Of a stretch of 64,000 nucleotides of DNA, positions 1-64,000 are shown piece after piece. Within the stretch, counting starts at the first letter, position 1. Each line of letters opens with the position of its first letter. The translations under genes were made by a program, and so were the position numbers. The notes under the pieces were generated by a model. That model was not told where the DNA came from, did no database searches, and saw nothing but the letters and a program-made list of their open reading frames with translations. The stretch is from Lutimaribacter pacificus (lineage in GTDB: Bacteria > Pseudomonadota > Alphaproteobacteria > Rhodobacterales > Rhodobacteraceae): contig NZ_FQZZ01000003.1 of NCBI RefSeq assembly GCF_900142185.1, positions 186,001 through 250,000 of the forward strand, written 5' to 3'.

Positions 1-52
1 AATCAAGCCACCCCGCCTTGTGCGCGGCGCCGCGCCGCAGTAGGTTCGCGCC

Positions 53-697
53 ATGCCGCGTGAAAAATTCGCCCATGTGGATGCGTGGGTCTTCGACCTC
101 GACAACACCTTGTACCCGCCGCAGGCGCGCCTGTTCGACCAGATCGAGGCGCGCATGACGCAATTCGTCATGGATCAGCTTGGCGTGGATCACGCCCGCG
201 CCAATCACCTGCGCCGGCATTACTGGGGCACTTACGGCACCACGCTGGCCGGGCTGATGCGCGAACACGGGATCGACCCGGGCCCCTACCTGGTCGAGGT
301 GCATGACATATCGCTCGACCACCTGGTGCCCGACCCCGAGCTTGCCGCCGCCATCACCGACCTGCCGGGGCGGCGCATCGTGTTCACCAATGGCAGCGCG
401 CCCTATGCCGAACGGGTGCTGGCCGCGCGCGGGCTGACCGGGCTGTTCGACGCGATCTATGGCGTCGAACATGCCGAATTCCGGCCCAAGCCCGAGCGGC
501 AGGCGTTCGAGACGATATTCGCACAGGACGGGCTGGCGCCCGAACGCGCCGCGATGTTCGAGGACGATCCGCGCAACCTGGCCGCCCCGCACGAGATGGG
601 GATGCGCACCGTCCACGTGGCCCCCGACCGCCTCCATGCCGCGCATATCCACCACCATACCGACGACCTGTCAGGCTTCCTGTCGAAACTGGTCTGA
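53..697 (+). CDS. Pyrimidine 5'-nucleotidase, HAD family (SDT1-like)
   Basis: This 214-residue cytoplasmic HAD phosphatase probably removes phosphate from pyrimidine nucleoside monophosphates. HAD motif I is DLDNTLY at residues 15-21 with the nucleophile and acid Asp pair. Motif II is FTNGS near residue 111, the motif III Lys lies in RPKPE near 145, and motif IV is EDDPRN near 168. The length and the DNTLYPP variant of motif I fit the SDT1/Phm8 pyrimidine nucleotidase subfamily. The ATG at 53 begins a good HAD N-terminus, although only a weak AGG lies upstream. The gene stands alone at the window edge. The true substrate cannot be told from sequence; another small phosphoester is possible. 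Confidence 0.85.
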   Translation: MPREKFAHVDAWVFDLDNTLYPPQARLFDQIEARMTQFVMDQLGVDHARANHLRRHYWGTYGTTLAGLMREHGIDPGPYLVEVHDISLDHLVPDPELAAAITDLPGRRIVFTNGSAPYAERVLAARGLTGLFDAIYGVEHAEFRPKPERQAFETIFAQDGLAPERAAMFEDDPRNLAAPHEMGMRTVHVAPDRLHAAHIHHHTDDLSGFLSKLV

Positions 698-797
698 CAT
701 CCAGGGGGGCGCAGTGTCGCACTGCGGCAATCCGCGCCTTCCATTCGCTTTCATGAATGTTAGCTAGTCCTTCACCTGTGAAGCAGAAAGGACGACC

Positions 798-1013
798 ATG
801 ACCCTTGCCGATACCCAGACCAGCCACGCCCCCGCCACCAGGCCCGCGAGGGACGAAACCGTGCTGGCCCGCAAGATCCTGCTGACCGTGCTCATGGTCT
901 TGATCGCCTGGGGGCTGGCCATTGCGAAATGGGGCGTGCCGGGGCTCTATCTTCCTGCGCTGGCGATGGTGCCGGTGATGTATGTCATCCTGATCCTGAT
1001 CAGCCGCGGCTGA
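798..1013 (+). CDS. Small two-helix membrane protein, unknown function
   Basis: A 71-residue protein. Its first 25 residues are polar (Thr/Ala/Arg-rich), followed by two hydrophobic segments at about 27-44 and 48-68 separated by a short KWGVPG turn. It therefore looks like a small inner-membrane hairpin protein. An AGAAAGGACGACC stretch just before the ATG serves as ribosome binding site. I recognise no family. It lies between the nucleotidase and the flavin monooxygenase on the same strand, with a gap of about 85 bases on its 3' side, so it may be its own transcription unit. Confidence 0.65.
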   Translation: MTLADTQTSHAPATRPARDETVLARKILLTVLMVLIAWGLAIAKWGVPGLYLPALAMVPVMYVILILISRG

Positions 1014-1097
1014 CCGCGATTTCGGACGGGACAGGATGCCGCTTGGAAACCCGCCCCGTCCCGGCCTAGATTGCCCCCGGACAGGAGGCATCAGGCC

Positions 1098-2300
1098 ATG
1101 ACCCATCAGACAGTCGATATTCTGGTCTCCGGCGGCGGTGTCGCCGGGCTGACCGCGGCGGCGGTATTCGGAAGCGCGGGATTTTCGGTGATCTGCGTCG
1201 ATCCCGCCCCCCCGGTGACCGAGCGCGACGCCGAAGGCAGCGATCTGCGCACCACCGCCTTTCTGCAGCCCGCGCAGGCGCTGCTGGAGCGCGCCGGCCT
1301 GTGGGCGCGGCTGGCGCCCCATGCCGCCGACCTGCAGATCATGCGCATCGTCGATGCCGGCGGGCCGGAACCGGCGGCGCGGCTGACGCGGGATTTCAAC
1401 GCCTCGGACATTTCCGACCGCCCGTTTGGCTGGAACCTGCCGAACTGGCTGCTGCGGCGCGAGATGGTGGCGCGGCTGGGCGAGATGCCGAATGTCGAGT
1501 TTCGCCCCGGCACCGGCACGCGATCCGTCTTTACCCGCGAGGGCGAGGCGCGCGTGGGCCTGTCGGACGGCAGCGCGGTGCGGTGCCGGCTGGTGATCGC
1601 GGCGGACGGGCGCAATTCGCCGGTGCGCGAGGCGGTGGGCGTGCCGGTGAAAACCATCCGTTACGGGCAAAAGGCGCTGGCCTTTGCCGTCACCCACCCG
1701 ATCCCGCATGAGAATATCTCGACCGAGATCCACCGCTCGGGCGGACCCTTCACGCTGGTGCCGCTGCCAGATTACGAGGGGCGGCCCAGCTCGGCCGTGG
1801 TCTGGATGGAACACGGCCCCGAAGCCATGCGCCTGTCGCGCCTGGACGTGCCGGAGTTCGAGGCGGCGATGAACGACCGGTCCTGCCTGCTTTACGGTCC
1901 GCTGACGCTGGCCTCGCGCCGGACGGTCTGGCCGATCATCAGCCAGATCGCGCGGCGCATGTATGCCGAGCGCGTGGCGCTGGTGGCCGAGGCCGCGCAT
2001 GTGGTGCCGCCGATCGGCGCGCAGGGGCTGAACATGAGCCTGGGCGACATGCGCGTGCTGCTGGATCTGGCCGAGGCCGCGCCCGAGCGGCTGGGCGATG
2101 CGAGGATGCTGGAAACCTATCACCGCCGCCGCCACCCGGAGGTGCAGGCGCGGGTCACCGGTATCGACGTGCTGAACCGCGCCTCGATGGTGTCGGCCCA
2201 GCCGCTGCGCGACCTGCGGATGATGGGGCTGAACGCGATCTATGCGCTGCCCGCGGTGCGTCGCACGATGATGCAGATGGGCCTTGGCGCGCGGGGTTGA
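1098..2300 (+). CDS. FAD-dependent monooxygenase, UbiH/Coq6 family
   Basis: A 400-residue class A flavoprotein monooxygenase of the ubiquinone-biosynthesis hydroxylase type, expected to hydroxylate an aromatic ring using NAD(P)H and O2. The N-terminal Rossmann motif is SGGGVAGLTAA with the acidic end of strand 2 at VICVD. An RNSPVR segment matches the DG/R region. The second FAD motif reads EAAHVVPPIGAQGLNMSLGD, where the usual GDAAH is AEAAH. I chose the ATG at 1098 because AGGAGG lies 10 bases upstream; the ATG at 1071 would only add residues without family similarity. UbiH, UbiF, UbiI and UbiL types cannot be separated here. The missing Gly-Asp pair is unusual but the rest of the fold looks intact. 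Confidence 0.88.
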   Translation: MTHQTVDILVSGGGVAGLTAAAVFGSAGFSVICVDPAPPVTERDAEGSDLRTTAFLQPAQALLERAGLWARLAPHAADLQIMRIVDAGGPEPAARLTRDFNASDISDRPFGWNLPNWLLRREMVARLGEMPNVEFRPGTGTRSVFTREGEARVGLSDGSAVRCRLVIAADGRNSPVREAVGVPVKTIRYGQKALAFAVTHPIPHENISTEIHRSGGPFTLVPLPDYEGRPSSAVVWMEHGPEAMRLSRLDVPEFEAAMNDRSCLLYGPLTLASRRTVWPIISQIARRMYAERVALVAEAAHVVPPIGAQGLNMSLGDMRVLLDLAEAAPERLGDARMLETYHRRRHPEVQARVTGIDVLNRASMVSAQPLRDLRMMGLNAIYALPAVRRTMMQMGLGARG

Positions 2301-2311
2301 GGGCTGGGCGT

Positions 2312-2330
2312 GAGGGGGCTTTGCCCCCTC
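2312..2330 (+). terminator. GC-rich hairpin 3' of the UbiH-type gene
   Basis: A perfect 8-bp stem GAGGGGGC/GCCCCCTC with a TTT loop begins 12 bases after the stop codon. There is no T-tract, so it is either a weak terminator or the G-rich part of the intergenic repeat seen elsewhere in the window. A nearly identical hairpin occurs at 63949-63965. Confidence 0.4.
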
Positions 2331-2417
2331 GGCCTGCGGTCAATCCCCGGGGCTCCGCCCGTTCGGGCCTTGAAAGGTCCACTGGACGTTTCATCGCGCT
2401 GTCGCGCGAACCGGCCC

Positions 2418-2446
2418 TCACCCCCGAGTACTTGCAGAACGATGAA
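2418..2446 (-). repeat. Intergenic repeat motif, copy 1
   Basis: Read on the minus strand this is TTCATCGTTCTGCAAGTACT followed by a G-run. It resembles the TTCATCTTGCCCGAAATACT-type motif at 8217 and 51168. It sits between two convergent genes, just outside the 3' end of the aminotransferase gene. Confidence 0.5.
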
Positions 2447-2451
2447 GAGGA

Positions 2452-3579
2452 TCAGAGCACCTGATCCACCACCTTTTTCAGCCGGTCCAGCGCGGCGGGC
2501 ACGTCATAGAGCTTGTCCAGCCCGAACAGGCCCAGCCGGAAGGTCATGAAGCCCTCGGGCTCGTCGCATTGCAGCGGCACGCCGGCGGCGATCTGCATAC
2601 CCAGCGCCGCGAATTTCCTGCCGTTCTGGATATCGGGATCGGTGGTGTAACTGACCACCACGCCCGGCGCGCCGAAGCCCTCGGCGGCCACCGACGCCAC
2701 ACCCTTGTCCTTGAGCATCGCGCGCACGCCATCGCCCAGATCCCATTGCGCCTGGCGCAGCTTTTCGAACCCGTAATCGCGGGTTTCGAGCATCGTGTCG
2801 CGGAAGGCGCGCAGCGCGTCGGTGGGCATGGTGGCGTGGTAGGCGTGGCCGCCGTTTTCATAGGCCTCCATGATCGCGCGCCATTTCTTCAGGTCGAGCG
2901 CGAAACTGTCGGACGCGGTTTCCGCCAGCCGGGCCAGCGCGCGGTCGGACATCATCACAAGCCCGGCCGAGGGCGAGGCCGACCAGCCCTTTTGCGGGGC
3001 CGAGATCAGCACGTCGACGCCGGTGGCCTTCATGTCGACCCAGGCGCAGCCGCTGGCGATGCAATCGAGCACCATCAGCGCGCCCACGTCATGCGCGGCC
3101 TGCGCCAGCCGCGCGATATAATCGTCGGGCAGGATCAGGCCCGCGCTGGTTTCCACATGCGGCGCGAACACCACGTCGGGCTGGGCGTCGCGGATGGCCT
3201 GCGTCACCTCGTCGATCGGCGCGGGGGCAAAGGGCGCCTGCACGCCATTGCCGGTCTGGCGGGCCTTGAAGACGGTGGTGTCGCGGGTGAATTGCCCGGC
3301 GTCGAAAATCTGGCTCCAGCGGAACGAGAACCAGCCGTTGCGCACGATCAGCGCGTGGGCGTCATGGCCGAACTGGCGGGCCACCGCCTCCATCGCGTAG
3401 GTGCCGCCGCCGGGCACCAGCGCCACGCCGTCGGCATTGTAGACCTCTTTCAGCATGTCCGAGATGTCGCGCATCACCTGCTGGAAACTGGCCGACATGT
3501 GGTTGAGCGACCGGTCGGTGAAGACGACCGAATATTCCAGCAGCCCGTCGGGATCGACGGTATCGAGCAAAGCGGCCAT
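2452..3579 (-). CDS. Class V aminotransferase (alanine-glyoxylate type)
   Basis: A 375-residue fold-type I PLP enzyme of the alanine-glyoxylate/serine-pyruvate aminotransferase group. The PLP-binding Lys is K197 in SAPQKGWSAS. The cofactor Asp lies in LDCIASG near residue 172, and a GGGTYAMEA loop near 57-65 fits phosphate binding. The start has GGAGGTG about 6 bases upstream on the coding strand. Two Lrp/AsnC genes lie immediately upstream on the same strand, 62 bases away, so amino-acid-responsive control is likely. The exact amino donor and acceptor are not visible. Confidence 0.88.
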   Translation of the reverse strand: MAALLDTVDPDGLLEYSVVFTDRSLNHMSASFQQVMRDISDMLKEVYNADGVALVPGGGTYAMEAVARQFGHDAHALIVRNGWFSFRWSQIFDAGQFTRDTTVFKARQTGNGVQAPFAPAPIDEVTQAIRDAQPDVVFAPHVETSAGLILPDDYIARLAQAAHDVGALMVLDCIASGCAWVDMKATGVDVLISAPQKGWSASPSAGLVMMSDRALARLAETASDSFALDLKKWRAIMEAYENGGHAYHATMPTDALRAFRDTMLETRDYGFEKLRQAQWDLGDGVRAMLKDKGVASVAAEGFGAPGVVVSYTTDPDIQNGRKFAALGMQIAAGVPLQCDEPEGFMTFRLGLFGLDKLYDVPAALDRLKKVVDQVL

Positions 3580-3641
3580 GGCGGCACCTCCGTTTTTTCC
3601 GGTTTCTCCCCCCTGCTAGCGCGTGGCGCGGCAAAAGCCAA

Positions 3642-4100
3642 TCAGCCGATCGGCCCCTGCAGCCGCTCTTCGCTGAGGATCACGTTGGCCTCGACATCGC
3701 CCGCGCCGGGCAGCGTCATGATCCGGCGGCGCAGCACCCGTTCGAAATCGGGCAGGTCGCGCGCCACCACTTTCAGCCGGTAATCGAACAGGCCCAGCAC
3801 ATGTTCGACCGTCTGCACCTCGGGGATGGCCGAAACCGCGCGTTCGAAATCCTCAAGCGACACCCGACCCTTGGTGGCCAGTTTCACGCCCAGAAAGACG
3901 GTGACGCCAAAGCCCAGCTTTTCGCGGTCGAGCACAAGGCGGCGGCGGCGGATCACCCCCGCCTCGGTCAGCCGGGCGATGCGGCGCCACGCCTGCGGCT
4001 GCGACAGGCCCAGACGGCGGCCCAGTGCGCCCGCGCTTTGCGTGGCGTCGCGGGTCAGCGCGCGCAGGATCTCGCGGTCGGTGGCGTCCAGCTCGATCAT
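3642..4100 (-). CDS. Lrp/AsnC family transcriptional regulator
   Basis: A 152-residue regulator with an N-terminal winged helix-turn-helix (LDATDREILRALTRDATQ, then LGLSQPQAWRRIARL) and a C-terminal RAM/AsnC ligand-binding domain from about residue 65. Its start overlaps the stop of the upstream AsnC gene by four bases (ATGA), so the pair is translationally coupled. It lies between that gene and the aminotransferase, and all three are on one strand. It may control the aminotransferase in response to an amino acid; that is inference from position. Confidence 0.9.
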   Translation of the reverse strand: MIELDATDREILRALTRDATQSAGALGRRLGLSQPQAWRRIARLTEAGVIRRRRLVLDREKLGFGVTVFLGVKLATKGRVSLEDFERAVSAIPEVQTVEHVLGLFDYRLKVVARDLPDFERVLRRRIMTLPGAGDVEANVILSEERLQGPIG

Positions 4101-4552
4101 ATCGGCAATGCCTCGTCACTCTTGATACGGGCCACATGCATCAGCGGCTCGATATCGGCGATATGCGGCAGGGTCAGGATGCGTGTGCGATAGACCTGCT
4201 GGTAATGCGCCATATCCCGCGCGATGACATGCAGCCGCGTATCCACCCGGCCCAGGAATGTCTGTATTTCAAGGACTTCGGGCACCTTTCGCGCCTCGGC
4301 AATGAACTCGTCGAAGGCCTGCGGCCGGGTCTTGTCCAGCGTGATCCGCAACGAAACCTCGACCGAATAGCCCAGCACCTGCCAGTCGATCACCGCCTCC
4401 TGCCCGCGGATAACGCCGCGCGCCTGCATCTTTTCGACCCGCCGCCAGCAGCTTGCCGCCGAAACCCCGCTGCGCTCGGCCAGCTCGGCATTGGTCAGCT
4501 CGGGGGCGGCCTGAAGCTGGCGGAGAATGCGCCTGTCGGTATCGTCGAGCAT
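4097..4552 (-). CDS. Lrp/AsnC family transcriptional regulator
   Basis: A 151-residue Lrp/AsnC protein starting MLDDTDRRILRQLQ. The helix-turn-helix is around residues 15-40 (NAELAERSGVSAASCWRRV) and the RAM domain follows with the family segment QTFLGRVDTRLHVIARD. An upstream in-frame ATG at 4615 would add 21 residues with no family similarity, so 4552 is preferred. Its stop overlaps the next AsnC gene. Two paralogues in one operon could form hetero-oligomers, as Lrp family members are dimers or octamers. The two proteins are diverged, so this is not a recent duplication. Confidence 0.9.
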   Translation of the reverse strand: MLDDTDRRILRQLQAAPELTNAELAERSGVSAASCWRRVEKMQARGVIRGQEAVIDWQVLGYSVEVSLRITLDKTRPQAFDEFIAEARKVPEVLEIQTFLGRVDTRLHVIARDMAHYQQVYRTRILTLPHIADIEPLMHVARIKSDEALPI

Positions 4553-4795
4553 GATTTTTCCCGGAATCGCCTTATGCAGGAATTGATCTTTCGCAAAACC
4601 GCCCGGCGCCGTCAATCGGCCCGGGCCCGGCCCGGCACCGGGGAAAGCGCCAAAAATGCCACAAATCCGGGAATTCCCGCGCCGCCCTTCGCCTCATACC
4701 TCCACATCGGCGGGCAAATCGCGGCAGAATGGAACAACAATGCAAACAGGCGGCCAGCAAGGACCGCCGGGCATCAGGCAGGCAGCAGCAGACCC

Positions 4796-5968
4796 GTGAC
4801 CGAGCGCACGATCCATATCTATTCCGCCCAGAGCGTGACGATCACCCGTGCGGGCGGCGGAGCGACCAGCCAGTCGAACATCATCGGCAACGCGCTGAAC
4901 GGCGATGCGTTCAGTTGGGAAAACCCCAGCGACCTGGAGATCACCGTCCCCGGCGCGGGCGAGGCCATCGCGCTGTCCTTTGACGATGCCGATGGCTATC
5001 TCACCGACGACCCGTTCTCGGGCTCGACGGTCAGCGACCAGCTTCTGACGCAGCCCGTGACCATCGACGGCGTGACCTATACCCCCAACGAAGAAACGGT
5101 GCGCTGGCAGACGCCGCCGCCCGTCAACGTGGAAAACGAATACGAGGTCACGCTGTTCGACGACAGCGGCACCGCCTATCGCATGGTCGGCGTGTCGATC
5201 ACCCAGGGCTATACCACGACGGTGGTGGGTATCACCTTCGAAGGGGCACAGCCGCCGCCGGGCACGGTGCTGCATTACATCCAGGGCGTGTCGAGCTATG
5301 GCGGCAGCGGCATGAGCACGCCAATCACCGAGGCCGTGCCCTGTTTCCTGGCCGGCACGCTGATCGGCACGCCCTTCGGCCCCCGCCCCGTCGAGACACT
5401 GGCACCCGGCGCGCTGGTCGATACGCTCGACCGCGGGCCGATGCCGCTGCGCTGGAGCGGGCAGAGCGATGCCTGCGGGCTGGGGCCGCTGGCGCCGGTG
5501 GCCATCCCGCAAGGGGCACTGGGCAACCGGCGGGCGCTGCTGGTGTCGCCCAATCACCGGCTGTTCCTGCGTTCGATCCTGGCCGAACTGCATTTCGGCC
5601 ATCACGAGGTGCTGGTGCCCGCCAAGGCGCTGATCGGGCTGGCCGGGATCGCCCGCCGCCCGATGCCGCGGGCGCGTTACGTGCACCTGCTGCTGGACAG
5701 CCACGAGATGCTGTTCTCGGAAGGTATCGCAAGCGAAAGCCTTTTCACCGGCGCGATGGCGATGGGCGCGCTGGATGTGCAGGCGCGCGCCGCGCTGCAC
5801 CGCGCCTGCCCCGGCCTCGATACCCGCCCGATGGTTCTGAACCGTCCCGCGCTCAGCCGGTCGGAAACGCGGCTCTTGCTGGCGGCGCATGACACGCGGG
5901 GCAGCCGGCCCGAAACCGCGCGCGCCGCGCCGTTCCGCATCAGGGGGCCGCGCCCGATCGCCGCATGA
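4796..5968 (+). CDS. Hint-domain protein (Hint_2 type)
   Basis: A 390-residue protein from a GTG start. Residues 1-175 are an acidic, beta-rich, Gly/Thr-rich region without a family I can name. A Hint (intein/hedgehog-like) domain then runs from about 181 to 330. Its nucleophile region is VPCFLAGTLI with C183, a SPNHRLF block lies at 251-257, and a LLLDSHEMLFSEGIASESL block follows near 299. Such Hint_2 proteins are abundant in Rhodobacteraceae, often at the C-terminus of secreted or surface proteins. The frame is open upstream to 4025 but overlaps the AsnC gene, and no other start with a good ribosome site is visible, so the exact N-terminus is uncertain. Confidence 0.75.
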   Translation: MTERTIHIYSAQSVTITRAGGGATSQSNIIGNALNGDAFSWENPSDLEITVPGAGEAIALSFDDADGYLTDDPFSGSTVSDQLLTQPVTIDGVTYTPNEETVRWQTPPPVNVENEYEVTLFDDSGTAYRMVGVSITQGYTTTVVGITFEGAQPPPGTVLHYIQGVSSYGGSGMSTPITEAVPCFLAGTLIGTPFGPRPVETLAPGALVDTLDRGPMPLRWSGQSDACGLGPLAPVAIPQGALGNRRALLVSPNHRLFLRSILAELHFGHHEVLVPAKALIGLAGIARRPMPRARYVHLLLDSHEMLFSEGIASESLFTGAMAMGALDVQARAALHRACPGLDTRPMVLNRPALSRSETRLLLAAHDTRGSRPETARAAPFRIRGPRPIAA

Positions 5969-5979
5969 TTATTTCATGA

Positions 5980-7116
<1,137 letters not shown>

Positions 7117-7143
7117 TCCGCCACCGGGATCGGAACAGGGAAA

Positions 7144-7169
7144 GGCGGGCCTGCGGGTCCGCCTTTTTT
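7144..7169 (+). terminator. Rho-independent terminator of ilvC
   Basis: An 8-bp stem GGCGGGCC/GGTCCGCC (one G-T pair) with a TGCG loop is followed by six T residues, beginning 27 bases after the ilvC stop. Confidence 0.9.
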
Positions 7170-7273
7170 CATGCGCCGGACGCCCCGGGCACGCGAATGG
7201 CGGCGGCTTTTGCGGTTGCATGTGGCGCGGCGCTGCCCCAATCAGGGGCGCACCCCCTTGCCCGGATACCGAC

Positions 7274-8209
7274 ATGACCGCCACGACCGTCCCCGCCGCC
7301 CCTGCCCCCGAGATCACCGGCGCAAGCTGGGCGATGGTGGCGACGCTGGGCCTTGTCTGGGGCGGCACCTTCCTGGTGACGGAACTCGCGCTCGAGGTGA
7401 TGACACCGTTCTGGATCGCCAGCGCGCGGATCGGCTTTGCCGCGGCGCTGACACTGGTCGTCTGGGTGCTGCGGGGCCGGCGGCTGTTCCTCGAACAGCG
7501 CCGCGACTGGCCCAACCTGATCCTGATCGGCCTGCTGTCCACCGCCGTGCCCTTCATGCTGCTGGCCTGGGGGCAGCAATACGTGACTGCCGGTTTCGCG
7601 GGCGTCAGCATGGCCGCCGTGGCGCTGGTCGTGCTGCCGCTGGCGCATGTCATGGTGCCCGGCGAACGGATGACCCTGCGCCGGCTGGCCGGGTTCGTGA
7701 TCGGCTTTGTCGGCGTGCTGGTGCTGATCGGGCCGGATGCCTTCCGCTCGACCGGCGTCGCGGGCGAGACCTGGGGCCAGCTTGCCTGTCTCGGTGCGGC
7801 GGCGTGCTATGCCCTGTCCTCGGTGCTGATGCGGCGCCTGCCGGCGATCGACCCGGTGGGCCTGTCGGGCGTCACCCTGCTGATCGGCGCGGTTTTCGTG
7901 CTGGCGATGGCCGTCACGGTCGAAGGTGCGCCCGCCAATCCCGGCCTCTACGGGCTGGGCCTGCTGGCCTTTCTGGGCCTGATCCCAACCGCCGCCGCCA
8001 ACATGCTGCGGGTGTCGGTGATCCGCAGCGCCGGTCCGGTGTTCATGAGCCTGACCAACTACCAGGTGCCGGTGTGGTCGGTGCTGCTGGGCGTCCTGCT
8101 GCTGGGCGAGCCGCTGCGCGCCTCGCTGCTGGTGGCGATGGCGCTGATCCTGTGCGGCGTCGCGCTCAGCCAGTATGGCGCGCTGCGGCGGCTTTTCGCA
8201 CGCGGCTGA
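7274..8209 (+). CDS. DMT superfamily transporter (EamA)
   Basis: A 311-residue inner-membrane protein with about ten hydrophobic segments arranged as two EamA repeats. The first repeat starts at WAMVATLGLVWGGTFLV, the second at LACLGAAACYALSSVLM. Family members export metabolites or amino acids; the substrate is not predictable. The start MTATTVPAAP at 7274 is preferred over the longer frame from 7220 because it begins just before the first hydrophobic segment. It follows the ilvC terminator and therefore needs its own promoter. It faces folP tail to tail. Confidence 0.88.
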   Translation: MTATTVPAAPAPEITGASWAMVATLGLVWGGTFLVTELALEVMTPFWIASARIGFAAALTLVVWVLRGRRLFLEQRRDWPNLILIGLLSTAVPFMLLAWGQQYVTAGFAGVSMAAVALVVLPLAHVMVPGERMTLRRLAGFVIGFVGVLVLIGPDAFRSTGVAGETWGQLACLGAAACYALSSVLMRRLPAIDPVGLSGVTLLIGAVFVLAMAVTVEGAPANPGLYGLGLLAFLGLIPTAAANMLRVSVIRSAGPVFMSLTNYQVPVWSVLLGVLLLGEPLRASLLVAMALILCGVALSQYGALRRLFARG

Positions 8210-8213
8210 ACAC

Positions 8214-8250
8214 CCTTCATCTTGCCCGAAATACTCCGGGGGAGTCGCCG
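8214..8250 (+). repeat. Intergenic repeat motif, copy 2
   Basis: TTCATCTTGCCCGAAATACT and a following CCGGGGGAG run lie between the convergent transporter gene and folP. A GTCGCC/GGCGAC hairpin next to it overlaps the last codons of folP. The core GAAATACTCCGGG recurs at 51179. Confidence 0.55.
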
Positions 8251-9276
8251 TCAGGCGACGGGGGCAGCGCCCCCCTGCACCGCCTGCCACAGCGCCAGCG
8301 CCGACACGGTTTCGCGCACGTCATGCACCCGGACGATCTGCACCCCCTGCGCCACGCCCGCCAGTGCCACCGCGACCGAACCCGCCATGCGGTCGGCCGG
8401 TTCCGGCGCCTGCCCGATGGTGCCGATGAACCGCTTGCGCGAGGCACCCAGCAGGATCGGGCAGCCCAGCCCGTGAAACAGGCCGATCCGGTTCAGCAGC
8501 AGCAGGTTATGAGCGGCGGTCTTGCCGAAGCCGATGCCGGGATCGACCACGATGCGCCCGCGCGGAATACCCAGCGCGGTCAGGGTTTCCAACCGTTCAT
8601 GCAGGAAATCGTAAACGTCCAGCAACACGTTGTCGTAGCTGGGGTTTTGCTGCATCGTCGCGGGATCGCCCTGGGCGTGCATCACGCAGACCGGCAGGGC
8701 GTGCATGGCGCAGAACGGGGCCAGTCCGGGATCGTAGGTAAAGCCCGCCACGTCGTTGACCAGCGTGGCCCCCGCCGCCACCGCGGCCTGCGCGACGGCG
8801 GTCTTGCGCGTGTCGATCGAGATCGGCGTGGGCCCGGCCGCCCGCAGCGCGGCGATCACCGGGGCGACGCGCGCGGCCTCGTCCCCGGGCGCGACGGTTT
8901 CGGCGCCGGGGCGGGTGGATTCGCCGCCCACGTCGATGATGTCGGCCCCTTCCGCGATCATCCTTGCGCCATGCGCCACCGCCTTGCGCGGATCGTGGTA
9001 GAGCCCGCCATCGGAAAAGCTGTCCGGCGTGGCGTTCAGGATGCCCATGACGCGCGGCACCTCCATCGACAGGCCTGCCACGGGGGCGCGCGGGGCGGTC
9101 AGCCGGGTCCGCACAGGGTCGGGGATGTCGCCCGCCGGCACCACACGCGCCGGCGCATCCCGGCGCAGCTGTTCGGCATGGGTGAACCACAGCGCACCGC
9201 CGGCCAGCGGCAGCGCCCCGTCGGGCCGGGCAGGCCCGGATTGCACGAGGGGTCGGTAATAATCGCTCATGGCCAT
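8251..9276 (-). CDS. folP: Dihydropteroate synthase
   Basis: A 341-residue DHPS (339 if the second ATG at 9270 is used). It condenses dihydropterin pyrophosphate with p-aminobenzoate in folate synthesis. Family motifs appear in order: MGILNATPDSFSDGG, DVGGESTRPGA, VNDVAGF, DPGIGFGK and GASRKRF. About 70 residues precede the core TIM barrel, a common extension in this group. The open frame continues upstream into folB on the same strand, but MAMSDYYRPL is the sensible start. It sits 33 bases downstream of the folB-type gene, so the two folate genes form one unit. The usual glmM neighbour is absent. Confidence 0.95.
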   Translation of the reverse strand: MAMSDYYRPLVQSGPARPDGALPLAGGALWFTHAEQLRRDAPARVVPAGDIPDPVRTRLTAPRAPVAGLSMEVPRVMGILNATPDSFSDGGLYHDPRKAVAHGARMIAEGADIIDVGGESTRPGAETVAPGDEAARVAPVIAALRAAGPTPISIDTRKTAVAQAAVAAGATLVNDVAGFTYDPGLAPFCAMHALPVCVMHAQGDPATMQQNPSYDNVLLDVYDFLHERLETLTALGIPRGRIVVDPGIGFGKTAAHNLLLLNRIGLFHGLGCPILLGASRKRFIGTIGQAPEPADRMAGSVAVALAGVAQGVQIVRVHDVRETVSALALWQAVQGGAAPVA

Positions 9277-9308
9277 CTGGTCGCCGATCGCGGGCGGCTT
9301 TGCAAGGC

Positions 9309-10229
9309 TCAGATCACCCGGACATCGGTCGCCACCGCGCGCAGCGGCAGGTCGGGCGCGTCGGGCAGCGCCGCGCCGATGACCAGCATGTCGGCGGCCT
9401 CCATGAAGCGGGCGAACCACAGCACCAGCCCCAGCGCGTCGCGCGGGCTGGCCGAGGGGCCGTCGACCGCGTCCAGCACGATTTTCGAGGGCGCCCAGAC
9501 GCTGATCTGGTCGTGCCGCATCGACCAGTCGAGTTCGGTGCGCGAATTCACCACCACGCAGCGCGCGTCGCGCCCGGCCAGCACCCAGGCGTTCTGCTCG
9601 ATCGCCAGCAGGTCGATCCGGCGCTGCGCCAGCTTGTGCCCGGCCTGCGGTGCGGGCGTGTCGGCGGGACCCACGCAGATGATCGTCGGGCGATGCCCGG
9701 CCTCCAACTGGTCGATCCACGCGCCCAGATTGTCCGAGGCGATGGCCGCGTTCGACAGGTAGACCACCTGCGGATGCGGCTTGTCGCTGGCGATGCGGCG
9801 CGGCGTGGTGTCCTTGCGCGCGCGCACGATCTCGACCCCCAGCGCGCCGGGACCGCGATCCAGCTTTTCGATCCGCACGAAGACACGCACCGCCTGCGGT
9901 TCCAGCAGGATGCGATCGGCCAGTTTCTCGGCCAGCGTTTCCAGCAGGTTCAGCCGTTCCTCGGCCAGCTCGTGCGCGATGGCCTCGGTCACCTTGTCGT
10001 AGGACAGGATGGTATCGACATCGTCGTCAAGGATGTTGTCGGGCGGCGTGACTTCGACCACCACGTTGAAGCAGATACGCTGGGTGGTGCCGCGTTCCGC
10101 CTGGAAGGCGCCGATCTCGACCTCGACGATGTGGTCGCGCAGCGAGATCCGGTCGAGCGGCGTGCCCTCCGCCGTGGCGGCGGCGCGCTCGGAAGGGTGG
10201 GCAAAGGCCCATCTGATCTCGTCGCTCAT
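9309..10229 (-). CDS. folB: Dihydroneopterin aldolase with long C-terminal extension
   Basis: A 306-residue protein. Residues about 25-140 are a FolB/tunnelling-fold domain. It carries the catalytic-region Glu in GAFQAERGTTQ (E45), the DTILSYDKV segment and the late Lys in RIEKLDRG near 122. FolB converts dihydroneopterin to hydroxymethyl-dihydropterin and glycolaldehyde. Typical FolB proteins are about 120 residues, so the last 165 residues are an extra domain that I do not recognise. It shows alternating hydrophobic strands (VVYLSN, PTIICVGP, RCVVVNSRT, ADMLVIGAALP). The start MSDEIRWAF at 10229 is chosen over the ATG three codons upstream. folP follows directly. Confidence 0.85.
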   Translation of the reverse strand: MSDEIRWAFAHPSERAAATAEGTPLDRISLRDHIVEVEIGAFQAERGTTQRICFNVVVEVTPPDNILDDDVDTILSYDKVTEAIAHELAEERLNLLETLAEKLADRILLEPQAVRVFVRIEKLDRGPGALGVEIVRARKDTTPRRIASDKPHPQVVYLSNAAIASDNLGAWIDQLEAGHRPTIICVGPADTPAPQAGHKLAQRRIDLLAIEQNAWVLAGRDARCVVVNSRTELDWSMRHDQISVWAPSKIVLDAVDGPSASPRDALGLVLWFARFMEAADMLVIGAALPDAPDLPLRAVATDVRVI

Positions 10230-10334
10230 GGCGCGCAAAGCCCCCGGCCCTGTTGCAGTCGCGCGCAGCCTATCGCCCGCGCCATCCGTTGCCGCGCCGC
10301 GCGCGGCACCGCGCGGCCCGTTTGCGTCACGGGG

Positions 10335-10952
10335 TCAGTTCTGCACCATCTCGTGCGGGTGGCGATAGAAGAGATGTACGCCGATCTTCGCGGTGCGCGG
10401 GAACTTGCGCGCCCAGCGCGGGCTGACGGCGGTGGTGTGGTAATGGGTGGCGCCCTGCGTCAGCGGGCGCGGCGCGCCGCCGACCATCAGCCCGGCGACC
10501 TTGCCGACCTGTTCGAACGCGCCGGCTTCGCGGATGACGTCCTTGTGCCCGTCGCAGGTATAGGTGAACTGGCAGGCATATTTCCGGCCCGTCCCCTGGT
10601 GCACCACGCCACAGACGGTGTCGGGATAGTTGGGGCTGTCGACCCGGTTCAGGATCACCTCGGCCACGGCGAACTGGCCCTTCACGCTTTCGCCGCGGGC
10701 CTCGAAATACAGCGCCTCGGCCAGGCAACGCCATTCGGGCCCGCCCCTGGCACTGGGCTGGCTTTCCAGCCATTCGCGGCTGTAGCTGACGTTGCCTGCG
10801 CCCTGCGGGCGGCGCAGCAGCGCGTCGATCCGGTCAGATGGCAGTCTGGCCAGCTCGCGCTGTTCCATGCGGATGACCTGTTCGAGCGATTGCTCGGCCC
10901 CGGCTGCACCCGCGCTCAGGATGATCAATGCACTCAGAATGATCCGAAACAT
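10335..10952 (-). CDS. Cell wall hydrolase, SleB family
   Basis: A 205-residue exported protein with an N-terminal signal peptide ([21 protein letters not shown], cleavage near 19) and a SleB/hydrolase_2 domain from about 75. The catalytic region shows [13 protein letters not shown] with the family Glu, followed by AEVILNRV and the [16 protein letters not shown] block. Members act on peptidoglycan as lytic transglycosylases or amidases in the periplasm. AGGAAGGGGGGA lies just upstream of the ATG at 10952; the longer frame from 11144 is not needed. The PPDK-like gene is on the same strand about 150 bases upstream. Confidence 0.88.
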
Positions 10953-11103
10953 GAGTCCCCCCTTCCTGTCGCGTAACGTGGCGAAAACCGGGCTTTTATG
11001 ACAATTTTTTGCCACAGGTCCAGCCCGCCCGGCCCAAAGCAGGGTTGCATCCAGCGCATGGCTGGCCTGAAAAAGACATATCTTGCGGAAATCCGCGCAG
11101 GTG

Positions 11104-13644
11104 CTACCCGATTTTGTCGCGCACCGCCAGCTGGGCCGCGGCAAGCCGTGCTACCGGGACGCGAAACGGCGAACAGGACACGTAATCGAACCCCGCCGCG
11201 CGGCAGAAGGCGATTGATTCGGGGCTGCCGCCATGCTCGCCGCAGATCGACAGCACAAGGTCCGGCCGCGCGCTGCGCCCGCGTTCCGCCGCGATCTTGA
11301 GCAGCTCGCCCACCCCGTCCTGATCCAGCGTGTGAAACGGGTCTTCGGGAAACACGTTCTGCTGCACATAGGCCGACATGAACCGCCCCGCATCGTCGCG
11401 GCTGAGCCCATAGGTCATCTGCGTCAGGTCGTTGGTGCCGAAGGACAGGAAGGCGCTGTGCGGCGCGATCTCGGCGGCGCGCAGGGCGGCGCGGGGCGTT
11501 TCCACCATCACGCCCAGCCGGTAGGTGAAATTCTTGCCGGTTTCGGTGCGCACGGCGGCGGCCACCGCGTCGACGCGGGTCTTGACCAGCTCGACCTCGC
11601 GCTTGGCCGAAACCAGCGGGATCATGATCTCGGGCACCACCGGGTCGCCGTCGCGGCTGGCCTCGATCGTCGCCTCGAAGATGGCGCGCGCCTGCATGTC
11701 GTAGATTTCCGGCACGGTGATGCCCAGCCGCACGCCGCGCATCCCCAGCATCGGGTTGTATTCGGCCAACGCATCGACCCGGCGGGTCACGTCCGACAGC
11801 GGCAGGTCCAGCGCCTCGGCCAGCTCGCGGTGGCCGGCGCGGTCCGAGGGCAGGAATTCGTGCAGCGGCGGGTCGAACAGGCGGATGCAGACCGGCTGCC
11901 CCTGCATGATGCGGAACAGCTCGGTGAAATCCGCGCGCTGCATCGGCAGCAGCCGGTCGAGCGCCGCCGCGCGGTCGGGCGAGGTGTCGGCAAAGATCAT
12001 CTCGCGCATCACGGTCAGGCGGTCGGCCTCGAAGAACATGTGCTCGGTCCGGCACAGCCCGATGCCCTGCGCCTTGAAATTCCGCGCGGTCTGGGCGTCG
12101 GCGGGTGTATCGGCATTGGCGCGCACGCCGATATCGCGCACGTCGTCGGCCCATGTCATCAGCGTCAGCAGCGCGTCGTCCTCGGCGGCCTCGATCATCG
12201 CGGGCTCGCCCGCCAGGACCTGCCCGTTGGTGCCGTCGACGGTGATGATGTCGCCCTGGTGCAGCTCGCGCCCGTCGGGCGCCACCAGCATCCGGGCGCG
12301 GATATGAAAGTTCAGCGCGCTGGCGCCCACGACGCAGGGCAGCCCCATGCCGCGCCCGATCACCGCGGCGTGGCTGGTCATGCCGCCGCGTTCGGTCAGC
12401 ACGGCAACGGCGGCGTGCATGCCGCGGATATCCTCGGGGCTGGTTTCGCGCCGCACCAGCACGCAGGCCTCGCCGCGCGCGGCGCTGGCCTGCGCCTCGG
12501 CGGCGGAGAACACGATGCGCCCGGTCGCGGCGCCGGGGCTGGCGGCGATGCCGCTGGCCAGCACGTCGCGGTCGGCCTCGGGATCGACCTGCCGGTGCAG
12601 CAGCTCGTTCAGCGCGCGCGGCTCGACCCTCAGCAACGCCTCTTCGCGGGGGATGATACCGTCCTCGGCCAGTTGCACGGCGATGCGCACCGCCGCGCGG
12701 GCGCTGCGCGCCACGCGCACACCGTCAAGGATATGCACCACACCGTCCTCGATGGTGAACTCGGCCTGCATTTCCTCGCGCAGGCGGGCGCGCATCCGGG
12801 CGGTGATGCCCTTGAGCTCGGCAAAGGCGTCGGGCGCCAGGTCCTCGAGGCTGGGACCGCGCGCATCATGGGCCAGGAACACCGCTTCGTTGCGGCGTTC
12901 CAGCGCGTCGCGGCCCTGGCTTTCGCGCAGGTAACGGCCGATGATCCGCGGCGCGCCGGTCTGGCTGTCGACCAGCTGGATCACGCCCGAGCCGCTTTCG
13001 CCCAGCCCCAGCCCCAGCGCCATGGCCTGCACCACAAGGCCCAGCCCGGCATCGGCCGGTGCGCCCTTGGCCTGCCGCAAAAGCCGCGCGGTCGTGCCCT
13101 CCCACGCGCGCGCCATCGAGCGCAGCACCTCGGCAAGCTGCACCGCCGGGTCCTGGGGAAACGCCTCTTCGGTTTCCTCTTCATAGGCGCGCAGCACCTC
13201 GGACAGCCCGTCCTGCCCGCCCTGCGTCACATGTTCGAAGGCATCCGGGTCAAGCCGCGCGACATGGATCGCATAGGCCTGCACGAACCGGGTATAAAGC
13301 GCGGCGGCGGCCTCCTTGCCGATGCGGTCGGACAGGTCGACGAACTGCGCATCGTTCATGCCGATATTCAGGATCGCCCCCGGCCCGCCCCAGTCGGGAT
13401 CTTCCGAGGACGGGCGCACGCACAGCAGCGGCGCGGGCCCGAAGGGGGCCAGCAGCCTGCCCATGTCCGGCATCTCGCCCTGCGCGATCCGGTGCACCGC
13501 GTCAAAGGACAGCGCGACGGTCACGGGCACCGGCATCTCCAGCCGCACAAGGCGCTGAAGGCACTTCGCCCGCCCGCCATGCGTGACCGCGCTCAGCGGT
13601 GCGCCGGGGGTGACAAGGGTGATATCGGGGTCGATATGCTGCAA
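11104..13644 (-). CDS. PPDK-like PEP-binding protein with degenerate ATP-binding domain
   Basis: An 846-residue paralogue of pyruvate phosphate dikinase. The middle phosphohistidine domain is intact ([16 protein letters not shown]425). So is the C-terminal PEP/pyruvate barrel ([64 protein letters not shown]). The N-terminal nucleotide-binding half is eroded. The ATP-site Lys of GGKGANL is R25 (GGRAKCL). The D-I-E of DIEFTIE reads Q293-A-E, and the Q-T-R of LQTR reads D307-G-V. It is also shorter than standard PPDK (about 880). It probably binds PEP and may not use ATP. It lies between glyS and the SleB gene, likely as its own unit. Confidence 0.82.
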
Positions 13645-13793
13645 TGCGGCATCCTTTTCAGATGCGCGCAGAATACGCGCACATATCGGTAACGCAAGGG
13701 CGCTGTTGATCGCTTGCGCCGGTGTTTCCTCTCTCGGGAAATGGGGGAGGCGCCGAAGGCGACGGGGGGCAGCCCCCCCCCCTGCCCGTCCCC

Positions 13794-16052
13794 TCAGCCC
13801 TCGATACGGGTCAGGTCGGCCACCTGCAGGCAGATGCCGCGGATGCGCGCCAGCAGGTTCAGGCGGTTGCGGCGCACCACATCGTTTTCCGCATTGACCT
13901 GCACGGCATCGAAAAACGCGTCGATCGGCGCGCGCATGTCGGCCATCGCGCCCATCGCGGCGGCGTAATCCTCGGCCTGCATGGCCGGGCCGATCTTCGC
14001 CTCGGCCGCGTCCAGCGCGGCGAACAGCGCCTTTTCCTCGTCGGTTTCGGCAAATTTCACGTCCGCGCCAAAGGAATATTCCACCCCGTCCTTGTCCTCG
14101 GCCTGGGTCAGGATGTTGTTGGCGCGCTTGAAGCCCTGCAACAGGTTGCCGCCATCCTCGGTCTGCAGGAACGCGCCCAGCGCACCGGCGCGGGCGACCA
14201 CCAGCGTCAGGTCGTCGCCGCCATCCAGCGCAAGGCAGGCGTCGATCACGTCATGGCGCATCCCCTGGTCGCGCAGGTGCACCTTGAGCCGGTCGTGGAA
14301 GAACGCCAGCAGGTCGGTGGACAGGTCCGGCACCAGGTCGCCCACCGTGCGCAGCAGCGAACCGTCGCCCAGGTCGGGCGCGTCCTTGCTCCCCTGCAAC
14401 CTGTCCATCACCGCGCGGAAGGCCGCGCCGAACACGCCGTGATCGGCGATTTCGTCCAGCACCTCTTCCAGCGTGTCGATCTCGTCGGGGCTGGCATCGG
14501 CGCGGTTCAGCGCGATCTTGTGGCGCACCAGTTGCCCGTCCACGAACCGGTCGAGGTGCAGCCGCAGCCCGTTCGCCAGCACGATGCGGATAACGCCCAG
14601 CGCGGCGCGGCGCAGCGCATAGGGGTCTTTCGAACCGGTGGGTTTCTCGTCGATGGCCCAGAACCCGGTCAGGGTATCGAGCTTGTCGGCCAGCGCCACC
14701 GCCAGCGACACCGGCGCGGTGGGCACGTCGTCGGACGGGCCGAGGGGCGAATAATGCTCTTCGCAGGCGGCGGCCACCTCGGGCGGCAGCCCGGCGGCTT
14801 CGGCATAGTAGCGGCCCATCAGGCCCTGAAGCTCGGGGAATTCGTAAACCATTTCCGAACTCAGGTCGGCCTTGGCCACCCGCGCGGCCTGCACGGCAAG
14901 GTCCGGCCCGGCGCCCACAAGCGGCGCGATCTCGCGCGCCAGCGCGGCGATCCGTTCGATCCGCGCGCGTTGCGATCCAAGCCGGTGCTGGAAGGTGACG
15001 TTCGACAGCCGGTCGGTCCACGCCTCCAGCCCCTGCTCCTTTGCCACACGCAGGTCGTTTTCCCAGAAGAACCGCGCATCCGACAACCGCGCCGCCAGCA
15101 CCTTCTGGTTGCCGGCAAGGATGGTGGCGCCGTGATCGGCGGTTTCGCGGTTGGCGACGGTGATGAATTTCTCGATCCGGCCGGTTTTCGGGTTCTTCAC
15201 CGAAAAGAATTTCTGGTGCTCCTTCATCGAGGTCTGCAGCACCTCGGGCGGCAGGCCCAGGAAATCCTCGCCGATCCCGCCCATCAGCACGACGGGCCAT
15301 TCCACCAGCCCCGCGACCTCGGCCAGCAGGCCGCGATCCTCGACCACCTGCAGACCCTGCGCGAAGGCCAGGTTGGTCGCCTCCTGCCAGATGTGATCGG
15401 CGCGCTCGCCCGCGTCCAGGATCACCCGGTCGCGTTTCAGCTTGGCCTGGTAGTCGTCGAAGCTGCGGACGCTGAACCGCCCGGAACCGATAAAGCGGTG
15501 CCCCTCGGTGGTGTTGCCGGCGGCGATGCCGTCCACCTCCATCGGCACCACCTGCGCCTCGCCCGCATCATCGGTCAGGATGCACAGGATCGAATGCAGC
15601 GGGCGCACCCAGCGCAGGCTGCCGCTGCCCCAGCGCATCGACTTGGGCCAGGGGAAATCGCGGATCACGGATTCCAGCACCTCGGCCACGATCTGCGCCG
15701 CGGGGCGGCCGGGGCGGGTGATGGTTGCGAAATAGACCTGGCCCTTTTTCTCGTCGCGGATTTCCAGCTGGTCGCGGCCCACGCCGGCGCCGCGCAGGAA
15801 CCCCTCGATCGCCTTTTCCGGCGCATCGACGCGCGGGCCCTTGCGTTCCTCGCTCGTCGTCGGGCTTTCGGCCAGCAGCCCGTCGACGGCCAGCGCCAGC
15901 CGGCGCGGGGTGGAAAAGGCGGCGGCCCCGGCATAGGTCAGCCCGGCCTCGACCAAACCATCGGTCATGCGTTTTTTCAGATCCTCGGCCGCGCGCGCCT
16001 GCATGCGGGCGGGAATTTCCTCGGAGAAGAGTTCGATCAGAAGGTTGGGCAT
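13794..16052 (-). CDS. glyS: Glycyl-tRNA synthetase beta subunit
   Basis: A 752-residue beta chain of the bacterial alpha2beta2 glycyl-tRNA synthetase, which recognises and binds tRNA-Gly. The N-terminus NLLIELFSEEIPARMQ is the family signature, followed by FSTPRRLAL, and the protein ends in a DALR-type anticodon-binding region (near MRAPIDAFFDAVQVN). It starts one base after the stop of the DUF6446 gene, and glyQ lies just upstream of that, so the three genes form one operon. The frame continues upstream to 16145 but the family start is clear. Confidence 0.97.
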   Translation of the reverse strand: MPNLLIELFSEEIPARMQARAAEDLKKRMTDGLVEAGLTYAGAAAFSTPRRLALAVDGLLAESPTTSEERKGPRVDAPEKAIEGFLRGAGVGRDQLEIRDEKKGQVYFATITRPGRPAAQIVAEVLESVIRDFPWPKSMRWGSGSLRWVRPLHSILCILTDDAGEAQVVPMEVDGIAAGNTTEGHRFIGSGRFSVRSFDDYQAKLKRDRVILDAGERADHIWQEATNLAFAQGLQVVEDRGLLAEVAGLVEWPVVLMGGIGEDFLGLPPEVLQTSMKEHQKFFSVKNPKTGRIEKFITVANRETADHGATILAGNQKVLAARLSDARFFWENDLRVAKEQGLEAWTDRLSNVTFQHRLGSQRARIERIAALAREIAPLVGAGPDLAVQAARVAKADLSSEMVYEFPELQGLMGRYYAEAAGLPPEVAAACEEHYSPLGPSDDVPTAPVSLAVALADKLDTLTGFWAIDEKPTGSKDPYALRRAALGVIRIVLANGLRLHLDRFVDGQLVRHKIALNRADASPDEIDTLEEVLDEIADHGVFGAAFRAVMDRLQGSKDAPDLGDGSLLRTVGDLVPDLSTDLLAFFHDRLKVHLRDQGMRHDVIDACLALDGGDDLTLVVARAGALGAFLQTEDGGNLLQGFKRANNILTQAEDKDGVEYSFGADVKFAETDEEKALFAALDAAEAKIGPAMQAEDYAAAMGAMADMRAPIDAFFDAVQVNAENDVVRRNRLNLLARIRGICLQVADLTRIEG

Positions 16053-16053
16053 C

Positions 16054-16578
16054 TCAGTTGCTCTCCGGCGGTTCGGGGCAGTCTTCGGGGGTGGGCTGCC
16101 CGTCGAAGACAAGCTCGCCGCAATGGTTGATCTGGTGCCAGACAAAGCCGCGCCCGTCCGGCAGGATAGCGACGATCCGGTCGACGCCGTAGGTGATGTT
16201 TTCGGTGCCCATGAAGGCCAGCGCCTGCCCGTCGGTCAGGGCGGTGCCGATTTCGCCGGCATCGAAACAGTCGAACCAGCCCGGCGCCTCCAGCGGGACC
16301 GCGTTGTCGTAGGGCTGATAGGTTTCCGACATCATCGCCTGGCTCATCGTGGTGGTGAAACAGGCGCGATAGCGGATCGGGCTGCTGGTGGCGTCGATGG
16401 CCTGGAAATCCTCGTAAAGGATGGGTTCGGGCTGGCCGGTGGCCATCACCGTCATCTGCACGTCATCGCTGCCCGTCGCGGCGACGGGTTCGTAGAAGGC
16501 ATAGATTTGCAGGTAATAGATGCCGATCCCGGCCGCCAGAGCACAGATCACGATCATCCCCGCCAGAAACTTGCCCAT
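16054..16578 (-). CDS. DUF6446-like membrane-anchored protein
   Basis: A 174-residue protein with one N-terminal membrane segment (about residues 3-22, FLAGMIVICALAAGIGIYYL) and a periplasmic remainder containing four Cys residues (CFTT, WFDCFD, NHCGELV, EDCPE) that could form disulfides. It resembles the uncharacterised DUF6446 family, which as far as I know sits next to glyS in Rhodobacteraceae. Its start overlaps the glyQ stop by one base (TGATG) and it ends one base before glyS, so it is fully embedded in the synthetase operon. No function is known. Confidence 0.8.
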   Translation of the reverse strand: MGKFLAGMIVICALAAGIGIYYLQIYAFYEPVAATGSDDVQMTVMATGQPEPILYEDFQAIDATSSPIRYRACFTTTMSQAMMSETYQPYDNAVPLEAPGWFDCFDAGEIGTALTDGQALAFMGTENITYGVDRIVAILPDGRGFVWHQINHCGELVFDGQPTPEDCPEPPESN

Positions 16579-17516
16579 CAGCCCGCATAGCCCCCCGCCC
16601 CGGTGCGCACGAAGGCGTCGGCGCATTGTCTGGCCAGCGCGCGGACGCGGCCGATATAGCTTTGCCGTTCGGTGACCGAGATCACCCCGCGCGCGTCCAG
16701 CAGGTTGAAGATGTGGCTGGCCTTGATGCACTGGTCATAGGCCGGGTGCGCCATGACGATGCGCAGGCCGGTCTTGGGGTCGGTGTCGTCGCAGGCCAGG
16801 ATCGCCTCGCATTCGGCCTCGGCCTCTTCGAAATGGCGCAGCAGCACCGCGGTATCGGCAACGTCGAAATTCCAGCGGCTGTATTCCTGCTCGGTCTGGC
16901 GAAACACGTCGCCATAGCTCAGCGCGATGGGCGCGTCGGGATCGTTGAAGGGCATGTCCATCACGTGGTCGATCCCCAGCACATACATCGCCAGCCGTTC
17001 CAGTCCATAGGTCAGCTCGCCCGAAACGGGGTGGCAGTCATGGCCGCCGACCTGCTGGAAATAGGTGAACTGGCTGACCTCCATGCCGTCGCACCAGACC
17101 TCCCAGCCGAGGCCCCAGGCGCCCAGCGTGGGCGATTCCCAGTCATCCTCGACGAAACGGATATCGTGCAGCTCCATGTCGATGCCGATCGCTTCGAGGC
17201 TGCCCAGATACAGCGCCTGCAGATCGGGCGGGCTGGGTTTGATCAGCACCTGGTACTGGTAGTAATGCTGCAGCCGGTTGGGGTTCTCGCCATAGCGCCC
17301 GTCGGTGGGCCGGCGCGAGGGCTGCACATAGGCCGCGGCCCAGGGCTGCGTGCCCAGCGAACGCAGCGTGGTGGCCGGGTGAAAGGTGCCCGCGCCCACC
17401 TCCATGTCATAGGGTTGCAGCACCGCGCAGCCCTTTGCGGCCCAGTAGGTCTGAAGCCTCAGGATGATCTCCTGGAAACTGCGGGGTTTTTCCTGTTGCC
17501 GTGCCATTCTCGCCAT
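16578..17516 (-). CDS. glyQ: Glycyl-tRNA synthetase alpha subunit
   Basis: A 312-residue class II synthetase alpha chain that activates glycine and charges tRNA-Gly together with GlyS. The protein shows the standard opening [17 protein letters not shown], the motif 2 region [18 protein letters not shown], and the motif 3-like [11 protein letters not shown]. Two starts are possible, the ATG at 17516 or the ATG at 17507 ([10 protein letters not shown]); neither has a strong ribosome site. It heads the glyQ-DUF6446-glyS operon and is divergent from the pseudo-protease gene. Confidence 0.97.
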
Positions 17517-17676
17517 CGCCTGGTTGCCGGGTGAAATCGCGCGCTCTGCTTACGTGGCGGGCGCGGCGGGGTCAATTGCGGGCCCGTGCATTATTTGGGG
17601 GTGCGCCGCGCGCCTGATTTGGTAGAAGACTGCGACGACAGGCAGAATACTACCTTAAGGGTTGGACAGACGGCAG

Positions 17677-19428
17677 ATGATGCAAAGACTTTTCGCAACG
17701 CTTCTTTTCGTGATGATCGCCCTGCGCGCCGCGGTTGCGCAGGACGACGTGGTCTGGGTCCAGATCGAGGCGCAACCGACGCTGGCCGAGGCCGAGGCGC
17801 GCGCGCGCGTCTACGCCGCGGACCTGCCCGACGTGAACGGGTTTTCGCTGGGCGGCGGATGGTACGGCATCATGCTGGGCCCCTATGCCCGCACCGACGC
17901 CGAACAGGTGCTGCGCGTCTACCGCGCCGAGGGGTCGATCCCGCGCGACAGCTTCATCGCCTTCACCCGCAATTTCGGCCAGCAGTTCTGGCCCATCGGC
18001 GCCAACGCCCTGAACCGGCCCGCGGCCACCGCCCCCGCCGCACCGCAGCCGGACACCGACACCGCCGCCGCCCCGCCGCTGCCCGAACCCGAGATCCAGC
18101 CCGCCGACGAAACCCCGCGCGAGGCCCGCGCCAGCGAGGCGCTGCTGAGCCGCGAGGAGCGCGAGGCGCTGCAGGTCGCGCTGAAATGGGCCGGGTTCTA
18201 CGACGCGGCGATCGACGGCGCCTTCGGCCGGGGCACCCGCAACTCCATGGCCGCCTGGCAGGAGGCCAACGGGTTCGAGCCGACGGGCGTTCTGACCACG
18301 ATGCAGCGCGCCGGGCTGTTGCGCCAGTATAACGCCGTGCTGGACGGGCTGGGCCTGCAGACCGTGCGCGACGAGGTGGCCGGGATCGAGATCGCCCTGC
18401 CGACCGAGGCGGTCGAGTTCGAGAAATACGAATACCCCTTCGCCCATTACACCGCCACGGGCGACCTGCCGGCAAGCGTGCTGCTGATCAGCCAGCAGGG
18501 CGACCAGGACACGCTGTTCGGCCTTTACGACATCATGCAGACGCTTGAGATCGTGCCGCAGGACGGCCCGCGCAACCGCGAGGACAACCGCTTTTTCCTG
18601 ATCGGCGAAGGCCCCGATTTCGTCAGCCACACCGAGGCGCGGCTGGAGGGCGGCGAGATCAAGGGCTTTACCCTGATCTGGCCCGCCGGCGACGAGGAAC
18701 GCCGCACCCGGCTGCTGGGCGAGATGCAGAAAAGCTTTGCCCGGCTCGACGGCACGCTGAACCCCGCGCAGATCAGCGAAGACCAGAGCATCGACCTTGT
18801 GTCGGGGCTGGAGATCCGCAAGCCGAAACTGTCGCGCTCGGGCTTTTACATCGACCGGCAGGGCACGGTGGTGACCGCCTCGGAGGCGGTGCAGGACTGT
18901 TCCGCCATCACGCTGGAGGACGGGACCGAGGCCGATATCCTGCTGGACGATCCGGTTCTCGGCGTCGCCGTTCTGCTGCCGCGCGGCGGGGTTGCGCCGC
19001 TGGGTATCGCAACCTTCCAGAAGGCGACGCCGCGCCTGCAATCCGAGGTGGCGGTTGCCGGCTATTCCTATGGCGGCGTGCTGAGCGCGCCCAGCGTCAC
19101 CTTCGGCACGCTGGCCGATCTGCGCGGGCTGCAGGGCGAAGAAACCCTGAAACGGCTGGCCATGACCACCCTGCCCGGCGATGCCGGCGGGCCCGTGGTC
19201 GATGCCGGCGGCGCGGTCCTCGGGATGCTCCTGCCCCGCTCCGGCGACGCGGCGGGCCGCGCCCTTCCGCCCGAGGTCAGCTTTGCCCGCCACGGCAGCG
19301 CGATCCTTGAGGCACTTACCCGGCTGGGCATCGAGGCGCGCACCACCGACACGGTGGGCCGGATCGACCCCGAGACCCTGACCACCGAGGCCGGGAATTT
19401 CACCACGCTGGTGAACTGCTGGGAGTAA
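17677..19428 (+). CDS. Periplasmic pseudo-protease with SPOR and peptidoglycan-binding domains
   Basis: A 583-residue exported protein with a signal peptide cleaved after about A21. A SPOR-like domain spans about 25-97, an Ala/Pro linker 113-148, a PG_binding_1 domain 156-217, and a chymotrypsin-fold domain about 385-550. The last keeps the protease layout but has lost the triad. The His of TNAHVV is E403 in VTASEAV, the Asp of DLAVL is G429 in GVAVL, and the Ser of GNSGGP is A503 in GDAGGPVV. It should bind peptidoglycan but not cleave protein. The ATG at 17677 begins the signal peptide; a TTG at 17662 is possible but poorly placed. Confidence 0.82.
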   Translation: MMQRLFATLLFVMIALRAAVAQDDVVWVQIEAQPTLAEAEARARVYAADLPDVNGFSLGGGWYGIMLGPYARTDAEQVLRVYRAEGSIPRDSFIAFTRNFGQQFWPIGANALNRPAATAPAAPQPDTDTAAAPPLPEPEIQPADETPREARASEALLSREEREALQVALKWAGFYDAAIDGAFGRGTRNSMAAWQEANGFEPTGVLTTMQRAGLLRQYNAVLDGLGLQTVRDEVAGIEIALPTEAVEFEKYEYPFAHYTATGDLPASVLLISQQGDQDTLFGLYDIMQTLEIVPQDGPRNREDNRFFLIGEGPDFVSHTEARLEGGEIKGFTLIWPAGDEERRTRLLGEMQKSFARLDGTLNPAQISEDQSIDLVSGLEIRKPKLSRSGFYIDRQGTVVTASEAVQDCSAITLEDGTEADILLDDPVLGVAVLLPRGGVAPLGIATFQKATPRLQSEVAVAGYSYGGVLSAPSVTFGTLADLRGLQGEETLKRLAMTTLPGDAGGPVVDAGGAVLGMLLPRSGDAAGRALPPEVSFARHGSAILEALTRLGIEARTTDTVGRIDPETLTTEAGNFTTLVNCWE

Positions 19429-19838
19429 GGCCGCCCCACAACGGCCACAGGGAACTGCCTGTGAGGCAGGGATATCCCGTTTGAAGCAGCAGGGCAGAAT
19501 CCCGGCATGACGCCGGGGGCGCCTGTCTTCATCCGCACGCCGCACGCCGGTGCGTTGCGCTGCCGTTCCACGGCATTCGGACAATTCGCAACCGAAGGGC
19601 GGCGCACGGCCGCGGTCGGGCGATCCGAGGTCTGTGACTGGCATTTTATCGCCCAACCACATCCTCCCTCAAGGCGGAGTACTACGGCAGCCAATCGCCC
19701 GGCCGGGGGGCGGCCATGCGATGCCCGGGCCGCTTGCGCGGCTGTTCCGGGTGGGGTGCATCGTTCAAATGGCAGATCCGTCCCGCCATACAGATGCGCG
19801 TCGCTGGCACAGCAGGGGTGGGCATCGGGGCACCGGCC
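19429..19838. other. Gap of about 410 bases, nothing recognised
   Basis: No convincing gene lies between the pseudo-protease and the tRNA. Short open frames on both strands lack family similarity and ribosome sites and are explained by high GC. A CCCGGCATGACGCCGGGGGC hairpin-like stretch near 19500 could act as a terminator, but it has no T-tract. Confidence 0.4.
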
Positions 19839-19924
19839 TGGTACGGGCGGCCGGACTCGAACCGGCACGGGCTTTCGCCCCAGGGATTTTAAGTCCCATG
19901 TGTCTACCATTCCACCACGCCCGC
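19839..19924 (-). tRNA. tRNA-Leu (UAA)
   Basis: The 86-base minus-strand sequence folds as a class II tRNA. The acceptor stem is GCGGGCG with CGCCCGT. The anticodon loop CTTAAAA gives anticodon UAA. A long variable arm contains GGGC-GAAA-GCCC, and the T arm is GCCGG-TTCGAGT-CCGGC. The CCA end is encoded at 19839-19841. The 5' end is at 19924. Confidence 0.95.
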
Positions 19925-20058
19925 TCGGGCCAGGCCGGACCTGACTGTTAGCGCGGGCATGCGCGGGCAACAAGGGGATGCGCACCGCGCCCGCCATTTC
20001 GCCCCCTGGCTCACGCCCGCGCTTGACCCCGGCGGCAAAACCCCCAATCGTTCGCCCC

Positions 20059-20805
20059 ATGTTTCCGATCCGCGATCACAACCCGTCGAACCGCACGCCC
20101 TTCGTCACCTATGCGCTGATGGCGATCAATATCGCGGTGTTCCTCAGCTACTGGCCGATGATGACCGACGGGCGCGCGCTGGCGGCATTCTTCGGCACCT
20201 GGGCGATGATCCCGGCCGAGGTCAGCTCGGGCGGCGGCTGGCACACCGTCGTGACCTCGATGTTCCTGCATGGCGGATGGATGCATATCATCGGCAACAT
20301 GCTGTTTTTGTGGATCTTCGGCGACAACTTGGAGGACGAGATGGGCCACCTCGGCTTCCTCGCCTTCTACATGGCCAGCGGCATCGGCGCGGCGCTGGCC
20401 CATGTGGCCGCCGCGCCCCTGTCGCCGGTGCCCACCGTGGGCGCCTCGGGCGCGATCGCGGGGGTGATGGGCGGCTACCTGCTGCTGTTTCCCAGGGCGC
20501 GGGTGGATGTGCTGGTGATCATCGTGTTCTTCATCCGCATCTTCTCGGTCCCGGCCTGGGCAATGCTGGGCCTGTGGTTCGCGTTGCAACTGTTCAACGG
20601 CGTGGGCGCCGACATGAACGGCGGCGGGGTGGCCTACTGGGCCCATGCCGGCGGCTTCGTGATCGGGATCGCGCTGACGCTGCCGCTGTTCCTGCGGCTG
20701 GGCGGGCCGCGGTTCTGGCGCCGGACCGAAGGGCACCCGCCCCATCCCGACGCGAAATACGCGCTTCAGCGCAGCAACATCCCCACGGTCAGGAGACGCC
20801 GATGA
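20059..20805 (+). CDS. Rhomboid family intramembrane serine protease
   Basis: A 248-residue polytopic membrane protease. The catalytic Ser is S130 in GASGAIAG and the catalytic His is H196 in YWAHAGGFVIG. The L1 loop and helix 2 region shows HGGWMHIIGNMLFLWIFGDN with the family His and Asn. Rhomboids cleave transmembrane substrates in the bilayer. The ATG at 20059 is preferred because MFPIRDHNPS is the usual start of this subfamily; the longer frame from 19978 runs through non-similar sequence. Its stop overlaps the next gene's ATG by four bases, so the two are coupled. Confidence 0.92.
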   Translation: MFPIRDHNPSNRTPFVTYALMAINIAVFLSYWPMMTDGRALAAFFGTWAMIPAEVSSGGGWHTVVTSMFLHGGWMHIIGNMLFLWIFGDNLEDEMGHLGFLAFYMASGIGAALAHVAAAPLSPVPTVGASGAIAGVMGGYLLLFPRARVDVLVIIVFFIRIFSVPAWAMLGLWFALQLFNGVGADMNGGGVAYWAHAGGFVIGIALTLPLFLRLGGPRFWRRTEGHPPHPDAKYALQRSNIPTVRRRR

Positions 20806-21158
20806 AAGCCACATGCCATTGCGGCGCGGTCGAACTGCGCATCGACCCCGGCCAGCCGCTGTCCGAGGCCAGCCGCTGCGATTGCAGCTTTTGCCGGCGG
20901 CGGGGCGCGGCGGCGGTGATGGTGCCGCTGGACCGGCTGGAGGTGGTGAAAGGCGCCGACAGGCTGACGCTTTACCAATGGGGCACGAAGACGGCCAGGC
21001 ACTATTTCTGCTCGGTCTGCGGCATCTACACCCACCACCGGCGCCGGTCGGACCCGACACAATACGGCGTGAACCTCGGCGCGATCGAGGGCGTGAACCC
21101 GCGCGACTACGAGCCGATCCGCTGGACCGACGGGGTCAACCATATCAGCGACCGCTGA
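20802..21158 (+). CDS. GFA family protein (glutathione-dependent formaldehyde-activating-like fold)
   Basis: A 118-residue zinc protein of the GFA/CENP-V fold. It shows the Cys pattern CHC (5, 7), CDCSFC (26, 28, 31) and FCSVC (70, 73), followed by GIYTHH. GFA proteins bind two zinc ions and several act on glutathione adducts, but most members have no proven reaction. Translation is coupled to the rhomboid gene through an ATGA overlap. This is not an obvious functional pairing, so co-transcription may be incidental. Confidence 0.88.
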   Translation: MKATCHCGAVELRIDPGQPLSEASRCDCSFCRRRGAAAVMVPLDRLEVVKGADRLTLYQWGTKTARHYFCSVCGIYTHHRRRSDPTQYGVNLGAIEGVNPRDYEPIRWTDGVNHISDR

Positions 21159-21161
21159 GGG

Positions 21162-21950
21162 TCAGGCGGCGCGGATCACCTTGGCGAAACTGCCGAAAAC
21201 GGTGCCGTTGGCGGCGATCAGGTTGCCGTCCAGCGGGTTCTGTCCGTCGCGCAGCCCCTCGACCAGCCCGCCGGCCTCGCTCACCAGAAGGGCCCCGGCG
21301 GCGATATCCCAGATGTTCAGCTCGCGCTCCCAGTAACCGTCGTAGCGGCCCGCCGCCACATAAGCCAGGTCCAGCGCGGCCGAGCCGAACCGCCGCACCC
21401 CGGCGCATTCCGGCATCAGCCGTGCCAGATCCTGCAGCGTCGCCGGCAGCGTGCGCTTGGCGGCAAAGGGGATGCCGGTGGCAAACACCGCCTCGATCAT
21501 GCGGGCCCGGCCCGAGACGCGCAGGCGCTTCTTGTCGTTCAGCCACGCGCCCTGCCCCTTTTCGGCATAGAACATCTCGTCCTTGGCGGCGTCGTAGATC
21601 ACGCCGGCCACGATCTGCCCCTTGTGTTCCAGCGCGATGGAAATCGCCCAATGCGGCAACCCGTGCAGGAAATTGGTGGTGCCGTCCAGCGGGTCGACGA
21701 TCCAGCGGCGGGTGGGGTCGGTGCCTTCGATCTCGCCGCCCTCTTCGGCCAGCCAGCCATAATTGGGGCGCGCGGTCAGCAACTCTTCCTTCAGGATGGC
21801 CTCGGCCGCGATATCGGCACGCGACACGAAATCGCCCGCGCCCTTCATCGAGACCTGCAGGTTCTCGACCTCGCGGAAATCCTTGACCAGCGACCGGCCC
21901 GCCTTGCGTGCGGCCTTGATCATGACGTTGAGGTTTGCGCTGCCCTGCAT
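21162..21950 (-). CDS. suhB: Inositol monophosphatase family protein
   Basis: A 262-residue Mg-dependent phosphatase of the IMPase/SuhB family. The metal-binding motifs are the acidic pair in WLAEEGGE (E69/E70), DPLDGTTNF at 86-94, and [19 protein letters not shown] near the C-terminus. Members hydrolyse inositol-1-phosphate, and E. coli SuhB also acts in rRNA antitermination complexes; which role applies here is not visible. The start [10 protein letters not shown] fits the family; the much longer open frame upstream overlaps wrbA on the other strand and is spurious. It is convergent with the GFA gene, with a gap of three bases, and divergent from wrbA. Confidence 0.92.
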
Positions 21951-22124
21951 GGTTCGGCTCCTGTGGTTCAGGGCGCGCGTATACGCGCCCGGGCCAGGCT
22001 TGCCAAGGGGCGATGGGCGCGGCGGGCCGGCGCACAGGCGCTGCTCGGGGATGCACAGGACATCCGGCGCAGGGGAACTATGTTGGGCCTGCCTTCGTTG
22101 CGAAGGAAAAACCAGGAGATGCAG

Positions 22125-22718
22125 ATGAGCACACCGAAGATACTGATCGCGTTCTATTCGACCTATGGCACCAACCACCAGGTCGCCGAAGCCGCCGCCG
22201 AGGCCGCCCGCGCGGCGGGTGCCGAGGTGCGGCTGCGCCGCTTTGCCGAAACCGCCCCGAAAGAGGTGGTCGACGGACAGGAAGCCTGGGCCAGCCAGCT
22301 GGAAAAGATGAAGGACATCGCCGAAATCAGCCATGACGACATGACATGGGCCGACGGCTATTTCTTCAGCGGGCCGACGCGCTTCGGCTCGATGCCCAGC
22401 CAGATGCGCGTCTTCATCGACACGGTGGGGCCGCTCTGGATGGAGGGGAAGCTGGCGAACAAGACCGTCACCGCCACCACCAGCGCGCAGAACCCGCATG
22501 GCGGGCAGGAAAGCACCCTGCTGGCATTCTATATCACGCTGATGCATTGGGGCGCGGTGATCGTCACGCCGGGCTATACCGATGACAGCATCTTTGCCGC
22601 CGGCGGCAACCCCTACGGGTTCTCCGCAAAGGCCGGGCAGTTCGACGATGCCGGCAAGGCCGCGGTCGCCCACCAGGCCAGGCGCCTGGTCGAGATGACG
22701 GCGAAGATCGCCGGCTGA
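22125..22718 (+). CDS. wrbA: NAD(P)H:quinone oxidoreductase, WrbA type
   Basis: A 197-residue flavodoxin-like FMN enzyme that reduces quinones by two electrons. The FMN phosphate loop is [13 protein letters not shown]. The later flavin contacts are [24 protein letters not shown] and the family-specific [14 protein letters not shown]. Two ATGs lie six bases apart; AGGAG directly abuts the first, so the second at 22125 has the right spacing. It is monocistronic, divergent from suhB and convergent with metR. Confidence 0.93.
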
Positions 22719-22756
22719 GGCACGGGCGGGCGCGGCCCCACCGCCGCGCCGCTGCC

Positions 22757-23662
22757 TTAAGCGGCCTGCATCCGCTGCGCCTCGTCCCCGGCAAGGCGGA
22801 TCAGGTCGCGCACGAACGGCTTGTCCAGGTCGTCGCTGCGCGTGGCGGCGTAAAGGCGGCGGGTGATGCCATGCTCGGTCAGCGGGCGGGTGACGTAATC
22901 GCTGGAATATTTCACTTCGCGCACCACCCAGTCGGGCAGCACGCTGACACCCCGGTTCGACGCCACCAGCAGCAGGATCACCGCCGTCAGTTCCGCCTGC
23001 CGCACCGCCGCCGGTTCGACCTTGGCCGGGGTCAGCAACTGGCTGAACACGTCCAGCCGCGACCGCTCCACCGGGTAGGTGATCAGCGTCTCGCCGCGGA
23101 AATCCTCGGCCTCGATCCATGCCTTCTGCGCCAGCGGATGCTGCGACGAGGCGACAAAGACCGGCTGGTAATCGAAGAGCGGCGTAAAGGTGACGCCCGG
23201 CAGGTCCTCGGGGTCCGAGGATACCACCAGGTCGACCTCTTCCTTCATCAGCGCGGGCAGCGCATCGAAGGCAAGGCCGGGGCGGATATCCACGTCCACG
23301 TCGGCCCAGGTCTTGCGAAACTGCTCAAGCACCGGGAACAGCCATTCGAAACAGGCGTGGCATTCGATGGCGATATGCATCCGCCCGGCATGGCCCTCGC
23401 GCAGGCCGGAAAACTCGGCCTGCAGCGCCTCGATCTCGGGCAGGATGCGTTCCGCCGCGCGCAGCAGCCGCTGCCCCGCCGCCGACAGTTTCAGCGGTTT
23501 CGAGCGGCGCACGAACAGCTCGACCCCGGCCTGATCCTCGATCCCCTTGATCTGGTGGGACAAGGCCGATTGCGTGATGTTCAGCTGCTCGGCCGCGCGG
23601 GCCAGGCCGCCCGCCTCGTGAATGGCCTTGATCGTGCGAAGATGACGAAATTCGATATGCAC
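22757..23662 (-). CDS. metR: LysR-type regulator MetR
   Basis: A 301-residue LysR regulator with an N-terminal winged helix-turn-helix (LARAAEQLNITQSALSHQIKGIED). Its effector domain has features particular to MetR, the homocysteine-responsive activator of methionine genes: IAIECHACFEWLFPVLEQF, LFDYQPVFVA and TYPVERSRLDVFSQLL. Conserved order and spacing of these blocks with E. coli MetR make the assignment strong. It is divergent from metF with 93 bases between the two starts, the classic arrangement for direct control. A half-palindromic candidate site is at 23696. Confidence 0.93.
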   Translation of the reverse strand: MHIEFRHLRTIKAIHEAGGLARAAEQLNITQSALSHQIKGIEDQAGVELFVRRSKPLKLSAAGQRLLRAAERILPEIEALQAEFSGLREGHAGRMHIAIECHACFEWLFPVLEQFRKTWADVDVDIRPGLAFDALPALMKEEVDLVVSSDPEDLPGVTFTPLFDYQPVFVASSQHPLAQKAWIEAEDFRGETLITYPVERSRLDVFSQLLTPAKVEPAAVRQAELTAVILLLVASNRGVSVLPDWVVREVKYSSDYVTRPLTEHGITRRLYAATRSDDLDKPFVRDLIRLAGDEAQRMQAA

Positions 23663-23695
23663 CTATCAGCCGCCTCATGTTGATGTTCGATATTA

Positions 23696-23708
23696 TGAAG
23701 TTGTCTCA
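23696..23708. promoter_or_regulatory. Candidate MetR site
   Basis: TGAAGTTGTCTCA matches the MetR consensus TGAA-N5-TTCA at seven of eight fixed positions. It lies in the metR-metF divergent gap, 48 bases upstream of the metF ATG, a plausible activator position. Confidence 0.5.
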
Positions 23709-23755
23709 CAATGCTGCACCTGCGACAAGGACCGAAACCAAAAGGATACCCCGCC

Positions 23756-24625
23756 ATGCGCACGCCCGACGTTTCCTTCGAATTTTTCCCGCCCCAGACG
23801 CTCGAGGCGTCGTTCCGGCTGTGGGACACGGTCAATGTGCTGGCCCCGCTCGGGCCGCGTTTCGTATCCGTTACCTATGGCGCCGGCGGCACCACGCGCG
23901 ACCTGACGCGCGACGCGGTGGCGACCCTGCACAAGACAAGCGGGCTGAACGTGGCCGCGCACCTGACCTGCGTGAACGCCTCGCGCGACGAAACGCTAGA
24001 AATCGCCAACGGCTTTGCCGAGGCCGGCGTGAACGAGATCGTGGCGCTGCGCGGCGATCCACCCAAGGGGTCGGACGGGTTCCGCCCCCACGCGGACGGT
24101 TTCGCCAACTCGGTCGAGCTGATCGCGGCGCTGGCCGACACCGGAAAATTCACCATCCGCGTCGGCGCCTATCCCGAAAAGCACCCCGATTCGCCCGATA
24201 CGGCGGCGGATGTCGACTGGCTCAAGCGCAAGCTGGACGCCGGTGCGGACGAGGCGCTGACCCAGTTCTTTTTCGAATCGGACACCTTCTTCCGTTTCCG
24301 CGATGCCTGCCAGAAGGCCGGGATCGACGGCGACCGCCTCACGCCGGGCATCCTGCCGATCGAGAACTGGAAGGGCGCGCGCGGCTTTGCCCTGAAATGC
24401 GGCACCTCGGTGCCGGGCTGGCTGGACGATGCCTTCGACAAGGCGCTGCGCGACGACCGCGCCGACCTGCTGGCCACGGCGCTGTGCACCGAGCTGTGCA
24501 GCGAACTGATCGAGGGCGGGGTGAAGCGGCTGCATTTCTACACGCTGAACCGCCCCGAACTGACGCGCGACGTCTGCCACGCGCTTGGCGTGACGCCCCG
24601 GGTGCAACTGGAAAACGTGGCGTAA
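23756..24625 (+). CDS. metF: Methylenetetrahydrofolate reductase
   Basis: A 289-residue FAD-dependent TIM-barrel enzyme that reduces 5,10-methylene-THF to 5-methyl-THF, the methyl donor for methionine synthesis. Family motifs are FEFFPPQT, VTYGAGGTTRD, HLTCVNASRDE, ALRGDPPKG and TQFFFESDTF. The ATG at 23756 is chosen because it opens MRTPDVSFEFFPP and an AAAGGAT precedes it; the ATG at 23711 lies inside the regulatory gap. It is divergent from metR. A thioesterase gene follows after 55 bases on the same strand. Confidence 0.97.
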   Translation: MRTPDVSFEFFPPQTLEASFRLWDTVNVLAPLGPRFVSVTYGAGGTTRDLTRDAVATLHKTSGLNVAAHLTCVNASRDETLEIANGFAEAGVNEIVALRGDPPKGSDGFRPHADGFANSVELIAALADTGKFTIRVGAYPEKHPDSPDTAADVDWLKRKLDAGADEALTQFFFESDTFFRFRDACQKAGIDGDRLTPGILPIENWKGARGFALKCGTSVPGWLDDAFDKALRDDRADLLATALCTELCSELIEGGVKRLHFYTLNRPELTRDVCHALGVTPRVQLENVA

Positions 24626-24680
24626 CGCTTGCCCCCGTTTCGCGCCGGGATACCCTCGGCGCGACAAACGGGGACATGCC

Positions 24681-25169
24681 ATGACCGAACGCCGCTACGC
24701 CAGCTCGCCCGACGATCTGCCGACGATGGAAGAAACCGCCAGCCGGTCGGGGCTGGAAACCATGCGGATGGTGCTGGACGGCCGCCTGCCCGGCCCGCCC
24801 ATCGCGCAGGCACTCAACTACCGGATCACCGAGGTCGAAGAGGGGCAGGTCGCCTTCGAAGGCGTGCCCGAGTTCCGCTTTACCAACCCGATGGGCACGC
24901 TGCATGGCGGCTGGTACGGCACGCTGCTCGACAGTTGCATGGCCTGCGCGGTGATGACCCGCGTGCCCAAGGGATCGGTCTATACCACGCTGGAATACAA
25001 GGTGAATATCCTGCGCCCGATCACGCTGGGCATGGCCGTGCGCGCCACCGGCTGGTGCCAGCACGCGGGCCGCTCCACCGGCATCGCCAATGGCGAGATT
25101 CGCGGCATCGAGGATGACAGGCTGTACGCCACCGGCTCGACCACCTGCATCATCATGAAGATGGGCTGA
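24681..25169 (+). CDS. PaaI/YdiI family hotdog thioesterase
   Basis: A 162-residue acyl-CoA thioesterase-like protein with a single hotdog domain from about 40 to 160. The family segment NPMGTLHGGWYGTLLDSCMACAV carries the GTLHGG loop and the Asp on the central helix, followed by YTTLEYKVNILRPI. Members hydrolyse aryl- or acyl-CoA as dimers or tetramers. It may be co-transcribed with metF but shares no clear pathway with it. The substrate is unknown. Confidence 0.9.
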   Translation: MTERRYASSPDDLPTMEETASRSGLETMRMVLDGRLPGPPIAQALNYRITEVEEGQVAFEGVPEFRFTNPMGTLHGGWYGTLLDSCMACAVMTRVPKGSVYTTLEYKVNILRPITLGMAVRATGWCQHAGRSTGIANGEIRGIEDDRLYATGSTTCIIMKMG

Positions 25170-25191
25170 TCCGGGCGCGGCCCCGCCGCGC

Positions 25192-26259
25192 TCAGCCCTG
25201 CACCGGATCGACCAGCGGCGCGGTGAGGCCGTTGCGCGTCTGGATCAGGGTTTCGTGGAACCGCTCGCTCCGGTCGACGCAGGGCACGCGCCGGTGGCGC
25301 AGCAGGAACAGCTTGCCCAGCCCGCGCCAGGTGCCGACCGAGGGCGCCTCGACATCGCAGGGGAACTCTTCACGCCAGTCGACCGGCAGCGGCAGCCCGC
25401 AAAGCTGGGCCCGCTCCAGCATCCAGACCAGCGGGATATTGGCCAGCGGGCGCGCCGCCTCGAACCCGCCCAGGTGGCCGCCCACATCGCCATGGGTGCC
25501 GCGGAACCAGACCTGCTCGACCCGGCCGGGGCGGTCGCCGGTGCAATCCCACATCACCGGCGCAAAGACCGAGCGGGTTTCGTCCAGCGCCAGCGCGTGA
25601 AACCCGTTCTTCACAGATCCGACAAGATGATGGTTGTGAAAGGCGTGCTTCTGTTCCGACCAGTGCCACAGGAACGGCAGGCGCAGGCCCAGCGCCTTGA
25701 CCGTGTCCCAGACGCCCAGCATCTCGATCTCGACCTTCGGGTGGCAATAGGCGCGGGTGAATGCCTGCGCCACCTCGCTGCCCGGCGTCGCCTGGTAATG
25801 GCGATAGGCGGTCATGATATTGCGCTCGGTCGCGTGTTTGGGGCGCAGCAGCCCGACGCTGTCGATCACCCCGGCCAGGCTGCGCACCGCATAGGCCCCG
25901 CGCGAATAGCCCAGCAGGAAGATGCGGTCGCCCGGACGGTAGCGGCTGGCGAGATAGCCATAGGCGCGGCGGATCTGGCGGTTGATGCCGCGCCCCATCA
26001 TCACGTCCGGCGTGCTGCGCCAGTCCAGCCATTGCACACCCGGTTCGTAATAGACGGTGACGGGCGCGCCGATCCGGTTCAGCACGCGGCAGGCCAGCCC
26101 GGCATTGGTTTCCGATCCCGGCTCCATCGAGCTCATGGTGCCGTCCAGGATGATGGCATGGATCAGCCCGCCTTCGCGCCGGACCGGCGCCGAGCGGACG
26201 GGCGCGCGGCCCGGCCAGATCCATGACAGGATCTTCTTATGCAGCGTTCTCCATTGCAT
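25192..26259 (-). CDS. DUF2235 alpha/beta-hydrolase-like protein
   Basis: A 355-residue protein of the DUF2235 family, which shares a fold with the Tle1 phospholipase group. The nucleophile elbow is GYSRGAYAVRSLAG near residue 117, an early IILDGT segment precedes it, and RGTHGDVGGHLG fits the catalytic His/Asp region. The start overlaps the end of the upstream molybdenum hydroxylase gene by 23 bases, so the two are coupled. No type VI secretion genes are near, so an effector role is not suggested. There is no signal peptide, and the substrate is unknown. Confidence 0.8.
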   Translation of the reverse strand: MQWRTLHKKILSWIWPGRAPVRSAPVRREGGLIHAIILDGTMSSMEPGSETNAGLACRVLNRIGAPVTVYYEPGVQWLDWRSTPDVMMGRGINRQIRRAYGYLASRYRPGDRIFLLGYSRGAYAVRSLAGVIDSVGLLRPKHATERNIMTAYRHYQATPGSEVAQAFTRAYCHPKVEIEMLGVWDTVKALGLRLPFLWHWSEQKHAFHNHHLVGSVKNGFHALALDETRSVFAPVMWDCTGDRPGRVEQVWFRGTHGDVGGHLGGFEAARPLANIPLVWMLERAQLCGLPLPVDWREEFPCDVEAPSVGTWRGLGKLFLLRHRRVPCVDRSERFHETLIQTRNGLTAPLVDPVQG

Positions 26260-28534
26260 CGTTCAGCATGTTCCATACCCGGTGCGGGGTAAACGGCATG
26301 TCGGCCCGCCGCACCCCGCGTGTCCAGAGCGCATCGAAGACGGCATTGGCCGTGGCCGCCATCGCGCCTACGGTGCCGGCCTCGCCGCATCCCTTCATCC
26401 CCATGACGTTCGCGGTCGACGGCACCGGCTCGGTCTCGAACGCGATCATCGGCAGATCATTGGCCCGCGGCATCGCGTAGTCCATGAACGTTGCCGTGAG
26501 CAACTGCCCGTCGGCATCGTAGACCACGCTTTCGCTCAGCGCCTGCCCGACGCCCTGCGCCACCCCGCCATGCACCTGCCCCTCGGCCAGCATCGGGTTG
26601 ATCAGGTTGCCGAAATCGTCGACCACCGAATAGCGGTCCAGCGTGACAACGCCGGTTTCGGGGTCGACCTCGACCTCGGCCACATGGGCGCCGTTGGGGA
26701 AACTGCGCGCCTCCAGCGTGGCGCGCGCCTCGTGCATCAGCAGGTCGTCGCGCCCGTCGGCGCGGGCCATTGCCGCAACCTCCAGCATCGTCGGGGTCAG
26801 GTTCGATCCCGGCGCGCGAAAGGTTTCGTCGTCAAAACGCACATCCGCCTCGGCCACGCCCATCTTGCCGGCCAGATAGGGCGTGAAGGCCGCGATCATG
26901 CGGTCCACCGTGGCCAGCGTGGCGTTGTTCTGCACGGTGACCGAGCGTGACCCGCCGGTGCCGCCACCCTGCGCGATGCGGTCGCTGTCGCCCTGGATCA
27001 CGGTGATCGCCTCGAACGGGATGCCGGTCTGATCGCTCAGGAACCGGGCATAGACGGTTTCGTGCCCCTGCCCGTTCGATTGCGTGCCGACATAGATGAA
27101 CACGGTGCCATCCTCGTTGAATTCCACCTTCGCGCCTTCGGAAGGGTCGCCCAGAATGCTTTCGATATAGTAACACAGGCCGATGCCGCGCAGCCTGCCC
27201 CGCGCCTCGGACGCCTTGCGCCGCGCGGCGAACCCGTCCAGCTCGGCGGTGCGGGCGGCATGGTCCAGCACAAGGTGGAAATCGCCGACGTCATAGGTTT
27301 CCCCCGCCATCGTGGCATAGGGAAACTGCTCGGCCCTGATGAAGCTGCGGCGGCGCAGATCCCAGCCGTCCACGCCCAGCTCGCGCGCGGCCATGTCCAT
27401 CGCACGCTCCAGCACGTAATTCGCCTCGGGGCGGCCCGCGCCGCGATAGGCATCGACCTGCGTGGTGTTGGTGTAGTAGCCCTCCACATGCAGATAGGCG
27501 TCCTGCACGTCGTAGACGCCGGTCAGCACCCGGCTGAACAGCTGGGTCTGGATCGGCTGCCCGAACTGGCTGTTATAGGCGCCAAGGTTGCATTTGGTAT
27601 CAACGCGATAGGCCACGAGCTTGAGGTTCTCGTCGAACCCCAGCGCGACCTCGTGCACGAGGTCGCGGCCGGCATTGTCGCTCAGCATCGCCTCGGTCCG
27701 GTCCGACATCCAGCGCACCGGGCGGCCCAGCGTCATCGCGGCATGCGCGCACAGGAAATATTCCGGGTAGGTCATCGCCTTCATGCCGAAGCCGCCGCCC
27801 ACATCGGGATTGGTGACGCGCACGCTGGCCTCGTCCAGCTTCAGGATCTTCGCCAGTTGCCCCTTGGGGCCCCAGACGCCCTGCCCGTTGACCGACAGGT
27901 GCAGGCGCGCACCGTCCCACTCGGCGAAACAGCCGCGCGGCTCCATCGAGTTGACGATGACGCGGTTGTCGTCCACCGCCATGCGCACCACATGCGCGGC
28001 CCCCTCCAGCGCCGACTGGCAGGCGCCCTCGTCGCCAAGCCCCCAGTCGAAGGCGCGGTTGTCCGGCGCCTCGTCATGCAGCGCCTCGCCGCCCGCCGCC
28101 AGGTCCAGCTTGGCGGGCAGGTCGTCGATATCCAGCACGATCATCTCGGCCGCGTCGCGCGCCTGCGCAAGGCTGTCGGCAAAGACCATCGCCACCGGCT
28201 CACCGACAAAGCGCACCTTGCCCTCGGCCAGCAGCGGCCGGCGCGGCGCGGCGCCCCTGGTGCCGTCGCGGTTGTCCACCACGCTTGCGACCATACCCTC
28301 GGTGATCCCGTCCGCGGCCAGGTCGTCGGCGGTCAGCACCAGATGCACGCCGGGTGCGGCGCGCGCATCCGTCACGTCCAGCCCGGCAATCCGCCCATGC
28401 GCCACCGGCGAGCGCAGGACCACGCCGTACAGCGCCCCCTCTGGCGCGATATCGTCGACATACCGCCCCTGTCCGGTCAGAAACCGCACATCCTCGACCC
28501 GCCTGACCGGCTGGCTCCTGCCGAATTTCTCCAT
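26237..28534 (-). CDS. Xanthine dehydrogenase/CoxL-family molybdopterin-binding subunit
   Basis: A 765-residue large subunit of the molybdenum hydroxylase family. The N-terminal a/b hammerhead domain opens RRVEDVRFLTGQGRYVDDI. Cofactor-region motifs are NPDVGGGFGMK, DAYRGAGRPEANYV, SNGQGHET and GMKGCGEAGTVGA, the last with the catalytic Glu. AYRGAGR instead of AYRCSFR places it in the form II group rather than true CO dehydrogenase. AGGGGAAG precedes the ATG at 28534. The [2Fe-2S] and FAD subunits that normally accompany it are not in this window next to it, so it is an orphan large chain here. It is divergent from the DUF6455 gene. Confidence 0.9.
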   Translation of the reverse strand: MEKFGRSQPVRRVEDVRFLTGQGRYVDDIAPEGALYGVVLRSPVAHGRIAGLDVTDARAAPGVHLVLTADDLAADGITEGMVASVVDNRDGTRGAAPRRPLLAEGKVRFVGEPVAMVFADSLAQARDAAEMIVLDIDDLPAKLDLAAGGEALHDEAPDNRAFDWGLGDEGACQSALEGAAHVVRMAVDDNRVIVNSMEPRGCFAEWDGARLHLSVNGQGVWGPKGQLAKILKLDEASVRVTNPDVGGGFGMKAMTYPEYFLCAHAAMTLGRPVRWMSDRTEAMLSDNAGRDLVHEVALGFDENLKLVAYRVDTKCNLGAYNSQFGQPIQTQLFSRVLTGVYDVQDAYLHVEGYYTNTTQVDAYRGAGRPEANYVLERAMDMAARELGVDGWDLRRRSFIRAEQFPYATMAGETYDVGDFHLVLDHAARTAELDGFAARRKASEARGRLRGIGLCYYIESILGDPSEGAKVEFNEDGTVFIYVGTQSNGQGHETVYARFLSDQTGIPFEAITVIQGDSDRIAQGGGTGGSRSVTVQNNATLATVDRMIAAFTPYLAGKMGVAEADVRFDDETFRAPGSNLTPTMLEVAAMARADGRDDLLMHEARATLEARSFPNGAHVAEVEVDPETGVVTLDRYSVVDDFGNLINPMLAEGQVHGGVAQGVGQALSESVVYDADGQLLTATFMDYAMPRANDLPMIAFETEPVPSTANVMGMKGCGEAGTVGAMAATANAVFDALWTRGVRRADMPFTPHRVWNMLNDAMENAA

Positions 28535-28688
28535 CGTCTTCCCCTTCGCGCATCCTGTCCGGGCGAGACTAGCCGATGCTGTCCCGCTGTCCAGAGCCCG
28601 CTTGATGCAAATCAAGGTGGACCCGGCGAGAATCGTATTTAGTGAACACAGTCAATCAAACCCGACGATCCGAGGAAAGGAGAGGGCG

Positions 28689-28952
28689 ATGTTCAAGAAG
28701 ATTGAGGCCATGCTCAACAAGGCGGACCTGCATTTCGACCTGCTTACCGCGGTGGCCGAAAAGGGCGGCGTCGACCTCAACAGGCAACTCCAGGTCGGAG
28801 AGCTGAGCGCCTCGGGCCTGCGCAGCGCGGTGATGCTGTGCACCCATTGCACCCATGTCGGCGAATGCCAGAGCCACCTGCGCGACGGCCCGCAGGGCGA
28901 GGTGCCCGGCTTTTGCCTGAACAAGCACATGTTCGAGCATCTCAAGGCCTGA
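28689..28952 (+). CDS. DUF6455-like small four-cysteine protein
   Basis: An 87-residue protein with a conserved-looking C-terminal cysteine set: CTHCTHVGEC (C51, C54, C60) and PGFCLNKHMFEHL (C76), plus His residues. The pattern suggests a metal or iron-sulfur site. It resembles the DUF6455 family, common in Rhodobacteraceae and of unknown role. A strong AGGAAAGGAGAGGG precedes the ATG. It is divergent from the molybdenum hydroxylase gene, with about 150 bases between the starts. Confidence 0.82.
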   Translation: MFKKIEAMLNKADLHFDLLTAVAEKGGVDLNRQLQVGELSASGLRSAVMLCTHCTHVGECQSHLRDGPQGEVPGFCLNKHMFEHLKA

Positions 28953-28981
28953 GGTTTCCGGCGGGCGTCACACGATGCCCG

Positions 28982-30100
28982 TCAGGTGGTGGTCACCACC
29001 CCGGACGGCCCGAAGCCGTTGAACCGCGTGGCCAGCGCCAGCGAATAGGCCCCCATGGCCGAGAACAGCACGAAATCGCCCTCGGCTGTGTCGGCGGGCA
29101 GCATCAGCGGGTCGGGCAGCCGGTCAAGGCTGTCGCAGGTCGGCCCGTAGACCACCTGCGGCCGGGGCGCACCGCCGCGCGGCGTGCCATCCGGCGCGAT
29201 GACCTGCACCCTGTCGCCCGGCGCGATGTCGCGCCATTCGGCCAGCGCACCGTAAATTCCGTCGTTCAGAAACAGCGCCTCCCTACCCCGCCGCGCCTTG
29301 ACGCGGGTGGCCAGCACATAGGCGTCGGCCACCATCGCGCGGCCCGGCTCGCAGACCAGCGCGGGGGCATCCGGGCCAAAGGACCGCGCGGTTTCCGCCC
29401 CGATCCGCGCGAATATCGCCTCAAGGTCCGGGGCCGTCCCGCCACGATGCGCGGCAAAGCCGCCACCGACGTTCAGCCGGTCCAGCCGCACCCCCGCCCG
29501 CGCCGCGATTTCTGCGCAAGCCCGGATGTAAGCCGCCCAGGCACCGGGATCGGCGCATTGCGTGCCCGGGTGAAACGTCATCGCCGGGCGCACACCCATA
29601 TCGGCCACCCGCCGCAGCAACGCCTCGGCCAGTTCGGGCGCGGCGCCGAACTTGGCGCCGAAATCATAGGCCGCGCCGGCCACCGGCAAGGCCAGCCGCA
29701 CGCTGATCTCCTCCATCCCCGCCCCGGCGAGCTTGTCCAGTTCCGCGAAACTGTCCACCGAGCACGAGCACACGCCGAAGCCCCGCGCCGCGCGCACCTC
29801 GGCCACGCTGCGCACCGGGTTGTTGTAATGCAGCACCGCGTCGGGGCAAACCGCGCGCACCGCCGCCATTTCGGCGGGCGAGGCGACGTCGAACGCCTCC
29901 AGCCCGGCGGCGACGAGGTTTTCCAGCACCTCTTCGCGGGGATTGGCCTTGACCGCGTAGGTCACCAGCCCCGGAAAGCCCCGGCGGAACCGCGCCGCCG
30001 TATCGCGCAACCGCTGCGGCGAAAAGAACATCACCGGCGCGTCGGGGCGGTGCCGTGCCAGCCATGTCACCGGGTCGTAAAACGGAAGGATCGTCTGCAT
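28982..30100 (-). CDS. Ornithine/lysine decarboxylase-type PLP enzyme (alanine racemase fold)
   Basis: A 372-residue fold-type III decarboxylase. The PLP Lys is K51 in YAVKANP; GGGFAAH and EPGR bind the cofactor phosphate. The GPTCDSLDRL motif near 315 carries the catalytic Cys and Asp typical of eukaryote-like ornithine decarboxylases rather than diaminopimelate decarboxylase. The expected product is putrescine (or cadaverine if lysine is used). The start at 30100 gives the family N-terminus. It is divergent from an AsnC regulator across a 104-base gap with a palindrome, which suggests control by that regulator. Confidence 0.85.
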   Translation of the reverse strand: MQTILPFYDPVTWLARHRPDAPVMFFSPQRLRDTAARFRRGFPGLVTYAVKANPREEVLENLVAAGLEAFDVASPAEMAAVRAVCPDAVLHYNNPVRSVAEVRAARGFGVCSCSVDSFAELDKLAGAGMEEISVRLALPVAGAAYDFGAKFGAAPELAEALLRRVADMGVRPAMTFHPGTQCADPGAWAAYIRACAEIAARAGVRLDRLNVGGGFAAHRGGTAPDLEAIFARIGAETARSFGPDAPALVCEPGRAMVADAYVLATRVKARRGREALFLNDGIYGALAEWRDIAPGDRVQVIAPDGTPRGGAPRPQVVYGPTCDSLDRLPDPLMLPADTAEGDFVLFSAMGAYSLALATRFNGFGPSGVVTTT

Positions 30101-30184
30101 CGCGCGCCTCGTTGTCGGTTTTCCCCCAGCCTGCGCCCCGTGCATGTCGGATTCACCCGTCTTTTTGTTGGATGTGACTCATGT

Positions 30185-30203
30185 TTTCGGCATAATGCCG
30201 AAA
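30185..30203. promoter_or_regulatory. Perfect palindrome over the AsnC-gene start, candidate operator
   Basis: TTTCGGCATAATGCCGAAA is a perfect 9+1+9 inverted repeat ending one base before the ATG at 30205. The outer bases extend it (CATG on both sides with one extra T on the left). It replaces any ribosome site and lies in the divergent decarboxylase/AsnC gap. An Lrp/AsnC-type operator with an AT-rich centre is the natural reading. Confidence 0.65.
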
Positions 30204-30204
30204 C

Positions 30205-30642
30205 ATGGCACAGATTGACGAAACCGACCGCGCGATCCTGACCCTGCTGGCCGAAAACGCCCGGCTGCCGGTCACTGCGCTGGCCAAGCGTCTGGGGTTG
30301 GCGCGCACCACCGTTCAGGCGCGGCTGGACCGGATGGAGGGCGCGGGCGTGATCCGCGGCTATCGCGTGCAACTGGGGCAGGCCGCCCCCACCCGCCTGC
30401 GCGCCACCGCGCTGTTGCAGATCGAGCCGCGCTCGGGCCCCGCCGTTCTGGCGCGTCTGAAATCGCTGCCCCAGGTCGAATCCGTGCACACCACCAGCGG
30501 ACGGTTCGACCTGATCGTGCAGATCGCGGCGGACAGCACGGAAATCCTGGACGAAACGCTGGATCGCATCGGCGAGGCGAAGGGCGTGCGTTCGTCCGAG
30601 TCGCTGATCCATCTCAGCACCAAACTGGACCGCGCGCTTTGA
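30205..30642 (+). CDS. Lrp/AsnC family transcriptional regulator
   Basis: A 145-residue regulator. It has the N-terminal opening IDETDRAILTLLAENARLP and helix-turn-helix (VTALAKRLGLARTTVQARLDRME), then a RAM ligand domain from about 65. It is divergent from the decarboxylase gene and probably controls it and itself through the palindrome that covers its own translation start. No ribosome site is visible before the ATG, so the mRNA may be leaderless or start within the palindrome. Confidence 0.92.
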   Translation: MAQIDETDRAILTLLAENARLPVTALAKRLGLARTTVQARLDRMEGAGVIRGYRVQLGQAAPTRLRATALLQIEPRSGPAVLARLKSLPQVESVHTTSGRFDLIVQIAADSTEILDETLDRIGEAKGVRSSESLIHLSTKLDRAL

Positions 30643-30709
30643 TGCCCGACGGATCGCGCCCGCCCGCCCGTATCACCCCGCATCGTCCTGCCCGGTAAAG
30701 GAGCCCGCC

Positions 30710-31225
30710 ATGCCGCGAACGCCCGTCCCCTTGTACCTGTCCACCGCCGCCGGGCTGTCGCTGCTGTTGTCGGCGGCGATCTTCGGGTTCTTCTATGCCT
30801 GGGTCTGCTCGACCATGTGGGGGCTGGATGCGATCGACCCGCGTGTGGCGATCGCGGCCATGAACGGCATGAACGCATCGGTGCGCAACGCGGTCTTCGC
30901 CCCGGCCTTTTTCGGAACCGGCCCGATCCTGCTGGCGACGGCCGGTCTGGCGGCCCTCGCGGGGCACCGGGGCGCGGCGGGCTGCTTCGTGGCGGCGGGC
31001 GCGGCCTATCTGGCCGGCGCCTTCGCCGTCACACTTGCCGTGAACGTGCCGATGAACCAGGCGCTGATGGCCGCCCCCGTGCCGCAGGATATCGAAACCG
31101 CCGCGCAGCTCTGGCAGGACTATTCCGGGCGCTGGCAGGTCTACAACCTGATCCGCACGCTGGTCACCGCCACCGTGCTGGGGCTGTGTGCGATGGGGAT
31201 CGTGCGGCTGGCACAGGCGCGATAG
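30710..31225 (+). CDS. DUF1772-like membrane protein
   Basis: A 171-residue protein with four hydrophobic segments (about 10-30, 60-83, 87-110, 145-165). It contains the family-like NVPMNQAL segment and a late W-x-Y-x-x-L-I-R-T region (RWQVYNLIRTLVTA). This matches DUF1772, the anthrone-oxygenase-like integral membrane family. AAGGAG precedes the ATG. It follows the AsnC gene by 67 bases on the same strand and is convergent with recN. Function unknown. Confidence 0.78.
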   Translation: MPRTPVPLYLSTAAGLSLLLSAAIFGFFYAWVCSTMWGLDAIDPRVAIAAMNGMNASVRNAVFAPAFFGTGPILLATAGLAALAGHRGAAGCFVAAGAAYLAGAFAVTLAVNVPMNQALMAAPVPQDIETAAQLWQDYSGRWQVYNLIRTLVTATVLGLCAMGIVRLAQAR

Positions 31226-31232
31226 CGCCGCC

Positions 31233-32882
31233 CTACCCCGCCAGCAGCGCGCGGGCCGCGGCGCGGGCCTCGTCGGTGACGGTATCGCCCGACACCATGC
31301 GCGCGATCTCGTCCACGCGCTCGGCATCGTCCAGCGGCACCACGGTCGACAGCGTCTGGCCGCCGCTCACCCGCTTTTCCACCCGCCAGTGATGCGCCCC
31401 CAGCGCCGCCACCTGCGGCGAATGGGTGACCACCAGAACCTGCCCGCCCTGCGCCAGCGCGGCCAGCCGGCGGCCCACCGCATCCGCCGTGGCACCGCCG
31501 ACGCCGCGGTCGATCTCGTCGAAGATCAGCGTCAGCCCGCGATCCTCGGCCGTCAGGCAGACCTTGAGCGCCAGCATGAACCGGCTCAGCTCCCCGCCCG
31601 AGGCGATCTTGCCCAGCGGCCCCGCCGGCGCGCCGGGGTTGGTGGCGACGGTAAAGGCCACGCCGTCGCGCCCGTCGGGGCCGGGATCGGCGGGGGCGAT
31701 CTGCGTGGTGAACACCGCCCGCTCCATCCTGAGCGGCGCAAGCTCGGTCGTGACCGCGCGATCCAGCCGCGTGGCGGCCTTTTCCCGCGCCTGCGTCAAT
31801 GCCCCGGCGGCGGCGTCATAACCCGCCTCGGTTTCGGCCACCCGGCGGGCCAGTTCGGCCAGGTCGGCATCGCCCTGGTCCAGCGCCGCCAGCCGGCTGC
31901 GCAAACCATCGGCGAATTCCGCCAGGTCGTCGGCCAGCACGCCATGCTTGCGCGCCAGCCCGCGAATGGCAAACAGCCGTTCCTCGGTCTCTTCCAGTTC
32001 GTGCGGGTTGAAATCCAGTTGCTCCAGCGCGGTTTCCAGCCCCGCCACCGCGTCCGACACCTCGCCCAGCGCACGCCCCACCGCATCCAGCGGCGCATCG
32101 AGCGTGCCCTCGGCCTGCCCCGCCACGCCTTCCATCCAGCGCAGCGCGTCACCCATCGCACCCTCGGCGCCCTCCAGCCCCAGCGCGGCATGGGCGCGGG
32201 CGATATCCTCGCGGATCTTGGCGGCGGCCTGCATCAGGCGGCGGCGACGGTCGAGATCTTCCTCTTCGCCCGGCTCGGGGGCCAGCTTGTCCAGCTCGGC
32301 AACCGCGTGGCGCAGGAATTCCTCTTCGGCGCGCACCTCGTCCAGCGCGGCCCGCGCCGCGGCCTCGGCCTTGCGGGCGGCGCGCAACGCGCGCCACGCG
32401 CCGCGCGTGCCGGCCACCAGCCCGCCAAGATCGCCGTAGGTATCGAGCAGCGCGCGGTGGCCTCTGGGGTCCAGCAGCCCGCGATCGTCATGCTGGCCGT
32501 GCAGTTCCACCAGCGTTTCCGACAGCCGCCGCAACACCTCGCCCGAGCAGCGCCGGTCGTTGACCCAGGCGGTCTTGCGCCCGTCGGCGGTATTCACCCG
32601 GCGCAGGATCAGCCCGTCCTCGGCGGGCAGCCCGGCCTCGTCCAGCACCGCGCGGGCGGGATGGTCGGGGGCCAGGTCGAACTCGGCCACCACCTCGCCC
32701 TGCTGCGCGCCCTGCCGCACCAGCTCGGCCCGGCCGCGCCAGCCCAGCACGAAGCCCAGCGAATCCAGCAGGATCGACTTGCCCGCCCCGGTTTCGCCGG
32801 TCAGCACGTTCAGCCCCGGGCGAAAGGCCAGGTCCAGCCTGTCGATGATCAGGATGTCACGGATTTCAAGCGCGCGCAGCAT
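31233..32882 (-). CDS. recN: DNA repair protein RecN
   Basis: A 549-residue SMC-like ATPase that acts in double-strand-break repair and chromosome cohesion. Walker A is TGETGAGKS near residue 37. Long coiled-coil arms lie around 150-360. The ABC signature is ASGGELSRFMLALK, and Walker B is LTLIFDEIDRGVGG. It is the last gene of the long minus-strand run that begins at mraZ. The start lies 36 bases after the bamD stop, so it is probably co-transcribed with bamD. Confidence 0.97.
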   Translation of the reverse strand: MLRALEIRDILIIDRLDLAFRPGLNVLTGETGAGKSILLDSLGFVLGWRGRAELVRQGAQQGEVVAEFDLAPDHPARAVLDEAGLPAEDGLILRRVNTADGRKTAWVNDRRCSGEVLRRLSETLVELHGQHDDRGLLDPRGHRALLDTYGDLGGLVAGTRGAWRALRAARKAEAAARAALDEVRAEEEFLRHAVAELDKLAPEPGEEEDLDRRRRLMQAAAKIREDIARAHAALGLEGAEGAMGDALRWMEGVAGQAEGTLDAPLDAVGRALGEVSDAVAGLETALEQLDFNPHELEETEERLFAIRGLARKHGVLADDLAEFADGLRSRLAALDQGDADLAELARRVAETEAGYDAAAGALTQAREKAATRLDRAVTTELAPLRMERAVFTTQIAPADPGPDGRDGVAFTVATNPGAPAGPLGKIASGGELSRFMLALKVCLTAEDRGLTLIFDEIDRGVGGATADAVGRRLAALAQGGQVLVVTHSPQVAALGAHHWRVEKRVSGGQTLSTVVPLDDAERVDEIARMVSGDTVTDEARAAARALLAG

Positions 32883-32918
32883 GATGCAGATGCCGTCCGG
32901 GCCACCGGCCGGCCCCCC

Positions 32919-33767
32919 TTACAGCCACTTGCCCTGGATCGTCTGGCGATAGATCTGCGCCAGCCAGCCGTCGCCCGCCGCCTTCAGTTCCAGCCCCCGG
33001 CCGGTCAGCAGCTTGTAGCTGTCCTCGTACCAGTCGGTCGAACGGAAGTTGTGGCCCAGGATCGCCCCGGCGGTCTGCGCCTCGTTGGTCAGGCCCAGCG
33101 ACAGGTAGGCCTCGACCAGGCGGTGCAGCGCCTCGGCGGTGTGGCTGGTGGTCTGGAAATCCTCGACCACCACGCGGAAACGGTTTATCGCCGCGGCATA
33201 GTGATCGCGGCGCAGGTAATAGCGGCCGATCTCCATCTCCTTGGCGGCGAGATGGTCGAAGGCCAGATCGAACTTCAGGACCGAGGACCGCGCGTATTCG
33301 CTGTCGGGATAGCGTTCGATCACCGTGCGCAACGATTGCAGCGCCTGGAACGTCAGCCCCTGGTCGCGCCCGACCTCGTCGACCTGGTCGTAATAGCTGA
33401 GCGCCAGCAGGTACTGGGCATAGGCCGCGTCCTCGTCGGTGGGGTAAAAGTCGATATACCGCTGCGCCGCAGAGCGGCTGTTCTCGTAATCCTTGTCCCG
33501 GTGATAGGCATAGGCCTGCATGATCAGCGACCGCTTGGCCCAGTCGGAATAGGGGTAAAGCCGCTCGACCTCGGAGAAGTAAAACGCCGCGCGATCGGGG
33601 CGGCCGCGTTCGACCTCGTATTCGCCGCGTTCGAAAATCTGCTGCGCGGAATAGGTCTCCATCGGGATCTGACCCCTGGCCACGCTGTTGGCGTCGCTGC
33701 AACCGGCCAGAACGGCCAAGGCCAGAACACCCCCCAAAAGCCGCCGCGCCGGTTTGCCGCCTGTCAT
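32919..33767 (-). CDS. bamD: Outer membrane protein assembly factor BamD
   Basis: A 282-residue lipoprotein of the BAM complex that inserts outer-membrane beta barrels. The signal peptide ends in the lipobox LAGC (residues 20-23). Five TPR-like repeats follow, with family segments such as AFYFSEVERLYPYSDWAKRSLIMQAYAYH and AAQRYIDFYPTDEDAAYAQYLLALSYY. The ATG at 33767 gives a proper lipoprotein signal; the longer frame reaches into the lpxC side and is not supported. It lies between lpxC and recN, the standard order in this family. Confidence 0.95.
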   Translation of the reverse strand: MTGGKPARRLLGGVLALAVLAGCSDANSVARGQIPMETYSAQQIFERGEYEVERGRPDRAAFYFSEVERLYPYSDWAKRSLIMQAYAYHRDKDYENSRSAAQRYIDFYPTDEDAAYAQYLLALSYYDQVDEVGRDQGLTFQALQSLRTVIERYPDSEYARSSVLKFDLAFDHLAAKEMEIGRYYLRRDHYAAAINRFRVVVEDFQTTSHTAEALHRLVEAYLSLGLTNEAQTAGAILGHNFRSTDWYEDSYKLLTGRGLELKAAGDGWLAQIYRQTIQGKWL

Positions 33768-33894
33768 GCTCGATCTCTTCCTTCCACGGACTTCGTTCGC
33801 CGAACATCGCCCGGCGCTTGCGATTGGTCCTAGCACAGAAAATTTCGGTGCAAAACGCCTTTGGCACAAAATCTGGTGACCGGCGACCGGCAGG

Positions 33895-34815
33895 TCAGGC
33901 AACGTGGCGCAACTCGCCCAGGTGCACGCCCGCGCCGGGCAGCCGCGCGGCCATCGCCGCGTCGCAGGTCACCATGCGCCAGGCATCGCGGCGGGCGAAC
34001 AGCGCGCGCAGCAAATCGTTGGTCAGCGCGTGGCCTGCCCGGTGGCCGGTATAGGCCGCGAACAGCGGCGCGCCGGCCAGCGCCAGGTCGCCCAGCGCGT
34101 CCAGCATCTTGTGGCGCACGGCCTCGTCGGCGTGGCGCAGCCCGCCGGGGCTCAGCACCCGGTCGCCATCGACCACGACGGCGTTTTCCAGCGTCCCGCC
34201 CAGCGCCAGCCCGTTCGAGCGCATCGCATCAACATCGGCCTTGCGGCAGAAGGTGCGGCTGTCGCACAGCTCGCGCACGAAGCTGCCATTGGCCATGTTC
34301 AGCACCTTGTGCTGCACACCGATGGCGCGGTCGGCAAAGTCGATGTGAAAATCAATGGTCAGCGCGGCGGCGGGTTCCAGCCGGGCCCAGGCATCGCCGC
34401 GGCGCACCTCGACCGGGGCCAGGACCTCGATCGCGCGCACCGGCGCGTCCTGCTTGCGCAGCCCGTGGTTCAGGATGCGCAGCACGAATTCCGAGGCGCT
34501 GCCGTCGAGGATCGGAACCTCGGGGCCGTCGATCTCGACCAGCACGTTATGCACGCCGCAGCCGGTCAGCGCGGCCATGATATGCTCGACCGTGGACACC
34601 GACACGCCATCGGCATTTTCAAGAAGCGTGCAAAGCGGCGACTGGTTCACGCGGTCCCAGCGCGCCGGGATCCGTGCATCGCCCTGCGTCACGTCGGTGC
34701 GGCGGAAAACGATGCCGTGATTCACCGGCGCCGGGCGCAGGATCATCCGCGCCGGTTTGCCGGAATGCAGGCCGACGCCGTCGAAAGTCACCGATGTGAT
34801 CAGAGTTGTCTGCAC
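33895..34815 (-). CDS. lpxC: UDP-3-O-acyl-N-acetylglucosamine deacetylase
   Basis: A 306-residue zinc deacetylase, the committed step of lipid A synthesis. The zinc His is in the VEHIMAALTGCGVHN motif near 79, and the second zinc region is EAVRHKMLDALGDLALAG near 235. The opening TLITSVTFDGVGLHSGKPARM is family-typical. The start codon is GTG with a GAGGA ribosome site seven bases upstream. It follows ftsZ after a terminator, so it probably has its own promoter in the 34816-34982 gap. Confidence 0.97.
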   Translation of the reverse strand: MQTTLITSVTFDGVGLHSGKPARMILRPAPVNHGIVFRRTDVTQGDARIPARWDRVNQSPLCTLLENADGVSVSTVEHIMAALTGCGVHNVLVEIDGPEVPILDGSASEFVLRILNHGLRKQDAPVRAIEVLAPVEVRRGDAWARLEPAAALTIDFHIDFADRAIGVQHKVLNMANGSFVRELCDSRTFCRKADVDAMRSNGLALGGTLENAVVVDGDRVLSPGGLRHADEAVRHKMLDALGDLALAGAPLFAAYTGHRAGHALTNDLLRALFARRDAWRMVTCDAAMAARLPGAGVHLGELRHVA

Positions 34816-34982
34816 GTAATCCTCAATTCCGCGAAGGTATCCCCTGCCTTCACACGGCGTTTACTATTCCGAATGGCGGGGAAGGCTCAACTCACTCTTT
34901 GCAACGGTCTGAAACATGGGCACACGGGATCGGCAGCGTTTCGCCGCAGCTGCGATATCGACGGCTTAACACCCTGGTTCCA

Positions 34983-35010
34983 AAAGAAAAAGGCCGCCAA
35001 ACCGGCGGCC
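34983..35010 (-). terminator. Rho-independent terminator of ftsZ
   Basis: On the minus strand a 7-bp stem GGCCGCC/GGCGGCC with a GGTTT loop (34992-35010) is followed by a TTTTTCTTTT tract, 27 bases after the ftsZ stop. It separates the dcw cluster from lpxC. Confidence 0.9.
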
Positions 35011-35036
35011 CTTTCCGATGAAATCGTGACGTTGCG

Positions 35037-36671
35037 TCAGTTCGCCTGACGCCGCAGGAAGGCCGGAATTTCGATCCGTTCCTGGTCGGGATCGGCCTCT
35101 TCCTGCACCTGCTGGGCGCGGACCGGCGGCTGCTGGCGCGGCTGTGCCGCGGCCTGGTGCTGCCCCTCGCCATGGCCGGTCATCCGGTTGATGAGCGAGT
35201 TGATCCCGAAGCGCGACCGCTCGGCCTCGGTCGCGTGGCGCGGCTCGGCGGCCGGGGCCGCGGCGGGGCGCTCGGCGGCCTCGGGGCGGCGGCCGACGGC
35301 GGCGCGCAGGCGGGCCATCGCCTCGGGCGACGGGGTGCCCGGCGCGGGCGCGCGCGGCGCGACGAAGGCTTCGGCCTCGTCCTCGTATTCCTCTTCGGCG
35401 CGCGGCTGGAACTCGGCCACCTGCGGGCGGTAGGCCGGCGGCGGCAGGTCGTCGGCCGCGGCGGGCGCCTCTTCGAAGATGTCTTCCATCTGCTCCTCGG
35501 CGGCGGCGCGCTGCGCGTCGAGGTCATGGAACAGGCCCGGCTCCTGCACCGGCTCGGCGCGGGCGGCCACGGCAGGCTGGGGTGCGGGCTGCGGCGCAGG
35601 CGCGGCGGGGGCCGCGGCCTCGGGCGCACGCTCCTCGGTGCTGACGGTCTGGGTCAGCGGCGCGGCCATCGTGCGGCGCGGCACGGGGATATCGTGCTGC
35701 ACCTCGCTGGCGTCGATGCCGGTGGCCACCACCGACACGCGCATCGCGCCTTCCATCCCGGTATCGAGGGTCGAGCCCACGATGATGTTGGCATCGGGGT
35801 CCACCTCTTCGCGGATGCGGTTGGCGGCCTCGTCCAGTTCGAACAGCGTCAGGTCGTGCCCGCCGGTGATGTTGATCAGGACGCCCTTGGCGCCTTTCAG
35901 GCTGATCTCGTCCAGCAGCGGGTTGGCGATGGCCTTTTCGGCGGCCTGCACGGCGCGATCCTCGCCCTCGGCCTCGCCGGTGCCCATCATGGCCTTGCCC
36001 ATCTCGTCCATCACGGCGCGGACATCCGCGAAGTCGAGGTTGATCAGGCCCGGGCGCACCATCAGGTCGGTCACGCCCTTCACACCCTGGTAGAGCACGT
36101 CGTCGGCCATCGAGAACGCCTCGGTAAAGGTGGTCTTCTCGTTGGCGAGGCGAAACAGGTTCTGGTTGGGGATGATGATCAGCGTATCGACGACCTTCTG
36201 CAGGGCCTCGACCCCGTCCTCGGCCTGTTTCATCCGCTTGCCGCCCTCGAACTGGAACGGCTTGGTCACCACGCCCACGGTCAGCACGCCCAGTTCGCGC
36301 GCGGCCTGCGCGATGATCGGCGCGGCGCCGGTGCCGGTACCGCCGCCCATGCCGGCGGTGATGAAGCACATATGCGACCCTGCCAGGTGGTCGACGATCT
36401 GCTCGATGCTTTCCTCGGCGGCGGCGGCGCCGATCGTGGCCTTGGCGCCCGCGCCCAGCCCCTCGGTCACTTTCACGCCCATCTGGATGCGGTTGTCGGC
36501 GCGCGATTGCTGCAGCGCCTGCGCGTCGGTGTTGGCCACCACGAAATCGCAGCCGGTCAGCTGCTTTTCGATCATGTTGTTGACCGCGTTTCCGCCGGCC
36601 CCGCCCACACCGAAAACGGTAATGCGGGGCTTCAGCTCGTCATGTCCGGGCACCGAAAGGTTCAATGTCAT
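35037..36671 (-). CDS. ftsZ: Cell division protein FtsZ
   Basis: A 544-residue tubulin-like GTPase that forms the cytokinetic ring. GTP-binding motifs are [14 protein letters not shown] near 20 and [10 protein letters not shown] near 105. The T7 loop region is [15 protein letters not shown] near 205. The GTPase core ends near 335 and is followed by a 190-residue Ala/Pro/Glu-rich linker. The conserved C-terminal peptide is within the last 16 residues ([13 protein letters not shown]), which binds FtsA. The long linker is typical of alphaproteobacteria. The start [10 protein letters not shown] is chosen over an ATG 16 codons upstream. A 267-base gap before it may hold its own promoter. Confidence 0.97.
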
Positions 36672-36938
36672 GGTCTGTCCGCCTGTGCTTTTGACCCGCC
36701 TGACCGGGCCTTTTCTCAAATTTTCTGGGCCATTCTTACCCTTTGGTCATGCCATCGTCACCAAAAAAACGCAGAAAACCCACAAAATATGGTCGCTTTC
36801 CGCATCCGGCGCGCGGGATTTTGCCGATTTGGCCAGATATTGCGGTTCACATGGCGCACAACCCTATTGCACCCGGCAGGGCCGCCGTGGCGCAGCGGGG
36901 GGATTCGCCCCTTGCGGGCCCCGTGGACGACCGGCCCC

Positions 36939-38270
36939 CTACCAGTTGTCCTTGAACCACTTGACCGCGCGGCGCAGCGACCGCGCCGGGTAGCGATCGA
37001 CCGGCAGGTCGAAATCCCACCACTCGTCCTGCGGATGCGCCGCGAACAGGCACAGCCCCACCGCGCTGGCGAAGGCCGGGCCGGTCGCGGCCTGCGGCAG
37101 CCCGTGCACCCGCAGCGGGCGGCCCAGCCGCACCTGCTGGCCGAGGATGCGGCTGGCCAGCCCGTCCAGTCCGGGGATCTGGCTGGCGCCGCCGGTCAGC
37201 ACGATCTGCTGGCTGGGCAGGTGTTCGAACCCGGCGGCATCCAGCCGCGCGCGCACCTCTTCCAGTATCTCCTCGACGCGCGGGCGCATGATGCCGATCA
37301 GCTCTGCCCGGCTGACGGACCGTCGGTCATGCTCCCAGTCGCCGGTCTCGCCGCCGGTCTCGATCATCTCGCTGTCGTCGCGGCCGGTGGCCACCACGCC
37401 GCCGTAGAACGTCTTGATCCGCTCGGCCACGTTCGCCGGCACCGACAGCCCCATCGAGATGTCGCCGGTGACGTGATCGCCGCCCATCCGCACGGTGTCG
37501 GCATAGATCATGTGCTTCTTCATGAAGATCGACACGCCGGTGGTGCCGCCGCCCAGGTCGATACAGGCCGAGCCCAGCTCCTGCTCGTCCTCGACCAGCG
37601 CCGAGATACCCGAGACATAGGCCGAGCTGGCGATGCCCGCCAGTTCCAGGTCGCAGCGTTTCACGCAATGGGCCAGGTTCTGGATCGCGGTGTCCTCGAC
37701 CGTCAGCATGTGCATGTCGCAGGCCAGCCTCTGCCCCATCTGGCCACGCGGATCGCCCAGGCCCGAGCGGTGGTCCAGCGCGAAATTCACCGGCTGGGCG
37801 TGCAGCACCTCGCGCCCGTGGCCGAAATCGGGCACGTCGCAGGCCGACAGCACGCGGCTGACGTCCTGTTCGGTCACCACGTGGCCCTGCAGGTCCATCT
37901 CGCCCGCCACGCCGTAGCTGCGCGGCTCGGCCCCGGAAAAACAGGCGATCACGTGATCGACCCGGATATTGGCCATCTTCTGCGCTGCCTGCAAAGCGGT
38001 GCGGATCGCGCGTTCGGTTTCCTGCATGGCGTGGATCTCGCCGAACTTCACGCCGCGCGACCGGGTGGTGGCCGCGCCGATCACCCGGAACCCCGCCTGC
38101 CCCGCCATCGGGCCGATGCCCTCGGCCTCCAGCCGCTCGGCCCCGTCGAAGCGCAGCACGAGGCAGGCGATCTTGGAACTGCCCACATCGAGGATCGCAA
38201 CGACCCCGCGCTGCATGGCCGCCTTGCGCATGTTGCGCATCGCCCTCTGGGATTCGTAGAGCTCGATCAT
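36939..38270 (-). CDS. ftsA: Cell division protein FtsA
   Basis: A 443-residue actin-like ATPase that tethers FtsZ to the membrane. The phosphate-1 segment is AILDVGSSKIACLVLRF near 27, the phosphate-2 segment is ACIDLGGGTTGVSIF, and the adenosine motif is VLTGGASQIPGL. The C-terminal amphipathic membrane-targeting helix is visible as ARSLRRAVKWFKDNW. It starts seven bases after the ftsQ stop and precedes ftsZ, the usual dcw order. Confidence 0.97.
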   Translation of the reverse strand: MIELYESQRAMRNMRKAAMQRGVVAILDVGSSKIACLVLRFDGAERLEAEGIGPMAGQAGFRVIGAATTRSRGVKFGEIHAMQETERAIRTALQAAQKMANIRVDHVIACFSGAEPRSYGVAGEMDLQGHVVTEQDVSRVLSACDVPDFGHGREVLHAQPVNFALDHRSGLGDPRGQMGQRLACDMHMLTVEDTAIQNLAHCVKRCDLELAGIASSAYVSGISALVEDEQELGSACIDLGGGTTGVSIFMKKHMIYADTVRMGGDHVTGDISMGLSVPANVAERIKTFYGGVVATGRDDSEMIETGGETGDWEHDRRSVSRAELIGIMRPRVEEILEEVRARLDAAGFEHLPSQQIVLTGGASQIPGLDGLASRILGQQVRLGRPLRVHGLPQAATGPAFASAVGLCLFAAHPQDEWWDFDLPVDRYPARSLRRAVKWFKDNW

Positions 38271-38276
38271 TTCTTG

Positions 38277-39161
38277 TTATTCTCCCAAACTCGTCTTCTG
38301 CACGTGCCACCACTGCTCGACCGCGGTGGCGTTCATCCGCAGCGTGGGCCGCCCGGCAAGACGCATGTCCACCGCCGCCAGGTCGCGTTCCAGCATCTCC
38401 TGCACATGGTCCAGCGCGATCACCTGCTCCAGCGCCTGCACCGGCTGCGCCTCGGGCAGCAGGATGCGCTGGCCGCGATCCAGCACCACGTCCCAGCGCC
38501 GTTCGCCCATCCGCACAAGGCCCCGCAGCCGCGGCGCCAGCGGCCCGGCGGCGCGGATGATGCGCAGCGCCTCGTCCACCTGCGCGGTGGCCCCCGCGCC
38601 CGCGATCACCGGCAAGCCGGGGTGATCGGCCCGCGACAGCGCCGGGCGCACGGACATGCCGGTTTCATCCACCAGCTCCAGCCCCTCGGCATTGCGCCAC
38701 AGCACCACCGGCACCCGCTCGGTCACGTCGATATGCAGCACGCCGCCGGTGCGCACGCGCACGCTGGCATCGCGCACGGCGGGCAGTTCGCGCACCGTGT
38801 CGTGGATCGCCACAAGGTCCAGGTCGAAGGAACTGACCGGGAAATCCATCGGCAGGATCTCGCGGATATCCTCGTCGACGCTGGCGCTGGCGCCGTCGAT
38901 GGCCATCACGTTGACCATGAATTCCGGCCGCGTCTCGATCTGGGTGCGGATATCGGCGATCGCCAGGTTCAGCGCGTCGCGCCGCCCCTCGTCGGCCATA
39001 TAGATACTGCCCACGGCAAAGCTCAGCGCCAGCGGCACGCCCGCGCGCAAGAACAGCCGAAAGCCCGGCGTCAGCATCAGCCGCTGCATCCGGTAGGACC
39101 AGCGTGAGGGCGCGGGATCGGGCCGCGCATCCTGCGGCCTGCGGCGGATCAGCGATCGCAT
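38277..39161 (-). CDS. ftsQ: Cell division protein FtsQ
   Basis: A 294-residue bitopic division protein with a cytoplasmic Arg-rich N-terminus, one membrane segment at about 34-54, and a periplasmic POTRA-like domain. The POTRA shows [30 protein letters not shown], then a beta domain containing [10 protein letters not shown]. It bridges early and late division proteins. The start overlaps the end of ddl by 13 bases, so translation is probably coupled. Confidence 0.93.
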
Positions 39162-40069
39162 GAGGCATCCTCCACCATCCAGGCGCAGAACGCGCCGAAG
39201 CTCATGCCGAGCGCCTGCGCCTGTTCGGGGCTGAGCGAGGTCGCGGTCATCCCCGGCTGGGTGTTGGTTTCCAGCAGGATCAGCCCGTCCGGCCCGCGCG
39301 CCTCGTCCCAGCGGAAATCGGTGCGGCTGACGCCCCGGCAGCCCAGCGCCTCATGCGCGCGCAGGGCATAGTCCAGGCAGGCGTCGAACACATCGCGCGG
39401 GATGTCGGCGGGCACCACGTGGCGCGATCCGCCCTCGGCATATTTGGCATGATAGTCGTACCAGCCCTCGGTGATGATGTCGGTCACGGTCAGCGCCCGG
39501 TCGCCCATCACCGTCGTGGTCAGCTCGCGCCCCGGCGCGTAGGTTTCCACCATCACCGTTTCGGGCATGGTGTCGTCCAGCTGCGGCGGGGTATTGGCGC
39601 TTTCGGCCACGATATAGATGCCGACGGACGAGCCCTCGTTATTCGGCTTGACCACGTAGGGCGGCGCCATCACGTGCCGCGTGCGCACCTCGTCGCGGCT
39701 GGCCAGCAGACTGTCGACCACCGGCAGCCCGGCGGCACGGAACGCGGCCTTGGAGCGTTGCTTGTCCATCGCCAGCGCCGAGGCCAGCACCCCGGAATGG
39801 GTATAGGGGATGCGCATCCATTCCAGCATCCCCTGCACGCACCCGTCCTCGCCCCAGCGGCCATGCAGCGCGTTGAAGGCGACATCGGGGGAAATTTCGG
39901 ACAGGCGTGCAGGCAGGTCGTGGCCGGCATCGACCTCGACCACCTCGTATCCTTCGCCCCTGAGCGCGGCGGCGCATGCGCGCCCGGATGACAGCGACAC
40001 CTCGCGTTCGGCCGAGGGGCCACCCATCAACACCGCAATCCTGGGGCTTGTCCTGCTCGACTTCGCCAC
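39149..40069 (-). CDS. ddl: D-alanine-D-alanine ligase
   Basis: A 306-residue ATP-grasp ligase that makes the D-Ala-D-Ala dipeptide for MurF. The opening [20 protein letters not shown] binds the first D-Ala. ATP-grasp segments are [12 protein letters not shown] and RTDFRWDE, and the end shows [20 protein letters not shown] with the metal-binding Glu and Asn. The start codon is GTG at 40069, preceded by AAGGAC. It lies 51 bases after murB and overlaps ftsQ. Confidence 0.97.
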
Positions 40070-40120
40070 CGTCCTTGCCTCTGATATCGGGGCCGTTTCG
40101 CCGGCCCTTTTGACTTGTCG

Positions 40121-41053
40121 TTATATACTGCCTGCCGGGGTCGTTTCGCCGACCCTCATGATTTCCCACTCTAGCGTGATCCCACTGGAATCGTAAACCC
40201 TTTTCCGCACCTCCTCGCCCAGCCCTTCGAGGTCGGCGGCGCTGGCCTCGCCGGTGTTGATCAGGAAGTTCGAATGCTTCTCGCTCATCTGCGCCCCGCC
40301 CCGCCGCGCGCCGCGCATTCCGGCATCGTCGATCACCTTCCACGCCTTCAGCTCGTGGGTGTCGTCGGCGCGGCCCGTGCTGGAAAACCCGGCCGGGTTG
40401 CGGAAGGTGCTGCCGGCGCTGCGGTCCTTCGTCGGCTGGCTGGCGTCGCGGGTGGCCAGTTGCTCCTCCATCCGCCGCGCCAAGGCGTCCGGGTCGCCCG
40501 ACGGCCCCTCGAAGGTGGCATCGACCAGCACCCAGCCCTCGGGCAGGTCGGTCTGGCGATAGCGGAAATTCAGGTCTTCGGCGGTCAGGGTGACAAGTTC
40601 GCCCGCCCGCGTGACCGCGCGGGCGCTGACGAACGCATCCGCCGTATAGCTGCCATAGCAGCCCGCGTTCATGCGCACCGCCCCGCCGATGCTGCCGGGG
40701 ATCGTGCGCAGGAAGGTCAGGTCGACCCCCGCCGCCGCCGCGCGTTTGGCCACATGCGCATCCAGCGCCGCAACACCCGCCGTCACGCGGTTGCCGTCGA
40801 TGTCGATCCCGTTGAAACCGCGCCCCAGCCGGGTCACCACCGCGCGGATACCGCCATCGCGCACGATCAGGTTGCTGCCCACGCCCATCGGGAACACCGG
40901 CACCGCAGGGTCGAGCGCGGCCAGAAAATCCTGCAAATCCTGCAGGTCCGCGGGCTGGAACAGCCAGTCCGCCGGCCCGCCCACGCGCAGCCATGTCAGA
41001 TCGTTCAGCGGCCTGTCGGGCGTCAGCCGCCCGCGCACCTGCGGCATGGTCAT
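40121..41053 (-). CDS. murB: UDP-N-acetylenolpyruvoylglucosamine reductase
   Basis: A 310-residue FAD enzyme that reduces UDP-GlcNAc-enolpyruvate to UDP-MurNAc. FAD-binding motifs are [25 protein letters not shown] and [17 protein letters not shown]. The catalytic Ser is in [10 protein letters not shown] near 220, and the later [14 protein letters not shown] carries the substrate Glu. It has the type I length and lies in the conserved murB-ddl-ftsQ order. A palindromic repeat element sits just upstream of its start. Confidence 0.97.
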
Positions 41054-41084
41054 GATCGGCTCCCTTTTCCGGTTCGACGCCTTA

Positions 41085-41190
41085 CTAGAGCGTTTCGTGA
41101 AAATCCTGAATCGCTTTTCGCTGCCTCTCGCCTTCGGCTCGAACGCAAAAAGCGATACATGATGACTCAGTATTTCCCGAAACGCTTTAG
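41085..41190. repeat. MITE-like palindromic element upstream of murB
   Basis: About 106 bases form a long imperfect inverted repeat. CTAGAGCGTTTCG on the left pairs with CGAAACGCTTTAG on the right (12 of 13), and an inner ATCGCTTTT/AAAAGCGAT is perfect, with a small CGCCTTCGG region at the centre. It has no open frame and no clear target-site duplication. It begins 31 bases before the murB start. Confidence 0.6.
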
Positions 41191-41262
41191 ATCACGGGCG
41201 CACCGAGGGAAAGTGCCCGCCCCGGGCTGGTGCGCCGACGGAAGCGCATCGCAAACCCGCCC

Positions 41263-41508
41263 TTATCCCAGCCGTCGCCGCGCCCAGCGCATGAGATAAA
41301 TCACCGGCCAGCGCAGCACGCTCATCCCCGCCGCCAGGAACAGCAGCCCGATCCACACCCCCTGCGCCCAGGTCAGCCAGACCAGCAGCGGCACGCCCAG
41401 CGCGATCAGCACATAGGCCCGCGTCCAGTGGTGATCGCGCGACGGGATCATCGCCAGCACATTGGCCGCCACCAGCCACAGGCAGGCCAGGATCAGCGGC
41501 GCGCTCAT
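41263..41508 (-). CDS. DUF2484-like small membrane protein (second of pair)
   Basis: An 81-residue protein with about three hydrophobic segments and an Arg-rich C-terminus (RWPVIYLMRWARRRLG). It is a paralogue of the upstream neighbour. Both share the opening MS-P-LA-LW-AA-AM-P-R, a central LLVW or VW, and a late MxxRxPxxYLxRxAR. It starts within a four-base ATGA overlap with that gene. DUF2484 proteins lie beside murB in Rhodobacteraceae; their role is unknown. It lies upstream of murB with the palindromic element between. Confidence 0.78.
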   Translation of the reverse strand: MSAPLILACLWLVAANVLAMIPSRDHHWTRAYVLIALGVPLLVWLTWAQGVWIGLLFLAAGMSVLRWPVIYLMRWARRRLG

Positions 41509-41759
41509 TCCGGCAGTTCGGGCCGTTCGCCCCGCGCCCGCCGCCAGAGATAGCGCAGCGGCCTGCGCATCATCGACGCGAACGCCGCCAGCCCCAGCAC
41601 CGCCAGCCACCAGCCATGCAGCGCACCCATCCAGACGATCAGCACCGGCGCCGCCAGCAGCAGGATCACCCCCGGCGCATATTGCCGCCGGATCGGCAGC
41701 ATCGCGGTCACCGTCGCCGCGATAACCCACAGGATCGCCAGCAATACAGGTATGCTCAT
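41505..41759 (-). CDS. DUF2484-like small membrane protein (first of pair)
   Basis: An 84-residue hydrophobic protein starting MSIPVLLAILWVIAATVTAM, with the same layout as its downstream partner and an Arg-rich tail (RRPLRYLWRRARGERPELPE). A GTG one codon earlier is possible, but the ATG has an AAAGGGGG upstream. It lies 21 bases downstream of the APC permease stop. The pair looks like an old tandem duplication. Confidence 0.78.
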   Translation of the reverse strand: MSIPVLLAILWVIAATVTAMLPIRRQYAPGVILLLAAPVLIVWMGALHGWWLAVLGLAAFASMMRRPLRYLWRRARGERPELPE

Positions 41760-41780
41760 CACGTCACCCCCTTTCCTCTC

Positions 41781-42974
41781 TCACAGGAATACCCCCACCA
41801 GCGAGGCCGCGAACAGCGCCACGCACAGGATCAGCCCCAGCCACGGCACATAGACGGGCACGTCGAACGGCGCCCCCGGGGCCTTGCGCTTCAGCGCGAT
41901 CAGCGCGGAATTGACGATGGCGAACACGATCAGCAACGCCTGCGTGGTGATCTCGGCCAGCGTGGCGACCGGCAGCGCCAGCGCCGCCGCCATCGTCGCC
42001 ACCCCCACCCCGACCGTGCCCAGAACCGGCGTGCCGAACCGCGGATGCGCATGGCGGAACACCGCCATCGAGGGCGAGCGTTTGCCCAGCCCGAACAGCA
42101 CGCGGCTGGCCATCACGACCTGCGCCAGGATGCCGTTCAGCGCCGCCGCCACGGCGATGGCGCTCAGGAACACGCCGCTGTGCCCGGTGCCGGCCTCCCA
42201 GACCAGCACCAGCGGGCGTTCCGAGGTGCCCAGAACCTCGCGCGGGACGGCGCGGACCGCGGCCAGCGACACAAGGGCATACAACAACGCGGTGATCGCC
42301 AGCGCCAGCAGGATGCCGCGCGGCATGGTGCGTTCGGGGCGGCGGGTTTCCTCGGCCATGTTCACCATGTCGTCGAACCCGATAAAGGCGAAAAACGCAA
42401 AGACCGAGGCCGCCGCGATCCCCGCCCATTCGGGCGGCGGCAACGGGACATGCCACTCGGCCACCGGCGGCGCGGAAAACCCCGCCCAGACCACCAGGAA
42501 CAGGCCGATCACCTCGATCACCGTCAGGATGGCGGCGAAGGCCAGGCTTTCCAGCACGCCCACCACCGCGACCACCGTCAGCACGACGCCGATCCCCACC
42601 ACCGCCACGGCAAAGGGGATGTCCATGAACGAGGTCAGATACCCCACGCCCCCGCGCAGCACCGCCGCACCCGCGACCGTGCCCGCGATCACGTTCACCC
42701 AGCCCACGAACACCGCCAAATGATGCCGGTTCAGCCCAATCTCGATATAGGAACTGTCGCCCGCCGCCTCGGGGATGCGCGCCGACAGCTCGGAAAAGCT
42801 CAGCGCGGTGGGCACCGCCACCAGCGCCGCCAGCAGGAAGGCCAGCGGCGCCCACATCCCCGCCACGCCGGCGGCGGCGCCGATCAGCACGTAGATGCCC
42901 GCCCCCACCATGACGCCGACGCCATAGGCGGTCAGCAGCCCCAGACCGATCCGCCGTTTCAGATGTTCGGCCAT
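41781..42974 (-). CDS. APC family amino acid permease
   Basis: A 397-residue inner-membrane transporter with about 11-12 hydrophobic segments. It has the APC-fold signature in helix 1, GLLTAYGVGVMVGAGIYVLIG, and the helix 6 FFAFIGFDDMVNMAEETRRPERTMPRGI block typical of cationic amino acid/APC permeases. The substrate cannot be named. It is inserted between the murC-side genes and murB in the dcw cluster, a place where cell-wall genes are expected. Its codon use and GC look like the neighbours'. Confidence 0.9.
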   Translation of the reverse strand: MAEHLKRRIGLGLLTAYGVGVMVGAGIYVLIGAAAGVAGMWAPLAFLLAALVAVPTALSFSELSARIPEAAGDSSYIEIGLNRHHLAVFVGWVNVIAGTVAGAAVLRGGVGYLTSFMDIPFAVAVVGIGVVLTVVAVVGVLESLAFAAILTVIEVIGLFLVVWAGFSAPPVAEWHVPLPPPEWAGIAAASVFAFFAFIGFDDMVNMAEETRRPERTMPRGILLALAITALLYALVSLAAVRAVPREVLGTSERPLVLVWEAGTGHSGVFLSAIAVAAALNGILAQVVMASRVLFGLGKRSPSMAVFRHAHPRFGTPVLGTVGVGVATMAAALALPVATLAEITTQALLIVFAIVNSALIALKRKAPGAPFDVPVYVPWLGLILCVALFAASLVGVFL

Positions 42975-42995
42975 GGGGGATGCACCTCGTTGCGT

Positions 42996-43223
42996 CTACA
43001 GGAATGCCCGCAGGATCAGCCCGCGCAGCGGCCCGGCCAGCGCCACACCGCCGCCCAGCGCCGCCAGCGCGGTGCCGGCAGCCGCCGGGTCATGCTGGTA
43101 ATGCAGCATCAAAAGCGCCGCCGCCGCAACCGCAAAACCCAGCACCAGCCGCCGGATCAGCCGGGTGACGGCGACAAGCGCCATCAGCACGACGATTGCG
43201 ACCACGGCCCAGCCCAGCGTCAT
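42996..43223 (-). CDS. Small membrane protein downstream of murC
   Basis: A 75-residue protein with hydrophobic segments at about 4-20, 26-43 and 52-72 and a basic patch RLIRR between the first two. It starts six bases after the murC stop, so it is probably translated from the murC mRNA. I recognise no family. It may be a distant relative of the small hydrophobic proteins near murB, but the shared pattern is weak. Confidence 0.62.
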   Translation of the reverse strand: MTLGWAVVAIVVLMALVAVTRLIRRLVLGFAVAAAALLMLHYQHDPAAAGTALAALGGGVALAGPLRGLILRAFL

Positions 43224-43229
43224 CGGCCC

Positions 43230-44639
43230 CTACCCCGCCTTGTCCATCAGCCGCGCCGGCAGCCCGTTGGCCCAGGCGCTGATCGTGCCCGCGCCAAGGC
43301 AGACCACGATATCGCCCGGCCGCGCCTGTTCGCGCACCAGCCGTTCCAGGTCGTCCTCGTCATGGATGGCGCGGGCGTGGCGATGGCCGTGCCGGATCAG
43401 CCCGGCCACAAGGTCGTCGCGGCTGGCGCCGGGGATCGGGTCTTCGCCCGCGGCAAAGACCTCGGCGATGGCGACCACGTCGGCATCGTTGAAACAGGCG
43501 CAGAAATCGTCGAACAGGTTGGACAGGCGCGAATAGCGATGCGGCTGGTGCACCGCGATCACCCGCCCCTCGCTGGCCTGCCGCGCGGCCTTCAGCACGG
43601 CGGCGATCTCTACCGGGTGATGGCCGTAATCGTCGATGATGGTCACGCCACCCACCTCGCCCACGCGGGTGAAGCGGCGGTTCACGCCGCCGAACTGCGC
43701 CAGCGCCGCGCGGATCTCGTCGCGCTTCATGCCCAGGTGCCGCGCCACGGCGACGGCGGCCAGCGCGTTGCTGACGTTGTGATCGCCCGGCATCGGCAGG
43801 GTGCAGCCCTCGATCGCCGTGCCCTCGGCCTGCAGCAGGATGTCGAAATGCGCCACACCCGCCTTGTAGGTCAGGTTGGCGGCACGGATATCGGCCTGCG
43901 CGTTGAACCCGTAGGTCACCACCCGCCGGTCGGTCACCCGGCCCACCAGCGCCTGCACCTCGGCGTGGTCGGTGCAGCAGACCGCCACCCCGTAGAACGG
44001 GATGTTCGATACGAACTGGTAGAACCCGTCGCGCAGCGTGTCGAAATCGCCCCAGTGCTCCATATGCTCGGGGTCGATATTGGTGACGATGGCAATGGTC
44101 GCGGGCAGCCGGTTGAAGGTGCCGTCGCTTTCATCCGCCTCGACCACCATCCATTCGCCCTGCCCCATCCGCGCGTTCGATCCATAGGCGTGGATGATGC
44201 CGCCGTTGATCACCGTCGGGTCGATCCCGCCCTTGACCAGCAATTCCGCCACCAGCGTCGTTGTGGTGGTCTTGCCGTGCGTCCCGGCCACGGCGATGTT
44301 GGATTTCAGCCGCATCAGCTCGGCCAGCATCTCGGCCCGGCGCACCACCGGCAGGCCACGGGCGCGGGCGCCGTCAAGCTCGGGGTTGCCCGGCTTGATC
44401 GCGGACGAGATCACGACGACCTCGGCCCCCTCCAGGTTCCCGGCCTGCTGCCCGATGAAGATGCGCGCGCCAAGGCCCTGCAACCGCTCGGTGATCTTCG
44501 AGGCCTTCAGGTCGCTGCCCTGCACGTCATAGCCGTGGTTCAGCAACACCTCGGCGATGCCCGACATGCCGATACCGCCGATGCCGACGAAATGGATCGG
44601 GCCCACATCGGTGGGAAGTTTCGTGGCTGCTGCGTTCAT
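43230..44639 (-). CDS. murC: UDP-N-acetylmuramate-L-alanine ligase
   Basis: A 469-residue Mur ligase that adds L-Ala to UDP-MurNAc with ATP. The N-terminal Rossmann segment is [17 protein letters not shown], the P-loop is [17 protein letters not shown] near 110, and the central [13 protein letters not shown] region matches MurC rather than MurD/E/F. It follows murG after 88 bases. The order ftsW-murG-murC is standard. Confidence 0.97.
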
Positions 44640-44727
44640 CCTGTGCCGTTCCTCGTATCCTGCCCCGTCATCGCGGGACTTTTCGTCCTTGTCATACCGC
44701 CGGATGCCCCGGCCTGGCCTGCCACCG

Positions 44728-45828
44728 TCACGCCCTGCCCCGCGCCAGTTCCTCGACCAGCGCCACCAGCGTCCCGGTCGCGTCGGGCTTGCCCGCCGAC
44801 AATGCCGCCCGCGCCATCTGCGCGGCGCCGTCTGGGTTGGACAGGACCAGGTCGATCTGTTCGGCCATCGCCTCGACCGTCACCATGCTTTCGGGGATCA
44901 CGATCGCGCCGCCCGCCTCTTTCAGCCCGCGCGCATTGGCGGTCTGGTGATCGGCGGTGGCCGCGGCATAGGGGATCAGGATCGCCGGCCGGCCGATCAC
45001 GCTGATATCGGCCACGCTGGACGCGCCCGAGCGGCTGATGACAAGCTGCGCCTCGCTCATACGACGGGGGATGTCGTGGAAAAACGGCTGCACCTCGGCA
45101 TGGATGCCGTTCCCGGCGTAAAAGGCGGCGACACGCTCGCCATCCTCGTCGCGGGCCTGGTGGCTGACGCGGATATGCTGCAACATCCCGACCGGCAGCG
45201 CCGCGATGGAAGGCGGCACCACGTCCGACAGGATACGCGCGCCCTGGCTGCCGCCGATCACCAGCACCGACATCGGGTAATCGCCCGGCGGGATATAGGG
45301 CGCGCCGGCACGCTCCAGCACCGCGCCGCGCACCGGGTTGCCGGTATGCACGCCCGCCACCCCCTCGGGCAGATCGGCGGGCCATGTCCCGCAGGCCACC
45401 GCGTCGACGCGGCTGGCAAAGGCGCGGTTCACCCGGCCCAGCACGCCGTTCTGTTCGTGGATCATCCGCGGGCGGCGCAGCACGAAGGCGGCCGCCAGCG
45501 CCGGGATCGACGGGTAGCCGCCAAAGCCGACCACCACATCCGGTTTATCGCGCAACATGCCCGTCACCGCCCCCAGCACACCGCCCGCGATGCGGAACGG
45601 AACCGCCAGTTTCGCCAGCACGCCGCCGCGCGCGAAAGTGGCGCTGCTGATCTGCTGGATCTCGACCGAATGCGGAAACCCGCCGGTGTAGCGCGCGCCG
45701 CGCGCATCGGTCGACAGCTTCACCCGCCAGCCCTTGCGCAGCATCACCTCGGCCAGCGCCTGCGCGGGGAACATGTGTCCGCCCGTGCCGCCCGCCGCGA
45801 TCACCAGTAAAGGTTGGCGTTCCGTCAT
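44728..45828 (-). CDS. murG: Lipid II synthase MurG (GlcNAc transferase)
   Basis: A 366-residue GT28 glycosyltransferase that transfers GlcNAc to lipid I at the inner face of the membrane. The first glycine loop is [19 protein letters not shown]. The second is [16 protein letters not shown], and the UDP-binding C-terminal region reads [23 protein letters not shown]. It lies between ftsW and murC. Confidence 0.97.
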
Positions 45829-45933
45829 CGCCCTACTCCGTCAACAGCCCTGCCGCGCCGCATAGCCCGGCAGACCCGGTATCGCAATCCCGCGCGCACC
45901 GCCCGTCGGCGGGGTTCCGCAGGGGCGCATGGC

Positions 45934-47103
45934 TCAGCGTCCGCGCCCCCCGCGCAGGATGTCGCCGATCTCGCCCTGCGGCCGGGTGCGGGTAAAGGCC
46001 AGCAGCATCCCCACCGCGATCCCCCCCGCGATCAGCGACGAACCGCCGTAGCTGACGAAAGGCAGCGTCATGCCCTTGGCCGGCAACAGCCGCACCGCCA
46101 CGCCCATGTTGATCATCGCCTGCACGCCGAACATCACCGCCAGCCCGGTGCCCGCCAGCCGGATGAACGGGTCGCGCTCGTTCATCAGCCGCAACAGCGA
46201 GCGCACGACGACGCTGGCGTATAGCGCGATGATCACCAGCACCAGGATCAGCCCGTATTCCTCGGCCGCAACCGCGATGATGAAATCGGTATGCGCATCG
46301 GGCAGCGACCATTTCACCTGCCCCTCGCCCACGCCGACGCCGAAAAACCCGCCCTCGCGGATCGCGTTGGTGGCATAACCCAGCTGCGTCGTGGGATCGA
46401 CATCGGGCGTCAGGAACCCGTCGATCCGGCGCGCGAAATGCTCCGAATGGTTATAGGCGAGCGAGCCGACCATGACCACGCCCGCCGCCATCACAACCAG
46501 CAAAAGCATCGGCGCCCCCGCCACGAACCACATCACGCCCCAGCCGAACAGCACCAGGCTGGCCTGCCCGAAATCGGGCTGCATCGCCAGCATCGCCACG
46601 ATCACCAGCGTCATGCCGAAGGACCACATCCGCCCCGGCGGGCCGTTGATCTCCTGCGAGGCGGCCATCATCCAGGCCACCACCACCACGAAACCGGGCT
46701 TCAGGAACTCCGACGGCTGCACCGAGGCGAAGCCCAGCGAATACCACCGCACCGCCCCCTTGCCGAAATCGGTGCCGAAGACCGGCAGGAACGCCAGCGC
46801 GACAAAGGCCGCGACAAAGCCCAGCACCGCCAGCCGCCGCACCAGCGTCGGCGTCATCATCGAGGTCACGAACATCGCCATCAGCGCCAGGCCGCCGAAA
46901 AACGCCTGCCGCTGCACGTAATGGAACGCGTCGAACCCGTTTTTCGCCGCCAGCGGCGGCGAGGCCGCAAGCCCCAGCAATATCCCGATCCCGAACAGGA
47001 TCAGGATGCAGGACATCGTCCATTTGTCCACGGTCCGCCACCATTTGGGGAGAACCGGCTCGCCATCCCGCACGGGGACCGCGCCATAGACCATTTCTGT
47101 CAT
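45934..47103 (-). CDS. ftsW: SEDS peptidoglycan glycosyltransferase FtsW
   Basis: A 389-residue integral membrane protein with about ten membrane segments. It polymerises septal peptidoglycan together with FtsI. SEDS motifs include GAVRWYSLGFASVQPSEFLKPGFV, the loop LTPDVDPTTQLGYATNAIREGGFFGVGVGEGQVKWSLPDAHTDFI, and the late LLPAKGMTLPFVSYGGSSL. The Asp in PDAHTDF is the proposed catalytic residue. The neighbouring murD is separated from it by an inserted hydroxylase and flavoprotein. Confidence 0.96.
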   Translation of the reverse strand: MTEMVYGAVPVRDGEPVLPKWWRTVDKWTMSCILILFGIGILLGLAASPPLAAKNGFDAFHYVQRQAFFGGLALMAMFVTSMMTPTLVRRLAVLGFVAAFVALAFLPVFGTDFGKGAVRWYSLGFASVQPSEFLKPGFVVVVAWMMAASQEINGPPGRMWSFGMTLVIVAMLAMQPDFGQASLVLFGWGVMWFVAGAPMLLLVVMAAGVVMVGSLAYNHSEHFARRIDGFLTPDVDPTTQLGYATNAIREGGFFGVGVGEGQVKWSLPDAHTDFIIAVAAEEYGLILVLVIIALYASVVVRSLLRLMNERDPFIRLAGTGLAVMFGVQAMINMGVAVRLLPAKGMTLPFVSYGGSSLIAGGIAVGMLLAFTRTRPQGEIGDILRGGRGR

Positions 47104-47212
47104 GGGTGCACCGCTCGCTGCCTCATGTTCGCCCCTTTGCGGGGTCTGATACGGCGCAGTCTAGCGGCAAATACGCCCCGTGGCCAGAGTGTTGGTGGCG
47201 GGGCGCCCCCGG

Positions 47213-48157
47213 TCAGGCGCCGGTCAGCCGCCCGCCTTGCGGCACGATGGTCCGCGCGCCGTCGCGGTTGGCCAGATGGCCGGGGCGCGGGTCATCGGCG
47301 GCAAAGGGCGCCACCAGCGCGTTCGACACCGCGTTGAACACGAAAAACGCGTTCGAGCGCGGATCGGGCGTGATATTGCCGTTCGATCCGTGCAGCGTGT
47401 TGCAGTCGAAGAATACCACCGTTCCCGCCGGGCCGGTGGCCGCGTCCAGCCCGTTTTCCGCCACCATCCGGGCGATCGTGTCACGGCCGGGCACGCCGAC
47501 CTCCTGTTTTTGCAACGAGGTCTTGTGATTGTCCTTCGGTGTCTCGCCCCGGCAGGCGACAAAGGTCTTGTGCGACCCGGGCACCAGCATCAGCGCGCCG
47601 TTCAGCGGCGAATTGTCCGTCAGCAGAACCGAGGCCGACACCGCGCGCATCCGCGGCATCCCGTCCTCGGCGTGCCAGGTTTCGAAATCGGAATGCCAGT
47701 AGAATTCCTTGCCGGTAAAGCCGGGCTTGTAGTTCAGCCGCGACTGGTGCAGGCAGACCTCGTCGCCCAGCAGGAACCGCGCCACGCCGGCCAGCCGCTT
47801 GTCGGCCGCCAGGCGCGCAAAGACCGGCGAATGGGTGTCGAGGCGAAAGACCGTGCGCACCGCGTCGGTGCCCGGCTCGGTGACGAAATCCGCGGGCGCC
47901 CCCGGCCCGCCCGCCCCGCGCAGCCGGAGCGAGGTGTCGATCAGCAGGCGCAACTCTGCATCGGAAAACAGGTTCCTGCGGATCAGGTACCCCTTTTCCT
48001 CGTAATGCGCGGCCTCCTGCCGGGTGATCGGGGCATCCCCGGTCCAGTCCGACCACAGCACCGGGTCGCGGCGCGGCGTCAGCCGCTCCTCGCCGGGCAG
48101 GCGCGTGCGATAGGCGTCTGCGGCATGGAAATCTTCGGGTTTCGACGTGATGTTCAT
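47213..48157 (-). CDS. ectD: Ectoine hydroxylase-like 2OG-Fe(II) dioxygenase (EctD/ThpD)
   Basis: A 314-residue PhyH-type dioxygenase. The Fe ligands are H155 and D157 in FYWHSDFETWH and H256 in NTLHGSNGN. The HQSRLNYKPGF, EDGMPRMRA and NGALMLVPGSHKTFV segments match the ectoine 5-hydroxylase signature. EctD converts ectoine to 5-hydroxyectoine using 2-oxoglutarate and O2. A strong AAGGAGGAAAAA precedes the ATG at 48157. No ectABC genes lie in this window, so it is an orphan here, and it sits inside the dcw cluster between ftsW and the BaiN-type gene. A related PhyH substrate cannot be excluded. Confidence 0.88.
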   Translation of the reverse strand: MNITSKPEDFHAADAYRTRLPGEERLTPRRDPVLWSDWTGDAPITRQEAAHYEEKGYLIRRNLFSDAELRLLIDTSLRLRGAGGPGAPADFVTEPGTDAVRTVFRLDTHSPVFARLAADKRLAGVARFLLGDEVCLHQSRLNYKPGFTGKEFYWHSDFETWHAEDGMPRMRAVSASVLLTDNSPLNGALMLVPGSHKTFVACRGETPKDNHKTSLQKQEVGVPGRDTIARMVAENGLDAATGPAGTVVFFDCNTLHGSNGNITPDPRSNAFFVFNAVSNALVAPFAADDPRPGHLANRDGARTIVPQGGRLTGA

Positions 48158-48296
48158 TTTTTCCTCCTTGGTTATCCAGGTCGAAACGAGGTTTCTCTCC
48201 TCACCCGCATCAACGGCCCGGACGCGCCGCAGTTCCCTTGCGGGCCGCGTCACACGGCCGCTTGACCGCGTGCGGCGCTTCGGGCAATGCGCCGGA

Positions 48297-49475
48297 ATGC
48301 AGGTCGAAACACTGATCCTTGGCGCCGGGGCCGCAGGGCTGATGTGCGCAGCCCTTGCCGGGCCGGGCACGCTGGTGATCGACCATGCAAAGGCCCCGGG
48401 CGAGAAAATCCGCATCTCGGGTGGCGGGCGGTGCAACTTCACCAACCTGCATTGCGACGCGTCGGCCTTTCTGGGCGCGAACCCGCATTTCCCGAAATCG
48501 GCGCTGGCCCGCTATACCCAGTGGGATTTCATCGGGCTGGTCGACCGTCACCGCATCGCCTGGCACGAAAAGACGCTGGGCCAGCTTTTCTGCGACGACA
48601 GCGCACGCCAGATCGTGCAGATGCTGCTGGACGAAACCCGCGCCGCCGGGGCCGGGTTGTGGCTGGAAACCGCGCTGGCCGACCTGTCCCATGACGGCAA
48701 CCGCTTTACCGCCACGCTCGACCGGCAGGGCAAGCGGCACCGCATAGCGGCGCGCAACCTCGTCCTTGCCACCGGCGGCAAGTCGATCCCGAAAATGGGC
48801 GCGACCGGGCTGGCCTATGACATCGCGCGGCAATTCGGCCACGCGGTCACCGAAACCCGCCCCGCGCTGGTGCCCTTCACCTTTTCCGACACGCGCTTCA
48901 AGCCGCTGGCAGGCACCGCCCTGCCGGTGCGCGCAACGGCCGGGGCCGGATCGTTCGACGAGGCCGCGCTCTTTACCCATCGCGGATTGTCCGGCCCGGC
49001 GATCCTGCAAATCAGTTCCTACTGGCGCGAGGGCGAGGAAATCGCCCTGAACCTCGACCCCGATGGCCGGCTATACGACAGCCTGCGCACCGAGCGGCAG
49101 GCACAGGGGCGGCGCAACCTGACCACGGTGCTGGCGCAACACCTGCCCGCCCGGCTGGTCGAGTTCCTTGCCCCGCAACTCGGCCTCGCGGGCAACCTTG
49201 CCGACCAGTCCGACGCCCGGCTGTCCGAAATCGTCGCCGCGCTCGGCGACTGGCGCCTCAAGCCCACCGCGACCGAGGGCTACCGCACCGCCGAGGTCAC
49301 GCTGGGCGGCATCGCCACCGACCGGCTCGACAGCCGCAGCATGATGTCGCGCGACGTGCCGGGATTGTATGTGATCGGCGAGGCGGTGGATGTCACCGGC
49401 TGGCTGGGCGGCTACAATTTCCAGTGGGCATGGTCCTCGGGCGTGGCCGCCGGGCGGGCCATCGCCGCCGGTTAA
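48297..49475 (+). CDS. HI0933/BaiN family flavoprotein
   Basis: A 392-residue FAD protein of the HI0933-like (BaiN/RdsA) family. The N-terminal dinucleotide loop is LILGAGAAGLMCAA, and the family signature is KIRISGGGRCNFTN. LATGGKSIPKMGATG and the C-terminal GLYVIGEAVDVTGWLGGYNFQWAWSSG complete the FAD fold. The reaction is unproven for most members. It is the only plus-strand gene between recN and mraZ. It is divergent from ectD and ends 206 bases before the murD 3' end. The start at 48297 gives the Rossmann fold directly. Confidence 0.9.
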   Translation: MQVETLILGAGAAGLMCAALAGPGTLVIDHAKAPGEKIRISGGGRCNFTNLHCDASAFLGANPHFPKSALARYTQWDFIGLVDRHRIAWHEKTLGQLFCDDSARQIVQMLLDETRAAGAGLWLETALADLSHDGNRFTATLDRQGKRHRIAARNLVLATGGKSIPKMGATGLAYDIARQFGHAVTETRPALVPFTFSDTRFKPLAGTALPVRATAGAGSFDEAALFTHRGLSGPAILQISSYWREGEEIALNLDPDGRLYDSLRTERQAQGRRNLTTVLAQHLPARLVEFLAPQLGLAGNLADQSDARLSEIVAALGDWRLKPTATEGYRTAEVTLGGIATDRLDSRSMMSRDVPGLYVIGEAVDVTGWLGGYNFQWAWSSGVAAGRAIAAG

Positions 49476-49478
49476 CGG

Positions 49479-49666
49479 CCGCGCGGTTTCGGGACAAAAC
49501 CGCGCGGTTTTGTCCGATCGGACGCGAAACGGTGAAAATCGGCGGCTCAAACGGCGCAAACCCGTTAACCCATTGTCAGGAACCGCGCGGCACGCGCCAC
49601 GAACCGCGCGGTTTATGTTAACCCCCGATAAGGAACCGCGCGATTTCCGGCCCCGACCGCGCGGTT
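49479..49666. repeat. Cluster of six AACCGCGCGGTT palindromes
   Basis: Six copies of the palindrome (A)ACCGCGCGGTT lie in 190 bases of the convergent gap between the BaiN-type gene and murD. Cores CCGCGCGG are at 49479, 49500, 49583, 49604 and 49657, and one diverged copy is at 49636 (AACCGCGCGATT). The second copy is the centre of a perfect 24-base palindrome at 49492-49515. Four GTTAAC hexamers are interspersed (49471, 49564, 49617, 49664). Confidence 0.85.
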
Positions 49667-49681
49667 AACGCGCCGCACGCC

Positions 49682-51085
49682 CTATTGGCCCAGCGCGGCC
49701 TTGACGCAGGCGATGAAATCCTCGCCGCGTTTTTCGAAATTGTCGTACTGGTCGAAACTCGCCGCCGCCGGCGCCAGCAGCACCACCTCGCCCGGCTGGG
49801 CCTCGGCCACCGCGGCCTCCACCGCGCGCGCCATCGTGGTGCAGGTCTCGGCCTCGACGCCGGAAAGCTGCATGGCGAACCCCGCCGCCTCGCGCCCGAT
49901 GACGTAAGCCTTGGCGACATGCGGCAGGCCCGGTTTCAGCCCGGCCAGCCCGCCCTCTTTCTCAAGCCCGCCGCAGATCCAGCGGATGCGGTCAAAGGCC
50001 AGCAGCGCCTTGAGCGCGGAATCCACGTTCGTCGCCTTGGAATCGTTGACGAAATGCACGCCGTTCGCTTCGGCGATCAACTGGCTGCGATGCGGCAGAC
50101 CGCCAAAGGAATGCAGGCCCTGCTCGATCAGCCTGGGCGCCACACCCATGCAGCGCAGCACCGCGTAGGCGGCACAGGCGTTCTGGTGGTTATGCGCGCC
50201 CGGCAGGCCCTTGATCGCGCGCAGGTCGATCGCCGCCACCTGCCGCCCCTTGCGCCATTCGGCCAGGAACCCCTTGCGGGCAAAGACCTGCCAGCCGGGG
50301 CCCGACAGCTTGCGCGCGGCGCTGACGCGGATCACCCGGTCGTCGCCCGGCCCCTCGGACATCTGGTTGGCCAGGTATTGCCCCTCGATCTCGTCCACAC
50401 CGATCACCGCCCGATCCGGCCCGCCCTCGGCAAAGAGCCGCCGCTTGGCCGCGAAATAACCGCCCATGCCGCCGTGCCGATCCAGGTGATCGGGCGACAG
50501 GTTGGTGAAAACCGCGATATCGGGCGTCAGCGCGCGCGCCAGGTCGGTCTGGTAGCTCGATAATTCCAGCACCACCGCGCCACCGTCGCCCGGCATGTCG
50601 ATATCCAGCACCCCGCGCCCGATGTTGCCGGCCAGCTCGCTGTCGCGCCCGGCCACCTGCAGCAGGTGGTGAATCAGCGCGGCGGTGGTGGATTTCCCGT
50701 TCGATCCGGTCACCGCGATCACCCGCGGCGGGCTGTCGAAACGGTCGAACCCGGCCCCCGCGAAGGACCGGAAGAACAGACCGATATCGTTGTCCACGGG
50801 CACCCCCGCCTCCCACGCGGCGGCGATCACCGGGTTGGGTTCGGGATAGAGATGCGGGATGCCGGGGCTGACGATCAGGCTGGCCACGTCGTCGAAGGCG
50901 CCCGCGCCGGTCAGGTCGCGCAGGGCAAAGCCCTCGGCCCCGGCGGCCTCGCGGGCGGCGGGGTTGTCGTCCCAGCAGACCGGCGTCGCGCCGCCCGCCC
51001 GCAGCGCCCGCGCCGCCGACAGGCCCGAGCGTCCCAGCCCCAGCACCGCCACCACCCGGCCATCGACACCCTGCACCGCTATCAT
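49682..51085 (-). CDS. murD: UDP-N-acetylmuramoyl-L-alanine-D-glutamate ligase
   Basis: A 467-residue Mur ligase that adds D-Glu. The N-terminal segment [16 protein letters not shown], the P-loop [19 protein letters not shown] near 115, and the late [23 protein letters not shown] (the SPAxxSxDxFxxxxxRGxxF motif) are MurD-specific. It lies 142 bases downstream of mraY, and a palindrome cluster follows it. Confidence 0.97.
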
Positions 51086-51167
51086 CGCGCGCCCCCATCC
51101 TTTGCGTTGCCGGAATCGCTAGCCGATCCCGGCGCACAAGGCCAGAGCGGTGTGCCCCGCCCCTGCT

Positions 51168-51200
51168 TCATCTTGCCTGAAATACTCCGGGTCAGCGCCC
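51168..51200 (+). repeat. Intergenic repeat motif, copy 3
   Basis: TTCATCTTGCCTGAAATACT and a following CCGGG lie in the murD-mraY gap, followed by a G/C-rich GCGCCCCCGG stretch. It has 18 of 20 or better identity to the copy at 8217 across TTCATCTTGCC-GAAATACT. Confidence 0.55.
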
Positions 51201-51227
51201 CCGGATGACCGCCCCCAACCCTTCGGG

Positions 51228-52310
51228 TCAGCGCACCTTGAGCGTGGCCAGCCCGATCATCGCCAGGATCAGCGCGATGATCCAGAACCGGATCACGATC
51301 TGCGGTTCGGACCAGCCCTTTTTCTCGTAATGGTGATGGATCGGGGCCATCAGGAACACCCGCTTGCCGGTGCGCTTGAAATAGGCGACCTGGATGATCA
51401 CGCTCAGCGCCTCGACCACGAACAGCCCGCCGACGATGGCCAGCACGATCTCGTGCTTGGTGGCCACGGCAATCGCACCCAGCGCGCCGCCAAGGGCAAG
51501 GCTGCCGGTATCGCCCATGAACACCGCCGCGGGCGGGGCGTTGTACCACAGGAACCCCAGTCCCCCGCCGATCAGCCCGGCGACGAAGACCAGGATTTCA
51601 CCCGTGCCCGGCACGTAATGCACATCCAGGTATTCGGTAAAGTCGACGCGGCCCACCGCGTAGGCGATGATGCCGAAGGTGCCGGCGGCGATCATCACCG
51701 GCATGATCGCCAGCCCGTCCAGCCCGTCGGTCAGGTTCACCGCGTTGGCCGCGCCGACGATCACGATCATCGCGAAGGGGATGAACAGCACACCGAGATA
51801 GAGCAGCGTTTCCTTGAACACCGGGAAGGCCAGGTAATTCGACAGCGGATCGGGATGATACATCGCCGCCCACCAGCCCGCGATACCGGCAATCACGAAG
51901 CCCAGCCCCAGCCGCGTCTTTCCCGACACGCCCTTGGTGTTCTGCTTGCTGACCTTGGCGTAATCGTCGGCAAAGCCGATCAGCCCGTAGCTCATGGTGA
52001 CGAACAGCACCATCCAGACGAAGGGGTTGTCCAGCCGCGCCCAGAGCAGCGTCGCCGTCAGCACCGCGCCGACGATCAGCAGCCCGCCCATCGTGGGCGT
52101 GCCGGCCTTGACGAAATGGCCCTCGGGGCCATCGTCGCGGATCGGCTGCCCCTTGCCCTGCCGTTTGCGCAGCACGTCGATCAGCGGGCGGCCGAACAGG
52201 AACCCGAACAACAGCGCGGTCAGGAAGGCGCCGCCCGAGCGGAAGGTGATATAGCGAAACAGGTTGAAGAAATCGCCCCCGTCCGAAAGCCCGGTCAACC
52301 AATACAGCAT
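51228..52310 (-). CDS. mraY: Phospho-N-acetylmuramoyl-pentapeptide transferase MraY
   Basis: A 360-residue polytopic membrane enzyme that makes lipid I from UDP-MurNAc-pentapeptide and undecaprenyl phosphate. Conserved segments are [19 protein letters not shown] with the Asp pair, [13 protein letters not shown], and [19 protein letters not shown] near the end. It starts directly after the murF stop. Confidence 0.98.
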
Positions 52311-53762
52311 TCAGCCTGTCCCTTTTTCCGATGAGCGCGCGCTTTGGCCCAGTTTGCGCAGCGCGTCAACAACAAGCGACACGCGGCTGCCCTTGGAGCC
52401 CTTGACCAGAACCACGTCGCCCGCATCGACAAGGTGCCGCACGCGGGCGACCATCTGTTCGGCCTGCTCCTGCCATTCGCCGCGCAGCCGGTCGGGCAGC
52501 GCGTTGTGCAGGTGGCGCATCAGCGGGCCGACGCAATGCACGCGGTCCAGTTGCGCCATCCAGGGCAGACCGGCCAGATCGGCGTGCATGGCGATCTCGT
52601 CGGGGCCCAGTTCCAGCATGTCGCCCAGGATTGCGATGCGGCGACCGCGCGACACGCGGCCCTTGCCATCGTCGGTGCGCGCGGCGGCCAGCACCTCGAA
52701 GGCGGCGACCATCGAGGTGGGATTGGCATTGAAGGCGTCGTCGATCAGCTCGAAGGTCTGGTCCTCCTCGACCGCGTCCAGCGCGATGCGTTCGCGTGCG
52801 CCACGGCCCGCGGGCGGTGCCCAGCGCGCGATATCCGCCGCCGCCAGCCCGCAATCGAGCCCCAGCGCATCGACCACCGCGATCACGCCCATGCCGTTGA
52901 CGGCGAAATGCCGGCCCGCGGCGCGGACCTTGAACAGCACCGGCATGTCGCCCGCCTGCCCCTGCACGACGGTTGTGGTGTCGAGCAGCGTGATCTTTTC
53001 GGCGCGGTGATCGTTCTGCGGCCCCTCGCCGAACAGCGAGACGCGCGCGCCATTGGCGCGGGCGCGGTCCTGCAGGATGGCGCTGGTCGAAATATCGCCG
53101 TTCAGCACCGCCACGCCGCCCGGTTCCAGCCCGTCGGCGATGCTGGCCTTTTCCCGCGCGATCCCTTCGAGGCTGTCGAACGCCTCCAGATGCGCGGCGG
53201 CGACGGTGGTGACCATGACAACGTGGGGCCGCGCGAGTTGCGACAGCGGCGCGATCTCGCCGGGGTGGTTCATGCCGATCTCGATCACCGCGAAATCGGT
53301 ATCGGCCGGCATCCGCGCCAACGTCAGCGGCACGCCCCAGTGGTTGTTGTAGGATGCCTCGGCGGCATGGGTGCGGCCCTGCCCCGACAGCACGGTGCGC
53401 AGCATTTCCTTGGTCGAGGTCTTGCCGACCGAGCCGGTGATGCCGATCACCCGCGCGTCCGAGCGCGCGCGCGCCGCGCGGCCCAGATCCTCAAGCCCCT
53501 TCAGCACATCGGGCACGATCAGCAGCGGCGCGTCCGGCGCCACCCCCTCGGGCACGTGCGACACCAGCGCCGCCGCCGCGCCCTTGTCCAGCGCCTGCGC
53601 GACGAAATCGTGCCCGTCGCGCGCCGCCTTGAGCGCGACGAACAGATCGCCGGGGCGGATCGTGCGGGTGTCGATCGACACGCCGTTTGCCTGCCAGTCC
53701 GCCGTGGCGGTGCCGCCGGTGGCGCCTGCGGCCCCGGCCGCGGTCCAGAGCGGCGCGGTCAT
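52311..53762 (-). CDS. murF: UDP-MurNAc-tripeptide-D-alanyl-D-alanine ligase
   Basis: A 483-residue Mur ligase that adds D-Ala-D-Ala to UDP-MurNAc-tripeptide. The P-loop is GITGSVGKTSTKEMLRTVL, followed by SYNNHWGVPLTLARMP, which is typical of MurF. It overlaps murE by four bases (ATGA) and its stop abuts the mraY start. Confidence 0.97.
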   Translation of the reverse strand: MTAPLWTAAGAAGATGGTATADWQANGVSIDTRTIRPGDLFVALKAARDGHDFVAQALDKGAAAALVSHVPEGVAPDAPLLIVPDVLKGLEDLGRAARARSDARVIGITGSVGKTSTKEMLRTVLSGQGRTHAAEASYNNHWGVPLTLARMPADTDFAVIEIGMNHPGEIAPLSQLARPHVVMVTTVAAAHLEAFDSLEGIAREKASIADGLEPGGVAVLNGDISTSAILQDRARANGARVSLFGEGPQNDHRAEKITLLDTTTVVQGQAGDMPVLFKVRAAGRHFAVNGMGVIAVVDALGLDCGLAAADIARWAPPAGRGARERIALDAVEEDQTFELIDDAFNANPTSMVAAFEVLAAARTDDGKGRVSRGRRIAILGDMLELGPDEIAMHADLAGLPWMAQLDRVHCVGPLMRHLHNALPDRLRGEWQEQAEQMVARVRHLVDAGDVVLVKGSKGSRVSLVVDALRKLGQSARSSEKGTG

Positions 53763-55261
53763 GGTATCCTCCCGTCCAGGGCGGCCACGGCCACGCTGGC
53801 CTGTTCGGCGTCGTTGAAGGGATAGACGGTATCGCCCACCACCTGCCCGGTTTCGTGTCCCTTGCCGCAGACCAGCAGCGCGTCGCCCGGCTGCAGCGCA
53901 TCGACGCCGCGCAGGATCGCCTCGGCCCGGTCGCCCACCTCGGTCGCGCGATCGGCCCCGCCGGCGGCCACCACACCCGCCATCACGGCGGCGCGGATGG
54001 CGGCGGGGTCTTCGCTGCGGGGGTTGTCGTCGGTCACGATCACAAGGTCAGCGTGCTCTGCCGCCGCCCGCCCCATCAGCGGGCGCTTGGTGGTGTCGCG
54101 GTCGCCCCCCGCGCCGACGATGGCGATCAGCCGGCCCATAACATGCGGGCGCAGCGCGCGGATGGCGGTGGCCACCGCGTCGGGCGTGTGGGCGTAGTCG
54201 ACAAAGACCGCCGCCCCGTTGCCGCGCGTAGCCGCCAGTTGCATCCGCCCCGGCACGGTTTCCAGTTGCGGCAGGACGTTGAACACCGCCTCGGGCTCGG
54301 CCCCGGCGGCGATGGCTAGGCCGGCGGCGATGGCCACGTTCTCGGCCTGGAACCCGCCGATCAGCGGCAGGCGCAGCAGGTGCACCTCGCCCTGCCAGGC
54401 AAAGCGCAGTTGCTGGCCGGTGGCGTCGAACCGCTGGGCCTGCAGTTCAAGGTCCATGCCCGGCTGGCGACCGACGCGGATGACCTGCTGGCCGCGATCC
54501 TCGGCGATGCGGGCGACCTGCGGGCCGCGCGGGTCGTCCATGTTGATGACGGCGGTGCCGTCCTCGGGCAGCACCCGGTCGAACAGCCCGGCCTTGGCGG
54601 CGAAATAGTCGTCCAGCGTGGCGTGGTAATCCAGGTGGTCCTGGCTGAAATTCGTGAATCCCGCCGCGCGCAGGTGCACGCCATCCAGCCGTTTCTGGTC
54701 GAGCCCGTGGCTGGACGCCTCCATCGCGGCATGGGTGATACCGGCCCGCGCGCAGTGCGCGAGCGTCCGGTGCAGCGTGATCGGGTCGGGCGTGGTATGG
54801 GCCAGCGGCGCGGTAAAGGCGCCCTCGACGCCGGTGGTGCCGAGGTTCACCGCCTCGAGCCCCAGCGCGATCCAGATCTGCCGGGCGAAGGTGGAAACGG
54901 ATGTCTTGCCGTTGGTGCCGGTGACCGCCGCCATCGTCGCGGGCTGCGCGCCGAACCACAGCGCGGCGGTGCAGGCCAGCGCCTGGCGCGGGTCTTCGGC
55001 CACGACCAGCGCGGCATCGTGGGCGTCGATCTCATCGGCAGCGATGCGCGCGCCTGCCGCGTCGGTCAGCACGGCCACCGCCCCCATGCGCAGCGCATAC
55101 CGGATGAACTCGGCCCCGTGCACGCGGCTGCCGGGCATGGCGGCGAACAGGAACCCCTCTTTCACCTCGCGGCTGTCGACGGCCAGCCCGGTGATCGCCA
55201 CCTCGCGCCCGCCGGCGGCGGTCAGTCCCAGCTCTGCCAGTGTCTTTGTCTGCCCGCCCAT
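53759..55261 (-). CDS. murE: UDP-MurNAc-L-Ala-D-Glu-meso-diaminopimelate ligase
   Basis: A 500-residue Mur ligase that adds the third stem residue. The P-loop is GTNGKTSVSTF (115-125). The DNPRSEDP motif predicts meso-diaminopimelate as substrate rather than lysine, as expected for a Gram-negative. The N-terminal AVDSREVKEGFLFAAMPG is the uridine-binding part. It lies between ftsI and murF, with 16 bases to the ftsI stop. Confidence 0.97.
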   Translation of the reverse strand: MGGQTKTLAELGLTAAGGREVAITGLAVDSREVKEGFLFAAMPGSRVHGAEFIRYALRMGAVAVLTDAAGARIAADEIDAHDAALVVAEDPRQALACTAALWFGAQPATMAAVTGTNGKTSVSTFARQIWIALGLEAVNLGTTGVEGAFTAPLAHTTPDPITLHRTLAHCARAGITHAAMEASSHGLDQKRLDGVHLRAAGFTNFSQDHLDYHATLDDYFAAKAGLFDRVLPEDGTAVINMDDPRGPQVARIAEDRGQQVIRVGRQPGMDLELQAQRFDATGQQLRFAWQGEVHLLRLPLIGGFQAENVAIAAGLAIAAGAEPEAVFNVLPQLETVPGRMQLAATRGNGAAVFVDYAHTPDAVATAIRALRPHVMGRLIAIVGAGGDRDTTKRPLMGRAAAEHADLVIVTDDNPRSEDPAAIRAAVMAGVVAAGGADRATEVGDRAEAILRGVDALQPGDALLVCGKGHETGQVVGDTVYPFNDAEQASVAVAALDGRIP

Positions 55262-55277
55262 TCGCGCTCCGCCCGAT

Positions 55278-57068
55278 CTACTGCGATGAAGATGTGAGCG
55301 TTATATCAGCGAGCGTGCCGGGTTCAATCTCGGGGCGGAGACCCAGAAGGGGTGCGACGCGACGGATCATTTCGGCCGCCACCGGCACCGCCGTCCAGCC
55401 TGCGGTGCGGCGCGGTTCGTCGCCGCTGGTTTCCACCGGCTCGTCCAGCGTGACGACCAGCACGTATTTGGGATCGTGGGCGGGGAACAACGACGCGAAG
55501 GTGGCGATCACCTTGTCGTCGTAATAGCCGCGACCGTTTTCCCTTGGCTTGTCGGCGGTACCGGTCTTGCCCGCCACGGCATAGCCCGGCACCTCGCCGA
55601 AGCTGGCGGTGCCCTCGGTCACGACCTTGCGCAGCATCTCGCGGCTGGTGGCGGCGACCTGCTGCGACATCACGCGGGGGCCGTATTGCGGGCCGTCCTT
55701 CTTCAGCAGCGTGGGCGCGACATAGGTGCCGCCATTGGCGATCGCGGCATAGCCCGCCGCCAGGTGCAGCGGCGTGGCCGACAGCCCGTGACCGTAGGAA
55801 ATCGTCATGGTGCTGAGTTCGGACCATTTCGGCGGCAACAGCGGCTGCCCGCCGGTGGCCTCGACCATTTCCAGCGGGGTCGGCTCGAAAAAGCCGAGGC
55901 CGCGCAGGAACGCCTGTTGCCGGTCGATGCCGATCATCTGCGCGATCCGCGCGGTGCCGATATTCGAGGATTTGACGATCACCTTGCTGACGCTCAGCTC
56001 CGGCCCGTAATTGTGGAAATCGCGGATGCGGTGCCGGCCCCAGCGCAGAGGCCCCTTGGTGTCGATCATGGTCGAGGCGTTGACCAGCCCCAGCTCCATC
56101 GCCTGCGCGACGGTGAATATCTTGAAGGTCGAGCCGAGTTCGTACACACCCTGCACCGCGCGGTTGAACAGCGGGCTGTCGCTCGGGCTTCCTTCCGTCG
56201 GCGGGCGGGGGCGGTCGTTGGGGTCGAAATCGGGCAGGCTGACAAGGCTGATCACCTCGCCGCTATGCACGTCCATCAGCACCGCCGCCGCGCCCTTGGC
56301 GTTCATCAGGCGCATCCCGCCGTAAAGCACCTGCTCGGCCGCGGCCTGCACCGACAGGTCGAGCGACAGCTCCAGCGGCTGACCGCCCCGGGCGGGATCG
56401 CGCAGCAGCTCGTCGTATTTCTTTTCGATGCCGGCGACGCCGATCACCTCGGCGGCGTGCACGCCCTCGCGGCCGAAACTGGCCCCGCCCAGCACATGCG
56501 CGGCCAGCTTGCCATTGGGGTAAAGCCGCATCTCGCGCGGGCCGAACAGCAGGCCGGGTTCGCCGATATCGTGCACCGCCTGCTTTTGCTCGGGGCTGAG
56601 TTTCTTCTTTATCCACAGGAACTTGCGCTTGCCGGTGAAATCCTCGACCAGGTCGGATTCGTCGAGATCGGGAAAGATCGCCGCCAGCGCCCGTGCCGCG
56701 CCCTCGGGGTCGATCATCTGCGGCGGCTGGGCATAAAGCGAATAGGTATCGAGATTGGTCGCCAGCACGCGGCCGCGACGGTCGACGATATCGGCGCGCT
56801 GCGCGATGATCGCGGCACCGGCGGCGCTGGCACGCGGCTCGGACGGTTCCGAGGCGGCCAGATGCCCCATCCGTGCGCCGATCACGCCGAAGGCACAGAA
56901 GAACGCCAGCCCCAGCACCAGCAGCCGCCCCTCGGCGCGGCGGCGGGCGCGGTCGCGCATTTCCTCGTGCCGCAGGCGGATGTTCTCGCGTTCGATGGCG
57001 TCGGGGTTCTCGCCCTTCTGACGTGCGTCCAGAATACGCGCCAGCGGGCGCAGCGGTGTGCGGATCAT
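55278..57068 (-). CDS. ftsI: Septal transpeptidase FtsI (PBP3)
   Basis: A 596-residue class B penicillin-binding protein that cross-links septal peptidoglycan. A cytoplasmic tail of about 47 residues precedes one membrane segment (48-66). The dimerisation domain follows, then the transpeptidase with STFK at 313-316 (nucleophile S313), SSN at 367-369 and KTGT at 501-504. Its start overlaps the ftsL stop by four bases. The ATG at 57068 gives the family N-terminus; the longer frame to 57263 lies inside ftsL. Confidence 0.97.
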   Translation of the reverse strand: MIRTPLRPLARILDARQKGENPDAIERENIRLRHEEMRDRARRRAEGRLLVLGLAFFCAFGVIGARMGHLAASEPSEPRASAAGAAIIAQRADIVDRRGRVLATNLDTYSLYAQPPQMIDPEGAARALAAIFPDLDESDLVEDFTGKRKFLWIKKKLSPEQKQAVHDIGEPGLLFGPREMRLYPNGKLAAHVLGGASFGREGVHAAEVIGVAGIEKKYDELLRDPARGGQPLELSLDLSVQAAAEQVLYGGMRLMNAKGAAAVLMDVHSGEVISLVSLPDFDPNDRPRPPTEGSPSDSPLFNRAVQGVYELGSTFKIFTVAQAMELGLVNASTMIDTKGPLRWGRHRIRDFHNYGPELSVSKVIVKSSNIGTARIAQMIGIDRQQAFLRGLGFFEPTPLEMVEATGGQPLLPPKWSELSTMTISYGHGLSATPLHLAAGYAAIANGGTYVAPTLLKKDGPQYGPRVMSQQVAATSREMLRKVVTEGTASFGEVPGYAVAGKTGTADKPRENGRGYYDDKVIATFASLFPAHDPKYVLVVTLDEPVETSGDEPRRTAGWTAVPVAAEMIRRVAPLLGLRPEIEPGTLADITLTSSSQ

Positions 57069-57424
57069 TCGCCTGCCTCCGTCGCGTTCATGGCCGAGGA
57101 CACCTCGACCGGGTTGGTCACGGGCAACAGCCCCTCGTTCGGGGGATAGGGCACCTGGTCCACGCGCCCGAACTGTTCGGGCATGAAGGGCAGAAGGCCC
57201 AGCTTGTCGAAATTCAGCGTCGCCAGCTCGCGCAGACGGTCGGGCCGGTTCAGATAGGCCCATTCCGCGCGCAGCACCGCAAGGCGCGCGCGGGCCTGGG
57301 CGATGTCGTTCTGCAACGCCTCGCTGCGGGCCAGCGCCTCCTGCGTCTTGTAGTTCTCGTGATAGGCCCAGAAGGCCAGGCCGATCACGGCGCAGGCGGT
57401 CAGGATGGTCAGGATGGATCGCAT
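57065..57424 (-). CDS. ftsL: Cell division protein FtsL
   Basis: A 119-residue bitopic protein with a short N-terminus, one membrane segment at about 4-20 (ILTILTACAVIGLAFWAYH) and a coiled-coil region from about 28 to 65 (QEALARSEALQNDIAQARARLAVLRAEWAYL). It pairs with FtsB and FtsQ in the divisome. Identification rests mainly on size, layout and its place between rsmH and ftsI. Confidence 0.92.
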   Translation of the reverse strand: MRSILTILTACAVIGLAFWAYHENYKTQEALARSEALQNDIAQARARLAVLRAEWAYLNRPDRLRELATLNFDKLGLLPFMPEQFGRVDQVPYPPNEGLLPVTNPVEVSSAMNATEAGE

Positions 57425-57426
57425 GA

Positions 57427-58419
57427 TCAGTGCTCTCCCTTCAGTTGCGGCAGGCCCAGCGCCTTGCGGTCGCTGGTCTTGGGCGCGGCATCGGTGCGGA
57501 TGCCCACGCGCAGCTTGGCGCTGCGGGCGCGGGGGTTTTCGTCAAGCTCCTGCGCATCGGGGCCGATGGCCTTTTTCGTGGGCAGGGTGAATTGCGGCGC
57601 GGCCTGTTCGAGCTGCGGGGCATAGCGGTTGGCGCGCCCGCCGCCGCCCGACCGGTCGGTGAAAAACCGCTTCACGATCCGGTCCTCGATGGAATGGAAG
57701 GTGACCACCGCCAGCTTGCCGCCCGGTCTCAGGGCGCGTTCGGCGGCCTCGAGCCCGGCAAGCAGCTCGCCGTATTCGTCGTTCACCGCCACGCGCAGCG
57801 CCTGGAAGGTGCGGGTCGCCGGGTGGCTTTGCCCCGGTTTCTGGCGCGGCAGGCAGGATTCGACGATCCCGGCCAGTTGCAGCGTGCGGGTGATCGGCGT
57901 CTCGGCGCGGGCGCGCAGGATCGCGCGGGCGATGCGGCGGCTGGCGCGTTCCTCGCCGTAATGGAACAGGATATCGGCCAGTTCGGCCTCGCCCGCGCCG
58001 TTCACGATATCGGCGGCGCTGCGGCCCTGCTGGCTCATCCGCATGTCGAGGGGGCCGTCCTTCATGAAGGAAAAGCCACGTTCGGCGCGGTCGAGCTGCA
58101 TCGAGGAGACGCCGATATCCAGCACCACGCCGTCCAGATCCTGCCCGTATTCGTCGAGACGGGAAAACACGCCCGCGACCATTTCGATCCGGTCGCCATA
58201 GGCCCCGGCCCAACCGGCGGCCATGTCGAAGGCCAGCGGGTCGCGGTCGACGGCGATCACGCGGTCGGCGCCCGCCTCCAGCAGCGCGCGGGTATAGCCG
58301 CCCGCGCCGAAGGTGCCGTCCAGCCAGACGCCCGTGACCGGCGCGATCGCCTGCAGCAACGGCCGCAGCAGAACGGGGATATGGGGGGCGGGATCGGTGG
58401 GAATGGCGGCGGCAGACAT
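57427..58419 (-). CDS. rsmH: 16S rRNA (cytosine-1402-N4)-methyltransferase
   Basis: A 330-residue SAM-dependent methyltransferase (MraW) that modifies C1402 in the ribosomal P site. The opening [15 protein letters not shown], the SAM loop [36 protein letters not shown] and the late [13 protein letters not shown] are the family signatures. It starts four bases after mraZ and ends two bases before ftsL. Confidence 0.97.
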
Positions 58420-58423
58420 CGGC

Positions 58424-58927
58424 CTACTCCGCCCTGTTCCCGTCGAGAAAGATCAGCGGGTCGATATCGTCGGGCAGATCGTCGAGCCAGGCCTCGGTCT
58501 TGGCCAGCTCGTCCTCCTGGTAGGTTTCGGGCTTCCAGATCTGGAAGGTGTCGCCCGACGCGATAAAGAACGCCTCGCCCTCGATCCCGATCTTCTGGCG
58601 CAGCTTCGAGGACAGCACGATCCGGCCGGTTTCATCGACCTTGGCGGGTTCGGACAGGCCGCTGAACAGCCGTTCGAGCATCCGCCGCTCCATCGAGCCA
58701 CGGGGAAGCGCGGCGATCTTTTCATCGACCTCTTCGATGGCTTCCATCGTGTAGCATTCAAGGTATTTGCGGCGGTGGTCGCCATAGACGATCACGAATT
58801 CGGGGCTCAGCCCCTCGGTCCAGTTCGGGTCGCCCGCCTCCAGCACACGGCGAAAAGAGGCCGGAATCGACACCCGCCCCTTGCTGTCCACCTTGTGGTG
58901 GCTTTCGCCTCTGAACCTGCGAACCAC
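58424..58927 (-). CDS. mraZ: Transcriptional regulator MraZ
   Basis: A 167-residue DNA-binding protein with two AbrB/SpoVT-like repeats, the first around 5-50 ([18 protein letters not shown]) and the second around 85-130 ([15 protein letters not shown]). MraZ rings bind TGGGN direct repeats and repress the dcw operon in E. coli. The start is GTG at 58927, with AGAGGA about nine bases upstream. It is the first gene of the cluster. The 700 bases upstream hold candidate phased TGGGA boxes. Confidence 0.95.
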
Positions 58928-59570
58928 TGTCCCGTGATCCTCTCATTCCCCCCTGTTGCAGCAAATGACCCCTTGGAAACGAAACGGCGGATTGAGCTGC
59001 TGCCACTGCCCAATCCGCCGCCCTCGTCCCGCCTTGCGGGGTGTCCGACTGCGCGCGCCACCTGGGGGGATGTCTGCTCGCTCGCGCGCCGGATCTCTTC
59101 GTTTTCGATGAAGTGGGGTGCCTGTATGAAACCTGACTTGGGTTTTTGTTCGGGGTCTTGCTGCCCCTCTTTGTTCCCGTCCTCATCGTGTGAATAAGGG
59201 ATGACATGGGAAATCATGGAAATCAACAGGAATTTGATCCCGGAACCCACATCATCTTGTCTGCGCACCCCTTGGAAAACAACATATTGGGGCCATTTTG
59301 CGCAAAATCACACCGAATATGGCGGAGGGATCAATTTGGAACACAATATCTAGATGTCAGTGCAGCTTGAAAAAAGTTCCCCTGAATTCCCATAAATCTG
59401 TCGGGCCACTCGGGCGCTCTGCCGGTTTGCCATGCGAAACACCACGATTCCAGCGTGATCGCGCGGGACTCACGGGCGCGTGATTCGTGCGCCGCGGTCA
59501 GGAAAGGTGTGCTTCCCATGATTTCCCACGGCGCATCCCATGACATCCCGTGCCGGGCCAGCGGGCGGAA
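58928..59570 (-). promoter_or_regulatory. Upstream region of mraZ with phased TGGGA boxes
   Basis: No gene is visible in this stretch of about 640 bases. It contains GGGA-type pentamers at exact 10-base spacing. On the plus strand AGGGA, TGGGA and TGGAA start at 59197, 59207 and 59217. On the minus strand TGGGA and GGGGA are at 59388-59392 and 59378-59382. Also on the minus strand are CGGGA, TGGGA, TGGGA and TGGGA ending at 59546, 59536, 59524 and 59514. Ten-base TGGGN repeats are the known MraZ target in E. coli. A direct repeat ACCCCTTGGAAA occurs at 58968 and 59267. Confidence 0.4.
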
Positions 59571-59601
59571 CGGAAAACGCCCGCCGGGGCATGGCGGGCG
59601 T
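59571..59601 (-). terminator. Terminator of the mrp gene
   Basis: A perfect 9-bp stem ACGCCCGCC/GGCGGGCGT (59577-59601) with a 7-base loop is followed on the minus strand by TTTCCG (TTTT counting the base paired at the stem foot). It starts 27 bases after the mrp stop. The T-tract is short, so termination may be partial. Confidence 0.65.
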
Positions 59602-59627
59602 GTCATTGGCACCGGGCGGGAAAGGGA

Positions 59628-60704
59628 TCAGGCGATACCGCCCTCGATCAACCCGCGCGCAAGCCGGGCATAGGCATCGGCCACATCGCCGCCCCCGGCG
59701 GCGACCGGCGTGCCGCCATCGCCCGCCAGACGGGTCTCCAGGTCGATCGGCAGTTGCGCCAGCAGCGGCACACCCATCTTTTCCGCCTCGGCCGCGACGC
59801 CGCCATGACCGAAGATATGCGCCTCGTGCCCGCAATTGGGACAGACAAAGACCGACATGTTCTCGATCAGGCCCAGGATCGGGGTCTTGAGCGTGTTGAA
59901 CATGTCGATGGCCTTGCGCGCGTCCAGCAATGCCACGTCCTGCGGCGTCGACACCACGATGGCGCCATCCAGCGCCGCACGCTGGCACAGCGTCAGCTGC
60001 ACGTCGCCGGTGCCGGGCGGCAGATCGACGATCAGGATATCCAGATCGCCCCATTCCACCTGCCCCAGCATCTGCTGCAGCGCGCCCATCAGCATCGGCC
60101 CGCGCCACACCACCGCCTTGCCGGGGTCGAGCATCAGGCCGATCGACATCATGGTGACGCCATGCGCCTGCAACGGGATGATCGTCTTGCCGTCGGGGCT
60201 GGCGGGGCGTTTCGACACGCCCATCATGCGCGGCTGGCTGGGACCGTATATATCGGCGTCCAGCAGCCCCACGCGCCGCCCCTGTTTCGCCAGCGCCACG
60301 GCCAGGTTCGACGACACGGTGGATTTGCCCACCCCACCCTTGCCCGAGGCCACGGCGACGATGTGCTTTACCCCTGCCGGCTTCATCGGGCCGGCCTGCG
60401 GCTTTGGGTGGCCGCCGAGTTTGAGGCTGGGCGCGGGTTTCTGCGGCTGCTGCGCCGGACCATGCGCCGTCAGCGCGACCGAGACCGAGCCGACACCCGG
60501 CAGGCCCGCGACCAGTTCCTCGGCGGCGGCGCGCAGCGGCTCCATCGCGCGGGCGGCATCGGGGCTGGGCGCCTCGATCACGAATCGCACGGCGCCGCCG
60601 TCGACGCTGAGCGCGCGCAGCATGTCGCGTGAAACCAGGTCTCCGCCATCGGGAAGGCGCAATTTCGCCAGCGCCTGCTCTACCACCTCTTTCGTCACAG
60701 CCAT
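59628..60704 (-). CDS. mrp: Mrp/ApbC family iron-sulfur cluster carrier ATPase
   Basis: A 358-residue P-loop protein that binds and delivers [4Fe-4S] clusters in the cytoplasm. An N-terminal DUF59/MIP18-like domain (1-80) leads into a Pro/Lys linker. The deviant Walker A is SGKGGVGKST at 120-129, followed by LLDADIYGPSQPRMMG. The cluster-binding CxxC is in VFVCPNCGHEA. AAAAAGGAGG precedes the ATG at 60704; the upstream in-frame extension to 60974 has no support. It is divergent from the DUF1127 locus. Confidence 0.95.
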   Translation of the reverse strand: MAVTKEVVEQALAKLRLPDGGDLVSRDMLRALSVDGGAVRFVIEAPSPDAARAMEPLRAAAEELVAGLPGVGSVSVALTAHGPAQQPQKPAPSLKLGGHPKPQAGPMKPAGVKHIVAVASGKGGVGKSTVSSNLAVALAKQGRRVGLLDADIYGPSQPRMMGVSKRPASPDGKTIIPLQAHGVTMMSIGLMLDPGKAVVWRGPMLMGALQQMLGQVEWGDLDILIVDLPPGTGDVQLTLCQRAALDGAIVVSTPQDVALLDARKAIDMFNTLKTPILGLIENMSVFVCPNCGHEAHIFGHGGVAAEAEKMGVPLLAQLPIDLETRLAGDGGTPVAAGGGDVADAYARLARGLIEGGIA

Positions 60705-60867
60705 CGCCTCTGCCTCCTTTTTCACGTCATAGGTGGCAGTTTTGGGCCGCATGACAACCCCTGCCATCGGGCGGGTTTTCGGCCTGCCCTGATTTCCGGC
60801 AGGAAAGCCCGGAAAAAGGGCAGGAAGGCTTATGCATTTTCTGCATGGCAGCATTGCGCAAGAAGTC

Positions 60868-60897
60868 ATTGTGCAACTGCAGCATTTTCCTAGATAT
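60868..60897 (+). promoter_or_regulatory. Candidate heat-shock-type promoter of the DUF1127/sRNA locus
   Basis: TTGTGC at 60869-60874 and CCTAGATAT at 60889-60897 with a spacer of about 15 bases resemble RpoH-type promoter elements. In Rhodobacter sphaeroides the homologous locus is driven by RpoHI/RpoHII. The start site is not determined, and the match is visual only. Confidence 0.35.
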
Positions 60898-60948
60898 TGG
60901 TCACAAGCAAGGCGCTGAGCCGCCGGACAGAGACAGAACGCAAGGACC

Positions 60949-61170
60949 ATGACAATGGCTTTCGCAACCCACATTCACAGCACCGCACATGCCGGCGCAC
61001 ATCACGGTCTGCTCGCCGAGCTGCAGGACCGGATCGCCCGCTACCGGCTCTACCGCAAGACGGTGAACGAACTGGCGGTGCTCAACGCCCGCGAACTGGC
61101 CGACCTGGGGCTCTGCCGCGCGCAGATCCGGGCCGTGGCCTACCAGGCCGCCTACGGCGACCGGGCATAA
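60949..61170 (+). CDS. ccaF1: DUF1127 protein (CcaF1-like) heading the CcsR sRNA locus
   Basis: A 73-residue basic protein. Its C-terminal half is the DUF1127 motif (RYRLYRKTVNELAVLNARELADLGLCRAQIRAVAYQAAYG), and the N-terminal third is His/Ala-rich. AAGGACC precedes the ATG at 60949; a second ATG lies two codons on. In R. sphaeroides the DUF1127 protein upstream of the CcsR sRNAs (CcaF1) is an RNA-binding protein that affects sRNA maturation and decay. Here the same arrangement is seen: the coding region is followed at once by CUCCUCCC-loop hairpins, so the sRNAs are probably cut from the 3' part of this mRNA. Confidence 0.9.
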   Translation: MTMAFATHIHSTAHAGAHHGLLAELQDRIARYRLYRKTVNELAVLNARELADLGLCRAQIRAVAYQAAYGDRA

Positions 61171-61180
61171 CGAAACAACG

Positions 61181-61257
61181 GTTCAGGTGACCCTCTCCTC
61201 CTCCCTGGGTCATCTGTGAACTGGCGGCGGCGTCTTCCTCCTCCCTGACGTCGCCGC
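61181..61257 (+). ncRNA. ccsR: CcsR-like ('cuckoo') sRNA, first copy
   Basis: Two hairpins lie directly after the DUF1127 stop. The first is an 8-bp stem GGTGACCC/GGGTCATC (61186-61214) with loop TCTCCTCCTCCCT. The second is an 11-bp stem (61224-61257) with loop TTCCTCCTCCCT. A pair of stem-loops exposing an anti-Shine-Dalgarno CUCCUCCC is the definition of the cuckoo RNA family. Boundaries are estimated from the hairpins. Confidence 0.85.
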
Positions 61258-61289
61258 ACCTTAACACCGGCCCAAACGGGCCAGGCGAT

Positions 61290-61366
61290 ACGAAGTTCCC
61301 TCTCCTCCTCCCTGGGGGCTTCGTTGAAAGGCCGGCGGCACCCTCTCCTCCTCCCTGGGTGCCGCC
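61290..61366 (+). ncRNA. ccsR: CcsR-like sRNA, second copy
   Basis: Two hairpins: a 10-bp stem CGAAGTTCCC/GGGGGCTTCG (61291-61323) and a perfect 10-bp stem GGCGGCACCC/GGGTGCCGCC (61334-61366). Both have the loop TCTCCTCCTCCCT. A short GGCCC-AAAC-GGGCC hairpin (61269-61282) separates it from the first copy. Stem sequences differ between copies while loops are identical, as expected for loops under selection. Confidence 0.85.
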
Positions 61367-61397
61367 GCGCGACATACCGGCCCGATCGGGCCACAGG

Positions 61398-61487
61398 AAT
61401 ACGGCTGCGTTCTCTCCTCCTCCCTGAACGCACCGTTACCAAGCGGCGGCACCCCTCCTCCTCCCTGGGTGCCGCCGTTTCTTTTTT
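61398..61487 (+). ncRNA. ccsR: CcsR-like sRNA, third copy
   Basis: Two hairpins: TGCGTTC/GAACGCA extended by ACGG/CCGT (61401-61436) with loop TCTCCTCCTCCCT, and an 11-bp stem (61444-61477) with loop CTCCTCCTCCCT that ends in a T-tract. A GGCCC-GATC-GGGCC type hairpin (61379-61392) precedes it. This copy carries the terminator of the whole locus. R. sphaeroides has four such sRNAs; here I count three. Confidence 0.85.
61444..61487 (+). terminator. Rho-independent terminator of the sRNA locus
   Basis: The perfect 11-bp stem CGGCGGCACCC/GGGTGCCGCCG is followed by TTTCTTTTTT. The terminator loop itself carries the CTCCTCCTCCCT motif. Confidence 0.92.
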
Positions 61488-61516
61488 CCGGCATGTTCAG
61501 AATTCGGGCGGTCCGC

Positions 61517-63856
61517 TCAGAACGGGATGTCGTCGGCACCCATCACGAATTTCGCCACCACCTTTTTCACCCCGGCCTTTTCAAAGGCGATTTCCAGCTT
61601 GTCGCCCTCGATCGCCTCGATCCGGCCATATCCGAATTTCTGGTGGAACACGCGTTCGCCCACGGTATGCGCGCTGATCGCCTGCGAATCGATAACCGCG
61701 TGGCGGGTTTCGGCGGGCTGGCCGACGGGGCGGTGATCGCGCCGCGCCTGCAGGCGTTTCCAGCCGGGAGAGTTGTAGACATTCGCCTCGGCCACCCGGG
61801 TTTCGATTCCCGAGGCCCCGGCCGCGCCATAGCCGCCACCATAAAGGCCGGGCGGCGTCAGCACCTCGACATGGGCCTCGGGCAGTTCGTCGATGAAGCG
61901 GCTGGGCATCTGGCTTTGCCATTGCCCGAACACCCGGCGGTTGCCGGCAAAGGAAATCGTGCACAGCTCCTCGGCGCGGGTGATGCCGACATAGGCCAGC
62001 CGGCGTTCTTCCTCGACGCCCTTCAGCCCGCTTTCGTCCATGCTGCGCTGCGAGGGGAACAGCCCGTCCTCCCATCCCGGCAGGAACACGGCGGGAAATT
62101 CCAGCCCCTTGGCGGCGTGCAGCGTCATGATTGACACTTTCTGCCCGCCATCGTCGGATTCGTTGTCCATCACCAGGCTGACATGTTCCAGGAACCCTTG
62201 CAGGTTCTCGAATTCCTCAAGGTGGTTCACCAGTTCCTTGAGGTTCTCCAACCGCCCCGGCGCCTCGGGCGTCTTGTCGTTCTGCCACATCTCGGTATAG
62301 CCGGATTCGTCCAGGATCAGGCCCGCCAGTTCGGTATGGTCCACGTCCCTGTCACCGGCCATCCGGCCCCAGCGCGCGATGTTGTCGACAAGAAACGACA
62401 GTTGCGCCGCGCCCTTGCCGGTCAGGCGCTTTTCCCCGACCGCGATGCGCGCGCCCTCGACAAGGTTCACGCCGTTTTCGCGCGCGGTGCGCTGGATCGT
62501 CTGCTGCGCCTTGTCGCCCAGCCCCCGTTTTGGCGTGTTGACGATGCGTTCGAAGGCAAGGTCGTCCTCGGGGCTGATGACGACCCGGAAATAGGCCATC
62601 GCATCGCGGATCTCCATCCGCTCGTAGAATCGCGGCCCGCCGATCACGCGATAGGGCAGCCCGATGGTCAGGAACCGGTCCTCGAAGGCGCGCATCTGGT
62701 GGCTCGCGCGCACGAGGATGGCGATTTCATCGAGACCGAAGGGCCGCATCCCGCGCGTGCCCTGCTGCATCGATTCGATCTCTTCGCCGATCCAGCGCGC
62801 CTCTTCCTCGCCGTCCCAATGGCCGATCAGGCGAACCTTCTCGCCCTCTTGCGCCTCGGTCCACAATTCCTTGCCCAGCCGCCCCTCGTTGCCGCGAATG
62901 ACGCCCGAGGCGGCGGCCAGGATATGCGGGGTCGAGCGGTAGTTCTGTTCCAGCCGCACCACCTGCGCGCCGGGAAAATCCTTTTCGAACCGCAGGATAT
63001 TGCCCACCTCGGCGCCGCGCCAGCCATAGATCGACTGGTCGTCGTCGCCCACGCAGCAGATATTGCGGTGCCCGCCTGCCAGCAGGCGCAGCCACATGTA
63101 TTGCGCCACGTTGGTGTCCTGGTATTCGTCCACAAGGATATAGCGGAACCAGCGGCGATATTGCTCCAGCACGTCGTCATGGGTCTGGAAGATGGTGACC
63201 ACATGCACCAGCAGATCGCCGAAATCGACGGCGTTCAGCTCCTTCAGCCGTGCCTGGTACTGGGCATACAGCTCCACCCCGCGATTGTTATAGGCGCCCG
63301 CCTCGCCCGCCGGCACCTTGTCGGGGGTCCAGCAGCGGTTTTTCCACTGGTCGATGATCCCCAGCAGCATCCGCGCCGGCCATCGCTTGTCGTCGATACT
63401 GGCGGCCTGCACCAGTTGCTTGAGCAGGCGCAGCTGGTCGTCGGTATCGAGAATCGTGAAATTGGTCTTGAGCCCCACCAGTTCCGCGTGGCGGCGCAGC
63501 AGCTTGACGCAGATCGAATGGAAGGTGCCCAGCCACGGCATCCCCTCGATCTGCTGGCCCAGCAGGCGGCCCACCCTGTCCTTCATCTCGCGCGCGGCCT
63601 TGTTGGTGAAGGTCACGGCAAGGATCTCGTTCGGGCGCGCGCGGCCGGTGTTCAGAAGGTGCACGATCCGCGTGGTCAGCGCCTTGGTCTTGCCGGTGCC
63701 CGCGCCCGCCAGCATCAGCACGGGGCCGTCCAGCGCCTCGACCGCCTGCCGCTGCGCGGGGTTCAACTCGTCCAGGTAAGGCGCCCCGCGCGGGGCCATC
63801 GCCCGCGACGAGAGCGACGCCCCCTCGAACGCATCCATTTCGTCAAAACTGCTCAT
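61517..63856 (-). CDS. uvrD: ATP-dependent DNA helicase UvrD/PcrA
   Basis: A 779-residue superfamily 1A 3'-5' helicase for nucleotide excision and mismatch repair. The Q motif region LNPAQRQAVEAL precedes motif I AGAGTGKTKALTTRI near 53. Motif II is VDEYQDTNVAQY, motif III CCVGDDDQSIYGWRGA, and the C-terminal motifs are TLHAAKGLEFPAVFLPG and EERRLAYVGITRA. The C-terminus holds a Tudor-like tail (VFHQKFGYGRIEAIEGDKLEIAF). It is convergent with the sRNA locus. Confidence 0.96.
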   Translation of the reverse strand: MSSFDEMDAFEGASLSSRAMAPRGAPYLDELNPAQRQAVEALDGPVLMLAGAGTGKTKALTTRIVHLLNTGRARPNEILAVTFTNKAAREMKDRVGRLLGQQIEGMPWLGTFHSICVKLLRRHAELVGLKTNFTILDTDDQLRLLKQLVQAASIDDKRWPARMLLGIIDQWKNRCWTPDKVPAGEAGAYNNRGVELYAQYQARLKELNAVDFGDLLVHVVTIFQTHDDVLEQYRRWFRYILVDEYQDTNVAQYMWLRLLAGGHRNICCVGDDDQSIYGWRGAEVGNILRFEKDFPGAQVVRLEQNYRSTPHILAAASGVIRGNEGRLGKELWTEAQEGEKVRLIGHWDGEEEARWIGEEIESMQQGTRGMRPFGLDEIAILVRASHQMRAFEDRFLTIGLPYRVIGGPRFYERMEIRDAMAYFRVVISPEDDLAFERIVNTPKRGLGDKAQQTIQRTARENGVNLVEGARIAVGEKRLTGKGAAQLSFLVDNIARWGRMAGDRDVDHTELAGLILDESGYTEMWQNDKTPEAPGRLENLKELVNHLEEFENLQGFLEHVSLVMDNESDDGGQKVSIMTLHAAKGLEFPAVFLPGWEDGLFPSQRSMDESGLKGVEEERRLAYVGITRAEELCTISFAGNRRVFGQWQSQMPSRFIDELPEAHVEVLTPPGLYGGGYGAAGASGIETRVAEANVYNSPGWKRLQARRDHRPVGQPAETRHAVIDSQAISAHTVGERVFHQKFGYGRIEAIEGDKLEIAFEKAGVKKVVAKFVMGADDIPF

Positions 63857-63913
63857 GCCCCGACAATAGCGCCCCCTGCCCGCGAATTAAAGATATGTTC
63901 AGCAATTGTTCTG

Positions 63914-63970
63914 CCTCCTCTCTCTGGAAATATTCCAGGGGGAGCGCGAGGGGGCTGGCCCCCTCGCTCC
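63914..63970. repeat. Diverged intergenic repeat with G-rich hairpin, copy 4
   Basis: A GGAAATATTCCAGGGGGAG stretch resembles the GAAATACTCCGGGGG motif, and a GAGGGGGC-TG-GCCCCCTC hairpin follows, much like the one at 2312. It lies upstream of uvrD at the window edge. A further weak relative is at 13735 (GGGAAATGGGGGAG) between glyS and the PPDK-like gene. Confidence 0.4.
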
Positions 63971-64000
63971 TGCCCTGCCCGGCTGCGCTGCGCGGTCTGG

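Follow-up and report, generated by a model that had tools for sequence, protein, structure and literature searches.

The window analysed here, a stretch of 64 kb of Lutimaribacter pacificus DNA, carries a locus (60955-61487) in which a short DUF1127 gene is followed by three pairs of hairpins, and all the features of the locus, including a putative operator and a promoter-like element ahead of the gene, lie on the forward strand. The gene (60955-61170) codes for a small CcaF1-like protein of 71 aa, which was identified by PF06568 and by alignment with congeners, and as in the CIN1 locus it stands directly upstream of the hairpins on the same strand. The start codon had been placed at 60949, which is also open and gives a protein of 73 aa; however, the ATG at 60949 has no counterpart in either of two congeners whereas that at 60955 is kept, and therefore the start at 60955 is more likely. 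The 73-aa form matches PF06568 (DUF1127) with 45 bits, the cut-off being 23.3, and the 71-aa protein gave no match over a cut-off in NCBIfam. The genome has another two DUF1127 genes (G000:C1:520962-521072 and G000:C2:539560-539634), and a search with R1, a covariance model of the hairpin module, found nothing near these two genes (L039 and L041) at E <= 1.

The motif CCTCCTCCC occurs six times on the forward strand of the whole 64-kb window and not at all on the reverse strand, and all six copies lie within 61197-61465. This confirms the original prediction that six hairpins with this loop are found in about 300 bases behind a DUF1127 gene. Unit 1 consists of hairpin 1 with its anti-Shine-Dalgarno (anti-SD) loop (61184-61216; motif and stem scan, fold) and hairpin 2 with a GCGGCGG stem (61224-61257; stem scan, alignment fold), unit 2 of hairpin 3 (61290-61324; stem scan) and hairpin 4 (61333-61367), and unit 3 of hairpin 5 (61401-61436; stem scan) and hairpin 6 with a T tract (61441-61487). 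Each copy of CCTCCTCCC sits in a hairpin loop, and the stems, G-U pairs being allowed, run uninterrupted for 10, 11, 11, 11, 7, and 14 bp in hairpins 1 to 6, and hairpin 5 has four extra outer pairs beyond a one-base bulge. The stem scores were 25, 30, 26, 32, 18, and 37, respectively, and in 3000 shuffles of the flanks the median was 9, the 95% point 15, the 99% point 19, and the maximum 33. Thus, five of the six scores are above the 99% point and only that of hairpin 5 lies lower, though above the 95% point. For the array as a whole (61171-61488) the fold has z = -8.98 and none of 100 shuffles was as stable. The motif is not enriched in the genome, where there are 30 sites compared to 42 for the reversed pattern, and so what stands out is its clustering, with six of the 30 sites at this locus.

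It had also been claimed that the stems differ completely, which is wrong, as hairpins 4 and 6 have an 11-bp stem, CGGCGGCACCC/GGGTGCCGCCG, in common. The stem of hairpin 2 carries GCGGCGGC and in every pair the second hairpin has either GCGGCGGC or CGGCGGC, a GCGGCGG-type stem as in Rfam CcsR1, and the stems that diverge are those of the first hairpins of the pairs. The pairs are parted, as predicted, by GGCCC/GGGCC hairpins, which are present at 61269-61282 (GGCCC AAAC GGGCC) and at 61379-61392 (GGCCC GATC GGGCC), as read from the sequence and from gap folding, and the two gaps fold at z = -2.8 (p 0.01) and z = -1.5 (p 0.08), respectively. Hairpin 6 followed by CTTTTTT looks like an intrinsic terminator, which is in line with the proposal that the last hairpin doubles as one, although the terminator scan, which admits loops of 3 to 8 bases while that of hairpin 6 has 12, reported none. 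The stem common to hairpins 4 (61333-61367) and 6 (61441-61480) permits cross-pairing that would open the terminator hairpin; the minimum free energy structure of the isolated array pairs the arms of these two hairpins with each other and the centroid structure keeps both of them local. A coding array and a CRISPR were also considered for the hairpins and were set aside, and so was an attenuator of a uvrD-type gene, which is on the opposite strand.

When the window was searched with Rfam family models, RF02791 (CcsR1) matched all three units, at 61180-61262, 61287-61373, and 61397-61483, with 50.6, 47.5, and 34.5 bits (E 3.1e-11, 2.6e-10, and 1.8e-6), respectively, and RF02344 (ar14) matched units one and three with 42.5 and 47.5 bits. 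The family-model search put forward in the original prediction was thus positive for RF02791 on each unit but every score was below the curated cut-off, the gathering cut-offs of RF02791 (65.3 bits) and RF02344 (58.8 bits) being reached nowhere in the window. A scan of the window at the gathering cut-off gave tRNA only, and CcsR1 appeared when an E-value threshold was used, together with weak matches to 6C, ar7, Scr3202, and others, the best of which had E 0.024. Only nine of the 198 genomes of the family reach the cut-off of RF02791, and we read the gathering score as a narrow cut-off and the E-values as supporting homology of the window units. The model R1 listed units 1 and 3 of the window and did not list unit 2 as a separate match, perhaps because neighbouring matches overlap.

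The arrangement of the locus is the same as that of the published ccaF1-CcsR1-4 operon (PMC10253847). Drawing on this published arrangement and on the Rfam CcsR1 consensus, the likeness to the R. sphaeroides operon (the CIN1 locus; RF02791) lies in a DUF1127 gene followed by two-hairpin anti-SD units, in a terminator at the end of the array, and in the GCGGCG stem of hairpin 2, which is that of the CcsR1 consensus. It differs in that there are three units in the window and four in R. sphaeroides, and in that the Rfam scores of the window are below cut-off. Adjacent hairpins with CCUCCUCCC in the loop, a trait of the CcsR/cuckoo RNAs, are found in six of six cases. The ar14/NfeR1 family of Rhizobiales (RF02344) likewise has CCUCCUCCC loops on variable stems and an LsrB-type operator upstream, which is published for NfeR1 and putative in the window; however, the S. 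meliloti RNA is a three-hairpin sRNA with its own promoter whereas the window holds an array led by a DUF1127 gene. A constant loop motif on variable stems is also what SmelA075 and SmelA099 have, but there are three and four hairpins per RNA in these and in the window the hairpins are in pairs parted by spacer hairpins. The family of SmelA075 and SmelA099, described by Reinkensmeier et al., was reportedly later named cuckoo. The RF02791 matches, the DUF1127 open reading frame, and the ccaF1-CcsR1-4-like arrangement bear out the CcsR/cuckoo identity that had been proposed for the array. With the anatomy, the covariation, the family matches, and the conservation of the operator that were observed at the locus, we put at nearly nine in ten the probability that 60955-61487 is a ccaF1-CcsR operon of a Lutimaribacter type, that is, a DUF1127 gene and then three two-hairpin cuckoo/CcsR sRNAs, with a LysR operator. 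Judged from its sequence, it represents, with three units, a stress-response sRNA operon known from marine and purple bacteria, in which the gene of a small RNA-binding protein precedes hairpins able to cover ribosome-binding sites.

Two congeners, Lutimaribacter saemankumensis (G001; Rhodobacterales, Roseobacteraceae in the NCBI taxonomy) and the metagenome-assembled genome KhS_metabat.39 (G002), carry the same three units, ordered as in the window, and the stems are specific to each unit and show paired changes; among the three congeners the first hairpins vary while their pairing is kept, as in hairpin 3. Beyond the genus, RF02791 matched 29 of 60 genomes, the source genome included, and nine of these 29 have exactly three matches; in the family as a whole 163 of 198 genomes were matched, with 1 to 10 matches per genome, both searches being run with stricter filters. 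Of 14 well-known genomes that served as a control, one (Thermus composti) had a match and this was below cut-off. When one locus was taken from each of the 29 matching genomes, a DUF1127 open reading frame (E <= 1e-3) was found upstream of the hairpins on the same strand in 25 of the 29 loci. Arrays were then described by folding at 59 loci, 30 of them named, each anti-SD hairpin being written as A and any other hairpin as s. Leaving off outer hairpins, 27 of the 59 loci follow the strict pattern (A A s)n A A with n >= 1, and the other loci are irregular (26), have a single unit or hairpin (4), or are without an array (2); A A s A A is contained in 39 of the 59. The window folds as A A s A A s A A, and so do Cribrihabitans marinus and the Ruegeria loci L063, L064, and L070; 8 of 10 Leisingera loci have A A s A A and Silicibacter lacuscaerulensis has four units. 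The congener G001 folded irregularly as AAAAsA, yet the spacer sequences are present in it, and of the nine loci over the Rfam cut-off four (L009, L075, L077, and L079) are regular and the other five are not. Three copies are therefore ordinary, and both the copy number and the spacer hairpins, which had been singled out as special to this locus, are common in relatives. The locus itself is an ordinary, regular member of the CcsR family. In L023 (G020) and L034 (G008) the array folded with as many as 14 anti-SD hairpins, in the former without a spacer hairpin. On the reverse strand of L013 (G009; 847-3005) four DUF1127 open reading frames are interleaved with anti-SD hairpins, and here the gene and hairpin module itself seems to be tandemly repeated.

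The stems were said in the original prediction to be held by compensatory changes, and this is real in the relatives. In the RNAalifold structure the module's first hairpin came out unpaired, and its pairing was therefore examined by permutation of the arms. A stem score of at least 15 with its own partner was found at 217 of 263 distinct clustered motif sites, with 46 falling short, compared to 11.9% of permuted pairs. The module alignment A3 holds 43 of 60 modules, two irregular ones from L014 and 15 near-duplicates picked by eye having been omitted. In this alignment 8 of the 10 pairs of hairpin 2 are changed on both sides and so are all three pairs of the spacer. The covariation of hairpin 2 and the spacer, scored on a consensus structure derived from the same alignment, was 0.479 compared to 0.201 in shuffles, none of 500 of which reached it, and it was 0.121 or less when the 3' partners were slid. 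Since it was the loop motif that served to select the sequences, the invariance of the loops is not an independent result. The variable stems of the CcsR/cuckoo RNAs, kept by compensatory change, are thus found here too, though hairpins 4 and 6 share a stem. Most of the 229 gaps between hairpins are either shorter than 15 bases or about 30 to 39 bases long, and 67 distinct gaps of 22 to 70 bases, among which related spacers are not independent, had a mean fold z of -1.83, with 66 of 67 below zero and 30 of 67 at p <= 0.05.

An alternative to the processed sRNAs is that the array stays uncut and acts as one multivalent RNA that sequesters an RNA-binding protein, for instance the DUF1127 protein encoded ahead of it, much as CsrB soaks up CsrA. 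Six near-identical loops on different stems in one stretch, the up to 14 such loops per array (G020), and the DUF1127 open reading frame upstream in 25 of 29 loci would all suit such a sponge; however, the loop motif is termed an anti-SD sequence in published work and NfeR1 is reported to work by base pairing (PMC10746234), and we consider it unlikely. It is less likely still that the hairpins are mere 3'-end structure of the DUF1127 mRNA, serving its stability or termination with no function in trans. Strong hairpins can protect 3' ends and the last hairpin does have the look of a terminator, but from genus to genus the stems vary by paired changes while the loop stays constant, though these loci were picked by the loop, and trans functions are published for the relatives (PMC10253847, PMC10746234). 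That the locus is a chance cluster or a non-functional repeat would agree with the lack of enrichment of CCTCCTCCC in the genome but is hardly credible given the fold z of the array, the CcsR1 matches in 163 of 198 family genomes, and the same order of units in the congeners. 

Turning to how the ccaF1-CcsR operon might be controlled, the sequence TGCATGGCAGCATTG at 60842-60856, which stands 98 nt before the start codon of the DUF1127 gene, is the reverse complement of the VtlR-binding motif CAATGCAGCCATGCA reported from Brucella (PMC12595884) with 14 of 15 positions matching, that is, one mismatch. It is the best match in the 64 kb, where one other site reaches 13/15, and when the 202 nt upstream were shuffled by mononucleotides, one of 20000 shuffles reached 14/15. 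A 15-bp operator upstream of the transcription unit, a trait of the VtlR/LsrB regulon, is thus present as a sequence match, and the site is a putative operator for a LysR regulator of the VtlR/LsrB type. When 12 upstream regions were aligned, TGCATAGCAGCATTG and ATTGTGCANNTGCAGCATT were conserved as blocks, along with a CCTATNTT-like element. The conserved columns include a promoter-like element in the window, TTG ... CCTAGATATT (60869-60898). Checked for the RpoHI/RpoHII promoter that marks the CIN1 locus, the region shows a conserved TTG ... CCTATNTT-like element to which no sigma class was assigned, and a scan with the sigma-70 consensus found no promoter.

A wider pattern for the operator, TGCATRGCWGCATTG, has one perfect site in the genome, which is that at 60842-60856, and at up to two mismatches there are 13 sites compared to 9 for the reversed control. 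Across 60 genomes the pattern has 14 perfect sites, each of them followed at a distance of 300-534 nt by a CcsR1 match, and of its 77 one-mismatch sites 11 precede such a match within 700 nt, in a comparison that took in 41 of 90 CcsR matches, whereas the reversed control gave 15 sites in all. A site with at most one mismatch was found upstream of a CcsR1 match in 23 of the 29 genomes with such a match and was not found in the other six (G005, G018, G025, G031, G044, and G046). Because TGCATRGCWGCATTG was widened after these loci had been seen this enrichment is partly circular, but the comparison with the published 15-mer is not. With a looser pattern a site was found within 520 nt upstream in five of eight further loci and none in L074, L077, and L078, all three of which are over the Rfam cut-off. 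Genome G015 has two separate CcsR loci (L026 and G015:C1:708910-709566), each with its own perfect site.

In Brucella VtlR is reported to activate three DUF1127 genes and the sRNA AbcR2, and its LysR gene is beside trxB (PMC12595884). In S. meliloti the activator of NfeR1 is LsrB, which acts at a TGCA/GCAT motif (PMC10746234), and VtlR of A. tumefaciens is reported to bind upstream of abcR1, the small-protein gene atu1667, and the sRNA VrsA (PMC7486931). In the source genome no LysR open reading frame was seen beside trxB (L096, G000:C1:104500-112500), and therefore the trxB-adjacent LysR protein of genome G039 was taken as the query. An open reading frame that by eye has the look of AsnC/Lrp stands near trxB in L096, and a LysR open reading frame is beside trxB in five of seven other alphaproteobacterial trxB loci that were inspected. 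The G039 query had exactly one match at E <= 1e-70 in each of the 21 family genomes searched, and its single such match in the source genome is a 301-aa LysR protein (G000:C5:149196-150047), with which it has 46% identity and is a reciprocal best match. With the latter as the query there was one clear best match in each of six genomes, the G039 protein included, with E from 4.4e-96 to 2.7e-80 while the next best of any was 4.4e-43, and all five whose place was compared with that of trxB, those outside G038, adjoin it by coordinates. Among the matches listed, which cover 25 of 55 families, NCBIfam had none over the cut-off for this LysR protein. From the trxB neighbourhood and the 301-aa length given in PMC12595884, it is likely the VtlR/LsrB orthologue. 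The second trait of the regulon, an orthologue in the genome, thus has a likely candidate as well, the identity of the G039 protein as VtlR/LsrB being taken from its trxB neighbourhood. The locus and many of its relatives therefore likely carry a switch for a redox-sensing regulator, to judge by the operator and the candidate regulator. In the literature searched no link of VtlR with CcaF1 or of CcsR with a LysR regulator was found, and the link of operator and regulator to CcsR operons, new as far as that search goes, is the part worth following.

A probable course of events is that the operon is transcribed as one RNA, with the DUF1127 gene first and the three two-hairpin sRNAs behind it, that the VtlR/LsrB-type regulator probably activates it from 60842-60856, that the promoter at 60869-60898 would act together with this operator, and that the last hairpin would terminate transcription. 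The R. sphaeroides operon has a published RpoHI/RpoHII promoter, and roles of RNase E, CcaF1, and PNPase on the CcsR RNAs are published in that organism. In L. pacificus RNase E, aided by the DUF1127 protein, may cut the unpaired linkers around the spacer hairpins, the place and the use of these cuts being our suggestion, and PNPase would then trim the products. The suggestion in the original prediction that the spacers are RNase E punctuation fits what has been published on RNase E and PNPase for CcsR1-4 (PMC7866481), and the published R. sphaeroides figure of three, which equals the gaps between its four units, would by our inference agree with a cut in every spacer region. By analogy with NfeR1, whose anti-SD loops are reported to bind ntrB at its translation start by pairing (PMC10746234), the six CCUCCUCCC loops, being unpaired, would pair with the Shine-Dalgarno regions of target mRNAs.

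As an example of a widespread sRNA operon the locus is clean and easy to read, and the spacer hairpin, whose place and pairing are kept in many relatives while its sequence varies, has the look expected of a processing signal. With a confidence that is only a little better than even, we propose that an old VtlR/LsrB regulon takes in the CcsR operons of Rhodobacterales and that in this regulon a single LysR regulator turns on anti-SD sRNAs as well as DUF1127 proteins across the Alphaproteobacteria, as AbcR, NfeR1, VrsA, and separate DUF1127 genes in Rhizobiales and as a fused DUF1127-CcsR operon here, and that the basic unit is a module of three hairpins, two anti-SD and one processing spacer, whose tandem number sets the dose of sRNA. 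A conserved VtlR/LsrB-like operator would put the CcsR sRNAs under the same LysR regulator that in Rhizobiales controls anti-SD sRNAs and DUF1127 genes.
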